DNA from: Terriglobia bacterium
GTDB lineage: Bacteria; Acidobacteriota; Terriglobia; Bryobacterales; Bryobacteraceae
Direction: 5' to 3'
Length of the DNA: 64,000 nucleotides
Assembly: GCA_020073615.1 (NCBI GenBank)
Contig: JAIQEX010000014.1
Span: forward strand, 1-64,000
Part shown: in pieces, positions 1 to 64,000 of the stretch
Numbering within the stretch: the stretch's first letter is position 1
Layout of the letters: every line of letters begins with the position of its first letter
Translations under genes and position numbers: made by a program
The notes under the pieces: generated by a model
The model's input: the letters and a program-made list of their open reading frames with translations, nothing else
Databases searched by the model: none
What the model was told of the DNA's origin: nothing

Positions 1-1
1 C

Positions 2-109
2 CACCACCAGCCCGACCCCGCTCACCGGCCCGAGAGCAAACTCGAAGCTGCCTATCACAAGGCCGACAAGGCCATCCAGCAAATCGTTGACCTGCTTGCT
101 GCAGCGTGA
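2..109 (+). CDS. C-terminal fragment of an unrecognised protein
   Basis: An open frame enters from the left edge and ends at TGA 107-109, giving the last 35 residues of a protein. The segment starts with a His/Pro-rich stretch and ends in an amphipathic helix of the type KLEAAYHKADKAIQQIVDLL followed by three alanines. Codon use matches the GC-rich neighbours, so I take it as a real C-terminus. Too little is present to name a family. The next gene begins 63 bases downstream on the same strand. Confidence 0.45.
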   Translation, partial: HHQPDPAHRPESKLEAAYHKADKAIQQIVDLLAAA

Positions 110-172
110 TGTTACACCAAAAATGTTGAAGTATTCTTGTTTACGATCTCCGATTTAAGAATCTAAGCTGTT

Positions 173-961
173 ATGCTTGGTGACGCAAAAGTGAATCCGC
201 CAACCTTACGCGCGGTCATCGTGGACGACGAGGAACTGGCGCGCGGGTTCCTGCGCGAAATGCTGCGCGCCCACCCCGAAATCGAAATCGCCGCCGAGTG
301 CGCCAACGGCTTCGAAGCGGTGAAGGCCATCGCCGAGACCCGCCCCGGCCTGCTATTCCTGGACATTCAGATGCCCAAGCTCGACGGTTTCGAGGTGCTG
401 GAGCTGATCGACCCCGGCCCGGCGGTGGTCTTCGTCACCGCCTACGATCAGTACGCCATGCGCGCGTTCGACGCACACGCCGTGGACTACCTGCTGAAGC
501 CCTTCGGCGCGGAGAGGTTCGAGCGCGCGCTGGAACGGGCGAAATCGCGGCTGGGAGAGAAATTGCCGCCGCAGCTCCTGTCCGCCGTGCGCGGACCGGC
601 GGGGCGGCCGCAGCGCATGGTGGTGCGAGACGGCACGCGCGTGCACGTGATTCCCATCGATAAGCTCGATTACGTGGAGGCCCAGGACGATTACGTGGCG
701 CTGCACAGCGCCGGCAGGAGCTACCTCAAACAGCAGCCCATCGCCGAGGTGGAAGCGCTGCTGGACCCGGCGCGCTTCGTGCGCATTCACCGCTCGGCCA
801 TCGTCAATCTGGAGCGCGTGGCGCGCATCGAGCCGTACGGAAAGGAGAGCCGCGTGGCCGTTCTTGGCGACGGCACGCAGCTTCCCGTCAGCCGCGCCGG
901 CTATGCCCGGCTGCTCGAGGCCATGGGGGATTCGCACGGCAGCCGCAACACCACGCGGTAG
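173..961 (+). CDS. LytTR-family response regulator (CheY-like receiver + LytTR DNA-binding domain)
   Basis: Predicted cytoplasmic two-component response regulator of 262 residues, the usual length for the LytR/AlgR family. The receiver domain (about 11-125) has the acidic pocket Asp18-Asp19, the phospho-acceptor Asp64 in LFLDIQMP, Thr89 and the conserved Lys109 in LLKPF. A LytTR domain (about 150-255) follows, with the typical IDYVEAQDDYV-like and FVRIHRSAIVNL-like strands. ATG 173 is used; GTG 191 is an alternative because the first six residues look unconserved. The last 61 bases overlap, tail to tail, the LytS-type kinase on the other strand, its likely partner. Family and domains are clear; the target promoters are unknown. 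Confidence 0.93.
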   Translation: MLGDAKVNPPTLRAVIVDDEELARGFLREMLRAHPEIEIAAECANGFEAVKAIAETRPGLLFLDIQMPKLDGFEVLELIDPGPAVVFVTAYDQYAMRAFDAHAVDYLLKPFGAERFERALERAKSRLGEKLPPQLLSAVRGPAGRPQRMVVRDGTRVHVIPIDKLDYVEAQDDYVALHSAGRSYLKQQPIAEVEALLDPARFVRIHRSAIVNLERVARIEPYGKESRVAVLGDGTQLPVSRAGYARLLEAMGDSHGSRNTTR

Positions 962-1962
962 ACTGCGCCCTCGGCGCGCGCGTCGAAACGCGCCTCCTCG
1001 CCATAGCGCACTTCCAGCCGGCGGCGCACGTGGGTCAGACCGAGGCCCAGGTTGTTCCCCGAACCGCTGGCCGGCGTGGTTTCCGGATCGAAAGCGTTCT
1101 CCAGCGTGATCGACACCGCCGCGCCGCGCCGCTGGGCGGCGAGCCGGATCAACCCGCCCTCCACCAGGCCCGCGATGCCGTGCTTGACCGCGTTCTCGAC
1201 CAGCGGTTGCAGCAGCAGGGCGGGCACCGCGCACTCCTCGCACGCGGGCTCGATCTGTTCCTCCACGCGCAGGCGCTCGCCGAAGCGCACCTGCTCCACT
1301 TGCAGGTAGCTCCTCGCCAAGCCGAGTTCCTCGCGCAGGGGAATGCTCTCGCGCGCGCCCAGGCCCAGGCTTTCGCGCAGGAAACCGGCCAGGCGTACGC
1401 ACATTTCGCGGGCGCGCGCGCCGTCGAGCGTGGCCAGCGCGGCGATGGAGTGAAGGCTGTTGAACAGAAAATGGGGATTCAGATGCATGCGCAGCGCCTG
1501 CAGTTCCGCTTCGCGCGCCATGGTGCGGGCCTCGGCGGCGCGGCGTTCCGCGTCCCGGGACGTGGCCACCGCCAGGGCGGCATAATGCAGCACCGCGGAA
1601 AACAGGTAGAGCAGCACGCCCATGCCGAACAGTAGAGCGGGCCGCCCCGCGGGCCGCCCCAACAGCGATTCGGCCACCCGCGCAGCGGCGGCCATCATCA
1701 ATCCGCCGGCCACCGCGGCGGCCCCGAATGTGGTCAGCAGGCCCGGCACGCGGGAGAACTCCAGGGGCTGAGTGCGGCAGATGTACCACGGCGACAGACA
1801 CACGAAAGCGTACACCAGGCAGGCCGGCGCAAGCGTCGCCGCCGCATCGCGCCACGACACTCCGCCCGCGGCCCAGGTCACATAGACCAGCAGCGCCGCG
1901 AGCGGAATCCACGCCGCCACGTACAAGGACAGGCGGCGCCCCGAGGTCAGAATGGGATGCAT
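901..1962 (-). CDS. LytS-type sensor histidine kinase (His_kinase + HATPase_c)
   Basis: Membrane sensor kinase of 353 residues. The first 140 residues hold about four hydrophobic helices without a recognisable extracellular sensor domain. The His_kinase domain has the LNPHFLFNSLHSI motif with the phosphorylatable His164, and a HATPase follows with LLQPLVENAVKHG (N box) and a GLGLTHVRRRL glycine box. It would phosphorylate the LytTR regulator encoded opposite. It lies 6 bases downstream of the LiaF-like gene on the same strand, suggesting co-transcription and a cell-envelope stress role. The 3' end runs 61 bases into the 3' end of the regulator gene, so full-length transcripts of the two would be antisense there. 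Confidence 0.92.
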   Translation of the reverse strand: MHPILTSGRRLSLYVAAWIPLAALLVYVTWAAGGVSWRDAAATLAPACLVYAFVCLSPWYICRTQPLEFSRVPGLLTTFGAAAVAGGLMMAAAARVAESLLGRPAGRPALLFGMGVLLYLFSAVLHYAALAVATSRDAERRAAEARTMAREAELQALRMHLNPHFLFNSLHSIAALATLDGARAREMCVRLAGFLRESLGLGARESIPLREELGLARSYLQVEQVRFGERLRVEEQIEPACEECAVPALLLQPLVENAVKHGIAGLVEGGLIRLAAQRRGAAVSITLENAFDPETTPASGSGNNLGLGLTHVRRRLEVRYGEEARFDARAEGAVYRVVLRLPCESPMASSSRA

Positions 1963-1968
1963 CGCCGG

Positions 1969-2700
1969 TCAGTTCTTTACGCCGACGCCGCCGAAGATGG
2001 CCACACCCTTCACGAGGAGCCGTTTTACTTCCGGCCCCTGAGGGGGCTGCACCGTTCGGTCGTCAAAGCCGCCGAAGATCGGAACGCCCTCGAGGACCAC
2101 CATCCAGTTTTCCGGAACCTTGATTTCGGAGCCGCCGAAAATAGTGGCGACTTCGAGCGTGGCGGAGTCTCCCGCCATGCCCGCCTTGCGCAGGTCGAGG
2201 TTGACGCCGCCGAACATGGCTGCCAGGTGGCCGCCGCGAAAATCCCCGCCCACGAACTTGCGGTTGCTCCCGCCGAAGATGGCCACCAGGTTCACCTCGC
2301 CGTCCGCGGACGCCGCGTCGCGCGGGCCGAACCACGACCCCGGCCACCACACCCGGTTGGCCAGCATCAGGAGGCCGGCGCCGATCAGGAACAGCGGCCA
2401 CAGTTCCCAAATATCCACGCGGAGGTAGCCCAGGTTGTCGGCCAGGATCAGCCCGCCCGCGCCCATCAGCAGGGCGCCGGCGACGCGGCCGCCCGCAAAG
2501 GTGGAATCCACCAGTTTGACCAGCCCGATGGCGATCAGAATTACCGGCCAGTAAGCGAGCCAGTTGTTGACATAAACGATATGGAGATTGCCGAGAAGAA
2601 AGAGCACGCCGATGGCGATCACGATGAGCGCCGGCACCAGGCTCACATGCGCGCCCCAGCGCGGGGCGCGGCGGGAATCTTGCGGTTGCATGATCATCAT
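1969..2700 (-). CDS. LiaF-like/DUF5668 membrane protein
   Basis: Small membrane protein of about 243 residues. Four hydrophobic helices fill the N-terminal half, in the pattern of LiaI/LiaF-like (DUF5668) domains such as LIVIAIGVLFLLGNL. A beta-rich C-terminal half repeats an IFGG motif five times (AIFGGS, AMFGGV, TIFGGS, PIFGGF, AIFGGV), the signature of the 'cell wall-active antibiotics response' C-terminal domain. LiaF-type proteins modulate envelope-stress two-component systems, and this gene ends 6 bases before the LytS-type kinase. The start is uncertain: ATG at 2700, 2697 or 2691, and GTG at 2739 are all in frame, none with a strong ribosome site. I chose 2700 because the extra N-terminus from 2739 is Arg-rich and not helix-like. 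Confidence 0.82.
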   Translation of the reverse strand: MMIMQPQDSRRAPRWGAHVSLVPALIVIAIGVLFLLGNLHIVYVNNWLAYWPVILIAIGLVKLVDSTFAGGRVAGALLMGAGGLILADNLGYLRVDIWELWPLFLIGAGLLMLANRVWWPGSWFGPRDAASADGEVNLVAIFGGSNRKFVGGDFRGGHLAAMFGGVNLDLRKAGMAGDSATLEVATIFGGSEIKVPENWMVVLEGVPIFGGFDDRTVQPPQGPEVKRLLVKGVAIFGGVGVKN

Positions 2701-2815
2701 GATTTCAGGGTACGGACGGGCCGTGCGCGAGGCCCGCACTTTTCGGCGAACGTCCGCCGGTTACCGGCGAACGGCGGCGATGGGGTAGGCCTCCAGGTGG
2801 TCCTCCCGGCCGACC

Positions 2816-4837
2816 CTACTGACCCTTCTTGTCGTCTTTGCGCTCGCCCTTCTTGTCGGGTTTCTTTTCGACCTTCTTTTCGCCCCCGCGTTTGGGCGGC
2901 TCCTCGGCCTTGCGCTCCGCGGGCCGCGGCGGCGTTTCCACCTGCCGCTCGACGGGCCGGGCGGGCGGCTCCGCCTTGCGCTCCGCCGGCCGCGGCGGTG
3001 TCTCCACCTGCCGCTCGACGGGCCGGGCGGGCGGCTCCACTCTGCGCTCCGCCGGCCGCGGCGGTGTCTCCACCTGCCGCTCGACGGGCCGGGCGGGCGG
3101 CTCCACTCTGCGCTCCGCCGGGCGCGGGGGCGTTTCCACCTGGCGCTCCACCGGGCGCGGCGGCTGCTGCGCGGCGGGCGGGGGAGTGCGGACCGGTTCC
3201 TGCACCGGGCGCTGCGGGCGGTCGTTGCGCGGGATGTTCTCACGCGTTACCGGCGGCGGCTGCGGCGGCTGCGGCGGCCGCGCGCTCGGCGGGGCCGCCT
3301 GCCGGCGGGAATCCGGCTGCCCGCCCTGTGGAGGCGTGACGCGCCGCACCATGGGCGCGCGCGCGGGAGCATTGCCCCGCAGGCGGTTCTCCGTCGCGGC
3401 GTCGAGCGGCCGGCCCTGATTGGCCTGCAGCGCCTGCTGCTTGGCGGCGAAAGGAACCGGCGGCGGCGCCGGCGCCGACCGGGCCACTACCGGCCGCTCC
3501 GCGTACCGCGCCGGCGGGGCTGCGGCGGCGCCGCGATCGGGCTGCCCCAGCACGCTCCGCCGCTCGGGCGCCACCTGCGCCGTGGTGCCCACTACTGGCG
3601 CCTGCGCCATGTCGCGGGCGTTCACCGCCATGGCGTGATCGCGTACCGGGCGCGCCGAAACGAAGGCATCGCGCGGCACCGCGGTCACCGCGCCCTGTAC
3701 GTTCTGGTTGACGTAGCGGACATTGGTCACGTTGACGTTGTTGATTACCGTCACATTGGTGACGTGCGTAACGTTCACGCGCTGAACGTAGACCTCGCTC
3801 ACGTGGTAAGCCGGCCGGTACACCTCGCGCGGCCCCAACGGGAACCAGGCCACGCCGCCGCCTATACCCACCGCGACACCGAAGCGCGGGCCGCCGACGA
3901 AGGCCACCAGCGCCGGTGCGTACACCGGGCGCGCCACCATCGTCCCCGGCACCCACACCCAGCCGCCGCCGAAGTACGCCCACCGGCCGTAATGGAAGGG
4001 CGCGAAGCCCCACGGCGCATCGTCCACCCACGTCCAGCCCCACGGCTCCACCCAGGCCCAGTGGCCGTAGCGATACGGCGCCCACCCCACCGCGACCGTC
4101 CGCGGCGCCCAGACCCATCCATATTCCGCCTCCTCGCGCCAGGTGCCGTATTCGTCCAGGTCCTCGCTGCCGGTCATTTCGCGGGAAACGTATTGCGCCG
4201 ATTGCGGCCGCTCTTCGCGGCGGTCGCGCTCTTCGCTCCAACGGTCGAAGTCGTCGCGCGGCGGCGCCGCGCCGATATCCTGGGTCGCCGCATCCATCCC
4301 GATGAGGCGCGCGCTCTCGCCCGCGCGCACCGAAAACGCGGCGTCCCCGCCGGTCACTTCCGCCTCTCCCTCGCGCACCGCCACGACGCTGATGGCGTTA
4401 TCGCCATCGACATTGATGCGATACTCGCCCGGGCGCACGAGCGACACCGCCACGTTGGGCGTATCCACTTCGAAAGTCTCGTCCTCGCCCAGGCTGCGCA
4501 GGCGCACGTCGAGCGAGCCCTGGGTGAGGCTGAGCTGCACGGTGCGGTCGTCCAGGTTGAGAATGCCCAGCGCGGTCCGCGAGCTCATGCGGATGGCCGT
4601 GGAGCCGATGTGCATTTCCGTCTGCGCGCCGTCCTCGGTCCACAGATGGTCGCCGCTGGTGAGCGGGTAGTTCAGCGTGGCCGCCGTCCACTCCTCCACG
4701 CTGCCCGGCCGGAACGAGACCGCGCCGCTCTGGTAATTCAAGCGGGCCACGCGCGACGGGGGATCGCCCGCATCCGCCATGGCCGAAGCCGCCGAAAGCA
4801 TCAGAATGGCCGCCAGGTATTCTGTTGTGCGCATCAT
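2816..4837 (-). CDS. Secreted FecR-like/DUF6600 protein with Pro/Glu/Arg repeat tail
   Basis: Exported protein of about 673 residues. A signal peptide (MMRTTEYLAAILMLSAASAMA) is followed by a FecR-like beta domain (about 30-190), then a Trp/Tyr-rich segment (about 225-340) with GWVWAP, GHWAWVEPWGWTWVDD and GRWAYFGGGWVWVPG, typical of DUF6600. An Asn/Val-rich stretch (NVTNVTVINNVNVTNV) comes next, and the last third is Pro/Arg/Glu rich with four copies of a 22-residue unit before a Lys-rich end. The start is set by AGAGGA seven bases before ATG 4837; an earlier in-frame ATG at 4858 lacks such a site. Such proteins are common in Acidobacteriota, and the function is unknown. A periplasmic or surface-bound structural role is an inference. 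Confidence 0.85.
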   Translation of the reverse strand: MMRTTEYLAAILMLSAASAMADAGDPPSRVARLNYQSGAVSFRPGSVEEWTAATLNYPLTSGDHLWTEDGAQTEMHIGSTAIRMSSRTALGILNLDDRTVQLSLTQGSLDVRLRSLGEDETFEVDTPNVAVSLVRPGEYRINVDGDNAISVVAVREGEAEVTGGDAAFSVRAGESARLIGMDAATQDIGAAPPRDDFDRWSEERDRREERPQSAQYVSREMTGSEDLDEYGTWREEAEYGWVWAPRTVAVGWAPYRYGHWAWVEPWGWTWVDDAPWGFAPFHYGRWAYFGGGWVWVPGTMVARPVYAPALVAFVGGPRFGVAVGIGGGVAWFPLGPREVYRPAYHVSEVYVQRVNVTHVTNVTVINNVNVTNVRYVNQNVQGAVTAVPRDAFVSARPVRDHAMAVNARDMAQAPVVGTTAQVAPERRSVLGQPDRGAAAAPPARYAERPVVARSAPAPPPVPFAAKQQALQANQGRPLDAATENRLRGNAPARAPMVRRVTPPQGGQPDSRRQAAPPSARPPQPPQPPPVTRENIPRNDRPQRPVQEPVRTPPPAAQQPPRPVERQVETPPRPAERRVEPPARPVERQVETPPRPAERRVEPPARPVERQVETPPRPAERKAEPPARPVERQVETPPRPAERKAEEPPKRGGEKKVEKKPDKKGERKDDKKGQ
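2939..3202 (-). repeat. Tandem 66-bp coding repeat, about 4 copies
   Basis: Within the FecR-like gene the sequence CACCTGCCGCTCGACGGG (plus-strand sense; the last copy is slightly diverged) recurs at 2939, 3005, 3071 and 3137, exactly 66 bases apart. Each unit encodes 22 residues of the form RPVERQVETPPRPAER[R/K][V/A]EPPA. The first three copies are nearly identical at DNA level, which suggests recent unit duplication and likely copy-number variation between strains. Confidence 0.9.
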
Positions 4838-4926
4838 GATCGGGTCCTCTAATCCCATTAGACACCTTCGGGTCTGAAGAGATTTCGGCGGGTTTCATTA
4901 AAATTGGGCAACCCGCGGCACCGCGG

Positions 4927-5613
4927 CTATCCTGGCTTCTGCAGCCACAGGTAGCAGTGGTTGCCGATGCGGCCGGCGCGCGGGGAGCGGAGCAGCAGCA
5001 AGTCGAGGTAGCGCAGCGGAAACAGCAGCCAGCCCAGGATGCCGTGGGCGGCCGCGCGCCAGGCGCGCCAGGGGAACAACAGCTTGGCGTATTCGATGGT
5101 GAAGACCAGGAGGGTTGCGGTGGGACCGGTGCGCCATCCCTCGGCGGCCACGGTCAGGTTGCCGGCCATGCTCTTGAGGCCGTCGGGGGTGAAGCGGCGA
5201 TAGTCGCGCGGGTACTCGTGAAACGGGTGGCAGAACGGGGTCACCAGGTGGACGTAACCGCCGGGAGCGAGCACGCGCTCGATCTCGCGCATGACCAGTT
5301 CCGGGCAGCGCACATGCTCCAGGACGGCGTCGCATTCCACGCGTGTGAAGAGGGCGGAGGGGAAGGGCAACTGCTGCGCGTCGGCGGCGACATCGACTCC
5401 GGGGATGGGCAGCAGGTCGAGATTGACATAGCCTGCGACCGTGCGGCCGGCGCCGCCGATGTAGAGATTCCAGCGGCCGAGCGGAAAATCCTTCGGTTCG
5501 GCGGGATTCATGATGAAGAGCGCGGGAGGTTCGAGCAGGCGGCGCAGGCGGTCGCGCCAGTGGCGCGAGAAGCGGCGGCGGTAGAGTTGCTCGAGCGAAG
5601 AAGGGGTGGCCAC
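4927..5613 (-). CDS. SAM-dependent methyltransferase (class I, Methyltransf_11-like)
   Basis: Cytosolic protein of about 228 residues. It has a short Rossmann-type methyltransferase core: the AGYVNLDLLPIPGVDVAADAQQLPF segment (motif I/II region), ECDAVLEHV (motif IV-like) and MREIERVLAPGGYVHLVTPF (post-motif). The glycine-rich motif I (YIGGAGRTVAG) is shorter than in classical enzymes. The GTG start at 5613 lies 5 bases after the trehalase stop, so the two are probably translationally coupled. An internal ATG at about 5511 would begin just before the recognised core. The C-terminus is hydrophobic (ILGWLLFPLRYLDLLLL), suggesting membrane association. The substrate is not identifiable; such enzymes often modify sugars, lipids or quinone precursors. 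Confidence 0.75.
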   Translation of the reverse strand: MATPSSLEQLYRRRFSRHWRDRLRRLLEPPALFIMNPAEPKDFPLGRWNLYIGGAGRTVAGYVNLDLLPIPGVDVAADAQQLPFPSALFTRVECDAVLEHVRCPELVMREIERVLAPGGYVHLVTPFCHPFHEYPRDYRRFTPDGLKSMAGNLTVAAEGWRTGPTATLLVFTIEYAKLLFPWRAWRAAAHGILGWLLFPLRYLDLLLLRSPRAGRIGNHCYLWLQKPG

Positions 5614-5618
5614 GGGGA

Positions 5619-7259
5619 CTATGGGACGGCGTGGGCCGCCGCCGGTTCGCGCTCCAGCAGTTTCTTCTGCTCGCCGGGCGGCAGTTGGTCGTAGAGCGCA
5701 GTGAAGGCGGCGTTGGTCCAGCCGAAACCGGCTTCGTTCGAATGGTAGCCGAACCGGATGTCGGCGGCGATGGCGGTGCGGCGGCGGACCACATCGTACT
5801 TCTCGACAATGACTCCGAGGCGCCGGTACTCCTCGTCCACCAGCGACAGGAACGCGCGCGAGATGCGATCGGCTTCGCTCTGGTAGCCGTAGCGCCGCAG
5901 TCCCTGGACGGCGATCATTTCCAGCGGGGCCCAGGCGAAGGGCGCATCCCACTGATTGCCGCTCACATTGATGCTGGTTTGCAGGCCTCCGGGCCGCTCG
6001 AACTGCGGCAGGTTGCGCACCACCGCGGCCGCCTGCTCGCGGCTGGCGAAGCCGGCCCACAGCGGATAGAACGTGGTCAGGAACGGATAGTGCCGCAGGC
6101 GGTGGTGCACGTATTCGTAGTCGAAGTAGAGACCCGCCTCGTTGTCCCACATCAGGCGGTTGATGCGCGCGGCGCGCTCCTGGGCGCGCTTCTCCCACGG
6201 GCCGGCATCGTTTGCGCGGCCGAGGATGCGCAGGATCTCAGCGGTCTCGGTCTCCATAAGGTAGAGCAGGGAGTTCAGGCAGACCGGATTGTAGTGGATG
6301 ATGTCGATATTGAATTTGCCGAAGCGGTCCGAAGGATCGAAGCCGGATTCGCGCATGGAGCGGTCGCCCTTGTAGAACAGCGTGGTGAGTATGTCGCGCC
6401 CGGGGTCGAAGTATTCGCCCACGTCGTAGTCGTCCACTTTGTGGGTGCGGAAGTACTGCTTGATCAGGTCGTAGTGCGTGCGTCCCTCGGCGTCCTTTTC
6501 GGCGGAGAGCACTTCGGGCGCTGGTCCGTCACCCAGGTCGTAATAGCGCGAGAGACCGGTTTCGGGGGTGAGGTGCGGCTCGGTGGTCCAGAAAGCGTAA
6601 TACTTCTCGATGGCGGGAAGGGCGGCGGCCAGCCACTTGCGGTCCTGCGTCTTGCGGTACACGCCCAGCACCATTTGAGTAAGGAAGGGCGGCTGCGACC
6701 GCGTCAGATAGTAAGTACGGTTGGCGTTGAGTATCTTGCCGTACTCGCGGATCTCGTAGAGGAAGTTATCGGCTAAGTCCTTCGCTAAGTCGACTTCGCC
6801 ATCGCGCAGCAGACCCACCTGGATGAAGTAACTGTCCCAGCCGTACATCTCGTTGAAGCGGCCGCCGGGAACGACATAGGGGTGTGGCAGATACAACAGG
6901 CCGTGCACGCGCAGCGCGGCGGCGTCGGCGGGGAGTGCGCGAAGCTGGATCTTCGCAAGATCCGCGGGCGGCATCTCCTGGCGCAACTGGCGCTCGATGC
7001 GCGCCAGGTCCTCGTGAGGGGAAACGTAGACCGGCCAGCGGTCATCCGCGCCGGGCTGAAACTTGGGATCGGCCGCGGCTTTGGCGAGCATGCGATTGGA
7101 GCGTGTGAGCACGGCCCAGGTCTGTTTGATGTAGGCCAGGATGGGCTCGTGCGCCTGCGCCGGTTCCTGCGGGCGCGCCAGGACGGCGAACGCCGCGAGC
7201 GAAAGCGCCAGCGCGCACAGCGCACGGCGGCCGGTGCGCACTCGAGATGAGATTACCAT
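5619..7259 (-). CDS. treA: GH37 trehalase (alpha,alpha-trehalase), exported
   Basis: Hydrolyses trehalose to two glucoses. The 546-residue length is typical of the GH37 alpha/alpha-barrel family. The N-terminus is a signal peptide (RRALCALALSLAAFAVLA), so the enzyme is probably periplasmic. Trehalase signature 1 is at about 131-145 (PGGRFNEMYGWDSYF) and signature 2 further on (QWDAPFAWAP). The catalytic Asp region reads RESGFDPSDRFG and the base region VEKYDV, both matching active GH37 enzymes. The start ATG 7259 overlaps the stop of the upstream glycosidase by 7 bases, indicating an operon. GH37 is clear, but relatives with other specificities exist, so trehalose as substrate is likely rather than proven. 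Confidence 0.88.
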   Translation of the reverse strand: MVISSRVRTGRRALCALALSLAAFAVLARPQEPAQAHEPILAYIKQTWAVLTRSNRMLAKAAADPKFQPGADDRWPVYVSPHEDLARIERQLRQEMPPADLAKIQLRALPADAAALRVHGLLYLPHPYVVPGGRFNEMYGWDSYFIQVGLLRDGEVDLAKDLADNFLYEIREYGKILNANRTYYLTRSQPPFLTQMVLGVYRKTQDRKWLAAALPAIEKYYAFWTTEPHLTPETGLSRYYDLGDGPAPEVLSAEKDAEGRTHYDLIKQYFRTHKVDDYDVGEYFDPGRDILTTLFYKGDRSMRESGFDPSDRFGKFNIDIIHYNPVCLNSLLYLMETETAEILRILGRANDAGPWEKRAQERAARINRLMWDNEAGLYFDYEYVHHRLRHYPFLTTFYPLWAGFASREQAAAVVRNLPQFERPGGLQTSINVSGNQWDAPFAWAPLEMIAVQGLRRYGYQSEADRISRAFLSLVDEEYRRLGVIVEKYDVVRRRTAIAADIRFGYHSNEAGFGWTNAAFTALYDQLPPGEQKKLLEREPAAAHAVP

Positions 7260-9778
7260 GCGAACGTCACCGAAACCCTCCGATAGCCTTCTCCCGCGGG
7301 AAAGTGCAGACGCAGGCGGGAGCCGGCCAGCTCCGCTCCTCCGGCGCGCACGTTGGGCCGGTTGAGGCGCACGGCGAGCTCCTGTTCCTGGCCGCCGGGC
7401 GCTTCGAAATCCACCTCGTACTTGTCGGCGGAGCGGCGTTCGCCCACCACTTTCAACTGCGCCGTGCGCGAGCCCGGCAGAGGAAGGCGCGCGGGGATGC
7501 CTACTTCGACCGGCGGGAGCGGCAGTGCGAGCTCGTGCGTTGCCGCCACTGGCGAGCCGCACGGTTGATCGCGCGGCGCGGTCTGTGCGGCCAGGCACAG
7601 GACCTCGGGCGAAGCCGAGTGCGCGCGCACGATGAGCCGGTCCTTCTCACGCGTGAATTCGAGCTCGATGCGCGAATCGCCGAGCGGCACATTGCGGAGC
7701 AGCGCCTTATCCCAGGCAGCGGGCAGGTTGGGCGCCAGGCGCAGGGTGCGGTGCGGCGCGTCCCAATCCAGGCCGAACAGCCCGCGGAGGGCCGGGGTCA
7801 GGACCATGGCGGAGGACCAGACCTGGTGCGAGCTGCTGCGTCCCAGCGGCTGGAAAAATTCGCCGGAAAGCAGCTCCGTGACCGAGCCGAGGTCCTGTTG
7901 CCAGGTGAGGCCGGCGTTCTGCATGAGGTGAGCGTAGCCGGCAAGCGCGCGGCCGGCGCGGTACTCGGCGAGCGAGACCCAGCCGGTGAAGAGCGGCCAG
8001 ACCGTGCCCTGGTGATAGCTGATGGGATCGTAGAAAGGCGTGCGTTCGCTGATGTCCCGAGTGCCCCAATCGGTGGAGAACTCGGCCGCGGCCCAGCGGC
8101 TCAACATGGCATCGGCATGTTCGAGGGCGAGCCGCCCGCTCCACCACGCCACCGCCGGATAGATGGTGGCGGTGTGGTCCAGGCTGCCGTCGGAGTTCCG
8201 GCTGAAGGCGTAGAACTGCGCGGCCGGTTCGTAGTATTCGGCCTCGATGGCGGTGCCGATCTGGGCGGCCTTGCGACGGGCATCCGCGGCCAGGGCGCGG
8301 TCGTTCATCAGCGATGCCAGGCGCGACATGGCATCGGCGGACTGTTGATCGAGCGCCGCGAGATAGATCTCCTGGTGCGGCATGCCCGGCGGCCAGGACT
8401 CCACCCACCCGGTGCCCTCGGTGTTTTCGTAGATGCCGTCGCCATCGGAATCGTGGGCCCGCGTGAATGCGTAGGCGCGCTGGACGGCGTCCCAATGGGT
8501 GCGCAGGAAGGCGGTGTCGCCGCTGGCCGCGACATAGTCCGCCATCGCCATCACGAACAGGGGCGACGAATCGGCCGCGGCATAGAAGTAGGGGGTAGCT
8601 TGCCAATCCACCAGGCCGGCGGCTTGCGAATACTCGTGCATGATCTTGCCGTCGGCGCGCTGCCTGCGGATGAGGAACTCCAGCGCCTGCCGGGTGAGCG
8701 CGAAATCGCCATAGCTGTTGATGGCGTACGTCGTCCACAACGCGTCGCGGCCGAAGAACCACGCATAGCCGGGCCGCGCGGAATCGCCCGATGCGTAGTA
8801 GCCGGCGACCAGCCCGGTTTCTTCGCCCAGCCGGACTTGTCCCTGATCGATGGCGATGGCGGCCCAGCGCAGCGCGCGGTCGAATTCGGGATCGGGCGTC
8901 TCGGCGGCGAGGCGGGTATCGAAGAAGTGCGCATAGTAGCGCTCGGTTTCGCGGTAGAGTTCAGGGATGCGGCCGTTGAGCGCGGCCAGCCGTTGTCCTG
9001 GCGCCTCGCGGCCGCCCAGCGCGATCAGCAGCGGAAAGAATAGGCCGGCATCGGCCTTCGGGTCGAAGGAGAGCTTCAGCTCCAGGGGATAGGTTTGCGG
9101 GCGTTCCTGGTAGGGCGGCAGAATGCCGGGCGCGGCGCGCGGCATGGCGACGGCGGCGGAAAAGCCGGGGTCGTCGGTGTGCAGCACGTAGTAGCCGCCG
9201 CCCTCGGCCACCCACTCGGCATTGGGCGCGCCGAAGTTGGGCGCCGGCCACATGCGCAGCATCTCCGGCTTGAATCGAAAGGTGAGCCGCAAAGGGCGGG
9301 CGGAGTCGATCTCGAACAGGACCACGGCGCCCGCGCCCGCATCGGCATCCGTGCGCGGCGCGAACATGCGCTGCTTCACCGTGAAGGCCGCGTGCGCATA
9401 GGTAATGGTAGTCATGGCCGGGGAAACTTCGATGGCGGCGGCATGCGCGCATACGTCGATCGGCACAGGATAATCGGCGAGCTCGGCGGTAATGGCGAAG
9501 CGGCTGAGAATCTTGACGGGATACACCCACGCTTCGAACTCCCCGCGCTGCTCGCCGAACAGCGCGCCGCGCGGGCCCGCCACGGTAAACGGTTTGCCGG
9601 CTTCCACGGGACGGGTGATCGTGAGCGGATCGGCCTGAATCGCAAACCGCGGGGTGGGCCGGAGGGCCGGCATCTCTGTTGCCGCGGCCCCGAGGGTGGC
9701 AAGCGAGCCGGCCAGCAGGACGGCCAGCGAGCGATTCCGCGGCAGGTTGATAGCGGCCGAAAACGGGCATCCGCGCAT
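7253..9778 (-). CDS. Exported (alpha/alpha)6-barrel glycosidase, debranching-enzyme (GDE/amylo-alpha-1,6-glucosidase)-like
   Basis: Protein of 841 residues with a signal peptide-like N-terminus (SLAVLLAGSLATLGAAA). A beta-sandwich N-domain (about 40-260) precedes an (alpha/alpha)6 barrel. Recognisable barrel segments include YAWFFGRDALWTTYAINSYGD, a DSDGDGIYENTEGTGWVESW loop with several acidic residues (possible calcium or catalytic loop) and DPISYHQGTVWPLFTGW. The resemblance is to the C-terminal domain of glycogen debranching enzymes and related GH63/GH133-type hydrolases. First gene of an operon with the trehalase and the methyltransferase. The export signal argues against intracellular glycogen debranching and for breakdown of an external alpha-glucan or oligosaccharide. 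The exact linkage is unknown. Confidence 0.78.
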   Translation of the reverse strand: MRGCPFSAAINLPRNRSLAVLLAGSLATLGAAATEMPALRPTPRFAIQADPLTITRPVEAGKPFTVAGPRGALFGEQRGEFEAWVYPVKILSRFAITAELADYPVPIDVCAHAAAIEVSPAMTTITYAHAAFTVKQRMFAPRTDADAGAGAVVLFEIDSARPLRLTFRFKPEMLRMWPAPNFGAPNAEWVAEGGGYYVLHTDDPGFSAAVAMPRAAPGILPPYQERPQTYPLELKLSFDPKADAGLFFPLLIALGGREAPGQRLAALNGRIPELYRETERYYAHFFDTRLAAETPDPEFDRALRWAAIAIDQGQVRLGEETGLVAGYYASGDSARPGYAWFFGRDALWTTYAINSYGDFALTRQALEFLIRRQRADGKIMHEYSQAAGLVDWQATPYFYAAADSSPLFVMAMADYVAASGDTAFLRTHWDAVQRAYAFTRAHDSDGDGIYENTEGTGWVESWPPGMPHQEIYLAALDQQSADAMSRLASLMNDRALAADARRKAAQIGTAIEAEYYEPAAQFYAFSRNSDGSLDHTATIYPAVAWWSGRLALEHADAMLSRWAAAEFSTDWGTRDISERTPFYDPISYHQGTVWPLFTGWVSLAEYRAGRALAGYAHLMQNAGLTWQQDLGSVTELLSGEFFQPLGRSSSHQVWSSAMVLTPALRGLFGLDWDAPHRTLRLAPNLPAAWDKALLRNVPLGDSRIELEFTREKDRLIVRAHSASPEVLCLAAQTAPRDQPCGSPVAATHELALPLPPVEVGIPARLPLPGSRTAQLKVVGERRSADKYEVDFEAPGGQEQELAVRLNRPNVRAGGAELAGSRLRLHFPAGEGYRRVSVTFAW

Positions 9779-9937
9779 AGGACGGTTTTCTGAGTATAGC
9801 CGACGCGCGGGCCATGGCTCAGTAGCCGATCTGGTACCGATGGGCCGGGAGATTGGGTCTCATAACCAAGGTCAGCATTGCAACGTTGCGCATCAGCGTA
9901 CAAAATTCTGACGACGATAGGAAACAGGTAAACGGCT
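9779..9937 (+). promoter_or_regulatory. Divergent intergenic region
   Basis: The 159 bases separate the glycosidase operon (reverse) from a small forward gene and must hold promoters for both. It is locally AT-richer near 9880-9920. I see no convincing -35/-10 pair, riboswitch or operator palindrome. Confidence 0.3.
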
Positions 9938-10183
9938 ATGTACACGCTGATTGAATATTCCACGGGGACGATCGTTGAGGCCGTCGTGCTGAGCCGGCAG
10001 GAGAACCGCATGCGCGTTGTGGTTGCCGGCTCCGCGGACGCGCTGGGACTGAGACGCCTGGGCCGGCAATGGGTTACCGAGAGCGGGGAACCAGTCGAGT
10101 TCGGATTTTTGATGAGCGGCGGACTGGTGAAGGAGAGTACCGATTCTCATGTGCAACCCCTGACGGCCCGCATCGCGGGATGA
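9938..10183 (+). CDS. Small conserved-looking hypothetical protein (81 aa)
   Basis: Eighty-one residues beginning MYTLIEYSTGTIVEAVVLSRQ, with an alternating beta-strand pattern and no membrane segment or signal peptide. The composition is that of a small cytosolic beta-barrel or beta-sheet protein. It stands alone: a divergent glycosidase operon is upstream and the DedA-rhodanese gene converges on it 35 bases downstream. I do not recognise a family with certainty. Good codon usage and a defined intergenic space upstream favour a real gene. Confidence 0.6.
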   Translation: MYTLIEYSTGTIVEAVVLSRQENRMRVVVAGSADALGLRRLGRQWVTESGEPVEFGFLMSGGLVKESTDSHVQPLTARIAG

Positions 10184-10218
10184 CGGAAGGGCGGCCGGAG
10201 CGGCCGGAGCAAAAGGCT

Positions 10219-11148
10219 TCAGGCGCCGGTCTTCTGCGCCATCTTCAATTGGCGCCAGGCGTCCACACCGCCTTGGAGTGGACGAACGCGGGTGATGCCT
10301 TCGGCTCGTAACAGCAGCGCCGCCCGGGCGCTGGACGCTTCGTTGGGTCAACTGCAGAAGAGAACGATTTCGCGGTCGCGGGGAATCTCGCGATGGCGCG
10401 AGCGAAGCTCCTCCACGGCGATGCGGATGACGCCGGGAATCGCGCATGGCTCAATGTCCATGGCGGTTCGCAAGTCTATGATCGTCACTTCCTCGCCGGC
10501 ATTCAGTCTGGTCCGCAGTTCCTCCGCGGTGATACGGGCGATGGCAAGCTGCTTGAGGAATCGCCGGCGTTGGACGAACTTCCAGAGGATCCAAGCGGCG
10601 AGCAGTGCCAGGACCAGCACCACCAGCCCGGAACCCATTTGCGCGGCGCGGGCCTCTACGATCTCTATCTGTCCGCCGAAAGCGTAACCGAGACCGGTAT
10701 AGGAAGCCACCCAGAGAAAAGCGCCGGCGGCGTCGAACATCAGAAACCGGCGGATGCCGGCGCCGGAGCAAGCGGCCAGGGGCGCAGCGACCGCGTTCAA
10801 TCCGGGAATGAACTTGGAAACCAGCAGCGAGCGCAGGCCATATTTCACGAACGCGTTCTCAGTCCGGCGCACGCACGAATCGGGCTCCAATGCAACGCGG
10901 CAGAGAAAGCGCAACACCTTCGGGCCGCGGCGGCGCCCCACTTGAAACCAGACACTATCGGCGATCAGGCTCGCCGCAACGCCGCAGGCGACCACGAGCA
11001 GCGGGTTCAGCCTGCCGGAGCGGGCCAGCGCCCCGCACGCCAGCAGTACCGGGATAGAGGGAAGCGGCAGCGCACCCTGCTCGGCGAGAATCCAGAAAAA
11101 CACCAGGAGGTAACCGTGCCGGACGACAAAGGCGATCAGGTGGCCCAT
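10219..11148 (-). CDS. DedA membrane protein-rhodanese fusion with in-frame UGA (candidate selenoprotein)
   Basis: Residues 1-200 form a DedA/SNARE-associated integral membrane domain (GALPLPSIPVLLACGALARSG, SKFIPGLNAVAAPLAACSG). Residues about 215-309 are a rhodanese domain (EEVTIIDLRTAMDIEPCAIPGV, then RPLQGGVDAWR). The frame is broken only by TGA at 10348-10350, codon 267, in the active-site loop Phe-Cys265-Ser-UGA-Pro-Asn-Glu. From my knowledge of DedA-rhodanese fusions this loop is normally CSCPNE, so the UGA replaces Cys. The frame downstream is intact to the next TGA at 10219 and keeps the family C-terminus, and a 7-bp hairpin follows the UGA. Either selenocysteine is inserted or a single mutation truncated the gene at 10348. 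ATG 11148 was chosen because the membrane domain begins there. Confidence 0.72.
10315..10333 (-). promoter_or_regulatory. Candidate bacterial SECIS hairpin
   Basis: In the mRNA, 14 bases after the UGA of the DedA-rhodanese gene, CAGCGCC pairs perfectly with GGCGCUG around a five-base CGGGC loop. The apical loop begins 21 bases after UGA and has G at its second position. Both fit my recollection of bacterial SECIS geometry. In such GC-rich DNA a 7-bp hairpin can arise by chance, so this is suggestive only. Confidence 0.4.
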
Positions 11149-11278
11149 GGGAAACAGTTCATTGTAGTGCAGGGCCGGACTGCCGGCGGCGCGCGCGCGG
11201 TCGGCGCCTGCAAATTTCGATATGCTAACTGCTAGGCACTCGATGGTGGAAGTTCCCGGACATTGGAGGTGAGCCCTT

Positions 11279-12391
11279 ATGAAATCGCTGGCGGTGGTAG
11301 CCTGTATGCTGACGGGCTTGACCATGAGCCTGTGGGCGGCGGACACGCGGCGCGCGGCGGACTCCGCGCCTTGGAGCGGCCAGTCGGCGGCCGCCTATCT
11401 CGAGGGGCGGCTCAAATGGTGGATGACCTGGCCGCCGGCGGCACGCGATCATGAAACGTTCTGCGTCTCGTGTCACACCGTGGTGCCCTACTCCATGGCG
11501 CGGCCTGCCTTACGGGCGGCGCTCGCGGAACCATCCGCGTCGGAGCTCGACCACAGACTCCTGGACAACGTCGCCAAGCGCGTCCGGATGTGGAATGAGG
11601 AAGAGCCGTTCTACCCCGGCGCCAAGGCGGGCGAATCGCGCGGCACGGAGTCGGTGCTCAACGCTCTGATCCTGGCGGACTACGATGCTCTCACCGGCAA
11701 ATTGAGCGCGGATGCGCGCCTGGCGTTCGACCGCATGTGGTCGCAGCAGTTGGCGGAGGGCGAGGGCAAAGGGGCGTGGCCGTGGTTCCAGTTCCACTAC
11801 GCGCCATGGGAGGGCGACTCGCAGTTCTACGGCGCCACGCTGGCCGCCATCGCCGTGGGCACCGCGCCTGGCAACTATCGGTCCGCCCCGGAAATTCAGG
11901 ACAGCCTGGCCTTGCTGCGCGAGTATCTGGCGCGGCAGCGCGCGGCGCAAACCCCGATAGACCGCGTGATGCTGCTGTGGGCATCTACGAAGCTGCCCGG
12001 GCTGCTCACGCGCAACCAGCAGAAGACCATCGTCGAGGAAGCGCTGAGCCGGCAGCGGGCGGACGGCGGCTTCAGCCTGACGTCGCTCGTGGGAAAGTGG
12101 CAGCGGAAGGACGGCACACCGCTCGAGACGCGCAGCGACGGCTACGCCACCGGGGTGGTGGCTTTCGTGTTGCAGCAGGCGGGTGTGGCGCGCCGCCAGC
12201 CGACGTTGCGGCGGAGCCTGGAATGGCTGGAGCACAATCAGGACAGGACGGACGGCCGCTGGCTGGCCTGGTCGCTGAACAAGCAGCGGGACCCGGTCTC
12301 CGACATTGGCCGTTTCATGAGCGACGCGGCCACGGCGTTCGCGGTGATGGCGCTCGATCCGCGGTCAGAAGCGTCCCACGGGCACTTCTAA
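11279..12391 (+). CDS. Exported alpha/alpha-toroid (prenyltransferase/squalene-cyclase-like) protein with a CxxCH motif
   Basis: Protein of 370 residues with a signal peptide (LAVVACMLTGLTMSLWAAD). Near residue 62 is FCVSCHTVVPYSMARPALR, a c-type heme CxxCH signature. The remainder is helical with repeat units like those of prenyltransferase/squalene oxidase toroids, for example RQRADGGFSL and LEWLEHNQDRTDGRWLAWSLN. No terpene-cyclase DxDD motif was seen, so cyclase activity is not supported. A periplasmic heme-bearing or redox role is inferred from CxxCH plus export. Its 3' end overlaps the converging phosphopantetheinyl transferase gene by 27 bases. Expression context is unknown; the upstream DedA gene is divergent. 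Confidence 0.75.
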   Translation: MKSLAVVACMLTGLTMSLWAADTRRAADSAPWSGQSAAAYLEGRLKWWMTWPPAARDHETFCVSCHTVVPYSMARPALRAALAEPSASELDHRLLDNVAKRVRMWNEEEPFYPGAKAGESRGTESVLNALILADYDALTGKLSADARLAFDRMWSQQLAEGEGKGAWPWFQFHYAPWEGDSQFYGATLAAIAVGTAPGNYRSAPEIQDSLALLREYLARQRAAQTPIDRVMLLWASTKLPGLLTRNQQKTIVEEALSRQRADGGFSLTSLVGKWQRKDGTPLETRSDGYATGVVAFVLQQAGVARRQPTLRRSLEWLEHNQDRTDGRWLAWSLNKQRDPVSDIGRFMSDAATAFAVMALDPRSEASHGHF

Positions 12392-13075
12392 GCAGACGGG
12401 CGGGGCGGGCGGCGGCGCGGCGACCACGGTGAACAGGAAGCCCTCGGTCTTCCGCCACCAGCCGTGAAAGGCTCCGCTGGCGTGATGCACCAGCAAGGGA
12501 TGCCAGGTGTCGGAGTCGCCGGCGAGCCGCGGCGCGTAGTTGGGGCTGACCGAAAGCGACCGGGTGTCGAGGCGGAGGCCGGTGCGCAGCGCCTTGAGCC
12601 CACTCTCCTTGGCGCTCCACAGCAGGGTCGCCAGCGCCGGCCGGTCCGCAGCCGGGGCCCGTGCGACCAGGGCCTGTTCTTCGGGCGTGAAGTAGTCGGC
12701 CAGAAACCCTTCGCTGCGCGGTTCGACGAGCTCCAGGTCGCAGCCCAGCGCCGCATCGGACCCGGCGATGGCGCACACCGCCCGCCCGGCGCGATGGCTG
12801 ATGGAAATCCGCACGGCCGCCGGCCGGCAGGAGAAAAAAGCCTCGGGGGCGCCGGAGGGCGCGGCGCGGATTTCCAGGAGGGCCAGCGCTTCGCGATGGC
12901 CTGGCCCATGGCGGTAAGCGGCCAGGGCGTGCTTGGCGGTCCAGCGGCCCAGCCGCCAGTCGGCGCGGCGCTTGGGAAACCGCATGGCATTCAGGCAGTC
13001 GGTTTCGCTGGCGCTGAGCCAGTCGTTCTCCGCCGGCAGATCCGCGTCAGTCTGCTCCAGCCAATAGACGTCCAT
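12365..13075 (-). CDS. 4'-phosphopantetheinyl transferase (Sfp/AcpT superfamily)
   Basis: Transfers 4'-phosphopantetheine from CoA to carrier-protein domains. The 236-residue length fits Sfp-type enzymes. The Mg-binding motif GCDLE (Asp113, Glu115) and the WSAKESGLKAL motif (about 153-163, Lys156/Glu157) are intact, as is an upstream ISISHRAG segment. ATG 13075 starts 2 bases after the megasynthase stop, and an alternative GTG at 13081 overlaps that stop as GTGA. Either way the two genes are translationally coupled, so the megasynthase carrier domains are the expected substrate. All four of those lack the usual serine, so the small ACP at 46.7 kb or other carriers may also be clients. Confidence 0.9.
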   Translation of the reverse strand: MDVYWLEQTDADLPAENDWLSASETDCLNAMRFPKRRADWRLGRWTAKHALAAYRHGPGHREALALLEIRAAPSGAPEAFFSCRPAAVRISISHRAGRAVCAIAGSDAALGCDLELVEPRSEGFLADYFTPEEQALVARAPAADRPALATLLWSAKESGLKALRTGLRLDTRSLSVSPNYAPRLAGDSDTWHPLLVHHASGAFHGWWRKTEGFLFTVVAAPPPAPPVCLEVPVGRF

Positions 13076-13077
13076 GG

Positions 13078-16000
13078 TCACACCATAACGGCGTGCAATG
13101 CGCGGAACGGCTCGGCATCGACCGCATTGGGAAGCGCCACCGTGCCGTATCCGGCGATCCGCGCGTAGACGTTGCCGGCGGCATCCACCACCTCCGCATC
13201 GAAGGTTTCGCGATCCGGGTTGGGGGTGACCACCGCGTACAGCGGGCCCTCGACGAGCGCGGGCGAGCGCCCCGGCGCGACCCGGCGAATCTGCCGCGGC
13301 AGAGCCATGCGGCCCTGCGTGCTGATCTCCCAGAGCCCCGCGGTTTGCAGGCACAGCTCGAGGAGCCGCGGCGCCATGAGCAGCGGGCGCTCGGGCGGGT
13401 GATGGTTGTCGGGCAGGGGATGCGCCATCTGGCCGGCGACCCTCTCCCTATCCAGCCATGCCCGCTCCACCACCTGGTAGGCGGGTCCGTGGAAGTACAC
13501 GCGATAGATATCGGCGGCCGCGACCACCGGCCCTTCGGGCACGCCCGGTGCGCGCGCGATGGCGGCTTCGCGAGGCTGCCTGGCGAGCCGCACGCGGGCC
13601 GTGAAATGCGTGGTTACTTGCGGCTCGGCCTGATTGGGCAGTTGGCGGCTGCCGGTGAGGCGGCATTCCGCCACCAGGCGATCGCCCTGTGGATGCAGTG
13701 CCACCTGGATGGTGAGGGTGCGCGGTTCGCCGCGATAGAATTTGAACGGCGCGAGGAAGTTCACGTCTTCGACAACATCGATGTGCCAGTGCGGCGCCAG
13801 AGATTGGGCCGCTTCGGCAAAGGCTTCGACGCCCATGACGCCGGGCAGCACCGGCGTGCCGTCGATCTGGTGATCGTGGAGAAACGCCTGCTGGGCCGGG
13901 TCGAGCGTGGTCTCAATGGTGAAGGTGCCCGCCAGCGACGCACCGGCGAGCTTGCCGATCATCGGTCCGGTGGCGGCGGCCAGCGTCTCGGCCGCGGCCG
14001 GATCGAGTCCGCCAGTGGCATCCCATTCGTTCATCAGGATGCCCAGGCGCTGGCCGACGACGATTTCGCCGCGCGTGGCGCCCGCCGTCAGTTCGCGGCG
14101 GATCAAAGGTATGCCGGTCTCGGGCGGCAGCATGTCGATACCCGCCAGCTCCATCATTTTGGGGATGGAGCCGCGCGTGGCCATGCCGATGCCGCCCCAC
14201 GCCGTCCAGTCGATGGCGATGGCGCGCGTGGCCGGCCGGGTGGTGCGGAAGCTGGAGGCGAACTTGCACAGCAGGTCGTTGGCGGCGCTGTAGTCGGTCT
14301 GCCCGCCGTTGCCGAAGCGGCCGGCGATGGAGCTGAACGCCACCGTCGCCCCAAGGGGCATGTCGCCGATGGCGTGCAGCAGGTTGAACCAGCCGTCGCT
14401 CTTCACGTCGAAGACAAGGTCGAATTCGCGCGGATCTTTATCCGGCAGGAAGTGGCTGCGTTCGATGCCCGCGGCGTGCAGCAGGACGTCGATGCGCCCG
14501 CTGCGCTCGCGCACCTGCTGGATGATGTGGGCGACCCCGGCGGCATCCCGGAGGTCGACGCTGAAGTAGTGCGCCGTGCCGCCGGCCTCACGCACGGCAT
14601 CGATGGCGCTCTGCGCGGCTTGCGCGCGCTCGAGGGCCGCCAGTTCTTTTTCCACCAGCACCGGGGTGGCGCGCTCGCCGCGCGCCTGTATGCGCGCGAA
14701 CAGATCGCGTTTGAGCCCGTCGCGGTCGGTGGTGAAGCGTTTCAGGTCGGGATTATCGGCCGCGGGCTCGGGCACGAGGTCGAGCAGGTAGAAGGTGCCG
14801 CCCGAGGCGGCGGCCAGGTCGGTGGCGATGGCCGAAACAATGCTCCCCGCCGCGCCCGTGATCAGGAAAACGGTATCGCGGTTGAGCTCGAGGCCGGGGC
14901 CGCCGTCGGCCGCGGGCTGCTCTTCGAGGCCGATGGCGAAGCGCTCCCCGCCCTGGCAGCCGATCTCCACGGCGCCGGGGTCGCGCAGGGTTTCCGCGAC
15001 CAGGCTTTCGGCCACTTCCGCGGCCGCGCGCTCCGCTGCGAAATCGACGACTTTGGCCAGCGCGTCCGGGCGCTCGCGTTTGTAGGTCTTGGTGAAGCCC
15101 GCGACCGCGCCGCCCATGGGCGCGAACGCTCCAGCTTCGTCGTAGCCGTGAAGGCCGCCCAGGCGCGTCGCCGAAACCAGGAAGGTGCCGGGGTGGGACA
15201 CCTGCTCGTAGAGCACGCGCATGGCGGTGTACAGCGATTTGACGCGCACGCGCACGGCCTCATGCCAGGCCGCAGCGTCCAGATCGCCGAGGTGGCCCTC
15301 GTGATCCAGGGCGGGCAGCCAGTAGATGCCCTGCACGGGACCGGAGGCCAGCCACTCGTGGAGTTGATGGGTGAGCGCGGCGGCATCGGGAGCGCCGTCA
15401 ATCATGAGGGTTTCCGCACCGGCGGCCTGTAGCTGTTGCGCCAGGGCTTCGGCCACGCCGCCGCGGTCGGGCATGATGACCACGCGGCTTCCGGGGCCGA
15501 GGGTCACGCCCGTGGGTTTGCAGATATTGAGCGCCGGGCGCAGGTTGGGCACCGGGACGCGGCGTGGAATGCGGTTGGCGTCGTCGAGACTGGCGGCGCG
15601 CGGTCGAGCGGCCGGCGCGGTCTCGGGCCCGGCCGGGGAGCCCCCCTGCGCCTTCTGCCGGTCGTGCGCGAACTGAATCACGTGGGCCAGCGTGGGGAAA
15701 TCGCGCAGCTTGAGGTTTTCGTCGCGCGCGATGCCGAAGGCCGCGCGCACGGAAGCAAACATTTCGGCCTGCTTGACGGTGTCGACGCCGAGATCGGCTT
15801 CGAGATCCAGATCGAGATCGAGCATGTCGATGGGGTAGCCGGTTTTTTCGGCGACGATGGCGAGCACTTTGTCCTTGATGGGGTCGCCCGCGGGCGCCGC
15901 AGCCAGGGGCGGGGCGACCGGAGCGGCCGGGACCGGAGCAACAGCCGCCGCCAGCACGGTTTGCCGGTCGTGCGCGAAGCGGATCACGTGGGCCAGCGTG

Positions 16001-19000
16001 GGGAATTCGCGCAGCTTGAGGTTTTCATCGCGCGTGATGCCGAAGGCCGCCCGGACGGCGGCGAACATTTCCGCCTGCTTGACGGTATCGACGCCGAGAT
16101 CGGCTTCGAGATCCAGGTCGAGGTCCAGCATGTCGATGGGGTAGCCGGTCTTATCGGCGACGATGGCGAGCACCTTGTCTTTGATCGGGTCGCCCGCGGG
16201 CGCCGCCGCCGCCGGAGGCGGGGCTGCCGGAACGGTGGCGGCGGGGACGGGCGCCGCCAGCACCGTTTGCCGGTCGTGCGCGAAGCGAATCACGTGGGCC
16301 AGCGTGGGGAACTCGCGCAGCTTGAGGTTCTCGTCGCGCGTGATGCCAAAGGCCGCGCGCACGGCGGCGAACATCTCGGCCTGCTTGACGGTGTCGACGC
16401 CGAGATCGGCTTCGAGGTCCAGGTCGAGATCCAGCATGTCGATGGGGTAGCCGGTTTTTTCGGCGACAATGGCGAGTACTTTGTCCTTGATGGGGTCGCC
16501 CGCGGGCGCGGCCACGGGGGGCGGGGCTACGGGAGCAGCCTGGACCGCCGGGGCCGGAACCGGCGCCACCGGCGCGGCGTGCCCCATCTTGTCGTGCACC
16601 AGGCGAATGACGTGCGCGAGCGTGGGGAAGTCGCGCAGCTTGCGGTTTTCGTCGAGGGGAAGGTGGTAGGCCTCGCGAATGGCGGCCATCATCTCCGCCT
16701 GCTTGACGGTATCGACGCCGAGATCGGCTTCCAGATCGAGGTCGAGATCGAGCATGTCGATGGGGTAGCCGGTTTTTTCGGCGACGATGGCGAGCACCTT
16801 GTCTTTGACGGGGTCGCCCGCGGGCTTCGGCGCCACGGGCGGCGTCACGGGTGCGGCCTTGGCCACTACCGGCGTGGCGGCGGGAGCGGGCTTCGCCGCG
16901 GCTGGAGCCGGCGCTGCCGCCTGCACCTTCCGCTCCGCCACGGCGGGCTTCGCCGGCAACGCCTGATCGCGCACGCGCAGGGTACGGTGCACCACTTCGA
17001 GCTCGGCGGCGGGCTGTCCCGACATGCGGGTCAACCACGCTTTCCACACGGCGGGATCGGCAATGCGTTGGGCGTAGCCCGCGGCATTGGGGCCGGGACG
17101 AACGCCGTCTTGCGCCGCCACGCGGCGCAACAGGGTCATGCTGATCTGGGAACCGAACCCTGCGCCCAGCCGTAGCGCGTACTCGACGGGATAGACGCCG
17201 CCCTTCGACAGGTTCAGTTGCCCCAGCTCGGGGTCGACTTCCTTGAAGTTGGCTACCGGCGGCACCCAGCCGGTTTCGAGCGACTTGACGGCGACGACAT
17301 CCTCGATGCCGGTCGCCATGGCGTGCCCGGTGAAGCCCTTGGTATTGGCGATCACGATGGAATCGGCCGATTCGCCGAACACCTGGCGCAGCGCGTAGAT
17401 TTCCGCCGACGCGCTGCCGCCGCGCGCGGGCGTGTAGGTCTCGTGGGAAACGAAAACGGTTTGCGGCGCGATCTGATGGCGGGAGATGCCGCGCGCTTCG
17501 GCCTGGACCATTACGTCCTCCATGACCTGGCCGATGTGGCGGACATCGAGGCGCGAGCCGTGGAAGGCGCTGTTGGCGATCACTGCGCCCAGCACCTCGC
17601 AGATGGGCCGGATGCCGCGTTCGCCTGCGGCTTCGGCGCTCTCCACCACGAGGGCGGCGGCGCCCATGCCCATGATCAGGCCGTGGCGCCGGCGGTCGAA
17701 GGGAATGGCGGCATCTTCCACCGCTTCGTCGGTGGCGGCCGCTCCGCTGGCCAGGAAGCCGGCCCCGATCCAGTCGATCAGGTGATCGGAGGTCACGTCG
17801 TCGGCCGAGATGATGATGGCGCGGCGGCAGCGGCCGGCGCGAATCCAATCCTCGGCCAGCCCTACGGCCAGGGTGGTGCTGGCGCAGGCGGAGTTGATTT
17901 GCGTATTCGGACCGCGCGCGCCGATCAGCTCGGCGAACTGCGAATGTCCCATTGAAAGCGTCCGGAACAGGAAGCGCCGGTCGAAGGTAAACGGCTCTTT
18001 TTCGATGGCGGAGCGCAACTCGGCGATGCGCCGGTCCAGGTCCTGCGCGTTGGCGGAATTCGCGTCCGCCGTGCGGGAGCGCAGGTCTTCGAGCACGGCC
18101 AACTGCTCGCGCCGCCCGTGCTCGGCGTAGTAGCGCGACATCATATCGGCCAGGGAGTCGAGGCCGGGGAAGGCGGAGGCGAAGATCACGGCGGTGTCGT
18201 CGCGCAGTTCGTCGGGCAAGCCCCAGCCGTCCGGCAGGCGGGTGCCCTTGGTGGTGGTCTTGTAGCGCATCACCAGCGGGATGCCGGCGTCGCGCAGGGC
18301 GTCGATGCCGGACCCGATGGCGAGCGCGGTGGCGCGGTCCAGGGCGGCCACGCGGTCGGCCGAAACGCCGAATTCCTTTTCCAGGTCGAAGGCGCCCCCG
18401 CGGGCCGCCAGCTTGATGACCTCCGACAGGTTGTGCAAAGTCTCGAAGGTGGGGTCGCCGTTGTCGCTCTTCACCAGGCGGGTGATGTTCTTGTCCAGCA
18501 TGGCGCGGCGGTAGCGCATGGGGATGGCGTCGATGAACTGGTCGCCGCGCAGGATGCGGCCGAGGTTGGCATCGTCGAAGACGTGTTCGGTGCCGGGCAG
18601 GCCCAGGGCGGCTCCGGTGATGGCCACGGGGAGGGTGGAACTCGGGGCTGCGGGGCCGTTGCGGCCTTCGTAAATCTCGCGGCCGCGCTCCAGAAAGTCG
18701 GCGAACAAGTGGCCGAGCGCGGAGTAGCGGTCACCCGAAACGGGCGGCGCGGCTACGGCGGTGACCACCTGCGGCTTGGCGGACACAGCCAGCGGTTTCA
18801 CCTCTACGGCCGGACGCACCGGTTCAGCGGCGATTCCACGGCCCAGGCCCGCGGCATAGAGCCCGCACAGCGCCTGGTTGAAGGCCACCGTGTCGCCGGC
18901 CTTGGGATGGTTGGTGAAAAACGAAACCACGTCGCCGCGGTCGCCCAGCACATCGTCCACAAAGCCCTGCAACGCCTTCTTGGGGCCAGTCTCCACGAAG

Positions 19001-21663
19001 ACGCGCGCGCCGGCCCGGTACAAGGTGTTCAGGCCCTTCACAAACTGTACGGGGGAAGCGACCTGGCGCGCCAGGATGTCCAGCATCTGCGGCTTCACGT
19101 CCGGCCCGGTGGGATAGAACTCGCCGCTTTCATTGGCCACGATGGGGATGTGCGGCGATTCCAGATGCAAACGCTCGAGCACGCGCCGCAGCGGCTCACT
19201 GGCGGGCGAAACAATCGACGTGTGGAAGGCATGGCTCACCGACAGCGGCACGGCGTTGTAGCCGGCATTCTGAAAAGCCGCGACCGCCCGTTCCACGGGT
19301 GCGCTGGCGCCGCCGATCACGGCCTGCGTTCCGCTGTTCAGATTGGCGATCACCACGTAGCCGTCGACGGTCTGGAGGATTCTTTCGATCTCGGCGAGCG
19401 GCGCAAACACGGCCGCCATCTTGCCGTCGTCGCCCATCGACAGGCGCGTCATCTCCCGGCCGCGCGCGCTGACCGCTTCCAGGGCGTCGGCAAACGGCAT
19501 GGCTCCGGAAACCACCAGCGCTCCGTATTCGCCCAGGCTGTGGCCCATGGTCATATCGGGCGCAATGCCGTAAGCGGCCAGCAGGCGCGTCAGCGCCAGG
19601 TCGGTGGCCAGCACGGCCGGTTGCGTGATGGCGGTCTGGCGCAGGTCCTCTTCCACCTGGGCCACGGCCGCGGCATCGGCGCTGTCTACGAAGATATAAT
19701 CGGTGAGCGGCTTGCCCAGGATCGGGGTCATCGCCCGATCAGCTTCGGCAAACGTGTCGGCGACGATCGGTTCGGCGGCGCGCAACGCTTGCAGCATGTT
19801 GACATACTGCGAGCCTTGCCCGGTATAAAGGAAGGCCACTTTACCGGCGGGACCGCTGCCGCGGAAGATGCCCTGCGCGCGCAGAGCCTTCCACACCGGC
19901 GCCTGGTTGGCGGCCAGCGCCTTGAGCGCCTTGGCCGCTTTGTCGGCCAGTTCGGCGGCGTCGCCATAATCGATGGCCAGCCGCTCGGGGGCGCGCAGAT
20001 CCGCTGCGGCGGGCACGGACGCGGCGGGCGCGCGGCCCGCTTCAGCGTCCTTGCGGACGGCCTGCAAACGCTCGGCCAGCTCGGCGCTCGAGGTCCCACC
20101 GATCACCAGCGCGCCGCGCAGTGGCGCTTTATAAGAGGATGAGGGCGCCGACGCCGCGGGGTGGGCGTGCAGTCCTCCGTTGCCGGCGGCGGGCGGGGTC
20201 TCGTGCATCCCCACCGTGTGCCTGCCGTTGCCGTTCAGCCGGTGCGGGATGTACTCCTCCAGCACGGCGTGGAAGTTGGTGCCGCCGAAGCCGAACGCGC
20301 TCAAACCGGCGCGCCGCACGCCATCGGCGGGCATGGTCCACGGTTTCAATTCGGTATTGATGTACAGCGGCGAATGGGCAAAATCGATATCCGGGCTGGG
20401 ATGCTCGCCATGCACGCTGGGCGGCAATACCTTGTCGCGCAGCGCGAGGGTGGCTTTCAGGAAACCGGCGGAGCCGGCGCCCGCCTTCAGGTGCCCGATA
20501 TTCGATTTCACGGAGCCCAGCGCCACCGAACCGGCCGGAAGGTGAAAGCCGCTCAGCGCTTCGGCCATGCTCTCGGCCTCCACCACGTCCCCCACGCGCG
20601 TGGAGGTGCCGTGCGCTTCAATCAACCCCACCGTCGCGAGGGACACTCCGGCGTTCTCCCAGGCGCGCTCGATGGCGAATTTCTGGCCGATGGGGTTGGG
20701 CGCGGTGATGCCCTTTCCCTTGCCGTCGCTCGAGGCGCCCATGCCCCGCAGCACGGCGTAGATCTTGTCGCCGTCGCGCTCGGCGTCGGCCAGGCGCTTC
20801 ATCAGGAAGATGGATGCGCCTTCGCCCATCACGAAGCCATCGGCCCCTTCCGCGAAAGGACGGCTGCCGGTGCCGGATAACGCGCCGATCTTGCAGAACT
20901 TGATGAAGGTGGAGATCCCCATGTTGCGGTCCACGCCGCCGGTCACCGCCACGTCGAAATCGTGTGCGATTAACCCCTGCGCCGCCGCATTCATGGCGGC
21001 CATGGCCGAGGCGCAGGCCGCGTCCACCACGAAGTTGGGGCCGTGGAAGTTGAATACGTTGGCCACCCGGCCGGCCAGAACGTTGGACAGCTCGCCGGGC
21101 ATGCTGTCTTCGGTGATCTGCGGCAGGTACGCTCCCAGGCGTTGGTGCCATTCGCGCGTGATGTCGCGCTGCATCGCCTCAGGCAGGGCGGCGAACGTGG
21201 CGCTTTCTTCCAGCTCATGGGCGTATTCGGGGAAGTACGCGCGCAATGCCGTGAGGTAGTGCCGCTCGCCGCCCATGGCATTGCCCAGGATCACGGCGGT
21301 GCGGTCGAGGTCGAGCGGGCGATTCGGGTAGCCGTAATCGTCGAGCGCCTCGCGCGTGCACGCGATGGCCCATTTCTGCGAGCCGTCCATGGCATCCGCC
21401 ACGCGCGGCGGAATGGCCAGGCGCCACTTCATGGGCTCCCAAACGTACTCGCGCACCCAGCCGCCGATCTTGGAGTAGGTCTTATCCGGCGCATCGTGGT
21501 CGGAATCGTAGTACATCGCCGGATCCCAACGGTCGGGCGGCACCTCCGTGATACTGTAGCGGCCGCCCTTTACGTTTTCCCAGAAAGCCGCTACGTTGGT
21601 CGCATCGGGTAGGACGGCCCCTGCCCCCACAATGGCAATCGCCTTATAGCCGGTGTCTTCCAT
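13078..21663 (-). CDS. PUFA-synthase-like type I megasynthase: KS-AT-KS-ACPx4-KR-DH
   Basis: A 2,861-residue iterative-type assembly line. KS1 has Cys217 in DAACAS plus EAHGTST and SNIGHLKAG. The acyltransferase has GQGSQ and Ser709 in GHSLGEYG. A divergent second KS has Cys1260 in SACAST, with SHETYTP and KGFTGHAMA carrying the two His. Four ACP repeats follow, each EADLGVDTVKQAE, with Thr1652, Thr1758, Thr1860 and Thr1962 where PfaA-type ACPs have the phosphopantetheine Ser. KR: TGAAGS near 2260, Tyr2458 in DYSAAN. Hot-dog DH: His2598 in HDHQIDGTPVLPG. No ER or thioesterase is seen. Start ATG 21663 follows GGGGGAG at 8 bases; an ATG at 21687 is less likely. It sits 29 bases after the ACAD gene and is coupled to the PPTase. 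Product unknown; a lipid or polyketide is inferred. Confidence 0.88.
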   Translation of the reverse strand: MEDTGYKAIAIVGAGAVLPDATNVAAFWENVKGGRYSITEVPPDRWDPAMYYDSDHDAPDKTYSKIGGWVREYVWEPMKWRLAIPPRVADAMDGSQKWAIACTREALDDYGYPNRPLDLDRTAVILGNAMGGERHYLTALRAYFPEYAHELEESATFAALPEAMQRDITREWHQRLGAYLPQITEDSMPGELSNVLAGRVANVFNFHGPNFVVDAACASAMAAMNAAAQGLIAHDFDVAVTGGVDRNMGISTFIKFCKIGALSGTGSRPFAEGADGFVMGEGASIFLMKRLADAERDGDKIYAVLRGMGASSDGKGKGITAPNPIGQKFAIERAWENAGVSLATVGLIEAHGTSTRVGDVVEAESMAEALSGFHLPAGSVALGSVKSNIGHLKAGAGSAGFLKATLALRDKVLPPSVHGEHPSPDIDFAHSPLYINTELKPWTMPADGVRRAGLSAFGFGGTNFHAVLEEYIPHRLNGNGRHTVGMHETPPAAGNGGLHAHPAASAPSSSYKAPLRGALVIGGTSSAELAERLQAVRKDAEAGRAPAASVPAAADLRAPERLAIDYGDAAELADKAAKALKALAANQAPVWKALRAQGIFRGSGPAGKVAFLYTGQGSQYVNMLQALRAAEPIVADTFAEADRAMTPILGKPLTDYIFVDSADAAAVAQVEEDLRQTAITQPAVLATDLALTRLLAAYGIAPDMTMGHSLGEYGALVVSGAMPFADALEAVSARGREMTRLSMGDDGKMAAVFAPLAEIERILQTVDGYVVIANLNSGTQAVIGGASAPVERAVAAFQNAGYNAVPLSVSHAFHTSIVSPASEPLRRVLERLHLESPHIPIVANESGEFYPTGPDVKPQMLDILARQVASPVQFVKGLNTLYRAGARVFVETGPKKALQGFVDDVLGDRGDVVSFFTNHPKAGDTVAFNQALCGLYAAGLGRGIAAEPVRPAVEVKPLAVSAKPQVVTAVAAPPVSGDRYSALGHLFADFLERGREIYEGRNGPAAPSSTLPVAITGAALGLPGTEHVFDDANLGRILRGDQFIDAIPMRYRRAMLDKNITRLVKSDNGDPTFETLHNLSEVIKLAARGGAFDLEKEFGVSADRVAALDRATALAIGSGIDALRDAGIPLVMRYKTTTKGTRLPDGWGLPDELRDDTAVIFASAFPGLDSLADMMSRYYAEHGRREQLAVLEDLRSRTADANSANAQDLDRRIAELRSAIEKEPFTFDRRFLFRTLSMGHSQFAELIGARGPNTQINSACASTTLAVGLAEDWIRAGRCRRAIIISADDVTSDHLIDWIGAGFLASGAAATDEAVEDAAIPFDRRRHGLIMGMGAAALVVESAEAAGERGIRPICEVLGAVIANSAFHGSRLDVRHIGQVMEDVMVQAEARGISRHQIAPQTVFVSHETYTPARGGSASAEIYALRQVFGESADSIVIANTKGFTGHAMATGIEDVVAVKSLETGWVPPVANFKEVDPELGQLNLSKGGVYPVEYALRLGAGFGSQISMTLLRRVAAQDGVRPGPNAAGYAQRIADPAVWKAWLTRMSGQPAAELEVVHRTLRVRDQALPAKPAVAERKVQAAAPAPAAAKPAPAATPVVAKAAPVTPPVAPKPAGDPVKDKVLAIVAEKTGYPIDMLDLDLDLEADLGVDTVKQAEMMAAIREAYHLPLDENRKLRDFPTLAHVIRLVHDKMGHAAPVAPVPAPAVQAAPVAPPPVAAPAGDPIKDKVLAIVAEKTGYPIDMLDLDLDLEADLGVDTVKQAEMFAAVRAAFGITRDENLKLREFPTLAHVIRFAHDRQTVLAAPVPAATVPAAPPPAAAAPAGDPIKDKVLAIVADKTGYPIDMLDLDLDLEADLGVDTVKQAEMFAAVRAAFGITRDENLKLREFPTLAHVIRFAHDRQTVLAAAVAPVPAAPVAPPLAAAPAGDPIKDKVLAIVAEKTGYPIDMLDLDLDLEADLGVDTVKQAEMFASVRAAFGIARDENLKLRDFPTLAHVIQFAHDRQKAQGGSPAGPETAPAARPRAASLDDANRIPRRVPVPNLRPALNICKPTGVTLGPGSRVVIMPDRGGVAEALAQQLQAAGAETLMIDGAPDAAALTHQLHEWLASGPVQGIYWLPALDHEGHLGDLDAAAWHEAVRVRVKSLYTAMRVLYEQVSHPGTFLVSATRLGGLHGYDEAGAFAPMGGAVAGFTKTYKRERPDALAKVVDFAAERAAAEVAESLVAETLRDPGAVEIGCQGGERFAIGLEEQPAADGGPGLELNRDTVFLITGAAGSIVSAIATDLAAASGGTFYLLDLVPEPAADNPDLKRFTTDRDGLKRDLFARIQARGERATPVLVEKELAALERAQAAQSAIDAVREAGGTAHYFSVDLRDAAGVAHIIQQVRERSGRIDVLLHAAGIERSHFLPDKDPREFDLVFDVKSDGWFNLLHAIGDMPLGATVAFSSIAGRFGNGGQTDYSAANDLLCKFASSFRTTRPATRAIAIDWTAWGGIGMATRGSIPKMMELAGIDMLPPETGIPLIRRELTAGATRGEIVVGQRLGILMNEWDATGGLDPAAAETLAAATGPMIGKLAGASLAGTFTIETTLDPAQQAFLHDHQIDGTPVLPGVMGVEAFAEAAQSLAPHWHIDVVEDVNFLAPFKFYRGEPRTLTIQVALHPQGDRLVAECRLTGSRQLPNQAEPQVTTHFTARVRLARQPREAAIARAPGVPEGPVVAAADIYRVYFHGPAYQVVERAWLDRERVAGQMAHPLPDNHHPPERPLLMAPRLLELCLQTAGLWEISTQGRMALPRQIRRVAPGRSPALVEGPLYAVVTPNPDRETFDAEVVDAAGNVYARIAGYGTVALPNAVDAEPFRALHAVMV
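15640..16850 (-). repeat. Four tandem carrier-domain repeats of about 305-318 bp
   Basis: Inside the megasynthase the segment encoding an ACP of about 75 residues plus an Ala/Pro-rich linker is repeated four times. The motif GVDTVKQAE recurs at intervals of 106, 102 and 102 residues. Copies 2-4 are almost identical in the ACP core, differing mainly in synonymous bases and linkers; copy 1 is more diverged after the motif. The pattern resembles the tandem ACPs of PfaA-type synthases and implies recent duplication or gene conversion of copies 2-4. Confidence 0.9.
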
Positions 21664-21692
21664 GATGACTTCTCCCCCAACTCCCATTCCCG

Positions 21693-23372
21693 CTAAGCCG
21701 CGGGTGCTGCCGCGTGCTTCGCCGCGCGCCCGTACAGCACGTCGGCTATGTAATCCATATCCGCAATCGAACCCGCCTGCGCGCGATGCACCGCGGGCAA
21801 GCCCAGCGCCGTCTCAAACGCGGCCATGTCCGCATCGGAGACGCCGCCCGCTCCAGCGATCCAGCGCAGGCTCTGTCCCGCGACCAGCAGCGCCGCGTCG
21901 CGGGCGAAAATGCGGCTGATTGCCGCCAATGCCGCGGCGTCGAAGCGCTGGTTGGCCTTCTCGTTCAGCTTGCCTTCCGCGTGGCGTGCCGCGCGGCGGG
22001 CCAGGCAGGCGGCCGACTCGGCGAACGCGATCCACTCGCCGATGCGCAGCAGAATGTGCTGATGCCGCGTGAGGCGGGCCGCCCGCGCGCGTTCCAGGGC
22101 CTCGGCCAGGGCGTGCAGCGCCAGCGCCGCCGCGCCCGCGCCCACTTCCGGGTGCTTCGCCGCTAATGCTTCCATCTGGCGCGCCTGCTCGTGGTAATGC
22201 TGCCCGCGCGTCTTCAAATGAAACTGCCAGCGGTCGCGGCTGATGGTCATCTCCATGATCTCGGAGGTGCCTTCGTAGATGGTGGTGATGCGCACGTCGC
22301 GCGAGATCTTCTCCACCATGTACTCGTGGGTGTAGCCGTAGCCGCCCAACGCCTGGATACTGGCATCGGCAGCCTGGTTCCCGGCCTCGGTGGCCATGTA
22401 CTTGGCGATGGCGCCCTCGGTGTTCAGGCTGCCCTCGCCGGCGTCGATTCGCTCCGCGGTCTCCTCGATGAAGGCCCGCGCGGCCTCCAAACGCACCACG
22501 TTGGGCACGATCAGCTTATGGGTGTATCCCTGCTTTTCCGAAAGCGGAGAGCCCGCCTGGATGCGCTTGGTGGAATAAGGAATGGCGCGGTCGAGCGCCG
22601 ACCAGCCGGCTCCCAAACCGAAGGCCGCCACCATCAGGCGCGTGTAGCCGAACACCGCCTGCGCCTGGAGCAGCCCCTGCCCTTCCACGCCGCCGATCAG
22701 CCGGTCCGCATCCACGTAGACGTCGCTGAAAGCCAGCGCCGCGGTGTTGCTCAGGCGGATGCCGTGCTTGTCCTCCGGCTCGTCGTGCTTGAAGCCCGGC
22801 GCGCCCTTCTCGACGATGAACCAGCTCGGGCCGGCGGGCGTGTTGGCCAGCACCGAGTAGGCATCGGCGATGCCGCCGTTCGAGATCCACTGCTTGCTGC
22901 CGTTGATCTTGTAGCCCACGATCTTATCGCCATCCATCACCCGCGTGGCGGTAGTTTGCAGGGCGCCGAGGTCGCTGCCGGCGTCGGGCTCGGTGGCGCC
23001 GTAGGCGAACAGAATGCCCTCTTCGGCGATGCGGCTGAGCCAGGTCTTCTTCTGCTCCGGGGTGGCGCCCACGGTGATCGGGTCGCTGCCCAGGAAGGTG
23101 GCCAGCACGGCGGTGGCCACGCCCAGGTCAATGCGCGCCATCTCTTCGCACACGCAGTACACGTCGAAGGTGCCGCCGCCGAATCCGCCGTACTCCTCGG
23201 GAATGAACAGGAGCTGGATGCCCAACTGGTCCGGGCTGCACATGTGATGCACGATCTCGACGGGGCATTCGTCGCGCGCGTCCAGATCGATGAGTTCCTG
23301 GTCCGGCAACCGTTTCTTGGCGAAGTCCTTGAGCGATTTCAGGCTCAGCTTCAAAGTCTTTTTCGAGATCAT
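21693..23372 (-). CDS. Acyl-CoA dehydrogenase family flavoprotein
   Basis: FAD enzyme of 559 residues that introduces an alpha,beta double bond into acyl thioesters. N-terminal helical domain, middle beta domain ([27 protein letters not shown]) and C-terminal helical domain are all present. The catalytic-base region reads [10 protein letters not shown], and [15 protein letters not shown] precedes it. About 170 extra C-terminal residues form a helical extension as in the longer DUF1974-like or AcdB-like members. It begins 9 bases after EtfA and ends 29 bases before the megasynthase, so its electrons probably go to the adjacent ETF. Substrate chain is unknown. In this context it might act on megasynthase-derived acyl groups rather than in beta-oxidation, but that is inference. 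Confidence 0.92.
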
Positions 23373-23381
23373 CGGTATCCT

Positions 23382-24359
23382 CTATTTGCTTTTCTCTTCA
23401 CGAATCCTGGCGGTCAGCTCGGGCAGGAGCTCCAGGATGTCGTCGACAATGCCCACGTCGGCCACGCGAAAGATGGGCGCATTGGGATTCTTGTTGATGG
23501 CCACGATGTAGGGATTTCCCTTGAGGCCGGCCAGGTGCTGGAACGAGCCGCTGATGCCGCACGCCAGGTAGACCTTGGGCTTGACCGTCTGGCCCGACGA
23601 ACCTACCTGCCGCGACTTTTCCAGCCACTTGGCGTCCACCACGGGCCGCGAGCAGCTCACCGCGGCGCCCATCGCCTCGGCCAGTTCCTCGGCAATGGCC
23701 ACATTGTCCTTCTCCCCGATGCCGCGGCCGATGGACACCAGCACCGCCTGCCGGGTGATATCGACATCTCCGGTCTCGGCGGCGATGGTTTCGATGTAGC
23801 GGCGCCGCGAGGTCAACTCGCCGATGCCCGCCGATTTGTCGATCACCTGCCCGCCTGCCGGAGCGCCGGCCGCCGGGGGATAGGCACCCGGCCGGATGTT
23901 GAGCACCGCGCCCGCGGAGATGTCGCAGCGCACGTGCGCGCTCACCTGCCCGCCGAACTCCTGGCGAACCAGTTTCAGGGACGCTCCGGCCACGCCTTCG
24001 ATATCCACCACGTCCGGAACATAGGCGGAATCGAGCTTGATGGAGAGACCGGGCGACAGATCGACGCCGAAGTGGGCGTGCGGCACCAGCAGAATGCAGT
24101 CGTGCGGCAGCACGCGCACCAGCGCCTGTCGGACCAGCTCGGCATTGGGGTAAGCCAGAGCTGCGTGAGCGACCTTCCAGACCTCTTTATATACATCGCG
24201 CAGCGAATCGCACACGGCATCGAGCTCGGCGCCCCAGCCGGTGACCACGGCCACGGGCGGCTGGCCGGCATCGATGCGGGCCGCGGCGGAGACCAGCTCG
24301 GCCGCCGAATCGTCGGCCACGCCTTCCTGGTGCACGATGTAAGCGAACAGGCGAGCCAT
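23382..24359 (-). CDS. etfA: Electron transfer flavoprotein subunit alpha
   Basis: FAD-binding subunit of the ETF heterodimer, 325 residues, the normal length. The C-terminal FAD domain carries the signature region [46 protein letters not shown]. The N-terminal domain has the [22 protein letters not shown] linker. The ATG overlaps the etfB stop by one base (TGATG), so the subunits are translationally coupled. It takes electrons from the downstream acyl-CoA dehydrogenase and passes them to the FeS protein encoded upstream. Confidence 0.96.
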
Positions 24360-25150
24360 CAGTTCAACCCTCCCTTGGCCCTGACCAGCTCGATCAGCGT
24401 ACCGATGATCTCTTCGCGGTCGCCTTCGAGCATCTCGGCGCCCTTGCCCGCCGCGGGCACGAAGTAGTCCACGCGCTTCACTTTCGCCGCAGCTTCTCCC
24501 ACCGTGGCCGGGTCCACGCCTAGCTCTGCCGCGTCCGGCGTGGGGATGGGCCGTGCGGCCACCTGCTTGATGCCGCGCATGCCCACGTACCGCGGCTCGT
24601 TGATGCCGGTCTGTATGGAGAGCACGCAGGGGAGGTCGATCTCGCTGATCTCCTTGTTGCCGCCCTGGATCTCGCGGCTCGCCTTGAGCTTGCCGCCATC
24701 CAAAACCTCGATGGCATTCACCAGCGACGCGAAGGGATAGTCCAGCATGGCGGCCAGCATGCCGCCCACCTGGGCGGCGCCGTCGTCGGCCTGCACGCCG
24801 GTCAGGATCAGGTCGTACTTGCCCCGGCGCACGAAGGCGCTCAGAATCGCCGCGATGCCGCGGCCGTCGGAACCGGCGAAGGCTTCGTCGGAGATCAGCA
24901 CGGCCTGCTGGGCGCCCATGGCCATCTCGCGGCGCAGAATCTCCTCGTCGTCCTCGCCGCCCACGGTAGCCACCGTGACGGTGCCGCCGGTGCGCGCGAC
25001 AATCTGCAAGGCCTCTTCGACGGCGTAGTTGTCCGGCTCGTTCACCGAATACACCAGGTCGTCCCGTTCGATGTCAGTGCCCGCACTGTCGAGCGAAATT
25101 TCGTTCTCCGAAGTGTCGGGCACGCGCTTTGCGCAGACTAAAATCTCCAT
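24359..25150 (-). CDS. etfB: Electron transfer flavoprotein subunit beta
   Basis: Beta subunit of ETF, 263 residues, starting [20 protein letters not shown]. The conserved AMP/nucleotide region reads [33 protein letters not shown] and the recognition-loop region [25 protein letters not shown]. It lies 34 bases downstream of the FeS oxidoreductase and overlaps etfA by one base. Lengths and motifs are standard for group I/II ETFs; I see no residues that specifically mark a bifurcating ETF. Confidence 0.96.
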
Positions 25151-25184
25151 GCTCCCTTTCTCCTGGGGTGATTTCCCGGAGCGG

Positions 25185-27272
25185 TCACACCGCCGCTCCC
25201 ACTTCTTCCCGCGCCATCTGGCGGTCCACCAGCTCCGTCAGGTCGATGGCCGTCATCTTGCCTTCCATCCCGGCCACCTTGATGGCGTCTTCCATGTTCA
25301 CCATGCAGAACGGGCAGGCGGTGACGATGACATTGGCCCCGGCTTCGGCGGCCATGCGGACGCGCTTCACGCCCATCCGCTCCTCCTCTTTGGGCTCGTA
25401 GAACAGCGCCAGCCCGCCGCCGCCGCAACAGAACGAGCGGTCGCGCGAGCGGGCCATCTCCACGCGCTGCAATCCCGGAATGGCGTCGAGCACCGCGCGC
25501 GGATCGTCGTAAACCTGATTGTGCCGCCCCAGATAGCACGGATCGTGGTAGGCGTAGACGTCGCCTGCGTTATCGACCGGGCGGAATGCGATTTTGCCGG
25601 CCTTCACTTCGCTCGCAATTACCTGGCTGATGTGCTCCACCGGCGGCAGGTCCCGGTAGTCGTGCTTGAGCGCGTTGAAGGCATGCGGGTCGGCGGTGAC
25701 GATCCGCCGGACTCCCGAAGCCTGTATGGCCTCGGTATTGTGGTCGCGCAGGGCCTGGAACAGCATCTCCTCGCCGAATCGCCGGACTTCGTGCCCGCTG
25801 TCTTTTTCCGCCGCGCCCAGGATGCCGAAGTCCTCGCCCGTGTGCCGCAGAATCCGTGCCGTGGCCCGCCCGATGGACTGTATGCGGTCGTCGTAGGAGG
25901 TGACGCTGTCGACGAAGTACAGCGTGCCGGCGGTCCGCTTTCCGTTGAGGACCGGAACCTCGCAGGTCTGCTGGAATTCCTTGGCCTTGGCCCAGTCGCC
26001 GCGCTTTTTCTCCATCTTGCCGTAGGGGTTGCCGCGGCTCTCCAGGGCCTTCAGGGGTTTTTGCAGCGACTGCGGCACGTTGCCGTCGTCGATCATGCCG
26101 CGGCGCAGGTCGACCATCTTGTCGATGTACTCGACCAGCAGTGGGCACTCCGCCTCGCAGGCGCCGCAGGTGGTGCACGACCAGATTTCATCCTCCGAGT
26201 AAATTCCACCGATCAACGGCTCGTCCGCGGCGGGGCGGCCCCACACCGGATAGTGCCGGAAACTGTAATCCCTCGCCTTGGTGGTGATGAATCGGGGCGA
26301 AAGCGGACGCCCCACGGCATTGGCCGGACACTGGTCCGAGCAGCGGCCGCAATCGGCGCAGGAGTAGAAATCCAGCATGTGCTTCCAGGTGAAATCCTCG
26401 AAGCGCTTTACTCCGAAAGATTTCACCTGGTCCAGGTGCTGGTCGTCCACGCCCCAGCGCACCGGCTTGAGCGTGGCGCGGTCGAGTTTCGCGAAGTAGA
26501 TGCTGAACAGCGAAGTTTCCACGTGAAACTGGATGCCGAACGGCCGGTAGCAGAGCAGGAAGAAGAACGTGAGCTCGTGGACCATATAGGAGCCCAGGTG
26601 GACTTGCGAGAGCGTGGAGAGCGAAGCGGAGGCGAAAGCCCGCTGCAACAGCCACGGCATCGAAAACGCCGCCAGGAACTCGACCGGTTGGCCCGCTCGG
26701 GCATGGGCCGCGGCCAGGCTGCCCTCGTAGAAACCATCGGCCGCCATCAGGAGCGCGATCAGCCCCAGCAGAAAAATAGCGTCCGCCGTGTGCGCCTTGC
26801 CGTACCTTGCCGGCACGGCATAGCGCTTGGGTTTGAAGACCAGCCGGCGAATGGCGGCGACCACCATCGCCAGAAAGACGACGGTTGCGGCGTAGTCCCG
26901 GACGATATCGTACAGATGGCCGGCGCTACTCGATGGGCCGGACGCGACGGGACCGCCCGCGATGCCGAGGGCGAGCAGCGAGAAGGCGCGCGACGCCAGG
27001 AGGATGAACCCGGCGAAGATCGCCAGATGCATAGCCCCCGCGAAGCGGTACCGCGGATGCCTCCACTGGCCCAGCCAGAATTGCAGGACGTTACCCAGGC
27101 GCGCGAAGGGACGGTCGAAGCGATAATCGCGCTGGCCGCTCAGGAGCGGCCGGAGCCGCCTGGCCACAATATAGGCGAAACATGCCGTACCGAGAAGATG
27201 AAGGAACAGGAACAGGATACGTCCCTGGATCAGCCAGTAAGTGGCCTGGGCGGGCGATTGAATGACTTCCAC
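25185..27272 (-). CDS. ETF:menaquinone oxidoreductase-like membrane FeS protein (NarI-like + 2[4Fe-4S] + CCG domains)
   Basis: Membrane protein of 695 residues. A NarI/cytochrome b-like domain with about six helices and several His (about 1-250) is followed by a ferredoxin region with CADCGRCSDQCPANAVG and CTTCGACEAECPLL. Two CCG (HdrD-type) cysteine-rich domains come next, with RSFCCGGGG and VIVTACPFCMVNMEDA. This architecture matches the FeS/CCG proteins proposed as ETF:menaquinone oxidoreductase (EMO, mycobacterial EtfD). It is encoded directly before etfB-etfA-ACAD, giving a complete path acyl thioester to ACAD to ETF to membrane quinone. Assignment rests on architecture and neighbours, both strong. 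Confidence 0.88.
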   Translation of the reverse strand: MEVIQSPAQATYWLIQGRILFLFLHLLGTACFAYIVARRLRPLLSGQRDYRFDRPFARLGNVLQFWLGQWRHPRYRFAGAMHLAIFAGFILLASRAFSLLALGIAGGPVASGPSSSAGHLYDIVRDYAATVVFLAMVVAAIRRLVFKPKRYAVPARYGKAHTADAIFLLGLIALLMAADGFYEGSLAAAHARAGQPVEFLAAFSMPWLLQRAFASASLSTLSQVHLGSYMVHELTFFFLLCYRPFGIQFHVETSLFSIYFAKLDRATLKPVRWGVDDQHLDQVKSFGVKRFEDFTWKHMLDFYSCADCGRCSDQCPANAVGRPLSPRFITTKARDYSFRHYPVWGRPAADEPLIGGIYSEDEIWSCTTCGACEAECPLLVEYIDKMVDLRRGMIDDGNVPQSLQKPLKALESRGNPYGKMEKKRGDWAKAKEFQQTCEVPVLNGKRTAGTLYFVDSVTSYDDRIQSIGRATARILRHTGEDFGILGAAEKDSGHEVRRFGEEMLFQALRDHNTEAIQASGVRRIVTADPHAFNALKHDYRDLPPVEHISQVIASEVKAGKIAFRPVDNAGDVYAYHDPCYLGRHNQVYDDPRAVLDAIPGLQRVEMARSRDRSFCCGGGGLALFYEPKEEERMGVKRVRMAAEAGANVIVTACPFCMVNMEDAIKVAGMEGKMTAIDLTELVDRQMAREEVGAAV

Positions 27273-27303
27273 TATCGTGTTCCGTACCGGTAGCTCCGCG
27301 GCG

Positions 27304-27600
27304 TCACATCGCCGTCATAGCCTGCTCTACCGTCGTCCTTTCGTTCAGGATCAGACGCCGCAGGGTGCGCAAATCGTTCAGCAGCAGGCGGCTCTTGTGT
27401 ATATGGCTGTTCAGCGTCTTCAGTTTGTAGATGGTCAGCTCGATAGCGCGCGCGCGGCGCTCCTGGGCCTCCTCGAGCGCGATTTGATGATCGCGGTTGA
27501 GATCCTTGATCGAGTCCAAAATGGTCTCGGCAAGGAGGTCCATGAGGGCGTGGGCACTCTCGATCGAATCAAAGGGTCCTTCAATTCCGTCAGCGTACAT
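27304..27600 (-). CDS. Small helical hypothetical protein (98 aa)
   Basis: Ninety-eight residues, almost entirely predicted helix with many charged residues (LNRDHQIALEEAQERRARAIELTIYKLKTLNSHI), suggesting a coiled coil. No signal peptide or membrane segment. It is the first gene of the reverse-strand run that continues into the FeS protein 31 bases later, so it may be co-transcribed with the ETF-megasynthase operon. Function not recognised. The length, ATG start and codon pattern support a real gene. Confidence 0.6.
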   Translation of the reverse strand: MYADGIEGPFDSIESAHALMDLLAETILDSIKDLNRDHQIALEEAQERRARAIELTIYKLKTLNSHIHKSRLLLNDLRTLRRLILNERTTVEQAMTAM

Positions 27601-27982
27601 GCGGCTTGCCTCCAGTCCGGCGCGAGTCCATCGCGCGTTCCATGTCTACCGGCCAAAGCCGTCGCTTAAACGCGACCGTTTCCGATTTGTTGAGTTCGGT
27701 GACGAAGCTGGTCACACATTGGCATCCACGGGAGCGGTGCGTGCGCCTCTTCCGCGGAAGCCGACTCGGGGCGTCACTTCGTGTCGTCGCCCCGGATCAA
27801 TATAGGATGATTATATCTTAATATCCGCTTATATCGTGCGTTAATTTGGTGGTATTTTTCGTCGCGGCGCAATTACCGGCAGCGCCCGGCGTCCAATTTG
27901 TGAAGCAGCGCACATGTGCTTGGGAAATCCTGCGAGCGGCGCTTTAGGCGGCTGTAGTTTTTGTCAACAAGGTAAATAGACC
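27601..27982. other. Intergenic region, AT-rich in its middle
   Basis: About 400 bases without a convincing gene between divergent genes. Bases 27790-27850 are strikingly AT-rich for this genome. On the reverse strand they contain a TATAAT-like hexamer near 27812, which could serve the ETF-megasynthase operon, but no matching -35 element is clear. The forward promoter is listed separately. No tRNA or riboswitch fold was recognised. Confidence 0.4.
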
Positions 27983-28011
27983 TTGAACTCCGAAATAGAA
28001 TAGGCTATCCT
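27983..28011 (+). promoter_or_regulatory. Sigma-70-like promoter for the small gene at 28048
   Basis: TTGAAC at 27983-27988 and TATCCT at 28006-28011 are separated by exactly 17 bases. This is the standard spacing, about 35-40 bases before the chosen start codon, and the surrounding DNA is AT-rich. The match is by eye only. Confidence 0.45.
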
Positions 28012-28047
28012 CATCGTGTCGGGTAATTCCGCATGGAGGTACGTCCG

Positions 28048-28251
28048 ATGGCTCCGGCACCGGTAAAACTAAACGAGCAGAATTTGCCACCCGTCTTTGA
28101 AGGCTTCGACGGCCTGGAAACCCTCTTCAACGGAGTCCAGCCGCGGGAGGACCTTAGCCTCTGTTTCGTCTGCCTGCGGTGGGCGTCGGGCGATCCCGAC
28201 TGCGTCGCGGGACGCAGTTGCGATCTGCAGCGGACGCTGGCCGAGGTGTAA
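28048..28251 (+). CDS. Small hypothetical protein (67 aa)
   Basis: Sixty-seven residues beginning MAPAPVKLNEQNLPPVFEGFDG. The start is chosen because GGAGG lies eight bases before ATG 28048 and a TTGAAC-N17-TATCCT promoter lies just upstream; the in-frame ATG at 28033 overlaps that ribosome site. The second half contains three Cys and looks less protein-like, so the ancestral frame may have shifted or the gene may be decaying. No family recognised. Confidence 0.4.
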   Translation: MAPAPVKLNEQNLPPVFEGFDGLETLFNGVQPREDLSLCFVCLRWASGDPDCVAGRSCDLQRTLAEV

Positions 28252-28286
28252 CCAAATCGGCGATCCGCGCCACGGTGTTTGCCCGA

Positions 28287-28634
28287 ATGACTCCATACTC
28301 CAGGAGCGCGGCATTCATAGCACCGCGCGCACTCTCCGTCGCGTTCATCGCATTCGTGAGCCTGTTCGCGCTTGACGTGTTCAGCGAGGGGTTCGGCTTC
28401 TGGCAGACCCTGACCCACCTGGCGGTGCATCTGATTCCGACCTTCTTTATGGTGGCAGCGCTGGTGTTGGCGTGGCGGCGGGAGTGGGTCGGCACGGCGC
28501 TGTTCACGGCCTTCGGCATTCTGTTCCTGATAGTCGTCCGGGCCCCATGGTGGGGTAAAGCGATATTTGCGGCGCCCTGCTTCCTCGTGGGTTGGCTGTT
28601 TCTGCTCAACTGGCGGCACAGGAAGGCGCCGTAG
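28287..28634 (+). CDS. Small four-helix membrane protein (DUF7670-like)
   Basis: About 115 residues with four hydrophobic helices: ALSVAFIAFVSLFALDVF, TLTHLAVHLIPTFFMVAALVLAW, GTALFTAFGILFLIVV and AIFAAPCFLVGWLFLLNW. This layout is familiar from small bacterial inner-membrane proteins of unknown function, and my match to DUF7670 is from memory. An upstream in-frame ATG at 28179 would add a basic, low-complexity N-terminus that I consider untranslated. The next gene remnant begins about 100 bases later. Confidence 0.65.
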   Translation: MTPYSRSAAFIAPRALSVAFIAFVSLFALDVFSEGFGFWQTLTHLAVHLIPTFFMVAALVLAWRREWVGTALFTAFGILFLIVVRAPWWGKAIFAAPCFLVGWLFLLNWRHRKAP

Positions 28635-28734
28635 GTGCCGGCAACTCCGGACGCAAACAGGGGCGCTGTCGATTGCCGCCCTGCCCGGTATCGGATGGAC
28701 GGCTTCGGGACGTGCGATCACCCGCGCCCCTGAC

Positions 28735-29008
28735 GGTGTCCATGGTGCCTTGGCGCACGGGAATCGACGTGGTGCGGATCCGCCCGGTAGATGCGGTCGC
28801 GCGGATCGGCCCGCGGCCGCTGCTCATCATCCACTGCATGAACGACCAGGTCGTGCCGCCCCGCAACAGCGAGCGCAACTTCCGGGCCGCCCGGGAGCCG
28901 AAGCAATTCTGGAGTATTCCCGCCGGCGGGCATGTTGCGGGGCTCGAGGTCGCCGCTCAGGAATACCAGGCGCGAGTGGGCAGGTTTTTCCAGGAGGGCC
29001 TTCGTTAG
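28735..29008 (+). pseudogene. C-terminal remnant of an alpha/beta-hydrolase
   Basis: The frame ending at TGA/TAG near 29008 encodes about 90 residues that look like the end of an alpha/beta-hydrolase: RPVDAVARIGPRPLLIIHCMNDQVVPPRNSE, with the catalytic-acid region, and IPAGGHVAGLE, with the catalytic-His region, then a final helix. The nucleophile elbow GxSxG and everything before it are missing. No good start or ribosome site precedes the segment, so I read it as a decayed fragment. The ORF continues upstream to about 28592 but with non-protein-like composition. Confidence 0.65.
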
Positions 29009-29080
29009 GCTCGTCCGCCAGAACGGAACGGCGGCCGCGTTTCCCTCGTATACTCCTCGTATACCCTGCGAGGCGCGCCC

Positions 29081-31627
29081 ATGCTGAATCTGTCCGGAGA
29101 CTTTGCTTACGCCGTTCGCCAGTTCCGCCGCTCCCCGGTGTTCACACTCACCGCGGTGCTGACGCTGGCCCTCGGCATTGGCGGAACCACCGCCATCTTT
29201 TCCCTGATGCACGACGTCATGCTCCGCTCGCTGCCGGTTTCCGATCCCGGCAGCCTATACCGCATCGGGGCGGGGAACGACTGCTGCGTCGAGGGGGGAC
29301 CGCAGGACAACTGGGGTATGTACCCGTATCCTTTGTTCGAGCGATTGCGGGCTGCGGCGCCGGAGTTTGCGGAGGTCGCGGCGTTCCAGACCATGCCTAC
29401 GCGCTACAGCGTGCTGCGGCCGAATATCGATCGCGCCGCCAAGCCGCTTCGCGGCGAGTTCGTCACGGGCAACTACTTTTCGGTATTCGGGATTCGTCCG
29501 TTTGCGGGACGCCTGTTCTCGGCCTCCGACGATGCCGCGGCGGCCGCGCCCGTGGCCGTGCTTAGCCACCGGGCGTGGCAGATGGACTGGGGCGCCGATC
29601 CCGCCGCTATCGGTTCGGTGGCCATCGTTCAGGGCCAGCCTTTCACCATCGCCGGCGTCGCTCCCCCGGGCTTCTTTGGGGAGACCCTGCGCAGCGATCC
29701 GCCCGATTTCTGGCTTCCGCTGCAACAGGAACCGCTCATCAACGGACAGGACTCCCTGCTGCGGCAGTCCATCTCCGCCTGGCTCCGCGCCATCGGGAGG
29801 CTGAAGCCGGGCGCCGGCACCGCGGGCATGGCGGCGCGTTTCACCACTTTGCTGCGCCAGTGGCTGGACCATGACAGCGGCTATCCGGCCGTCTGGATGA
29901 GCGAGATTCGCCGTGTGCTTCCGAAACAGAACATCCAGGTGATTGCGGCCGGCAACGGGGTGGAGGAGATGCGCGAGGATTACGGCCGCAGTCTGCAGAT
30001 TCTGCTTGCGGTGTGCGGCCTGGTGCTGCTCATCGCCTGTGCCAACGTGGCGAATCTGCTGATTGCGCGGGGCATGGCGCGGCGTACGCAGACCTCCATC
30101 CGCATGGCTATGGGGGCATCGCGGACGCGCCTGATGGCGCAGGCGCTGGTGGAGAGCGTTCTCCTGGCGATTGCCGGTGGGGTGGCCGGCCTCGCGGTCG
30201 CTTATGGCGCGGACAAACTGATTGTGGCACTGGCGTTCCACACCGCGACTTACCTCCCGTTTAGCACCACCCCTTCGCTTCCCGTGCTGGCCTTTGCGTT
30301 TGGCTTGTCGCTCGCGACGGGCGTGATCTTTGGCGCGGCGCCCGCCTGGCTCGCCACCCGCCGCGACCCGGTGGAGGCGCTGCGCGGCGCCAACCGCAGT
30401 ACGCGCGACCATTCCTCCCTGCCGCGAAAAGCGCTGCTGGTGGTGCAGGCGACCCTGTCAGTGGTGCTGGTAGCGGGAGCGGCGATGTTGACCCGCAGCC
30501 TGGGCAACCTGGAACGGCAGGACTTCGGTTTCCGCAGCGACGGCCTGATCAGCGTCAGCCTGAACCCTCCGCCATCGTCCTATTCCGAGGAGCGTCTGGA
30601 GGTACTGTACCGCAGCGTTCAGGAACGCTTGCAGCGCGTGCCCGGCATCGAGCGCGCCAGCCTGGCCCTGTATTCCCCGCTCACCAACAACTGGGGCGAA
30701 ATGATCGTGGTCGATGGACGCCCGGCCGTCCTGAACGAGACCTCCAACGCTTCCTGGGACCGCGTCAGCGCCGGCCACTTCGAGACCGCGGGACAGCCGG
30801 TGCTGCGCGGAAGAGGCATCACCGAGGCCGACTCGCGGACCACCGAGAACATCGCCGTGGTGAACGAGGCGTTCGTTCGCCGGTTCTTCCCCAACGAAGA
30901 TCCGCTGGACAAACACTTCGGCATCGACGTGCCGGCCTACGCGCGCACCTGGCGCATTGCCGGCGTAGTACGCGACGCCAAGTACACGCAGCCGGCCCGG
31001 CCCGTCCGCCCCATGTTCTTCGTGCCGCTGGCCCAGAGCGTGAAGTACAAAGAGGAAATCATGCAAATGCTGGATTCGCGCTCGCACTTCATCAGCGCCG
31101 CCCTTCTCCGCTCGCACCTCGGCACAGGCGCCCTGGAACCCGTGCTGCGCAAGGCGTTCGCGGAGGTGGACCCCAATCTGACGGTGGTGAGCGTGCGCAC
31201 CATGAACGAGCAGATCGCCCTGATGTTCGACCAGCAGCGCGCCGTGGCCGGCCTGGCAGGGCTGTTCGGCGTGGTGGCGCTGATCCTGGCGGCGGTCGGT
31301 CTGTACGGCGTTACGGCCTACACCGTAGTGCAGCGGACCAACGAGATCGGAATCCGCATGGCTCTTGGCGCGGATCGACGGGACGTGCTGCGCCTCGTGC
31401 TGCGGGGCGCGTTCCGGATGATCGGGTTGGGCCTCATGCTCGGGATACCGCTCGCGATCGGAGCCGGACGTCTCATTGTGGCGCAGCTTTATGGGGTCAC
31501 CGGATCGGACCCGGTGGCGCTGTCGGTCGCGATCGCCGCCCTCGCCGGGTGCGCATTCATTGCGGCGATGATCCCGGCGCTGCGCGCCGCGAGCATCGAC
31601 CCGATGAGCGCGCTAAGGACGGAGTAG
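29081..31627 (+). CDS. MacB/FtsX-like orphan permease of the acidobacterial duplicated type (ADOP)
   Basis: Membrane protein of 848 residues with two FtsX units. Each has a MacB-type periplasmic domain and helices: N-terminal helix (FTLTAVLTLALGIGGTTAIFSLMHDVML), a central block near 300-440, and three C-terminal helices around 730-840 ending PALRAASIDPMSALRTE. LGADRRDVLRLVLRGAF-like coupling segments precede the helices, yet no ATPase gene is adjacent, which is typical of this family, widespread in Acidobacteriota. GAGG lies about eight bases before ATG 29081. Substrate unknown; peptide, lipid or drug export is usually proposed. Its end overlaps the converging GH115 gene by 15 bases. Confidence 0.92.
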   Translation: MLNLSGDFAYAVRQFRRSPVFTLTAVLTLALGIGGTTAIFSLMHDVMLRSLPVSDPGSLYRIGAGNDCCVEGGPQDNWGMYPYPLFERLRAAAPEFAEVAAFQTMPTRYSVLRPNIDRAAKPLRGEFVTGNYFSVFGIRPFAGRLFSASDDAAAAAPVAVLSHRAWQMDWGADPAAIGSVAIVQGQPFTIAGVAPPGFFGETLRSDPPDFWLPLQQEPLINGQDSLLRQSISAWLRAIGRLKPGAGTAGMAARFTTLLRQWLDHDSGYPAVWMSEIRRVLPKQNIQVIAAGNGVEEMREDYGRSLQILLAVCGLVLLIACANVANLLIARGMARRTQTSIRMAMGASRTRLMAQALVESVLLAIAGGVAGLAVAYGADKLIVALAFHTATYLPFSTTPSLPVLAFAFGLSLATGVIFGAAPAWLATRRDPVEALRGANRSTRDHSSLPRKALLVVQATLSVVLVAGAAMLTRSLGNLERQDFGFRSDGLISVSLNPPPSSYSEERLEVLYRSVQERLQRVPGIERASLALYSPLTNNWGEMIVVDGRPAVLNETSNASWDRVSAGHFETAGQPVLRGRGITEADSRTTENIAVVNEAFVRRFFPNEDPLDKHFGIDVPAYARTWRIAGVVRDAKYTQPARPVRPMFFVPLAQSVKYKEEIMQMLDSRSHFISAALLRSHLGTGALEPVLRKAFAEVDPNLTVVSVRTMNEQIALMFDQQRAVAGLAGLFGVVALILAAVGLYGVTAYTVVQRTNEIGIRMALGADRRDVLRLVLRGAFRMIGLGLMLGIPLAIGAGRLIVAQLYGVTGSDPVALSVAIAALAGCAFIAAMIPALRAASIDPMSALRTE

Positions 31628-34501
31628 AGCCCCGGGGGCCCCCCGGTAGCTTTCCGGCGGACCCAGGTAGCTGGGCTTCACGCCGCCAAGGTCAACCACG
31701 AGCTTCTCCAGCACTACCCCGGGATCGACCATCCAGAACCTCAGCGTGTGATATCCGGGCGCGGGCACCACATGCGTGGATGTGACATGGCGGACGGCAT
31801 CTTTGACCGAAGTTTCCCAATCCGCCTGCGAGTTCCGCGCCAGCGCATCGATGACTTGGGGAGATTGGTCGTCGAAGGATATGGCGAAGCGCAGACCGCG
31901 GCCGGGAACGAAGTTCAACGTGGGGGAGAGGACGGCGTCCACCTCCAGCTTGCCCGCGTGGAACAGGTACATGCGATACTCCAGGCACGGCGACTCGCGC
32001 GGCGGGTTGACGCTTGCCGCGGTGACGGGGAAGAGCGACATGGCCGAGAGCGTCCGGCCGTAATCTTCGATCTTCTCCCAGCGAACCTGGCCCGCGCCGG
32101 TCTTCTTCGTGTAGTGTTCGGCTTCCATGGATACGTATCCACCGGCTTCCACGAAGCCGTTCAGGGAGGCTCGGGTGACCGCCTGCGGGTTCGAGGCCCG
32201 AAGCCGCACTGTAACCGCGTTGCCTGCCTTGCGGGCGATACGGACCCACCCATCGCTTTCGCCCGGCGGCGCTTTGCTCCAGTCGACGTCCACCCAGACG
32301 CGCTGTTCTTTGCGCACGGCGCCGCCGGGCGTGCTGAGCACAATCCAGGGAGCTCCGCTGGTGGCGGAGAACGCAAATGGCGCCTGGCCCTTGTTGAACA
32401 CGTCGATGAAGCGGCGGGGCCGGTTGAACGCGTCGAATTCCGGCAGGGCGGGCTCTTCTGCAGCGCCCGGCCAGGCCGCGGAGGAACCCTCGACCGCCAC
32501 ACCCATCTCCGCCTCGGCGGGAAGCCGGATTCGCTCGACGGCGGGCATGGTATTCTCCGGCGGCTGCTGCCAGTAGGTGTAACCGATGTGCGTCTGGTCC
32601 ATCATATGGTTCCACTTACCGCCGGCGAGAGTGTGGTTGTAATATGCCGACAAATCGGAATCGGCCTGGAACAAGGCTTTGACTCGCGCTGCAAAATCGT
32701 TGGCGCTGGCGCGGCCCTGGGCCGCATACAACCTATTCCTGGCGGCGGCAATGTACATCTCCGCCACCTGGGCGTATGCCTTCGCGGGATGGAGGACCAG
32801 TTCGAAGAAAGCGTCGCGCATGGTGGCCGGTAGAGTGGCCTGAACCTGCTCGGCCTTAGTCACCAGAGACTCGAAATCAGCCTCTACTCTGTCGGCTTCC
32901 CGATAATTCAACAGACTATAAGTGGCGGTGTCTAGTAACTCAGGCTTGCGCCGGCCGTTGTACTTCAGGTAAGTGGAAACCAGGGTGGCGATCTCGCCGG
33001 CGTGGGCTGCGCCAAACTCCCGCTCCGCCCACAGGCGGGTGAATTCCGCGATCTTCTCTTTGGGCCATCTCTGCGGGGCGCGGGCGAGACTCAGGAAGAA
33101 CTCGGTGGGCAGTTCCATCGGCTTCAGGTCGCCCACGTTCACGATCCAGATGCGGTTCGCGCCGTAGGCCAGCGCCAGGTTCATCTGCTCCCAGATCTTG
33201 GGCAGCGGGTTGGTATCGATCCATTTGTAGTTGCGCGGGCCGCCGACATAATCGAAGTGATAGTAGACGCCGGCGCCGCCGGGGCGCAGGCGTTCCACGG
33301 GCGTGGGCAGCCGCCGGATGTTGCCCCAGTTGTCGTCGCACCACAGCAGAGTCACATCGCCGGGAACGCGCATGCCCTTCTCGTAGTACGCCTGCACCTC
33401 CTTATACAGCGCCCAGAGCTGCGGGATGGCTGCCGGGTCGCGGTGGAACTGGCGCGCGAGGATCTGCCGCTGGTCCGCCACAATCTTTTCCAGTAGGGCG
33501 ACGTTGGCGTCGAGCGACGTGCCGGCCATGGGCATGTCGCCGTCTCCGCGCATGCCGATGGTGACCATGCTCTCGTACTCCTTGTTGCGCTGGATTCCCG
33601 CCTCCCAGAACGCGCGCAGAATATCGGCGTTCTGCGAGTAGTCCCAGGGACCGCTGCCGTGCCTCTTCCATTCCTGCTGGGCGCGCAGCATGGGCTCGTG
33701 GTGCGAAGTCCCCATGACGATGCCGTATTCGTCGGCGGCCTTGGGATTCAGCGGATCGTCTTCGTTGAAGGCGTTGCCCCACATAGCCGGCCAGAGGTAA
33801 TTGGCTTTGAGGCGCAGAATCAGCTCAAAGACGCGCTCGTAGAACTGGTGGTTGAAAGTCCCGTACTTCTCCTGGGCCCACCCGCTGAGCGACGGCGCTT
33901 CGTCATTCAGGAAGATGCCCCGGTACTTGACCGCCGGCTCCTCCTCCTTGTAAGTGCCGGGATTGACGAAGAGTGCGTTCTTATGGACCACCGGAACATC
34001 CGCCCACCAGTACCACGGCGATACGCCGATCTGCTCGGACAAGTCGTAGATGCCGTAGATGGTCCCGCGCTTGTCGCTGCCGGCTATTACTAACCGCTTG
34101 CTCACGACCTGGATGACGAAGGACTCCCACTTACCAGCGACGCCGCGAACATCGAGCGTTCCTTCGCGGATCAGTCGATCTATGATCCGGTTCCGACCGA
34201 TCGTGCCCACGATGATCGCCGCGCTTCCGGGGTGTTTCTCGTCGTGAATCAGTTCGGCAGTAACAGCGGTGACGCGGGCGATGTCGGACCGCAGGTCGTG
34301 GGCGGCCCTGGCAACTCCGGCGAAGTCGTCGGCGTCCACGTAGATGGAGGCGGCAACCTTGCGCGCGACCAGTGGGAACGCGCCGGAAGTTGCGGTCTCC
34401 TGCACGTAGCGCGGCCGGCCGAGCGCGTGACCTATGTGGGCGGACGCGGCCAGGCAGAGCGCAGAGCACAATGCTCGGTTGCCGATGGCAGTTAGAGTCA
34501 C
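31613..34501 (-). CDS. GH115 alpha-glucuronidase (xylan 1,2-alpha-glucuronidase), exported
   Basis: Removes (methyl-)glucuronic acid side chains from xylan. The 962-residue length and multi-domain layout match GH115. Recognisable family segments include WYWWADVPV, YRGIFLNDEAPSLSGWAQEKYG, LKANYLWPAMWGNAFNEDDP and GTSHHEPMLRAQQEW. Further on come VTLLWCDDNWGNIRRLP and YYHFDYVGGPRNYKWI. C-terminal beta domains follow, including the KTGAG-Y-like region. GTG 34501 is chosen because it overlaps the GH10-CE15 stop as GTGA and is followed at once by a signal peptide; the in-frame ATG 34567 would overlap the previous gene by 70 bases. Last gene of the xylan locus. Confidence 0.92.
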   Translation of the reverse strand: MTLTAIGNRALCSALCLAASAHIGHALGRPRYVQETATSGAFPLVARKVAASIYVDADDFAGVARAAHDLRSDIARVTAVTAELIHDEKHPGSAAIIVGTIGRNRIIDRLIREGTLDVRGVAGKWESFVIQVVSKRLVIAGSDKRGTIYGIYDLSEQIGVSPWYWWADVPVVHKNALFVNPGTYKEEEPAVKYRGIFLNDEAPSLSGWAQEKYGTFNHQFYERVFELILRLKANYLWPAMWGNAFNEDDPLNPKAADEYGIVMGTSHHEPMLRAQQEWKRHGSGPWDYSQNADILRAFWEAGIQRNKEYESMVTIGMRGDGDMPMAGTSLDANVALLEKIVADQRQILARQFHRDPAAIPQLWALYKEVQAYYEKGMRVPGDVTLLWCDDNWGNIRRLPTPVERLRPGGAGVYYHFDYVGGPRNYKWIDTNPLPKIWEQMNLALAYGANRIWIVNVGDLKPMELPTEFFLSLARAPQRWPKEKIAEFTRLWAEREFGAAHAGEIATLVSTYLKYNGRRKPELLDTATYSLLNYREADRVEADFESLVTKAEQVQATLPATMRDAFFELVLHPAKAYAQVAEMYIAAARNRLYAAQGRASANDFAARVKALFQADSDLSAYYNHTLAGGKWNHMMDQTHIGYTYWQQPPENTMPAVERIRLPAEAEMGVAVEGSSAAWPGAAEEPALPEFDAFNRPRRFIDVFNKGQAPFAFSATSGAPWIVLSTPGGAVRKEQRVWVDVDWSKAPPGESDGWVRIARKAGNAVTVRLRASNPQAVTRASLNGFVEAGGYVSMEAEHYTKKTGAGQVRWEKIEDYGRTLSAMSLFPVTAASVNPPRESPCLEYRMYLFHAGKLEVDAVLSPTLNFVPGRGLRFAISFDDQSPQVIDALARNSQADWETSVKDAVRHVTSTHVVPAPGYHTLRFWMVDPGVVLEKLVVDLGGVKPSYLGPPESYRGAPGALLRP

Positions 34502-36678
34502 TGGGAAACCGGCGGCTTTACTGGCGCTGCAAAGTGCCGGTCCGCGAAATTCATGAACTGCTCCCAATCGTAGTTATTCTGGCCGTGGCTTCCACTGCGG
34601 ACGTGGTAGCCGACGAAGTTACCCACGGGGGTATCCACCGGCGGCCACTCGGTGGTCCCCAGGCCGGCCTCCTGGAACAGGTTATAGACCGGCTCGGCGC
34701 CCACCCCGGAAAGAAAAGAGCCGCGCGGGTCGCCCCAACTGTCCTGCTGGGCGGCGGCGATGTACACCGGCCGCGGAGCGTACAGCGCCACCATCTCGTG
34801 GTAATCCACCGGCAGTTTCGTGACGTCTCCGGCGTAGTCGATGAATCTTCCGTTGAACCAATGCGGCGCGTAGCTGGTGATGGCTTTCACGGTCTCGCCG
34901 AATCCGCGGCGCAGGATCACCTGTCCGGCGCAGCCGGCCTCGCCCGAAAAGGTGGCGGCGAAGCGCGTATCCAAGGCGCCGGCCCACATCGCCGCTTTGC
35001 CGAATCGCGAAACGCCGTTCAGCATCACGCGGCGTGTGTCCACGTCCGGATCGGTTTCCAGGTAATCCATGGCGCGGCTCAAACCCCAGGCCCACACGCT
35101 CAGCGCGCCCCAGTCGTCGGGACCGGGCGCGGTCTGCCCGGGCTTGGCGAAGTACTCCCTGATACTCCCCTTCCAGGCGTCGTTCTTATTGTCCGATTGG
35201 ATCTGTACGATGCTGGCGGCCACCATGCCGTAGCCTCGGTCCAGTACCATCGGATTCACCGCCCCAAAGCCGCCCGCCAGCAGAAACACCGGCACCGGTT
35301 CTCCGGTGTTGGGCAGAGTGATGGTCAAGTCCATGCCCGGCCCATCCTCCTTGCCGGAAAAGAATAACCGCACGCTCTTGGTGATAGCGGCGTGGCGGTC
35401 CTCGGCGAGCACTTTCCAGGTCATTGCCTTGGGCCGCTCCACCGGGCGGTGGCCGTAGATGGCATCTTCGAACAGCTTGACGATCTCGGGGCGCCGCTCC
35501 CCGGTCCACATCCCGGCATCGGCGACCCTTCGGCCGTCGCGCATAATCAGCGGGTCGGGCAGCGTGTACTGGGGCACTTTCGTCTCGTTGTACAGCGCCT
35601 TCGGCACTGCGGCGGAGCGAATGACGGCCTGGAACGCCGGCTTCGGTTGGCCATGGCGATCGAACAGCAGGGGGTAGCTGGTTCTCCCCTGGACCGGCCA
35701 GTCGTTGAGCCACGAATCGCCGTCGGTCACACCCCAGAAGGTCACCCGCGTAATGACGTCGCGGTACTTGGCAAACACCCCGAACAGGTCGCCATAGCGC
35801 TTGGCCAGCGCCGTTTGCACATTGTCCGGGAGGCCGGAGGCATAGGGATTGATTGTGGGGGGCAGCACATCGATGTCCAGCTCGGTGACGTTCACCTTCA
35901 CGCCGAGAGCCGAGAAGGCCTCGATGGTGGCGGATTGCTGCGCGATGGTGGGCCAGTCCATCCGGTCGTGCCCTTGCAGCCCGACGGCGGCGATGGGAAT
36001 GCCGCGCGCCTGGAGTTTGCGGATCAACTCGACGGCGCCCTTGCGCTTGGCTTCGTTCTCGAGCGCGAAGTCGTTGTAGTACAACTCCGCCCGCGGATCG
36101 GCATCGCGGGCGAATTCGAATGCCTTGGCGATGTACTCCTCGCCGATGATTTTCAGCCACGGCGTCGGGCGCAGGGAGCCGTCGTCGGCGAGCGCCTCGT
36201 TGACCACATCCCAGCCCGCGATGCGGCCGCGGTAGCGGCCCACGACCGTGCGGATGTGGTCGCGCAGGCGCTCGAGCAGCGCTTCGCGGCCGAGCGGCTC
36301 GCCCTGCTCGTTCTGGAAAACCCACCGCGGCGTCTGGTTGTGCCAGACCAGGCAATGGCCCACGATGAACATTTTGTTCTTTTCGCCGAACGCCACGTAG
36401 CGGTCGGCGGCGTCGAAGCGGTACGCGCCCGGGCGGGGGTGGACCGACTCCCACTTCAGAACATTCTCCGGGCTGATGGTGTTGAATTGCGCGGTGACGA
36501 TGCGCGCGCCGCGTTCGTCCTTTTCCTCAAACTGCGCCTGGTTCAGCGCCGCGCCGATGCGGAACGAGTCTTTGAAGGCGTCTTTCAGCGCGGCCGCCGG
36601 AGCCTGCGGCTGCGCGCCGGCGCCACCCGCGAGGCCCGCGATCAGCAGGCCGCAAAGCGTCACGAATCTACTGGACAT
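34498..36678 (-). CDS. Exported GH10 endo-xylanase-CE15 glucuronoyl esterase fusion
   Basis: Bifunctional hemicellulase of 726 residues. A signal peptide (LCGLLIAGLAGGAGA) is followed by a GH10 barrel (about 30-355) with acid/base Glu161 in WDVVNEAL and nucleophile Glu266 in VTELDID. A CE15 alpha/beta-hydrolase domain (about 370-720) has nucleophile Ser557 in GVSRFGK, Glu580 in SGEAGC and His698 in SHGQNNYDW. CE15 enzymes cut the ester between glucuronoxylan and lignin, and GH10 cuts the xylan backbone. It lies 18 bases after the GPH transporter gene and is coupled to GH115, whose alpha-glucuronidase removes the acid that CE15 uncovers. All catalytic residues appear present in both halves. 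Confidence 0.93.
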   Translation of the reverse strand: MSSRFVTLCGLLIAGLAGGAGAQPQAPAAALKDAFKDSFRIGAALNQAQFEEKDERGARIVTAQFNTISPENVLKWESVHPRPGAYRFDAADRYVAFGEKNKMFIVGHCLVWHNQTPRWVFQNEQGEPLGREALLERLRDHIRTVVGRYRGRIAGWDVVNEALADDGSLRPTPWLKIIGEEYIAKAFEFARDADPRAELYYNDFALENEAKRKGAVELIRKLQARGIPIAAVGLQGHDRMDWPTIAQQSATIEAFSALGVKVNVTELDIDVLPPTINPYASGLPDNVQTALAKRYGDLFGVFAKYRDVITRVTFWGVTDGDSWLNDWPVQGRTSYPLLFDRHGQPKPAFQAVIRSAAVPKALYNETKVPQYTLPDPLIMRDGRRVADAGMWTGERRPEIVKLFEDAIYGHRPVERPKAMTWKVLAEDRHAAITKSVRLFFSGKEDGPGMDLTITLPNTGEPVPVFLLAGGFGAVNPMVLDRGYGMVAASIVQIQSDNKNDAWKGSIREYFAKPGQTAPGPDDWGALSVWAWGLSRAMDYLETDPDVDTRRVMLNGVSRFGKAAMWAGALDTRFAATFSGEAGCAGQVILRRGFGETVKAITSYAPHWFNGRFIDYAGDVTKLPVDYHEMVALYAPRPVYIAAAQQDSWGDPRGSFLSGVGAEPVYNLFQEAGLGTTEWPPVDTPVGNFVGYHVRSGSHGQNNYDWEQFMNFADRHFAAPVKPPVSQ

Positions 36679-36696
36679 GGCTCGCTATGCTCCTTG

Positions 36697-38175
36697 TCAC
36701 ACGGCAACGAACTTGCTGCGGCGCTCGGCCAGCTCGTCCTGTATCCGAAGGTTCAGCTTCTTGCCGATTTTGTAGCACATCAGGCAGACGATGACGATCA
36801 GGAAAAAGATCGCCGGATACACGCTGATGGTGAGGCGAATGCCTTCCAACGCGCCGGGCGTCTGCGCCGCATTGGGACGGTAACCGTATCCGGCCAACAG
36901 CCAGCCGGCCATGGCGCCGCCCAGGCTCAACCCCGTCTTCAGGCCAAACAGGATGGTGGCGTAGATGACGCCGGTGGTGCGCCGCCCGGTCTTCCATTCC
37001 GCGTAATCCACCACATCGGCGAACATGGCCCAGATGAGCGGGATGGTGGGCGCGTAGGCCAGCGCCCGGACGTACTCCAGCAGGTAGACCGTTCCCACGG
37101 CGTCCGGAGGAAGCAGGACGAACAAGGCCATGAATATGGTGGCCAGTGAGAATCCCGCGAGCGCGACTGCCTTCTTGCCGAACCGAACCGCAAGCAGGGT
37201 CGAGAACAGCACGCCGATAACGGTAACGAGCTGGCTGGAGATATTGAACAGACTGAAACCTACCGAAGATACATTGGCTCTATTTACATCTACAATCAAT
37301 CCGAAGGTACTTAGTAAGTAATGCCAGACGCCGCCGGGAGCGCTTCCGATTGCGGGCGCCGTCAGCCCCAGAGAGGAAAGAAGCCCGAACAGGCGCTCGT
37401 GATCCAGAAAGTACCGGAAGTAGTAAGAAAGGGTTCCTCCTCTCATGGCCAGGACAATAAAGTGGGCCAGAGTAAGGATGAACATGGCAATCCAGGGGCC
37501 GTTTTTCAGCAGATTGCCGAAATCCTGCTTCGCCGACGACTTCTGCCTGGGGTCGGGCTGAATCCGTTCGCGCGTGGTCAGAAAGGTGATGACGAAACAG
37601 ACCACCGACACGCAGGCCCACAGGCCGATGGTCATCTGCCATCCCCTGGCGTTGTTGCCCTGCCCGAACTTCGCCACCAGCGGCAGCGTGAAGCCCCCCA
37701 CCATCAACTGCGCGATCATGGCCGCCACAAAGCGATACGACGATAGCGTGGTGCGCTCGGCCACGTCTCCAGTCATGACGCCGGTCATGGCCGAGTAAGG
37801 CGTATTGTTGGCCGAATACAGCGTCATCAGGAGAATGTTGGTCAGGCAGGCGTAGACCAGCTTGCCCGGGGCGCTGAAGTTGGGCGTGGAATAGGCCAGG
37901 ACCATGACCACGCCCCATGGCACTGCGGTCCACAGCACCCAGGGGCGGAACTTGCCCCAGCGCGTGTTGGTGCGGTCGGCCATGACCCCCATCATGGGAT
38001 CGAAGAATGCGTCCCACAGCCGGCCTACCAGCAGCAACGTCCCGGCCGCGGCAGCGGTGATCCCCAGCGTGTCGGTATAGAAGTTGAGCTGGAAGAGAAT
38101 CATCGTCTGGAAGACGAGGTTCGCGGCGCCGTCGCCCAGGCTGTAGCCCGCCTTTTCCAGGAAAGAGAGCTTCAT
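36697..38175 (-). CDS. GPH-family sugar:cation symporter
   Basis: Inner-membrane transporter of 492 residues with 12 predicted helices, of the glycoside-pentoside-hexuronide:cation symporter family (MelB/XynB/UidB type). The N-terminal family signature is clear: GYSLGDGAANLVFQ, LLLVGRLWDAFFDPMMGVMADRTNTRWGKFRPW. TPYSAMTGVMTGDVAERT follows later. By position between a GH3 and the GH10-CE15 genes it should import xylo-oligosaccharides, xylose or glucuronate. It starts inside the GH3 stop (ATGA overlap at 38172-38175), so it is translationally coupled. Confidence 0.92.
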   Translation of the reverse strand: MKLSFLEKAGYSLGDGAANLVFQTMILFQLNFYTDTLGITAAAAGTLLLVGRLWDAFFDPMMGVMADRTNTRWGKFRPWVLWTAVPWGVVMVLAYSTPNFSAPGKLVYACLTNILLMTLYSANNTPYSAMTGVMTGDVAERTTLSSYRFVAAMIAQLMVGGFTLPLVAKFGQGNNARGWQMTIGLWACVSVVCFVITFLTTRERIQPDPRQKSSAKQDFGNLLKNGPWIAMFILTLAHFIVLAMRGGTLSYYFRYFLDHERLFGLLSSLGLTAPAIGSAPGGVWHYLLSTFGLIVDVNRANVSSVGFSLFNISSQLVTVIGVLFSTLLAVRFGKKAVALAGFSLATIFMALFVLLPPDAVGTVYLLEYVRALAYAPTIPLIWAMFADVVDYAEWKTGRRTTGVIYATILFGLKTGLSLGGAMAGWLLAGYGYRPNAAQTPGALEGIRLTISVYPAIFFLIVIVCLMCYKIGKKLNLRIQDELAERRSKFVAV

Positions 38176-40508
38176 TCCACTACCAGGACTACCTTCTCCA
38201 GATCGGCGTCGCGCGACGAGTTACCCACCATGATCTCGAACTCGCCGGGCTCCACGGCATACTTCATGTTCACATCGTAAAACGCCAGCAGCTTCGGTGT
38301 GATATCGAAGGCCACGGTCTTGGTCTCGCCCGGTTCCAGGGTAACTCGCTCGAAACTTTTCAGCTCTTTGAGCGGCCGGGTTACCGAACTTACCGAATCG
38401 CGAATATACATCTGCACGATTTCCGTTCCGGCGCGCCGGCCCGTGTTAGTCACTTCCGCCCGCACGCGCGCCGCTTCGCCGCGTTTGATTTTCCTTCGCG
38501 CCACGCGAACCTTGGCGATGGCGAAGGTGGTGTAGCTCAGGCCATACCCGAAGGCGTAGAGCGGCGACACATCGTCGAACAGGTAGCCGCGGCGCGCCGT
38601 GGGCTTGTAGTTGTAAAACGCCGGCAGATGGCCCGCGGATCGCGGAATGGTAATGGGCAGCTTGCCCGCCGGATTGGTATCGCCGAACAGGACCTCCGCC
38701 ACCGCATGGCCGGTCTCCTGGCCCAGGTACCAGCACTCGAAGATGGCCGGCACGCTGCGGCTGAGAGCGTTGATCGACAGCGGCGCGCCATTGAACAGGA
38801 ACGCCACCACCGGCTTTCCAGTGGCCACCATCGCCTGCACCAGTTCTTCCTGCCTGCCCGGAAGGTCCAGGCTGGCGCGATCGCCCAAATGCTGGAACGA
38901 CCAGGCTTCGCGCGAGGTCAACTCGTTGCCGCCAATGGCCAGCACGATCGCGTCGGCCTGGCGTGCCACCTCCACCGCCTCTGCGATCTGCCGGCGGTCC
39001 TGGTCCGGATCGCTGGGCGTGACGGGGTCCTCATACCAGTTGCCCCCGATGGTAATCTTGCAGCCTTCGCTATAGAGTACCCGGGCGCGGTCGCCCACCC
39101 TCGCACGGATGCCTGCCAGCACGGTCACGTCGTGCTTCGGCACTCTGCTGTAACCGCCCAGCAGGCTGCGATCCGCGTTGGGCCCGATGACTGCGATCGT
39201 ACCAATCCGGCTCAGATCGAGCGGCGCCACTCCGCCCTCGTTCTTCAGCAGCGTAATGGCTTCCCGCGCCCCCTGCAAGGCCAGCCTCCGATGCGCGTCC
39301 GAGCCCGTCACGCGCGCGGCTTCTTCGGGGTCGACATAGGGATCGTCGAACAGGCCCATCTGGAATTTCCACTGGAGCATGGGCTCCACCAGCTCGTCCA
39401 ACCGGCGCTCCTTGAGGGTGCCGCCGCGGACCATCTCCACCAGGTGCCGGTAGCAATCCGGCTCCGGCAGCTCGATGTTGACTCCGGCCCGAACGGCGAG
39501 GGCGCAGGCCTCCTTACCATCCTTGGCCACGGAGTGGCCGCGCACCTCGGGACGATGGTTCATCTCGCGGATGGCATAGTAGTCCGATACCACGAAGCCG
39601 CGGAAGCCCCACTCCTTGCGCAGCACGCCGCCCAGCAGCCAGCGGTTGGCGTGCGACGGGACGCCGTCGATTTCGTTGTACGACGCCATGACGCTGATGG
39701 CGCCGCCACGCTGGATTGCCTCCTGGAAGGGGTACAGAAACGTCTCGCGCAGCGCACGTTCCCCAACGTTCGCCGGCGCGCAGTTGATGCCCGATTCCGG
39801 CTGGCCGTGCGCGGCGAAGTGCTTCAACGTGGCGATCACATGCCGCTTATCGGCAAAGGTGGCGTCGCCCTGAAACCCGCGCACCGCCGCGATGCCCATG
39901 CGCGACACCAGGTACGGATCTTCGCCGTAGGTCTCCTCCACGCGGCCCCAGCGCGGGTCGCGCGCCACATCCACCACCGGAGTCAACGCCTGGTGCGTTC
40001 CGCGCAGCCGGGCTTCGGCCGCGGTCATGGTGAAGAGCCTCTCCACCAGCTCCGGATCGAAGGTGGACGCCAGCGCGATGGGCTGTGGAAAGCTGGTGCC
40101 GTCGAGAGCCGCGTGCCCGTGCAGGCACTCCTCGTGAAACATCACCGGAATTCCCAGGCGGGTGTTTTCGACGAAGAACTTCTGGATGGCGTTGGTGAGC
40201 TCGGCCATGGCGCGCGCGTCGCGCCCGCCGCCGGCATCGCTGGGACGCCCGACCTGGCCCAGTCCCCGTCCGTCGCCGAACGCCGCACGGGCCTTTGCCT
40301 CGTCGAAGCGGCCTGCGGCATCCACCAGCGTCGTGGCCTTGGTCTGCCAGACGCACATCATCTGCGCCGCCTTCTCTTCCAGGGTCATGCGCCGCAGCAG
40401 GTCCTTGGCGCGCCGTGCGGCCGGAAGGCCGCGCTGGCAGTAGGGCGGAATCGCCGTCTTGCGGCTTCCGCGCCGGGTGGCGAGCAACGTCTTTTTGGCC
40501 CGTGTCAT
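38172..40508 (-). CDS. GH3 beta-glycosidase (beta-xylosidase/beta-glucosidase)
   Basis: Exo-acting GH3 enzyme of 778 residues with the three usual domains. These are a TIM barrel with nucleophile Asp309 in FRGFVVSDYY and substrate-site KHFAAHGQPESG, an (alpha/beta)6 sandwich with VIAIGGNELTSREAW, and a C-terminal fibronectin-III-like domain ending near FEIMVGNSSRDADLEKV. The N-terminus (MTRAKKTLLATRRGSRKT) is basic without a hydrophobic core, so the enzyme is probably cytoplasmic and acts on imported xylo-oligosaccharides. This contrasts with the exported GH10-CE15 and GH115. Coupled to the transporter by ATGA. Xylosidase versus glucosidase cannot be settled from sequence alone. Confidence 0.92.
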   Translation of the reverse strand: MTRAKKTLLATRRGSRKTAIPPYCQRGLPAARRAKDLLRRMTLEEKAAQMMCVWQTKATTLVDAAGRFDEAKARAAFGDGRGLGQVGRPSDAGGGRDARAMAELTNAIQKFFVENTRLGIPVMFHEECLHGHAALDGTSFPQPIALASTFDPELVERLFTMTAAEARLRGTHQALTPVVDVARDPRWGRVEETYGEDPYLVSRMGIAAVRGFQGDATFADKRHVIATLKHFAAHGQPESGINCAPANVGERALRETFLYPFQEAIQRGGAISVMASYNEIDGVPSHANRWLLGGVLRKEWGFRGFVVSDYYAIREMNHRPEVRGHSVAKDGKEACALAVRAGVNIELPEPDCYRHLVEMVRGGTLKERRLDELVEPMLQWKFQMGLFDDPYVDPEEAARVTGSDAHRRLALQGAREAITLLKNEGGVAPLDLSRIGTIAVIGPNADRSLLGGYSRVPKHDVTVLAGIRARVGDRARVLYSEGCKITIGGNWYEDPVTPSDPDQDRRQIAEAVEVARQADAIVLAIGGNELTSREAWSFQHLGDRASLDLPGRQEELVQAMVATGKPVVAFLFNGAPLSINALSRSVPAIFECWYLGQETGHAVAEVLFGDTNPAGKLPITIPRSAGHLPAFYNYKPTARRGYLFDDVSPLYAFGYGLSYTTFAIAKVRVARRKIKRGEAARVRAEVTNTGRRAGTEIVQMYIRDSVSSVTRPLKELKSFERVTLEPGETKTVAFDITPKLLAFYDVNMKYAVEPGEFEIMVGNSSRDADLEKVVLVVE

Positions 40509-40553
40509 AGTTTTTGAAAGCTAGCGATGTTCACCTAACTCGGCACATATCTA

Positions 40554-40727
40554 ACCGCCGAGACGCCGAGGCGCAGAGAAGTCCAAAAGGATTCTGCCTG
40601 CCGCTCTCCGCCACGCCGCGCTCTCGGGTTGGCCTTATCAAGCTCGGTATAGGTGCAGAATCCTGAGACCGCGGAGGAGCCGGAGACCGCCGGGTAATTA
40701 CTAGCCAATTCTCGGCGTCTCGGCGGT
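40554..40727. repeat. Nested inverted-repeat element (about 174 bp)
   Basis: ACCGCCGAGACGCCGAG at 40554-40570 is the exact reverse complement of 40711-40727. Inside it AGGATTCTGC (40588-40597) is the exact reverse complement of 40655-40664. The element fills the gap between the GH3 and ROK genes and has no coding capacity, like a MITE or REP-type element. The outer sequence resembles a repeat I recall from many environmental genomes. No target-site duplication is evident. Confidence 0.75.
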
Positions 40728-40740
40728 GAAATGCCGGCCC

Positions 40741-41934
40741 TCACACGTACATCCCGAAGTCTTTTTGCAGCACCAGCGCCACCGTGCCGCGCAGGCGGGC
40801 ATCGCCGCCATCCTCGCTGGCCGGAACCAGGCGGGGCGCACAGCCGCCGGGCAGCACTTGCGCCTGAACTTCAGCCTCGATGACCGGCCCGAAGCGGTGC
40901 CAGGCGCGGGTAAGGTCGCCTACCACCACGATGCGCTCGGGCGCGAGGCCGGCCACCACCATGCGCATGCCGCGCCCCAGGTATTGCGCCATCTTCTCGA
41001 TCGCTCTGCCGGCGCGCGCGTCGCCCTGATCGGCCAGGCGGAGCAGATCCGGGAAGGTCAGATCGCCGGCGCCCGCCCCGGCTTCCAGGTAGTACCGCAG
41101 TGCGGCGCGATTGGAAGCGAACACTTCCCAGCAGCCGCGGCTGCCGCATCCGCACACCGGCCCCTTGGGATCGAGCGGCACGTGCCCAAACTCGCCGGCC
41201 ATTCCGTTCAGGCCGCGCACTAATTGGCCATTCACCAGAAAGCCCGTGCCGATGCCCTCGGAAACCGTCACTACCACCAGGTTGCGCGCCTGGTCCATGT
41301 GATCGAACCACACGGCCGCCAGGACGCAGGCGTTGGCCGCGTTCTCCAGTTCCACCTCCAGGCCCGTGGCTTTCATGATGGGACTGCGAATGTCGAATTC
41401 GCGCCATTTGAGATTGGGGGCGAACACCAGCCGGTCCGAGCGGTGATCGAAGCGCCCCGGCACGCTGATGCCGATTCCTTCGATCTTCTTGCCCCGGCAG
41501 GAGGCCATGGCGCGTTGGATGCACCGGATCATGTCGGCGACGCCCGTTTTGGGGTCCGCAGCCGTCGCCATCACTTCCCGCGAAGCGAACTTGCCGTTCG
41601 CGTCCGCTACCGCCACGGTGGTCTGCGTGGGGCGAATGTCCACCCCGATAATCACGCGATCCTCGTTCAGCCGCAGAAACGTCGGACGGCGGCCCCGCGG
41701 CAGGCGGCCCATGGGACCTTCCACTACCCAGTGCTCCTCGATCAGTTGCTCGACGATCAGGGAAATGGTGCTCCGCTGCAATCCGCACAGACGCGCCAGG
41801 TCGGCGCGCGAGATGGGATGCCGCGTGCGGATGAGGTTCAACACGATGCGCCGGTTGATGTCGCGCACCACTTCACTCGAGGCGGCCTGAATCCGCTTCG
41901 GGCCGATCACTCCGATTTTGGCGGTGGTCACCAT
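40741..41934 (-). CDS. ROK-family transcriptional regulator (XylR/NagC type)
   Basis: Predicted sugar-responsive repressor of 397 residues. An N-terminal winged helix-turn-helix (about 25-85, ISRADLARLCGLQRSTISLIVEQLIEE) joins a ROK domain. The ROK domain has the phosphate-loop-like VIIGVDIRPTQTTVAV, the sugar-site segment GISVPGRFD and the GHVPLDP-x-GPVCGCGSRGCWE motif with His and Cys zinc ligands. It lies between the TonB receptor and GH3 genes, all in one direction, so it most likely controls the xylan locus in response to xylose or an oligosaccharide. The operator is unknown; the repeats near 45757-45794 are a candidate. Confidence 0.92.
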   Translation of the reverse strand: MVTTAKIGVIGPKRIQAASSEVVRDINRRIVLNLIRTRHPISRADLARLCGLQRSTISLIVEQLIEEHWVVEGPMGRLPRGRRPTFLRLNEDRVIIGVDIRPTQTTVAVADANGKFASREVMATAADPKTGVADMIRCIQRAMASCRGKKIEGIGISVPGRFDHRSDRLVFAPNLKWREFDIRSPIMKATGLEVELENAANACVLAAVWFDHMDQARNLVVVTVSEGIGTGFLVNGQLVRGLNGMAGEFGHVPLDPKGPVCGCGSRGCWEVFASNRAALRYYLEAGAGAGDLTFPDLLRLADQGDARAGRAIEKMAQYLGRGMRMVVAGLAPERIVVVGDLTRAWHRFGPVIEAEVQAQVLPGGCAPRLVPASEDGGDARLRGTVALVLQKDFGMYV

Positions 41935-42011
41935 GGGTCGACCGCGCCTCCGATTCGCGCCGCGGCCGCGGTCCCCGATTGGAGCCGCGGCCGCGGGCAG
42001 GCGGTTGAGTC

Positions 42012-42045
42012 TAGAATCAAATATACCCTAGAATCGAATATACCC
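42012..42045. repeat. 17-bp tandem duplication across the TonB-receptor stop codon
   Basis: TAGAATCAAATATACCC at 42012-42028 is followed directly by TAGAATCGAATATACCC at 42029-42045, with one difference. The second copy encodes the receptor's last residues (GYIRF and stop), and the first lies just past the stop. It looks like a small slippage duplication with no effect on the protein. Confidence 0.85.
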
Positions 42046-45000
42046 GCCCACTTGCAACTGACGCGCCGTCGATGCGGTGCCGGTGATCACGCTGTAATTG
42101 CCGAAGCTCGTCACTGAGCCGCCGCTATTCAACGTCGGCGCCGCGAACGTGGCGTTCGGGACAGAGAACGATGGCGTATTGGTCAGGTTGAACGCTTCGC
42201 CCGCGAGTTGAAGCTTGACTCGGCCTTCTTTGAAGCTGAAGGTGCGAGACACACTTTCGTCCATGTTGAAGAAGCCCGGTCCGCGCAACAAGTCTCTGCC
42301 GGTACTGCCGAGCGTCCCTACGGCTGGGTTCGCGAAAGCCGTCCCATCAAAATAGGGTGTGTTGGCGTCGTGGCCGCCCAGGATCGCCACAGTTGGGTTG
42401 ATCTGGTTGGCCGTCTGACCTTGGCCGCCGGCGTTCGTCGAGTTGTTGGAGCCGATGGTGAACGGCAAGCCGCTAAACCGGCTCAGCGTGCCGCTGATCT
42501 GGAAGCCCCCGAAAACCCAGGATGCCACACCGGATTTGAGCCACTTGTGCCCTCTGCCGAACGGGAGCTCGTAGACGTGATAGAGCTGGAACGTATGCGT
42601 ACGGTCGAAACCCGCCAGCTGTTTGTTCAGGGCATACGACACCGGGTAGGCACGAAACAGGCTACCGTCGCCGTTGTCGCCGTTATAGTTGTTGATGGCC
42701 TTGGAGAAGGCGTAGGCGACACCGATAACCGACGCGCCGAACCGCTTGGTTACCCTGCTTTGCAGTCCGTTGTAGGTCATGTTGCCGAACGGCTCGACGA
42801 AGTTAAGGTCGGTCGTCAGGAAAGGAAAGAGCTGGCGGCCGGCAGTGCCCGTGTTGGGAGCCGAGCCGTTGACGTTGACATTCATCATCTGGTGCACGGC
42901 GTGCGTGCCCGCGTACCCCACTTCGGCTGTCAACGTGGGCAGGAACTCTCGCTGGATAAAGAAGTTCCAGCTCTGAATGTAGCCCCGGTTCATATCCTCC
43001 GGAAACGAAGCCGCCATATTCGTTGTCGGCAAGTAGGTCTTGGTGGACGGATTAGGAGACGGCGTAATCTTGCCTACCGTGATGTCCGGAAAGGTCGGCA
43101 ACGGCATGCCGGTGCGCAGCGAGGCTTGGGTCACACCCGGAGTGGTGTCGAATTGAAAGGTAGCCGGCTGGTTAAAGTCCTGGTTGACCACGGACGGGAA
43201 TGCGTTGCGCTGGTTGCGCATGTTGTCCGGGTCCACGGTAATGCCGTACCCGCTGCGGATCACCGTCTTCGAGCCGAGACGATACGCCAGACCCAAACGC
43301 GGAGCGAAGTTCTTCTTGTTGGCGGTGGCGCCGGTGTCCCACGGAACGCCGCCCTCGCCGCCAATCAGAACGGCCTTTGTGGCAAGATCGTAGCGGCTCG
43401 CGCCGTAATGGTCATGGGAGAAAACCGGGTAGTATTCCCACCGCAGCCCGTAGTTGATGGTCAGGTTGCGTGTCACCTGCCACTGATCGCGCGCATACAC
43501 TGCCCAAGTCGCGAAGCGGAGTGCATTGGGGTTCTGAAACTGCGTGATTTTTCCCATCCGGCTGGGATAGCCGAGCAGGAACTGGGCCCAGGAGTTTGCC
43601 GGCACGCCATTGAAATTCACTGCGGCGCCGCCCTTTAATGCGGTCAGGTCGCCGAAGAATCCAAAAGTGCCCCGCGCTGTGCCGAAGGTCCCGCCCTGGG
43701 GCTGGAAGTGGTTGAGCGCGTATTTGTCATATTCGAATCCGAAACGCAGGTTGTGCGCTCCCGAAATCTTGCCCACGTTGATCGCCGTGGTGTATTGATT
43801 GTCGCGGAAATTGAACGGGCTTCCCGTATTCGTATTACCGAAGTTCGCGACGCCGGTGACCTGGAATCCCGGAATGCCGTTATAGCTCGATCCAACGCCG
43901 TTGGTGCCCGGAATTTTCAGCACATCCAGACCGAAGGCGCCTTGTTCCGGATCTCCGGTGGCACCGATATTCTGGCGGGTATAGCCCACATTGGCGTCCA
44001 CCAGCAGCGTGGGCGAAATGGTGTAGGTGAAGCCCGCGGCGGTCGTCTGAATCCGTCCGCCCGCTGTGCCCGGCTGGCCCCCCGCAAAGACATCGCCTTC
44101 GGCTTTTCCCATCACAAACACGCCGGGAATATCCATTGGCGATATGCTGTACCGGCCCCAAATCATCGCCTTGTCGGTCGGATTATAGTTCACCTTGAAA
44201 TCCGCATTCCATCGGTTGTAGATGCCGGCGCCGAAGGCGTCGTAATTACTGGTAAACGAATTAGCACGCGTGAGCGACGGCAGAAGGCCCGTCATGGTGG
44301 TCGCAGCCGGGTCGATCCGGTTGGACGGAATCTTATTGTTGAGAAATGGCGTGCGGCCAGTTCCGTCCGGGTTGCCCGTCAGGGGATCGTAGATCGTCAC
44401 GCCGGTGGCGCTGAAGTCTCCGTTTCGCATGTCCGCCGAGGGGAGCGTCAGGTTCGTAGACTGGGCGTATTGGCGCCGTTTCGTGCCCTGGTAGTCGGCG
44501 AAGAAGAACAATTTGTTCTTTCCATTAACGACTTTGGGAATATAGATCGGCCCGCCGACCGCGAATCCGTACTGATTGAAAATGTTCTTGTTGATCGGGC
44601 TGGTGTGGCTGAAGTAGTTCACCGCGGTCATGTCGTTGTTCTGGTTGCGCTCGAAGAGCGTTCCATGCAATTGGTTGGTTCCCGATTTGATGGTCACATT
44701 TACGGCCGCTCCTCCCGCCGCACCCTGTTCGGCGTCGAAGGAGTTGGTCGTGATGTTGACGGTTTCGATGGCTTCGGCCGGGGGCACGTAGGCGATGTTC
44801 ACGGGCAGCCACGGGTACGAGACACTGGCGCCGTCCATCTTTGTGCTGTTGCCGGTGGAGGAGACGCCGTTCATGAACAGCGTCTGTGCCCGCTGGGGAT
44901 TGCCCGCCTCCGAGTTCGCCTCGCGGCTGGCCGGAATTCCGGCACCGGGTATCAGGTAGAGCAGGCTCTGGAAGTTCTTGCCTTCTCCGCCGTTGTAGGG

Positions 45001-45450
45001 CAATTCTGTGACTTCACGGGATGAGATCTGCGCGTGGATGTCGGCCTTGTCGGTCTGCAACACGGCTGCATTCGCAACCACTTCCAACGTCTGGGTGGCC
45101 GTGGCAATCTGCACGTGGAAGTCGACCCGGCGAACCTCGTTGGCGTTCACCAAAACGTCGGACACCACCAGAGTCTGGAAGCCCTTGGTCTCGGCTGTCA
45201 CCTTATAAGTGCCCAGCTGGACATTGTTCAGAACGTAGGCCCCCCGCGTATCCGTAGTGGTATCGCGTTCGATTCCGGTGTTCACATTGTGGGCCGTGAC
45301 CTTGACGCCCGGAACTGCGGCGTCGCTGGGATCGGTCACGTTTCCAGTGAGCGATCCATAAAGTACCTGGGCGTTGGCCACGCCCGCGGCCAGCAACGCT
45401 GCCAACAACACAGCGGCGAAGCGGATGGTAAGCAGTCTTCCTTTCGTCAT
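42028..45450 (-). CDS. TonB-dependent receptor with N-terminal carboxypeptidase-regulatory-like domain
   Basis: Outer-membrane receptor of 1,140 residues. A signal peptide (LLTIRFAAVLLAALLAAGVANAQ) is followed by a carboxypeptidase-regulatory/Cna-B-like domain (about 25-110: GSLTGNVTDPSDAAVPGVKVTA, GAYVLNNVQLGTYKV). Next come a plug-like region and a large beta-barrel ending in QVGGYIRF with the terminal aromatic residue typical of barrels. The family resembles the Oar-like receptors abundant in Acidobacteriota. No SusD partner is encoded. Position at the head of the xylan locus suggests uptake of xylan fragments across the outer membrane. ATG 45450 is chosen because GAGAGG lies eight bases before it and the signal peptide follows. 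Confidence 0.93.
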   Translation of the reverse strand: MTKGRLLTIRFAAVLLAALLAAGVANAQVLYGSLTGNVTDPSDAAVPGVKVTAHNVNTGIERDTTTDTRGAYVLNNVQLGTYKVTAETKGFQTLVVSDVLVNANEVRRVDFHVQIATATQTLEVVANAAVLQTDKADIHAQISSREVTELPYNGGEGKNFQSLLYLIPGAGIPASREANSEAGNPQRAQTLFMNGVSSTGNSTKMDGASVSYPWLPVNIAYVPPAEAIETVNITTNSFDAEQGAAGGAAVNVTIKSGTNQLHGTLFERNQNNDMTAVNYFSHTSPINKNIFNQYGFAVGGPIYIPKVVNGKNKLFFFADYQGTKRRQYAQSTNLTLPSADMRNGDFSATGVTIYDPLTGNPDGTGRTPFLNNKIPSNRIDPAATTMTGLLPSLTRANSFTSNYDAFGAGIYNRWNADFKVNYNPTDKAMIWGRYSISPMDIPGVFVMGKAEGDVFAGGQPGTAGGRIQTTAAGFTYTISPTLLVDANVGYTRQNIGATGDPEQGAFGLDVLKIPGTNGVGSSYNGIPGFQVTGVANFGNTNTGSPFNFRDNQYTTAINVGKISGAHNLRFGFEYDKYALNHFQPQGGTFGTARGTFGFFGDLTALKGGAAVNFNGVPANSWAQFLLGYPSRMGKITQFQNPNALRFATWAVYARDQWQVTRNLTINYGLRWEYYPVFSHDHYGASRYDLATKAVLIGGEGGVPWDTGATANKKNFAPRLGLAYRLGSKTVIRSGYGITVDPDNMRNQRNAFPSVVNQDFNQPATFQFDTTPGVTQASLRTGMPLPTFPDITVGKITPSPNPSTKTYLPTTNMAASFPEDMNRGYIQSWNFFIQREFLPTLTAEVGYAGTHAVHQMMNVNVNGSAPNTGTAGRQLFPFLTTDLNFVEPFGNMTYNGLQSRVTKRFGASVIGVAYAFSKAINNYNGDNGDGSLFRAYPVSYALNKQLAGFDRTHTFQLYHVYELPFGRGHKWLKSGVASWVFGGFQISGTLSRFSGLPFTIGSNNSTNAGGQGQTANQINPTVAILGGHDANTPYFDGTAFANPAVGTLGSTGRDLLRGPGFFNMDESVSRTFSFKEGRVKLQLAGEAFNLTNTPSFSVPNATFAAPTLNSGGSVTSFGNYSVITGTASTARQLQVGGYIRF

Positions 45451-45512
45451 TGTATGCGCCTCTCTAACCCCTGAAGCCCAACCAGAAGAAGATTTGTTTG
45501 GGCTCAAAACTA

Positions 45513-45540
45513 TATATACACTTCCCGCTAACGATGTCAA
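45513..45540 (-). promoter_or_regulatory. Proximal sigma-70-like promoter of the xylan locus
   Basis: On the reverse strand a perfect TTGACA (plus-strand 45535-45540) and TATATA (45513-45518) are separated by 16 bases. The start of transcription would fall near 45506, leaving a leader of about 55 bases with GAGAGG before ATG 45450. This is the best consensus promoter I see in the window. Confidence 0.65.
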
Positions 45541-45756
45541 GCCCTTTGCAGTTCCGGTACCGGTTTTTCCGGAAGACGGCCGGAGAGTGGCAATGCACTT
45601 GCCTTCCTGGGGATGGATGGACGGCAGTCTGCCCTTGCTGCGACCGGGACCGGTCCGCGCCAATGCGCCCCGCCTGCCGGGCGGCACGACTCATGCACAC
45701 TTCTCCCTTCACGTCTCCGCGCTGCCGGGCAGAGCCATAGGGTTTCCAGACCCCAA
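45541..45756. other. Non-coding stretch between the two promoters upstream of the TonB-receptor gene
   Basis: The gap from 45451 to 45882 contains the two promoter elements listed separately. The remainder has no start-supported gene. Short open frames across it lack ribosome sites and protein-like composition. No riboswitch or tRNA was recognised. Confidence 0.45.
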
Positions 45757-45807
45757 ACTGCAAAACACCTTTGAGATAGTTGTACTGCAAAACAAACTGC
45801 GTGTCAA
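45757..45807 (-). promoter_or_regulatory. Distal promoter overlapped by an 11-bp direct repeat (candidate operator)
   Basis: A second perfect TTGACA (plus 45802-45807) is followed after 17 bases by TACAAC (45779-45784) on the reverse strand. The 11-base sequence ACTGCAAAACA occurs at 45757-45767 and again at 45784-45794, 27 bases apart, lying over the spacer and just downstream of the -10. Such placement is typical of a regulator binding site. The adjacent ROK protein is the obvious candidate, but this is inference. Confidence 0.45.
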
Positions 45808-45882
45808 GACGAATCTTAGCCGCCCGCGGGCCGAACCGCCGCGAAGGAGACGAGCGCGGCGTCCCTGCCGTGGCCGGTGGCG

Positions 45883-46629
45883 CTACGGCTCTTGAGGGGG
45901 GGGAGTGGGCCCCCGGTCCACAGGCTTCAAGCCTTTGACCACGGTGCGCGCGGGATTCCCCATCACCACCGTGTAGGGCGCAACGTCGGTGACCACCACG
46001 CTTTTGGCGCCGATAATGGCCCCTTCCCCAATGGTGACGCCTTTCATGATCATGGCGTCGAAACCGATCCAGGCGTAGCGGCACACCCGGATCGGGCGAA
46101 TTGCGTCGGGTTCCGGCCGCACATCGGTGATGCGTTCGGTGGCATCGCGGGAATGCGAGTCGCTATCGCGAAATTGCACACCACTGGAAATGTTCACGTC
46201 TTCTTCAATGACGATCTCTTGGTTCACAGTAAAGCCGACGTTGTGCCCCACCTCCACGCGATCCTTCAGGATCAACTTCGGCTCATCGCACGAGGCGCCG
46301 CTGAAGATATCGACCTTGCCGTAAATCTTCACGTCGTCGCCCACGTAGATCTTGGCATGGCCCACAATGTACGGCAGCCGGGAAACGTACAGCCGCTTGC
46401 CGGCGGAGGCGCACCGGCTGCGAAACGCCGGCTCCCGGAAAAACACGTTCAGCACCCAGCGCACCGCTTGCATACAGAAATCGTGCAGCGCGTACAGCAT
46501 GCGATAGAAGGCGAGGGCAAACCGGGGCAAGGGCAAGTTGAAAGAGATGACGGCCTGCGCGAACTTCTTGAGGGCGCGATAAGGTGGAGATTCGGCGCGG
46601 CGGACCCGCAGGAGGAATTCGTCGATCAT
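45883..46629 (-). CDS. Left-handed beta-helix (hexapeptide-repeat) acyltransferase
   Basis: Acyltransferase of about 248 residues. Residues about 80-225 form hexapeptide repeats ([LIV]GxxxxI turns) such as IYVGDDVKIYGKVDIFSG, VEVGHNVGFTVNQEIVIEEDVNISSG and GAIIGAKSVVVTDVAPYTVVMGNPARTV, as in LacA/NodL/WbbJ-type enzymes. The His in FRDSDSHS is a plausible catalytic residue. The N-terminal 80 residues are helical and basic. ATG 46629 (MIDEFLLRVRRAES) is preferred over in-frame ATG 46770, which would overlap the ACP gene. Third gene of an FkbH-ACP-acyltransferase unit, so its donor may be the acyl or glyceryl group carried by that ACP instead of acetyl-CoA. Confidence 0.85.
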   Translation of the reverse strand: MIDEFLLRVRRAESPPYRALKKFAQAVISFNLPLPRFALAFYRMLYALHDFCMQAVRWVLNVFFREPAFRSRCASAGKRLYVSRLPYIVGHAKIYVGDDVKIYGKVDIFSGASCDEPKLILKDRVEVGHNVGFTVNQEIVIEEDVNISSGVQFRDSDSHSRDATERITDVRPEPDAIRPIRVCRYAWIGFDAMIMKGVTIGEGAIIGAKSVVVTDVAPYTVVMGNPARTVVKGLKPVDRGPTPPPQEP

Positions 46630-46663
46630 GCGGGTTGCAGCGATGCTCCTGGCGCCATCCCGC

Positions 46664-46903
46664 TCACTGCGGCACTTCCTCCCGGAGATACTCCAGGATC
46701 TTGTCAAACGAATCGAGCTCCGCCAGCCGGTCGAAATCCACGGTAATTCCGACTTCCTCTTCGATGACATTTACCAGCGTGATGGCCGCCACCGAGTCCC
46801 ATTCCCTCACCGACGCCTGGGTCGCCCTTTCTATCTCGGCCGGACTCAGTGCCGGGAATACCGACCGGAAGCACTGAACCAATTTTGCTCTGATGTTATC
46901 CAT
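46664..46903 (-). CDS. Acyl carrier protein
   Basis: Free-standing carrier protein of 79 residues. The phosphopantetheine site is Ser37 in REWDSVAAITLV, in the normal ACP position, with acidic helices around it and the EEEVGITVDFDRL segment typical of FkbH-associated ACPs. Its ATG overlaps the FkbH-like gene's end by 8 bases, so the two are coupled and likely partners: FkbH proteins load a C3 unit onto such an ACP. Unlike the four carrier domains of the megasynthase, this one keeps its serine. Confidence 0.92.
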   Translation of the reverse strand: MDNIRAKLVQCFRSVFPALSPAEIERATQASVREWDSVAAITLVNVIEEEVGITVDFDRLAELDSFDKILEYLREEVPQ

Positions 46904-48638
46904 GGACCTTCTCTTGTTTGGTCTCGACGACGCGATGATACAGCGGCGGGAGACGGCGCTCCAACTGCTCCGCCCGGAGCGCGAAGGGCCCGGCCGGAGG
47001 CGCGTCGAGCATCTGGCCGAAGAACTCCTGCAGCGGTTTGTTCTTTGCTGTCGGCCGAAAGGCGAAAAACAATTCTTCCACCTGCCACCCGGCCGCGAGC
47101 GTCCGCAGGGTCTGATGCTCGATGCGGCGCGCGAACGCCCGGCAGCTCATCACCCAGGTGTCGATGTACAGGCGGGAGCCCGCCACGCGCCCCTGCGCCA
47201 CGGCAATTTTTCCCAATGGGCCGAAGCGGTCGCGGTAACCGATCACCGCCAGGACCGCGCCGGGCCGCGCCAGCCGCGCCTGCCACTCCGCCGGCCCACA
47301 CCGCACCCCGTTCAGGTTGAACTGGTTGGTCTTGTTGACCAGTTCCAGGACCCGCTGGTCGTCCGCGCCGCTTTCGAAATCAAAGGTGATCTCGCCCTCG
47401 GCCTGCTGCAGAAACGTCTCCGGCGCGCCGCCCGCGGCCGCCTGTTGGAAGGCTTCGCCTTGCCGGATGCTCTCCAGCCGCAGCCCGTCTTCTGCGGAAA
47501 CGCGCGCCTTGCCGAACCGGTCGCGCAGAGCGCGCAGCAGCGCGAAGGCCGCCGCATAATCGTTGCCGGGGAAGCGGATACATTCGATCCCGGGGTGCGC
47601 GGCGGCAACTTCGGCCAGCTCCATGGGGCTGTCGTCCACAAAAACCACGCTATCGGCGCCAATGTTCCAGGTCCGTAGAATGCGCTCCACCGCGGCCGAT
47701 TTTGCGCTCCAGCTCACTTCGCGCGGGAAGATCTGCTCGGGCCGGATGAGCAGGTCGGCGCGTTCGAACGCGCGTTCGACATTGGCCGGATCGTTCTTGC
47801 TGGCCACGCCGATCAGAACGCCCTCGCTCGCCAGCGTGGCCAACAGGTTCTGATACAGCGCGTGCACCTGGCTGTGGCTGGACAGATCCCAAGTCACGCC
47901 TTCAGGGCCCAATTCACCGACAATTCCCGACCACAGGGTGTCGTCCAAATCGGTAATCAGTCCCTTGCGGGACGCCGCCGGTGCCACCAGCGCGCTCAAC
48001 CCCGCTGCCAGGGCATCGGCATGGCGCAGCGTATAAGGGAACCCCGCCACCAGATCGGAGCGGAAATCGTACCGCCCGGCGGGCGGTGAGATCTCGTCCA
48101 TGCGGCTGGAGTGGAGCACCGCGCAACCGCGGCGCGCCGCTATCCGGGAGGCAAATTCCACAACACTGGCACGCAAGGCCAGTTCCTCCGGCGAAGCCTG
48201 CAGGCTCACCGGCGAAAAGAGCGGGGGCAACGGCAGTGACGGCAGTGCCACCGCCACCGGCCAGCCCTCGGGCAATGCGGCAATCGCTCCGGCCACGCGG
48301 TCCAGAGCGGCGCGCGCACTGGCCACCATCGCCTTCGCCGCGCCGGAGCCCCAGGCGCCGGCGCCGCGGAAGCCCAGCCGCGGATCCAGGTCCGCCCACT
48401 CCAGGGGCACGATCACCGCGTCGGCGCTGCGGCCCGCCGCGCCTTCCAGGGTGCCGGCCGTGTCGGCGAACAGGCCTGATTCGACGGCTGGACGGCGCCC
48501 GGGCAGCGCCTGCCGCAAATGGGCCGTCAGAAATGTTTCGAGATGAAGCGGTGTGAAGCCGCAAGCCAGGACCGCCACAAAAGGAGCCCCGTCATCCGGC
48601 GCCGATTGAGCTAACCGCAAGGCTTCTGATAGTTTCAC
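46896..48638 (-). CDS. FkbH-like HAD-IIIC protein (glyceryl-ACP loading type)
   Basis: Protein of 580 residues, the long FkbH form. An N-terminal SGNH-like region (about 1-220) is followed by a HAD domain with KGLITDLDDTLWSGIVGELG (Asp230/Asp232), VASKNDPANVERAFE and VVFVDDSPMELAEV. A C-terminal GNAT-like domain has NKTNQFNLNG and YIDTWVMSCRAFARRIE. FkbH proteins convert 1,3-bisphosphoglycerate to glyceryl-S-ACP or load related hydroxyacyl groups. The following ACP gene overlaps by 8 bases and a hexapeptide acyltransferase comes next. In a polysaccharide cluster this points to decoration of a sugar with a glyceryl or similar ester. That final role is inference. Confidence 0.9.
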   Translation of the reverse strand: MKLSEALRLAQSAPDDGAPFVAVLACGFTPLHLETFLTAHLRQALPGRRPAVESGLFADTAGTLEGAAGRSADAVIVPLEWADLDPRLGFRGAGAWGSGAAKAMVASARAALDRVAGAIAALPEGWPVAVALPSLPLPPLFSPVSLQASPEELALRASVVEFASRIAARRGCAVLHSSRMDEISPPAGRYDFRSDLVAGFPYTLRHADALAAGLSALVAPAASRKGLITDLDDTLWSGIVGELGPEGVTWDLSSHSQVHALYQNLLATLASEGVLIGVASKNDPANVERAFERADLLIRPEQIFPREVSWSAKSAAVERILRTWNIGADSVVFVDDSPMELAEVAAAHPGIECIRFPGNDYAAAFALLRALRDRFGKARVSAEDGLRLESIRQGEAFQQAAAGGAPETFLQQAEGEITFDFESGADDQRVLELVNKTNQFNLNGVRCGPAEWQARLARPGAVLAVIGYRDRFGPLGKIAVAQGRVAGSRLYIDTWVMSCRAFARRIEHQTLRTLAAGWQVEELFFAFRPTAKNKPLQEFFGQMLDAPPAGPFALRAEQLERRLPPLYHRVVETKQEKVHG

Positions 48639-48764
48639 CGAGTGTCCCCGCCGCCGTGCGACCCTGCGGCAGCAGCCGCAAGGGACTACGCTGGCGCAAT
48701 GCTTCGAGAAACATACAGTTTAACATGCGCCCCTGCGCCCACGGCTGCGTCTCCGCTCAGCCGC
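48639..48764 (-). other. Spacer with small hairpin between FkbM and FkbH genes
   Basis: This 126-base gap contains TGCGGC-AGCA-GCCGCA, a 6-bp hairpin near 48663-48678, with no U-tract, so it is not a convincing terminator. No gene is seen. Confidence 0.3.
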
Positions 48765-49661
48765 TCAGCGGGGATTGGGGCCTGCCCGAGCGTCTTCCGT
48801 CCCTTGAAAACAAGGCTGACCGGCCAGGTTGTGCCGGCAGTACAGATGGCCCTCCATGGCCACGGCAGTATTTTCCGGCGTGATGGTGGCGCCGGTCTCA
48901 ATGTGACGGATTTGCCGGTAGTCGATCGCCCATAGAAAGGCGACCACCTCGGCCGCCTTGCGCCTTTTTTCCCGCAGGGTCTCGCCATGAATCTCGATAA
49001 ACAACGCCGGCTTATATAACTCCAGCGTATTGCGCGCCCCTAGGAGCACCTCGACCTCCCACCCTTCCACATCGACCTTAATGAAATCGGGCGCAGGCAG
49101 ACCGGCTTGGGGGATCTCTTCGTCCAGCGCGGTGATGGCGATATCCTCGAACACGGTACCCACCCTGGCCCGCAGCAACTCCTCCACAATCTCTCCGTCC
49201 ACGCTCGCGCCGCCTGGCATGAGCGGATCTCTCACCATCCTGCGCATCTCGCGCCGGGAACCCACGCCGACCTTGCGCACCTCGACGTTCTTGATGCCGT
49301 TCAGCGTGAGATTCTCCATCAGGCGCTTGTAGTTTTGCGTATTGGGCTCGAAACAGACCACGGCCTTGGCCCTGGAGGCGAAGAACAGAGTCAGCAAACC
49401 GTGAAAGGCGCCGACGTCGTATACGGTCATGCCACGGAGATCGAGACCAGACCAGAATTGCAGTTCGGCCGTCACAATGCCGGGCGAAAACATAGCCGGA
49501 AGCCAACCGAGTCCGCCCTTCCGCTTCATGCCTTTCAGCAGACCGTGGCGAACGGTGTAGGTTGCGTGATCGAAAAGATGCAGGCTGATCCAGGCTATCA
49601 CGCGGTGCTTCAGCGGGTAATGGCGAAACGGAAGGTCTTCCTTCAGTTCGGGGCCGGCCAT
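48765..49661 (-). CDS. FkbM-family methyltransferase
   Basis: Predicted SAM-dependent O-methyltransferase of 298 residues. Motif I is TVYDVGAFHGLLTLFFA and motif II FEPNTQNYKRLMENLTLNG. FIKVDVEGWEVEVLLGA then matches the FkbM signature (IKIDVEGxE). Such enzymes methylate sugars or glyceryl groups in polysaccharide and antibiotic clusters, which agrees with the FkbH-ACP genes downstream and the sugar transferase upstream. The N-terminal 60 residues are basic and amphipathic. Substrate not determinable. Confidence 0.9.
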   Translation of the reverse strand: MAGPELKEDLPFRHYPLKHRVIAWISLHLFDHATYTVRHGLLKGMKRKGGLGWLPAMFSPGIVTAELQFWSGLDLRGMTVYDVGAFHGLLTLFFASRAKAVVCFEPNTQNYKRLMENLTLNGIKNVEVRKVGVGSRREMRRMVRDPLMPGGASVDGEIVEELLRARVGTVFEDIAITALDEEIPQAGLPAPDFIKVDVEGWEVEVLLGARNTLELYKPALFIEIHGETLREKRRKAAEVVAFLWAIDYRQIRHIETGATITPENTAVAMEGHLYCRHNLAGQPCFQGTEDARAGPNPR

Positions 49662-49760
49662 TCATCGAGTATAGCCCGGCCGCTCCTCATTCAAGAACAT
49701 CGCGGTTTTCCCGCTGATCCGCTGGTCGCCTGATGCGGCCGGCATCCCATGGATCCCTGG

Positions 49761-51080
49761 CTATCGCAATTGGCCGGCGGCGGGAATGTGTGGGTAACTG
49801 GCCGGCACGCCCAGGATCGTCCGGACAAATATGTCCAGATCGAGCGAAGGGCTCTCCTGCTTCACATAGTACAGGTCGTACTCCAGGCGGAGCGTCTCGT
49901 CTGGTGCCGGTTCGCAGCTTCGCAGATTCACCTGCGACCAGCCCAGGATGCCGGGCTTCACCGCAAACCTCTGGGAGTAAATCGGCAGGAGCTGCCGGAG
50001 CCGCTCCGCGAACCTCGTCCTCACGGGAGGCGGACCAAACAAGGCCATCTCACCGCGCACCACATTGATGAGCTGCGGCATGTTGACCAGGTGCAGCCGG
50101 CATATCATCCGGCCGATCCGGGAGAACTCGCCGTCGGGGCGCCGCGTTCGAAAGCGTACCAGTTTGAAGGGCGTCCCTTGCAGCCCCAGGCACTCCAGGG
50201 TCTCCACCGGCACGCTCCCCGAGAACAGCCCCACCAGGACCGTCGTCACGATCAGAACGGGAGATAGAATCAGCAACAAACCCAGGCCGATCAGGTTCGT
50301 GTAAATGGCCTGAAATGCCGCCGCCGCGCGGCTCCCGCCCGAGGACGACTGGAACAGCAGGTCCAGAGGATCCAGATGGTCCCAACTTACGCGGCACAGG
50401 ATGCTCTCGTATAGATCCGGCCCCGACTCGACCACAATTCCGGAATAGCGCAGATCCAGGAGCTGTCTCGCCGGGATCCGCGACCGCCACTTCTTGTCAT
50501 TCACAATGATGCGGCTTGGGCGCCTAGCCGCCACGGCCTCGCCCAACTGGCTCAAATCGCCTAGAAAAGGAAATTCGGCGGAAACGCGCGCCGGATTGTC
50601 GTCGAGAACACCCATGATCCGCTCGCGGAGAGGTGCCGCTACCGCGGCCGCTATGGAGTCGAATCCCAGCAGCAGGATTCCCCCCGGCTCCTTTGCCAAA
50701 GCGGCGCTAAACCTTCTCCGGAGCGCGATCAGCGCGATGCCGATGGCGCTCCCGGCGACCACAATCGGCCAGGGCGTCGGCCCCATGTAAAAAAAATATG
50801 CCAGCCCGTACAAGACGACCAGGCTGAGCCCGACCGCCGAGAAAAAGCGGTCCATCCACAGCCGCAGTCCTCCGCCCCAGTCGCGGTCCGAGGCAACCAC
50901 GGCCAGCCAGCACGTGATCGCTGTTACCGATAATTGCAGGATCCACTCGCCCGGCCAGCCGGAGTCCGGCCGTTTCACTACCGCCCGGTACAGCCAGCTG
51001 GTGAGCCCCACGGCGAACACGCAGATCAGCAGATCGAGACAGTCCTGAAACCGGAGTTGGCGGCCGACCGCCCCGCTCAT
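49761..51080 (-). CDS. Sugar-transferase-like protein (WbaP/PglC fold) lacking the catalytic Asp-Glu
   Basis: Membrane protein of 439 residues: about four helices (1-125), a nucleotide-binding-like region (LLLGFDSIAAA) and a C-terminal bacterial-sugar-transferase domain. Family landmarks are present: the re-entrant helix (about 260-290), FKLVRFRTRR (310), PQLINVVRGEMALFGPPPVR and KPGILGWSQVN. In active phosphoglycosyl transferases this domain reads LDELPQL; here it is LVNMPQL, with Val332-Asn333 in place of the catalytic Asp-Glu. The Lys-Arg-x-x-Asp at the re-entrant helix is also gone. It starts inside the WecA-like stop (ATGA overlap). It may be inactive, regulatory or use different chemistry. 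Confidence 0.85.
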   Translation of the reverse strand: MSGAVGRQLRFQDCLDLLICVFAVGLTSWLYRAVVKRPDSGWPGEWILQLSVTAITCWLAVVASDRDWGGGLRLWMDRFFSAVGLSLVVLYGLAYFFYMGPTPWPIVVAGSAIGIALIALRRRFSAALAKEPGGILLLGFDSIAAAVAAPLRERIMGVLDDNPARVSAEFPFLGDLSQLGEAVAARRPSRIIVNDKKWRSRIPARQLLDLRYSGIVVESGPDLYESILCRVSWDHLDPLDLLFQSSSGGSRAAAAFQAIYTNLIGLGLLLILSPVLIVTTVLVGLFSGSVPVETLECLGLQGTPFKLVRFRTRRPDGEFSRIGRMICRLHLVNMPQLINVVRGEMALFGPPPVRTRFAERLRQLLPIYSQRFAVKPGILGWSQVNLRSCEPAPDETLRLEYDLYYVKQESPSLDLDIFVRTILGVPASYPHIPAAGQLR

Positions 51081-52483
51081 GGCACAACAGCCGCTGGGAC
51101 CCCCGCCGGAGCCCGCTTCCCCGGAAAAGTGCGGTTGATCATTTCGGCGAAGCCGACGAGGTCGAAGGCTACCGCCGATGGCGCCTGGAGAGTGCCTTCC
51201 ACCTCGACCGAGTCCGTTTCCGAGAGCGGGATGCGGAACGACCAGGCAGGCGCCACCCCCGGCATCACCCGTTCCTCGCGTGTTCCCCGTTCGCTGGTCC
51301 ACCGGATGGCGCCCAATTCCAGCGTCCTGGCACTTTGCGCCAGAGCCTCCCACCACTTCTCGTCGGTCGTAGCCTGTTCCAGGGCGGATTCCGCCCGCGT
51401 CAGCCGCAAACGCACATCCATTGCTCTTTGGAATTCGCCGCGGAACAGCAACCGGCCGGCTATATCGAACTCGGCATATCGCAACTGCCGGATTCCCACC
51501 AGTGCCACCCCGCAGAACACCACGATAATCAATCCCTGATATCTCCCCCCAATCGGCGATCCTGCCAGCAGTGCGAAGGCCGCCGCCAGCGCGGCTACCA
51601 GGTATAGAACCCACACCGCCTGCCGTGGAGACAGCCCGCGATCCAGCAGCCGGTGGTGAATGTGGCCCTTGTCGGCCACGAAAATAGGCTGGTGCCGCAG
51701 CAGCCGCCTCAGAACCGAAAGAGACACATCCAGCAGCGGAATCGATAACGCCAGCAGCGGAACCAGAATGCTCAGCAGCGTGGATGCCCTCTGGGTCCAG
51801 ATCATCCCGTAGCAACCCAGTAGAAATCCGATCAGCAATGCGCCGGAATCCCCCAGAAACACCGTCGCCGGATTGATGTTGTAGCACAGAAACCCGAGCA
51901 GCGCGCCCGCCAGAGGCAAGGTCACATATGCCAGAGGATAATTCCCATGCAGAATCGCCGCCGCGAACAGCGTCAGTGTCGCCAGCAGACCCATGCCCGC
52001 GCACAACCCGTCGAGCCCGTCAATCAGGTTGAGCGCATTACAGGTGAGCAGCAGCCAGAAGACCGTGACCGGGTAATCGAGCCATACCGAAAGCGGATGG
52101 TCGGCCAGACCTCCCATGCGTAGACCGCTCCAGAACACGACCGACGCGCCTGCAACCTGGCCGCAGAGCTTGAAAACCGGCTTCAGCGTGAAAAAATCGT
52201 CGATCAGACCCGTCAAAAACACGATTGCAGCCCCGGGTATCAGCTTCCACGCCGGATGAATCGCGGTGGATAACGAGTCGCCCGAGCCGGCCACCGAAAA
52301 CAAGGCCAGCCCATACGCAATGGCGATCGAAATGCCCCCCACGCGCGGCATTGGATAGGCATGCACCTTCCGCTGCCCGGGACGATCCACTACATTAAAC
52401 GAGCGGGAAATGTCGCGGATGATCGGCGTCAGGATCAGAGCAATCAGGAAAGCCTTGCCGGCCAGCCAGAGAAGTTCGCCCAT
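51077..52483 (-). CDS. WecA/MraY-like polyprenyl-phosphate sugar-1-phosphate transferase with C-terminal extension
   Basis: Integral membrane enzyme of 468 residues that would start a polysaccharide by transferring HexNAc-1-phosphate to undecaprenyl phosphate. The catalytic acidic motif FLTGLIDDFF, NALNLIDGLDGLCAG, FLGDSGALLIGF and the HIHHRLLDRG loop are all present in order. About 130 residues after the last helix (from about 335) form an extra soluble domain rich in Arg and Glu, with a conserved-looking AESALEQATTDEKWWEAL helix, not found in E. coli WecA. Its stop overlaps the start of the sugar-transferase-like gene. Confidence 0.92.
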   Translation of the reverse strand: MGELLWLAGKAFLIALILTPIIRDISRSFNVVDRPGQRKVHAYPMPRVGGISIAIAYGLALFSVAGSGDSLSTAIHPAWKLIPGAAIVFLTGLIDDFFTLKPVFKLCGQVAGASVVFWSGLRMGGLADHPLSVWLDYPVTVFWLLLTCNALNLIDGLDGLCAGMGLLATLTLFAAAILHGNYPLAYVTLPLAGALLGFLCYNINPATVFLGDSGALLIGFLLGCYGMIWTQRASTLLSILVPLLALSIPLLDVSLSVLRRLLRHQPIFVADKGHIHHRLLDRGLSPRQAVWVLYLVAALAAAFALLAGSPIGGRYQGLIIVVFCGVALVGIRQLRYAEFDIAGRLLFRGEFQRAMDVRLRLTRAESALEQATTDEKWWEALAQSARTLELGAIRWTSERGTREERVMPGVAPAWSFRIPLSETDSVEVEGTLQAPSAVAFDLVGFAEMINRTFPGKRAPAGVPAAVVP

Positions 52484-52502
52484 GCGCCGCCAATTCCGGG
52501 GC

Positions 52503-52775
52503 TCAGCCCCAGCTCTCCTGGATCGAAGACAGTTTGCTCCGGTCTAGGGAATGTTCCACTAAAACAATCACCTTAGACCCGCTCCACTGCTGCAATTCAC
52601 CCAGATACAGCATCGATCCACTCTCGATTTCCAGCAGCGCCCCTTGCGATAATTCCCGTCCCGGATTCGCTATCTCGAGCTCCAGCACGCTCCCCCTCCG
52701 GCTCACTTCCCGGCCCTCCACGAATTCGCCATCCGGTAATGAGCGTACCCTTACTTCGGCGGCCTGCGCGGACAT
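52503..52775 (-). CDS. Small hypothetical beta-rich protein (90 aa, PilZ-like size)
   Basis: Ninety residues with alternating strands (EVRVRSLPDGEFVEGREVSRRGSVLELEI) and the phrase MLYLGELQQW, reminiscent of small PilZ-like barrels. The RxxxR and DxSxxG PilZ signatures are not clearly present, so I leave it as hypothetical. It sits between the WecA-like gene (19 bases downstream) and a one-helix protein, all in one direction, so a role in polysaccharide production control is possible. Confidence 0.6.
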   Translation of the reverse strand: MSAQAAEVRVRSLPDGEFVEGREVSRRGSVLELEIANPGRELSQGALLEIESGSMLYLGELQQWSGSKVIVLVEHSLDRSKLSSIQESWG

Positions 52776-52782
52776 GCAAGTA

Positions 52783-53055
52783 TCATACTCTATCTGTCGT
52801 AGGACCGTGTATTTCCGCTCCTTCTTGCGCCCCGCCGGGCGTTAGCCCGCGTCCGTATTGTTCCAACGCTCCGCCCAGCGCGGCCAGACCGGGCGTCGCG
52901 TCCGCCTTTCCGCTCTCCGTCATCCGGTCGCGCGCAGGCCCCGGCCGGGTTCCTCCCTCGGTTTCTTCCGGGCGCCGGACAACATATTCCATGACTGCCA
53001 CGGAAACCAGGAAGAGCAAGAATATCATGACGACTAGGCTCCCTGATATTCTCAT
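52783..53055 (-). CDS. Small single-helix membrane protein (90 aa)
   Basis: About 90 residues. One N-terminal hydrophobic helix (GSLVVMIFLLFLVSVAVMEYVV) is followed by a charged, Gly/Glu/Arg-rich, probably disordered tail. ATG 53055 is chosen; TTG 53061 is also in frame. It ends 7 bases before the next small gene. No family recognised. Position between WecB and the WecA-like gene suggests a link to the polysaccharide cluster. Confidence 0.55.
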   Translation of the reverse strand: MRISGSLVVMIFLLFLVSVAVMEYVVRRPEETEGGTRPGPARDRMTESGKADATPGLAALGGALEQYGRGLTPGGAQEGAEIHGPTTDRV

Positions 53056-53114
53056 CGGCAAGAAGCCGGGTTTTCCTTAATGGCAGGTCGCGGAAAACAG
53101 AGATTTCCGCCGTC

Positions 53115-54236
53115 TCAAACAGGTTCACTTGCCCGCGCCAGCACCCGCGCGATGCGTTCGCATGCCTCGCCATCCCCGTAAGGGTTGTGAATTCGGGTCA
53201 TCCGCAGGTACTCGTCCTCGTCGTCCAGCAGCCGCTCCGCTTCGTCCACAATCCGCGCCTCGTCGGTCCCCACCAGCTTCACCGTGCCGGCCTCCACCGC
53301 TTCCGGCCGTTCCGTCTTCTCGCGCAGGACCAGTACCGGCTTGCCCAGCGATGGCGCCTCCTCCTGTATCCCCCCCGAATCCGTGACGATCAGACGGCAG
53401 CGCCGCATCAGGTCCACGAAGGCAACGTAAGGCAACGGATCGATCAGCATCACGTTGGCCCGCCCCGAGAGCATCCGGTACGCCTCGCGAACCACCTGCG
53501 GGTTCCGGTGGACCGGATACACGATCTGCACGTCCGGCCGCCCGGCCAGCCGTGAGATGGCGCGCATGGCCCGCTCAAAGCCCGCTCCGAAGCTCTCCCG
53601 GCGATGGCTGGTCACCAGCACCAGCTTCTTGCCCCCGTCCAGCCACGGCCATTCAGGCCCGCGGATGACGCCCCGCTCCAGGCCGTCCCGCACGTACAAC
53701 ACCGCGTCGATTCCCGTATTCCCCGTAACGAAGACCCTCTCCCGGGCAATGCCTTCTCTCTCCAGCGCCGCCGCCGCCCGCTCCGTCGGGGCGAAGTGCA
53801 GCGCCGCCAGCCGCGCCGTCACTACCCGGTTCATCTCCTCCGGAAAAGGCTGCGACAGGTCGCCCGTGCGCAGCCCCGCTTCCACATGGGCCACACGAAT
53901 GCCGTGGTAGAACGCGCCCAGTGCACCGGCCAGCGTCGTGGTGGTATCGCCTTGCACCACCACCATCTCCGGCCGCTCGGCTGCGAGCACCGGCTCCAAC
54001 GCCGTGAGAATGCGCGCCGTCAGCACCGATAACGTCTGGGCCGGCTGCATCAGGTCGAGGTCGTAATCCGCCGCCACGGAGAAGACCTCCAATACCTGGT
54101 CGAGCATGTGGCGGTGCTGCGCCGACACACAAACCTTGACCGCGAATTCCTTCGGCCGCGAGCGCAGCAGCTTCACCAGCGGGCAGAGCTTGATCGCTTC
54201 CGGCCGCGTTCCGAAAACCAGCAGCACCCGCGTCAT
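53115..54236 (-). CDS. wecB: UDP-N-acetylglucosamine 2-epimerase (non-hydrolysing)
   Basis: Interconverts UDP-GlcNAc and UDP-ManNAc. The 373-residue length is standard. Family motifs are clear: VLLVFGTRPEAIKLCPLV at the N-terminus, HVEAGLRTGDLSQPFPEEMNR, FVTGNTGIDAV, VHRNPQVV and LIVTDSGGIQEEAPSLGKPVLVLREKTERPE. It begins directly after the GT2 stop. It supplies ManNAc-type precursors to the polysaccharide made by the neighbouring WecA-like and transferase proteins. Confidence 0.95.
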   Translation of the reverse strand: MTRVLLVFGTRPEAIKLCPLVKLLRSRPKEFAVKVCVSAQHRHMLDQVLEVFSVAADYDLDLMQPAQTLSVLTARILTALEPVLAAERPEMVVVQGDTTTTLAGALGAFYHGIRVAHVEAGLRTGDLSQPFPEEMNRVVTARLAALHFAPTERAAAALEREGIARERVFVTGNTGIDAVLYVRDGLERGVIRGPEWPWLDGGKKLVLVTSHRRESFGAGFERAMRAISRLAGRPDVQIVYPVHRNPQVVREAYRMLSGRANVMLIDPLPYVAFVDLMRRCRLIVTDSGGIQEEAPSLGKPVLVLREKTERPEAVEAGTVKLVGTDEARIVDEAERLLDDEDEYLRMTRIHNPYGDGEACERIARVLARASEPV

Positions 54237-55385
54237 CTACTGCCGCACCTTCACCTGCGTGGGGCGCCAGCCGGCATCGGCGCGCCCGAAGAAAACGCGC
54301 AGCGCCAGCAGTGCAGCCACGTTCATCGTGAGAAAGGTCCTGGCGGGAGAGGACAGGCGCTTGAGAATGAACCCCCGGGGCACAAAACGATCCGCCGCCG
54401 CCAGGGCCACCAGGGCCGTTTCGTCGATGAGCAGGAAGCTGCGGAACGGCGACGCCGGAAGCGCCATGGTGGCTGCCCAGACCAGCAGGATGGCCCACGG
54501 CAGCACCAGCCGCGCCGACTTGTGCGAGAAGAAGTGAAACCGCATCCGGTTCGCCCTCGTGAACAGTTGGGGCAGCCGCACGTGCAGTTGCCACAGCCCC
54601 ATCAGCGTCCTCATCCTCCGCCGAAATTCCGCCCCCTCGGCCGTCGGATAGTCGAACGCCACCGCCGCGGGATCGTAAATGACGCGATAGCCCCGGAACA
54701 ATACGCGCAACGGAATGTAGGCGTCGTCGCTGATCGTATCCCGTTGGATGGGCTCGGCCAAACTGCGCCGCAGAGCGTACAGCGAACCGGTGGTGACCAG
54801 CGTCGAGTCGATCCGCGAATGGCAGTGCCGCGCCCAAAACTCGTACCGCCAGTAAATCTCGATGTCGGCCTGCTCGCCCACCTTGTCGGGGTTCATCATC
54901 CGGTCCAGCCCCGTGGCCACCCCCACGCCCGGGTCCGCAAAATTGGCGGCCAGGTGTGCCATGGCCATCGGATCCAGCGTCTGCCGCACGTCGGTGAATA
55001 ACAGGATCTCGCCCGAAACATTCGGCAACGCCGTGTTCAGGGCCTCCGCCTTGCCGCCCCGCGGTACCCGCAACAGGCGCACTCCCCGGCCGGCAAACGA
55101 CTCGACAATCGACTCCGTCCCATCGGTCGAGCCGTCCGATACCACCAGAATCTCCACCTTCTCGCGCGGATATTTCTGCCGCAGCAGCGACTCCAGCTTG
55201 GCCCGGATAAACTGCTCGCCGTTATACACCGCCAGCAGCACCGAAACGCTGGGCTGGTAATCCAGGCACTTGGCCACCCGCCGTGGGGGCCGCCGCGACA
55301 GCAGCGCCAGGATGATCGGATAGCCGGCGATGATATAAAAAACCACCGCGGTCCCCACCGCCAGCAGAATGGCCGCCGCCGTCAC
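54237..55385 (-). CDS. Membrane glycosyltransferase family 2
   Basis: Processive-type GT2 of 382 residues. An N-terminal helix is followed by the GT-A domain with PSVSVLLAVYNGEQFI, EILVVSDGSTDGT, a LLFTDVRQTLDP metal-binding region and a SDDAYIPLRVL segment. Three or four helices lie at the C-terminus. GTG 55385 is the start (VTAAAILLAVGTAVVFYIIAGYP). First gene of the reverse-strand polysaccharide cluster and immediately adjacent to wecB. It probably elongates the surface glycan; the sugar is unknown. Confidence 0.92.
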   Translation of the reverse strand: MTAAAILLAVGTAVVFYIIAGYPIILALLSRRPPRRVAKCLDYQPSVSVLLAVYNGEQFIRAKLESLLRQKYPREKVEILVVSDGSTDGTESIVESFAGRGVRLLRVPRGGKAEALNTALPNVSGEILLFTDVRQTLDPMAMAHLAANFADPGVGVATGLDRMMNPDKVGEQADIEIYWRYEFWARHCHSRIDSTLVTTGSLYALRRSLAEPIQRDTISDDAYIPLRVLFRGYRVIYDPAAVAFDYPTAEGAEFRRRMRTLMGLWQLHVRLPQLFTRANRMRFHFFSHKSARLVLPWAILLVWAATMALPASPFRSFLLIDETALVALAAADRFVPRGFILKRLSSPARTFLTMNVAALLALRVFFGRADAGWRPTQVKVRQ

Positions 55386-55541
55386 GTAATTCCCGTCCCC
55401 CTGGGTTCGGACATGCCCGTATGATAACCCGCAACGCCCCGCCCCGACCGAGGCCCGCCGGTCGGAGCCGCGACCGTAAGGGAGCGGATAGCATACCGCT
55501 TGGAGCCGCCATCGGCAGCTTGAATTGCTTCACGTGAGACG
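55386..55541 (-). promoter_or_regulatory. Upstream region of the polysaccharide cluster
   Basis: These 156 bases should hold the cluster promoter. A TATCAT-like hexamer lies near 55422 on the reverse strand without a clear -35. Bases 55463-55487 (CGGAGCCGCGACCGTAAGGG and on to AGCGG) match a short intergenic repeat I remember from Solibacter-type genomes; related but degenerate sequences occur near 41980 and 63958. Confidence 0.3.
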
Positions 55542-58028
55542 CTATTGCAGAACCGGCAGGGTGAGATACCCTTCGGGCACGTAAAGGCTGCCCTGGGTCG
55601 CGCCTCCGGGCGAAAGGCGCTGCAAGGACTGGCCAAGCTCGCGCGCGTTGCGGCGGCCGGCCAGCGTGTCTTCGAAGGCGCGCGCGATGCGGCTCACCTG
55701 CTCGGCCGATTCGTGCGCAAACTCCAGCCGGAAATGGCGGATGCCGGCCTCCCGCCAGGCGTCCAGGTGCCGGCTGCCTTCCTGCGCTTCGGCGCCGAAC
55801 ACGGTGTTGCGGCAACCCACGTCGGCCATCACCGGATGCGCGCGGCCTGTTGGGTCGCGCAAAGCCAGGCGGTGCTGTTCGCACGGCCGGCCGCAATCGC
55901 GATAGCTGGTGCCGGTGGAGAGGAAGCGGCAGAAGACGCAGTGCTCGGTGTGAAAGACGGGCAGATGGTGGTAGGCCACCACCTCCAGGCGGCCGGCGCC
56001 GATGGCGCGCGCCAGGGTGGCGATCTGGTCGGCGTTGAGATCGTGGGTGGGCGTGAGTGCCGCGAGGCCCAGCGCGAGCAGCTCCGCCGCCGCAATGGCA
56101 TTGGCGGCGTTGAGGCTGAAATCGCCGATGAGTGGGGGATGCGGCAATGCGCGCAGAGCGTTCAGCAGCCCGGCGGAACGCACCAGGATGGGGCACTCGC
56201 AGCCCAGCAGGAAATGCGCGATGCGCTCTTCCCCGGGCTTCCACACGCGGGGGCTGGCGACGCGCGCCGCCACCCCCGCCGCGCGCACACGTTCGAGCGA
56301 GGGCCGCAGGCCGTAGAGATCCAGGTAATCGAGCGTGACGCTGGCGGGCCGCACCTCGAGCGCGGCGTCCAACTGCTCCGGCGTCCGCACCAGCAGGTGC
56401 AGGCTGCACGGGGACGCGCCTTCGGTTGCCTCCAGGGGAGCGGCGGGCCGCGCGGCCGGCGTACCAATGGCGTGCGCGCGCGGGGCGCCCTGCACCGCTT
56501 GTAACATCTCCACGGCCTTCCGCCGCACCTGGTTCAGGAGCGAGCCCGGTGCGAATGGCGACCCCTCGATATCGAGCTCCACTTCCGCCAGCTCATACGG
56601 CGTGCCGCCCAACCGGCCCAACTGTGCCCGCAGAAACTCCACGCTCAGCGGCCGGTCGCGCGCCGTTGGGAGCGCGGTGTCGCTCGCGACCGTCACGCTG
56701 TGGGCGCCAACGGTCCATACGGCCGCAAGCGGCGCCCCCTCGCGCGCGGTAAGGCGCACCTTCACAGGCTGCTTCTTGACCGGCGCCGCGGCCTCGACAA
56801 AGGGCCGCGCCGCCTTGCCGATTTCCGGATCGTGCGTGCGCCACACCCAATCGCCGGCGCGGATGCGCCGCGCATCGAGCGCGCCATTGGCGAAGCGCAG
56901 CTCCAGCAGGCCTGCCCGCGCTTCCACCTGGAAGATGCGGCCGCCTTCCTCGGGTTCCTCGGGGCTGCGCCAATCGGCGGCGTCGAATACCACGCCGTCG
57001 CCGGGCTTCAATGGCGAAAGAGCGTGCGTGCCGGCCGGCTCCATGGTCACACCGGTTTGCGCGGCCCGCACCACCCGCCCCATCGGCACGCCGCGGTGGC
57101 GCGGCACTCGGCCATGGACTACGGCCTGATGGTCGGTGCCGGTGAGGAAGTAAGGGCCCATGCCGCGGCTGTACACCTGTTGGAGCTGCAACTCGGTCTG
57201 CGGATCGACGGGATGCGCCCTGCCCGCCCACGCCTCGTCCACCGCCTGGCGGTAGGCGCGCGTGGTGAGCGCGACGTAATCGGCATCCTTGTAGCGCCCC
57301 TCAATCTTGAGCGCGGATAAGCCGATGGCGACGATCTCGGGGATCTGCGCGAGGGCGTATAGATCGCCCGGTGAGAGCAGGTAGCGCAGGTCCGCCAGGG
57401 GCCGATGCCGGCCATCCACCATCAGGTCGTACGGCAGGCGGCAGGCCTGCGCGCACTGGCCGCGATTGGCGCTGCGGCCGCCCCAGGCTTCCGAAGAGAA
57501 GCACTGCCCGGAGTAGGCCACGCACAGCGCGCCGTGGACGAAGATTTCCAGCTCGCAATCGGTCTGCGCGCGGATGGCGCGCACTTCGTCGAGCGAGAGC
57601 TCGCGGGCGAGGGTGACGCGGCTCGCTCCCAGGCTCTGCGCCAGGCGTACCCCTTCGGCGTGGGTGACGCTCATTTGCGTGCTGCCGTGAATTTCCAGTT
57701 GGGGTGCGATCTCGCGGGCGAGCTTCACTACTCCCAGGTCTTGCACGATGATGGCATCGGCCCCGGCTCGGGCGATGGCGGCCAGCGTCTCGGCGGCCAT
57801 GCTCAACTCGTGGTCGAAGACCAGGGTATTGAAGGTGACATAGCCTTTCACGCCGCGCCGGTGCAGGGTGGCCAAGGCATGCGGCAGTTCGTCCAGCGAG
57901 AAGCCGGCTTTGGCGCGCGCCGTGAAGTGCTTGAGCCCGAAGTAGACCGCGTCGGCGCCGGCTTCGATGGCCGCGCGCAGTTGCGGCCAGTATCCCGCCG
58001 GACTCATGATCTCGGGCTTGGACGGCAC
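55542..58028 (-). CDS. Peptidase U32 family protein (RlhA/YdcP-type, with DUF3656)
   Basis: Protein of 828 residues. The U32 core lies at about 1-300: PEIMSPAGYWPQLRAAIEAGADAVYFGL, HGSTQMSVTHAEGV and the signature EIFVHGALCVAYSGQCFSSEAWGGRSANRGQCAQACRLPYDL with its Cys set. A DUF3656-like region and a second U32-like half follow, with HTEHCVFCRFLSTGTSYRDCGRPCEQHR. U32 proteins such as RlhA, TrhP and UbiU/V are Fe-S proteins used in hydroxylation of 23S rRNA, tRNA or quinone, rather than true peptidases. This long form most resembles RlhA, for C2501 of 23S rRNA. It stands alone, divergent from the transketolase. Confidence 0.88.
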   Translation of the reverse strand: MPSKPEIMSPAGYWPQLRAAIEAGADAVYFGLKHFTARAKAGFSLDELPHALATLHRRGVKGYVTFNTLVFDHELSMAAETLAAIARAGADAIIVQDLGVVKLAREIAPQLEIHGSTQMSVTHAEGVRLAQSLGASRVTLARELSLDEVRAIRAQTDCELEIFVHGALCVAYSGQCFSSEAWGGRSANRGQCAQACRLPYDLMVDGRHRPLADLRYLLSPGDLYALAQIPEIVAIGLSALKIEGRYKDADYVALTTRAYRQAVDEAWAGRAHPVDPQTELQLQQVYSRGMGPYFLTGTDHQAVVHGRVPRHRGVPMGRVVRAAQTGVTMEPAGTHALSPLKPGDGVVFDAADWRSPEEPEEGGRIFQVEARAGLLELRFANGALDARRIRAGDWVWRTHDPEIGKAARPFVEAAAPVKKQPVKVRLTAREGAPLAAVWTVGAHSVTVASDTALPTARDRPLSVEFLRAQLGRLGGTPYELAEVELDIEGSPFAPGSLLNQVRRKAVEMLQAVQGAPRAHAIGTPAARPAAPLEATEGASPCSLHLLVRTPEQLDAALEVRPASVTLDYLDLYGLRPSLERVRAAGVAARVASPRVWKPGEERIAHFLLGCECPILVRSAGLLNALRALPHPPLIGDFSLNAANAIAAAELLALGLAALTPTHDLNADQIATLARAIGAGRLEVVAYHHLPVFHTEHCVFCRFLSTGTSYRDCGRPCEQHRLALRDPTGRAHPVMADVGCRNTVFGAEAQEGSRHLDAWREAGIRHFRLEFAHESAEQVSRIARAFEDTLAGRRNARELGQSLQRLSPGGATQGSLYVPEGYLTLPVLQ

Positions 58029-58173
58029 CCCTTCAGGCTAGCACCGCCCGCTCTGACGGCGAGCCCCCCTCCACCGCCCGGTGGTTGCTTGTCGGGAATT
58101 TCTGCTATAACAGGATAAATAGGTATAAAATACTGATTTAGGATGTAGAAATTCGCCCGGAGGAGACTTGCCC
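58029..58173 (+). promoter_or_regulatory. Divergent promoter region before transketolase
   Basis: The 145 bases become AT-rich from 58095, with TATAAC and TATAAA stretches (58107-58135) that could be -10 elements for the transketolase. GAATTTC near 58098 and GAAATTC near 58148 are reverse complements and bracket this AT-rich stretch; an operator is possible but unproven. Confidence 0.3.
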
Positions 58174-60423
58174 ATGTCCGCCGTCATCACCCGATTCAAC
58201 CTGCTGGAAAACGAGGGACTCGAGGCCCTGGACGCCTACGAGCCCGAACGCCTGGTCTACCGGGCCGAGGGAGGCGCCTACCTCAACCTCATGGGCCTGC
58301 ACCTCGAGCCGTTGCCGGATATCGACGAGGGGAAGATCGCCAGGTTATGCCGCGTCGTGCGCGGGCTGGCTTTTGCCGCCGTGGATGGCGCGCAATCGGG
58401 GCACCCCGGCGGGTCGTCGTCGAAGGCCGAACAGGTGGTGACGCTGCTGGCGTCGGGCGCGGTGGCCTTCGATGCGCGCCACCCCAAGAACCCCGGCAGA
58501 AGCCGCATGGTGTGGTCGGCGGGGCATTGCTCTCCGCTGGCCCACGGCGTGGTGTCGCTGATCTATGAGGCGCTGCGGCGGGGCGGGTTCACGTTGAGCG
58601 GGGAGGATGCGCGGGCGGCGGTATATCCCGAGCAGCTTGCGCGGTTCCGCAGGTGGGGCGGCCCCAGCGGCCACGTGGAATCGGAGTACGCGCTGGCCGA
58701 CACTTCGACGGGCTCCTCCGGGCACGGCTTCTCGGCGGCGCTGGGATTCGCCCTGCTGCACCGTTCGTGCGGGCTCGATACCAAGGTCTTCGTGATTGCG
58801 GGCGATGCCGAGACCGAGGAAGGCATGAGCTACGAAGCGCGCAATCAGGCTTCGAACCTGGGCGTCGGGAACCTGGTGGTCACGCTGGACTACAACAACT
58901 TCGGCATCGACGGGCCGATCACCGAGGCGATGCCTTCGCCCTATGTGAATCATTGGTTCGCGCAGGGCTGGAACATCATCGAAGTGGACGGCCACGACAT
59001 ACGCGAGCTGGCGTACGCCTACCGCCTGGCGGCCAGCGGCTTCGGCGCGGGCAAACCCACGGTGGTGATGTGCCACACCACCAAGGGGCTGCATTACGGG
59101 CGCCTCGAAAACTCGGCCGACTCTCACGGCACTCCGCTCAAGCACGACGAGTATGTGGAAGCCATGCACAAGCTCGGCTTCCCGATTCCCGGCAAGCAAG
59201 GGGATGTGGCGGCCGATCTCGCCGTGGTGGCGGGCGCCTTGGAAGAGCCGGAAAGCGCGTATTTCGTGGAGCGGCTCGAGGCGGCCGCGCGCCAGATCCC
59301 CGCGGAAGCGGATCTGGTGAAGCAGATGGAGACGGCGCTGGCCGGCCGGGCCATGGCGGACTACACCAGCTTCGAGCGGCCCGCGACGCTGCCCCCGGAG
59401 CTGGTCTTCAAGGAAGGCGACTCCGTGCCCACGCGCAAGGCCACCGAAGCGTGGTTTGCCTGGGCGATGAAGAATACGGCGTTCTTCTATGTGGGCGCGG
59501 GCGACCTGATGAAGTCGATTCTCACGGGGAAGGCCGAGAGCGTTTACGGCGTGATCAATAAGGACAACGTGCTGGGACGCGGCATCCGGTTCGGCATCGC
59601 GGAGCAGAACATGGCCATGATGTCGTGCGCCATGGCGCAGGATATTCTGCCGGGCGGGTTCCGGCCCTGCAGCGCGTTTGCCACCTACGGCGTTTTCACC
59701 TGCATGATGGCCAACGCGGTGCGCATGACCCTGATCAACAACGACGTCAACCCGCAGGCCCCCGCCTTCTTCATCATGCTGGCGGCGCACGATGGGCCGG
59801 AAACCGGCGAAGACGGGCCCACGCATCATGGGCTGTTCTGGATGTCGCTGTTCACCGCGTACCCGGGCATCAAGGTCTACAAGCCGCTCGATGCCAATGA
59901 GGCCATCGAGATGCTGTTCCACGCGGCCAAACGGGGCGAGCCGGTGGCGTTCTCCGTGGTGCGTCCGGGCGTGCCGGTGCTGAAGCGGGGCAACGGCGTG
60001 CCGGCGGCGCGCGAGGCGGTCAATGGGGCGTACGTGTTCAAGGCGTTCCGCGGGAATGGCAAGCCGAAGAAGGTGCTGGCGATCTCGGGCGGGCAGGTGA
60101 TGGCCAATACTCTGGAGATCCTGCCGGAGATCGAAGAGCAGTGGGATGTGAAGATCGTGGCGGTGACTTCGCCGCAGTTGTTTGAGGAGCTGCGGCGCAA
60201 CGATCCGGCGAAGGCCGATGCGGTTCTGGCGGCCGAAGAACGCCAATACGTGGTGACGCTGCACAACGGGTGGCCGGGTTTCCTGTATCCTTTCCTGCTG
60301 CCCGCCGATCACCAGGAGCGCGCGTTGGGCATGGACCGGTTCTCGAGGTCGGGCAAGCCGGACGAGATTTATCAGAACGCGGGATTCGACGCGGCGGGGT
60401 TGAAGAAGCGGATTCTGGGGTAA
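58174..60423 (+). CDS. tkt: Transketolase (thiamine-diphosphate enzyme)
   Basis: Thiamine-diphosphate enzyme of 749 residues with the three transketolase domains. The TPP region has SGHPGGSSSKAEQVV and the metal-binding segment GDAETEEGMSYEARNQASNLGVGNLVVTLDYNN. The Pyr domain has GRGIRFGIAEQNMAMMSCAMAQ with the catalytic-type Glu, and a C-terminal domain follows. It would exchange C2 units in the pentose phosphate pathway, where xylose from the xylan locus enters. ATG 58174 follows GGAGGAGA at seven bases; an in-frame TTG at 58168 is less likely. The N-terminal 45 residues differ from E. coli TktA, as in longer environmental forms, so a 2-oxo-acid dehydrogenase E1-like activity cannot be fully excluded. 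Confidence 0.88.
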   Translation: MSAVITRFNLLENEGLEALDAYEPERLVYRAEGGAYLNLMGLHLEPLPDIDEGKIARLCRVVRGLAFAAVDGAQSGHPGGSSSKAEQVVTLLASGAVAFDARHPKNPGRSRMVWSAGHCSPLAHGVVSLIYEALRRGGFTLSGEDARAAVYPEQLARFRRWGGPSGHVESEYALADTSTGSSGHGFSAALGFALLHRSCGLDTKVFVIAGDAETEEGMSYEARNQASNLGVGNLVVTLDYNNFGIDGPITEAMPSPYVNHWFAQGWNIIEVDGHDIRELAYAYRLAASGFGAGKPTVVMCHTTKGLHYGRLENSADSHGTPLKHDEYVEAMHKLGFPIPGKQGDVAADLAVVAGALEEPESAYFVERLEAAARQIPAEADLVKQMETALAGRAMADYTSFERPATLPPELVFKEGDSVPTRKATEAWFAWAMKNTAFFYVGAGDLMKSILTGKAESVYGVINKDNVLGRGIRFGIAEQNMAMMSCAMAQDILPGGFRPCSAFATYGVFTCMMANAVRMTLINNDVNPQAPAFFIMLAAHDGPETGEDGPTHHGLFWMSLFTAYPGIKVYKPLDANEAIEMLFHAAKRGEPVAFSVVRPGVPVLKRGNGVPAAREAVNGAYVFKAFRGNGKPKKVLAISGGQVMANTLEILPEIEEQWDVKIVAVTSPQLFEELRRNDPAKADAVLAAEERQYVVTLHNGWPGFLYPFLLPADHQERALGMDRFSRSGKPDEIYQNAGFDAAGLKKRILG

Positions 60424-60461
60424 GGCGCAAACCGCACCGCCGGCGTTTAGGCGGGGTACCC

Positions 60462-62276
60462 TTATTCGTCCCCCTCGCCCTGCCCTACCTTGAGCACCGC
60501 CAGGAAGGCCTCCTGCGGGATCTCCACGCGGCCCACGCGCTTCATGCGCTTCTTGCCTTCCTTCTGCTTCTCCAGCAGCTTGCGCTTGCGCGAAATGTCG
60601 CCGCCGTAACATTTGGCCAGCACGTTCTTGCGCATGGCCGCGATGTTCTCGCGCGCCACGATCTTGTTGCCGATGGCCGCCTGCAAGGCCACTTCGAACA
60701 TCTGCCGCGGAATCAGCCGGCGCAGCCGCGAGATCAGCTCCTTGCCGCGGTCGTAGGCGAAATCGCGGTGTACCACGAGCGAAAGCGCATCCACCGGGTC
60801 GCCCGCCACCAGCACGTCCAGCCGCACCATGGGCGAGACGCGGAAGCCCGAAAAGTGATAGTCCAGCGAGGCGTAGCCGCGCGAAGCCGATTTCAACCGG
60901 TCGTAGAAATCCAGAACGATTTCGTTGAGCGGCATCTCGTAGGTCAGCATCACGCGGCCGCCGCCCACGTATTCGAATTTCTTCTGCACCCCGCGCTTCT
61001 CTTCGAGTAGCTTCAGGATGCCGCCCAGGTACTCCTCGCGCGTGATCACGATAGCGTCGATGATGGGCTCTTCGATCTGCTTGATCTCCGAGGGGTCGGG
61101 AAACTTGGTGGGGTTGTACACCTCGACGATCTCCCCCATGGTGTTCGTGACCCGGTAGCGCACCCCGGGCGCGGTGGTGATGAGGTCGATATTGAATTCG
61201 CGCTCCAGCCGCTCCTGCACGATCTCCAGGTGCAGCAGCCCCAGGAAGCCGCAGCGGAAGCCGAAGCCTAGCGCCACCGAGTTTTCCGGCTCGAAATTAA
61301 AGGCGCTGTCGTTGAGCCGCAGCTTTTCCAAAGCGTCGCGCAGCAGGCCGTGTTCGTGCGATTCCACCGGGTACAGGCCGGCGAAGACCATTGGCTTGAT
61401 CTCCTCGAATCCAGGCAGCGGCTCGGCCGCCGGGTTTTCGTGGTCCACGATGGTGTCGCCGATCTTGGCATCGGAAACGGTCTTGATGTTGGCGAAAAGG
61501 AAGCCCACCTCCCCCGCCGAAAGCTCTTCGCACGGCGTGGCCTTGGGCGCCTGGTAACCGAGTCCCTCCACTTCGAACACCTGCCCGTTGGACCAGAGCC
61601 GGATCTTCTGCTTCATGCGCAGGCGCCCGTCCAGCACGCGCACCAGGATGATGACGCCGCGATAGGCGTCGAACCAGGAGTCGAAGATCAGCGCCCGCAG
61701 CGGGGCATCGAGCGAACCCTTGGGCGGCGGCACCAGGTGCACGATGTGCTCCAGGATCTCGTGTATGCCGATGCCCTGCTTGGCGCTGGCCAGCACCGCG
61801 TCGCGCGCATCCAGGCCGATGATGGTCTCGATCTGCTCGCGAATCCGCTCCGGTTCGGCGGCCGGCAGATCGATTTTGTTGATCACCGGAATGATCTCCA
61901 GGTTATGGTGCAGTGCCAGGTAGGTGTTGGCCAGGGTCTGCGCCTCCACGCCCTGCGACGCGTCCACCACCAGCAGCGCGCCCTCGCAGGCCTGCAGGCT
62001 GCGCGAAACCTCGTACGAAAAATCCACGTGGCCCGGGGTGTCGATCAGGTTCAACTGGTACAGGTTGCCGTCGTCGGCGCGATAGTTGAGCCGCACCGCG
62101 TGCGCCTTGATAGTGATGCCGCGCTCGCGCTCCAGGTCCATGGTGTCCAGGACCTGCTCCATCATCTCGCGCTGCGAAAGCGCGCCGGTGGTCTCAAGCA
62201 ACCGGTCCGCCAGCGTGGATTTGCCGTGATCGATATGCGCAATGATGGAGAAATTGCGGATGAATTCGCGATCCAT
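60462..62276 (-). CDS. lepA: Translation elongation factor 4 (LepA)
   Basis: Ribosome-binding GTPase of 604 residues, the usual size. G-motifs are [17 protein letters not shown] and NKIDLPAA. Domains II-V follow, with the C-terminal LepA-specific region ending [39 protein letters not shown]. It converges on the transketolase gene with a 38-base gap. A near-universal housekeeping gene and a reliable marker for phylogeny of this window. Confidence 0.98.
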
Positions 62277-62379
62277 GCGATGTGGGGATACTCAACCGAT
62301 TATCCCATAGTGGACCGGGACTCCCCCGCGCTCCTCACGCATCGGGTGTGCGTCACAAGGCAGAGGGCGCCCTTGTGGG

Positions 62380-62475
62380 GCAGCTTGGTAAGCTGCGCCG
62401 ATTGTCAATCGGCCAACTGCCGCGTTTGCACCGGACAGCGGCGGTAGCCAACCGCCGCGCAGGCTGCCAGCCTGC
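62380..62475. repeat. Cluster of four short perfect hairpins in two back-to-back pairs
   Basis: Four perfect palindromic hairpins lie in 96 bases. GCAGCTT-GGT-AAGCTGC is at 62380-62396 and GCCGATT-GTC-AATCGGC at 62397-62413. After a 24-base spacer come GCGGCGGT-AGCCA-ACCGCCGC at 62438-62458 and GCAGGCT-GCC-AGCCTGC at 62459-62475. No U-tract follows and no gene overlaps. It resembles REP/BIME-like intergenic palindromes. It lies between LepA (upstream side) and a membrane protein gene. Confidence 0.85.
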
Positions 62476-62529
62476 CCCAGACCACGCCAGCGATTCAACC
62501 TGAATGTCGTCTGCGCGCCGCCACCGGTA

Positions 62530-63531
62530 TCAGCTTTTCTTCAGCGCTTTCTTCGCCGGGTCCGCCGCCGCCGATTGCGCATTCGCGCGCTGCGTGAGCT
62601 GCGCCAGGGTGTCGGGAATGAATCGCTCGGCAAACCCGGCGATGAAGCACCACAGAAAGAGAAGGGCATAGGCCTGGCTGTTCGCCGGCACCAGGGTATC
62701 CACGAACGGCCATCGGCCGTGGCCCGCTGCCGCAAGATCCTGGAAAGCCGGGAAGACCGTCCCGGTGATTACATGCCCGATGAACAGGAGCATGGTGATC
62801 ACGGCGAAGACCGCGCCCGTCAGGGGAGCAAAGTACAGCACATACCGGCTGTTCTTGAGTGCGTGTATGCTCCCCAGGGCATCGCCCCTGGTCGGCACCG
62901 CTCCCAGCCGGCGTGTGCAGCTTACGGCTCCTCCCATGACGCCTGCGTATATCGCCGTGGCCAGCACGGCAAAGAACGGGTATCCGCCCGCCTTGCCAAA
63001 GTAGTACAGAAGCGCCAGGACCACCGCCAGGATACCCGTCGCGCCCACCATCAGCCACATGGCCTCCTCAATGAGCTTCACGCGCCTTTTCTCGCGCAAC
63101 GGGCCAAATGCATAGGACCAGTGCAGGGAGCGCAGAATCTGCTGGAGCCGGGCGCGTAGAGACTCCACCGCCTCCGCATCTTCCGGCTTGTCCGGTTTGG
63201 GCCGCTCCATCGCCGGATCCGCCGGATCGATCGCCTCTCCGCGCTCGTCGCAGTACCTCTTGTAGAGTCCGGGCGCTTCCGCCCGCAGCTCGCCGGGAGA
63301 GGCCATCGCCAGCACCAGCCGGTCGATCGCGTACAGATCGGCTTTCCTGAGCCGCCCGTCGCGAGCGTACCGCTCCAGAATCTGCTTGTAGAGCTCGTGA
63401 GCGGCAACGAAATCCTGAGAGTGGCTCAGCGTGGTTTCCGCCTCGGCCTCGAGGTGCTCCAGGAAGGTGACATCGTAATCCTCGAGCTGTTCGCTGTGGG
63501 GGGCCTGCGTATCTATCATGGAATCGGGCAT
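62530..63531 (-). CDS. Hypothetical membrane protein (333 aa)
   Basis: The N-terminal half (1-165) is acidic, helical and cytosolic (YDVTFLEHLEAEAETTLSHSQDFVAAHELYKQILERY, KADLYAIDRLVLAMASPGEL). The C-terminal half has four or five helices (LMVGATGILAVVLALLYYFG, FFAVLATAIYAGVMGGAVS, VLYFAPLTGAVFAVITMLLFIGHV, AYALLFLWCFIAGFAERFIPD). The start is well set: GGAGGA lies six bases before ATG 63531. The membrane half recalls proteins annotated as uncharacterised in Acidobacteriota and Cyanobacteria. Function unknown. Confidence 0.75.
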   Translation of the reverse strand: MPDSMIDTQAPHSEQLEDYDVTFLEHLEAEAETTLSHSQDFVAAHELYKQILERYARDGRLRKADLYAIDRLVLAMASPGELRAEAPGLYKRYCDERGEAIDPADPAMERPKPDKPEDAEAVESLRARLQQILRSLHWSYAFGPLREKRRVKLIEEAMWLMVGATGILAVVLALLYYFGKAGGYPFFAVLATAIYAGVMGGAVSCTRRLGAVPTRGDALGSIHALKNSRYVLYFAPLTGAVFAVITMLLFIGHVITGTVFPAFQDLAAAGHGRWPFVDTLVPANSQAYALLFLWCFIAGFAERFIPDTLAQLTQRANAQSAAADPAKKALKKS

Positions 63532-63681
63532 GGTATTTCCTCCCATGGGGACAGGGCGGAGCGCTGAGGGAAGGACGGCCCCTTTCCAGAGAATGAGTCC
63601 GCCGGGTTCAGTATACACCGGGCACGGGCCCGCCGCGGCATTCCAGTGGAGTTTTGCATCTGAAATGCTTATAGAATTTCC

Positions 63682-63933
63682 ATGAGCGCAAGCCAACCCG
63701 CTTTGCCCGACCTCGCCGGCCGCCGCCTCGGTATGGGGCTCTCGCTGGGAGAGATTGCCGAGGCCACCAAGATCGGCGTCCGCTACCTCGATGCCATTGA
63801 GCGGGGGCAATTCGGCAAACTGCCGGGCGGCATCTACAGCATCAGCTATATCCGCCAGTACGCGCGCGCCCTGGAAATCGACGCCTCCCGCCTCCTCGAG
63901 TTGTATTTCGGCACGGTCATGGGCGATTGTTAG
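63682..63933 (+). CDS. RodZ-like helix-turn-helix protein (83 aa)
   Basis: Eighty-three residues consisting almost only of an HTH_25 (RodZ/YfgA N-terminal) domain: RLGMGLSLGEIAEATKIGVRYLDAIERGQFGKLPGGIYSISYIRQYARALEID. It lacks the membrane helix and periplasmic tail of full RodZ, so it may be a stand-alone DNA-binding or MreB-contacting module. Divergent from the membrane protein gene, 150 bases away. The same small domain is common as a separate protein in Acidobacteriota. Confidence 0.85.
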   Translation: MSASQPALPDLAGRRLGMGLSLGEIAEATKIGVRYLDAIERGQFGKLPGGIYSISYIRQYARALEIDASRLLELYFGTVMGDC

Positions 63934-63944
63934 CCCCCGCCCGT

Positions 63945-63965
63945 GCGGCTCTATCAGAGAGCCGC
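63945..63965 (+). terminator. Hairpin downstream of the HTH gene
   Basis: GCGGCTCT and AGAGCCGC form an 8-bp perfect stem around an ATCAG loop, starting 11 bases after the stop codon. There is no U-tract, so intrinsic termination is only possible, not shown. Confidence 0.35.
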
Positions 63966-64000
63966 GAGCGGTGGCAGTTAACTAAAGAAATAGGACGAAT

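Follow-up and report, generated by a model that had tools for sequence, protein, structure and literature searches.

The in-frame UGA at codon 267 of a DedA-rhodanese fusion gene, found in the stretch of 64,000 nucleotides of acidobacterial DNA analysed here (the window), is with a probability of about 0.96 read as selenocysteine, which would make the gene a conserved selenoprotein gene of this soil acidobacterium and of dozens of its relatives. The evidence comes from comparative sequence analysis and is of four kinds: the selenocysteine machinery of the genome, the conservation of UGA or Cys at this codon, a SECIS hairpin downstream of it and the selection acting on the codons that follow. 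All four support the original prediction, in which the UGA was taken to be decoded rather than to terminate translation.

The gene lies on the reverse strand (10219–11148) and comprises 309 codons with an internal UGA and a terminal stop TGA. Its start is the ATG at 11148, which is consistent with homologues aligning from residues 1–5. Translation confirmed that the TGA interrupts an otherwise intact frame in the rhodanese loop, as had been claimed: the sole internal TGA of frame 11148–10219 is at 10348–10350 (codon 267, context REIVLFCS-UGA-PNEASSARAAL), and the 42 codons 3′ of it complete the rhodanese domain. When the protein was scanned with the TGA read through, two Pfam domains exceeded their gathering cut-offs, namely a VTT/DedA membrane domain (PF09335, residues 29–155, 10684–11064, reverse strand; 43.3 bits versus a cut-off of 33.9) and a rhodanese domain (PF00581, residues 207–300, 10249–10530, reverse strand; 46.4 bits versus 22.2). 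With 43 aligned homologues as input, AlphaFold gave a model with a mean pLDDT of 86.9; the rhodanese part of this model matches solved rhodaneses (Foldseek), and residues 260–282 form a strand, a loop and a helix, with Cys265 and residue 267 in the loop. Elsewhere on the same strand, a frame of 2869 codons (13078–21687) with repeated acyl-carrier-like segments appears by eye to be of the polyketide or polyunsaturated fatty acid synthase type, and a frame beside it (12365–13354) resembles, also by eye, a phosphopantetheinyl transferase.

A homologue was found at E ≤ 1e-20 in 117 of 200 genomes of the window's family. In the alignment of this first set (116 rows), site 267 is occupied by a stop in 73 rows, by Cys in 34, by Ser in 6, by Gly in 1 and by a gap in 2, the two gap rows being unrelated rhodaneses and three of the stop rows being extra records that were afterwards left out, so that 70 UGA homologues remained. 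The sole in-frame stop is always UGA and always at codon 267 in 90 Acidobacteriota genes, that of the window included; a sense codon is present at this site in 50 loci of the family and phylum-wide sets, and it is Cys in all but seven of them. The UGA does stand, as predicted, at a cysteine of the family, and the loop CSCPNE, which had been given as that of the Cys form, is the one found in a homologue 63% identical to the window protein (L060). In a tree of 139 rows, for which the site-267 column was kept in (1 column of 303), parsimony requires 13 changes of the UGA label, at least eight of them forced by starred (well supported) branches, which indicates that Cys and UGA have been exchanged repeatedly. 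Some genomes contain the fusion both with UGA and with Cys (L101/L102 in G144 and L047/L065 in G187). The comparison supports the view that a pair of residues has been retained, Cys-x-(Sec/Cys), whose first Cys occupies the catalytic position of the rhodanese loop: Cys265 (10354–10356, reverse strand), the first member of the pair, is Cys in 70/70 UGA homologues of the first set, and in a HMMER alignment it coincides with the catalytic Cys of rhodaneses of solved structure. Ser replaces Cys/Sec267 in a few homologues (L124–L128, L105), and in two of these (L126, L127) Cys265 is replaced by Ser as well, so that the redox pair is lost from some copies.

A genome-wide reassignment of UGA to a sense codon (as in codes 4 or 25), which would leave the frame open through codon 267, is ruled out since the gene itself terminates with TGA (10219–10221), and it also disagrees with the residue opposite the UGA, which is Cys rather than Trp or Gly, and with the complete Sec machinery and the hairpin specific to UGA homologues that are described below. 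A nonsense mutation or an error in sequencing or assembly, by which the rhodanese C-terminus would have been lost or falsely interrupted, could be considered because TGA is one base away from TGC and TGT and because the genome is a draft of 252 contigs. However, the UGA is also present in 89 homologues from other genomes, which are about 31–87% identical to the window protein and whose frames contain no other stop. The genus contains one further genome, which carries the UGA in a homologue 87% identical, and the fusion gene of a named Bryobacteraceae MAG is 87% identical to the window gene; a TGA common to the congener and to 88 further homologues excludes a sequencing error in practice. Relaxed selection after the UGA, which had been named as a finding that would speak against decoding, was not seen. 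Pooled over 14 close pairs, omega falls from 0.25 in the 60 codons before the UGA to 0.10 in those after it, and it is 0.09 for the codons beyond the hairpin; between the window gene and its congener there are six synonymous differences and one non-synonymous difference in codons 268–302. The codons beyond the hairpin are under strong purifying selection, and this, together with the 89 other UGA homologues, rules out both the nonsense mutation and the error.

A SECIS element had been suggested to be sought in the bases after the UGA, and a hairpin is indeed found there within the coding sequence (10316–10332, reverse strand). It consists of AGCGCC (10332–10327), the loop CGGGC (10326–10322) and GGCGCU (10321–10316), with 6 bp in the stem; it starts 16 nt after UGA267, and its loop begins at nt 22. 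All 90 UGA genes fit the same offsets after the UGA (AGCGCC-N5-GGCGCU, loop from nt 22). The codons that form the stem are nearly invariant in the UGA homologues: Ala274 is GCC in 66/66 of them versus 9/29 sense-codon homologues (Fisher p 6e-14), Ala277 is GCG in 70/70 versus 19/41 (Fisher p 3e-12), both p values being calculated as if the sequences did not share ancestry, and within the UGA homologues Ala276 is GCG in 38/38 and Ser273 is AGC in 68/70. The UGA genes keep on average 5.71 of the 6 pairs versus 3.57 (sd 0.11, maximum 3.9 in 1000 trials) when codons are swapped for synonyms at the codon usage of the family, and sense-codon homologues keep 3.9. Synonymous change in the hairpin codons is suppressed in UGA genes, whereas Cys genes vary freely there, which indicates a bacterial SECIS element. 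It should be noted that the weight of this case lies in the synonymous-codon test and not in covariation: the RNA pair counts show little of it, with two cells in which both sides have changed; one homologue (L154) has a compensated pair (AGUGCC/GGCACU), and in a clade of five the lower stem diverges while the upper stem and loop are retained. Position 2 of the loop is G in 90/90 UGA genes, and U (68 genes), G (20, the window gene among them) and C (2) occur at position 3. The window loop CGGGC, with GG at positions 2–3 as in 20/90, differs from the commoner CGUGC and CGUGU. Like the SECIS of Escherichia coli fdhF, the hairpin is located in the coding sequence directly after the UGA and has a G-containing apical loop; unlike it, it has another stem sequence, and its loop is CGGGC. 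In one fusion clade the loop is GGUCU, as in fdhF.

A candidate selenoprotein calls for selA, selB, selC and selD in the genome. In the source genome (6.96 Mb, 98% complete) the genes selA (L001, 499.7 bits), selB (L002, 349.1 bits) and selD (L010, 365.1 bits) and a tRNA-Sec with the anticodon UCA (L014, 77.7 bits) were all found with scores above the cut-offs. The selD gene (G000:C160:10404–11327) has an in-frame UGA of its own in the N-terminal active-site loop (HVKAAG-UGA-ASKLSP); SelD as a selenoprotein is a known trait (PMC13188914). In a phylum-wide sample, selA was detected in 19/20 UGA-form genomes versus 2/20 sense-form genomes (p 6e-8), the test ignoring shared ancestry and all 18 sense-form genomes without selA belonging to one family; site 267 was read in nine of the sense-form genomes, and the other eleven were assigned from a stop-free frame. 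Among the genomes of a single family of the same class, selA is present in 3/3 UGA-form versus 1/19 sense-form genomes. Within the window's own family the link between UGA and selA is weak: selA occurs almost throughout that family (166/200 genomes), and it was not detected in 9 of the 73 UGA genomes of the family set. Most of these nine are incomplete drafts, and the presence of selB in eight of them points to missing contigs.

From these data the following mechanism can be proposed. When the ribosome reaches UGA267, the downstream hairpin would recruit SelB carrying Sec-tRNA-Sec, and insertion of selenocysteine followed by termination at the TGA that is also the last codon of the gene would yield the full-length selenoprotein of 309 residues. 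The C-terminal rhodanese of this DedA-type membrane protein would then carry Cys265-Ser-Sec267 in its active-site loop, and judged by the chemistry of CxU motifs and the rhodanese fold, Cys265 and Sec267 most likely form a reversible selenenylsulfide. Positive residues after the last membrane helix predict a cytoplasmic location of the rhodanese domain, and the pair may there reduce or transfer thiol or persulfide groups on the inner side of the membrane. A role as membrane-anchored Cys-x-Sec redox centre is in our opinion reasonably likely. The DedA domain contributes a family-specific cysteine pair, Cys83 (10900–10902, reverse strand; present in 43/43 aligned homologues) and Cys92 (10873–10875, reverse strand; 42/43), which neither E. 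coli YghB nor a DedA paralogue of the same genome (L024) has and which may be the redox partner of Sec267. The pair persists where Ser replaces Cys/Sec267, which suggests that coupling within the proposed relay is loose.

The UGA could also be mainly a regulated stop, the switch itself being the function: with scarce selenium a truncated DedA protein of 266 residues would be formed and with selenium the full fusion. Truncation would spare the membrane domain and half of the rhodanese domain, and decoding of UGA as selenocysteine is, according to PMC4513850, partial and dependent on the selenium supply. Against this stand the Cys forms, which give the full protein without a switch, and the recurrent exchange of UGA and Cys; both indicate that the residue and not the stop is conserved, and such a switch is therefore quite unlikely. 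Rhodaneses are possible selenium carriers, and the fusion could accordingly be a device for selenium acquisition and delivery, the DedA domain importing selenite and the rhodanese handing reduced selenium to SelD. Consistent with this, a DedA protein has been tied to selenite resistance (Ledgham 2005, as cited in PMC10127716). However, 18 genomes in which selA was not detected retain the sense-codon form, and delivery for selenocysteine synthesis would be useless there; nor is a selenium gene prominent in the three larger gene neighbourhoods inspected, which makes a delivery device improbable, too. A conserved operon context of the fusion gene was likewise not seen in these three neighbourhoods.

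Somewhat better than these two, although still doubtful, is the explanation by which an ordinary COG0586-type undecaprenyl-phosphate flippase carries the rhodanese as a redox-regulating tail. COG0586 includes DedA-rhodanese fusions, and in YghB, a DedA protein of the same membrane domain family, the residues Glu39, Asp51, Arg130 and Arg136 are described as important (PMC10127716). Glu23 of the window protein aligns with the essential Glu39. However, of the acidic pair and the basic pair of COG0586 undecaprenyl-phosphate flippases, only this Glu is found unchanged: in the alignment Asp51 corresponds to Ile32, Arg136 to Asn118 and Arg130 to Lys112. The replacement of two of the four residues described as essential, together with Lys in place of Arg130, makes a plain flippase less likely, and the window protein differs from YghB and other flippases of the DedA family also by Cys83/Cys92 and by the rhodanese tail.

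A membrane-anchored redox centre with a Cys-x-Sec pair has relatives on both sides of the fusion. Rhodaneses with a CxU motif are known as "Rhodanese-like form 3" (NF041203), one of five rhodanese forms in the selenoproteome table of 2026 (PMC13188914). In NF041203 (rhodanese_LYCAU) the selenocysteine follows the loop Cys by two residues, as it would in C265-S266-U267 of the window protein. Indeed, NF041203 is the best-scoring NCBIfam model for the window protein, although with 70.8 bits it stays below the curated cut-off of 115, and no match above this cut-off was obtained in 101 genomes of the family. Unlike that rhodanese, the one in the window has a DedA membrane domain as its fusion partner, and none of the five forms in the table is described with DedA. 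TsoB (NF045694), a rhodanese/DsbD fusion-like selenoprotein (PMC13188914), likewise joins a rhodanese to another part, but the partner is DsbD-like and the motif is UxxxxU with two selenocysteines. DedA-rhodanese fusions are known in COG0586, for example PA1209 of Pseudomonas aeruginosa, and the link between the two domains has been called unclear (PMC10127716; PMC12893004 for the fusions). They share with the window protein the order PF09335 then PF00581 (PA1209 was compared by description only), but selenocysteine is not mentioned for them in PMC10127716 and PMC12893004. CxU rhodanese selenoproteins and DedA-rhodanese fusions are thus each known; their combination was not found in the 2026 census or in the limited literature searched.

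The fusion adds to the selenoproteins a membrane-anchored architecture that is found widely across a major soil phylum and that the 2026 census table does not list. Since no curated selenoprotein model reaches its cut-off, standard annotation may truncate such genes or call them broken. Close relatives provide numerous UGA and Cys versions, and a few genomes contain both; together they constitute a good natural experiment on the choice of selenium over sulfur by bacteria. The conserved Cys-x-Sec site makes a redox role of the DedA-rhodanese link directly testable.

DedA is not the only partner. Frames of about 560–580 residues in three genomes of the family join a Na+/H+ exchanger (PF00999, scanned for L185) to a rhodanese with the loop VLCA-UGA-PNEATSARVA and the same hairpin (L183 in G079, L184 in G100 and L185 in G008). 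Read in the same way, this fusion is apparently another selenoprotein architecture absent from the 2026 table. The exchanger and DedA fusions suggest a modular CxU rhodanese that brings its own SECIS and has been joined to more than one membrane protein. Tentatively, the CxU rhodanese of Acidobacteriota could be a movable selenocysteine module on unrelated membrane proteins (DedA, Na+/H+ exchanger), whose Cys-Sec pair would sense the redox or reactive-sulfur state and gate transport. Related UGA rhodaneses occur in frames of 524–633 residues in five genomes elsewhere in the phylum (L190–L194, of which L190 was read), and one genome contains a short rhodanese frame (L186, G031:C17) with YCN-UGA-TKEATSARLA and the hairpin AGCGCC-AGGCU-GGCGCG.
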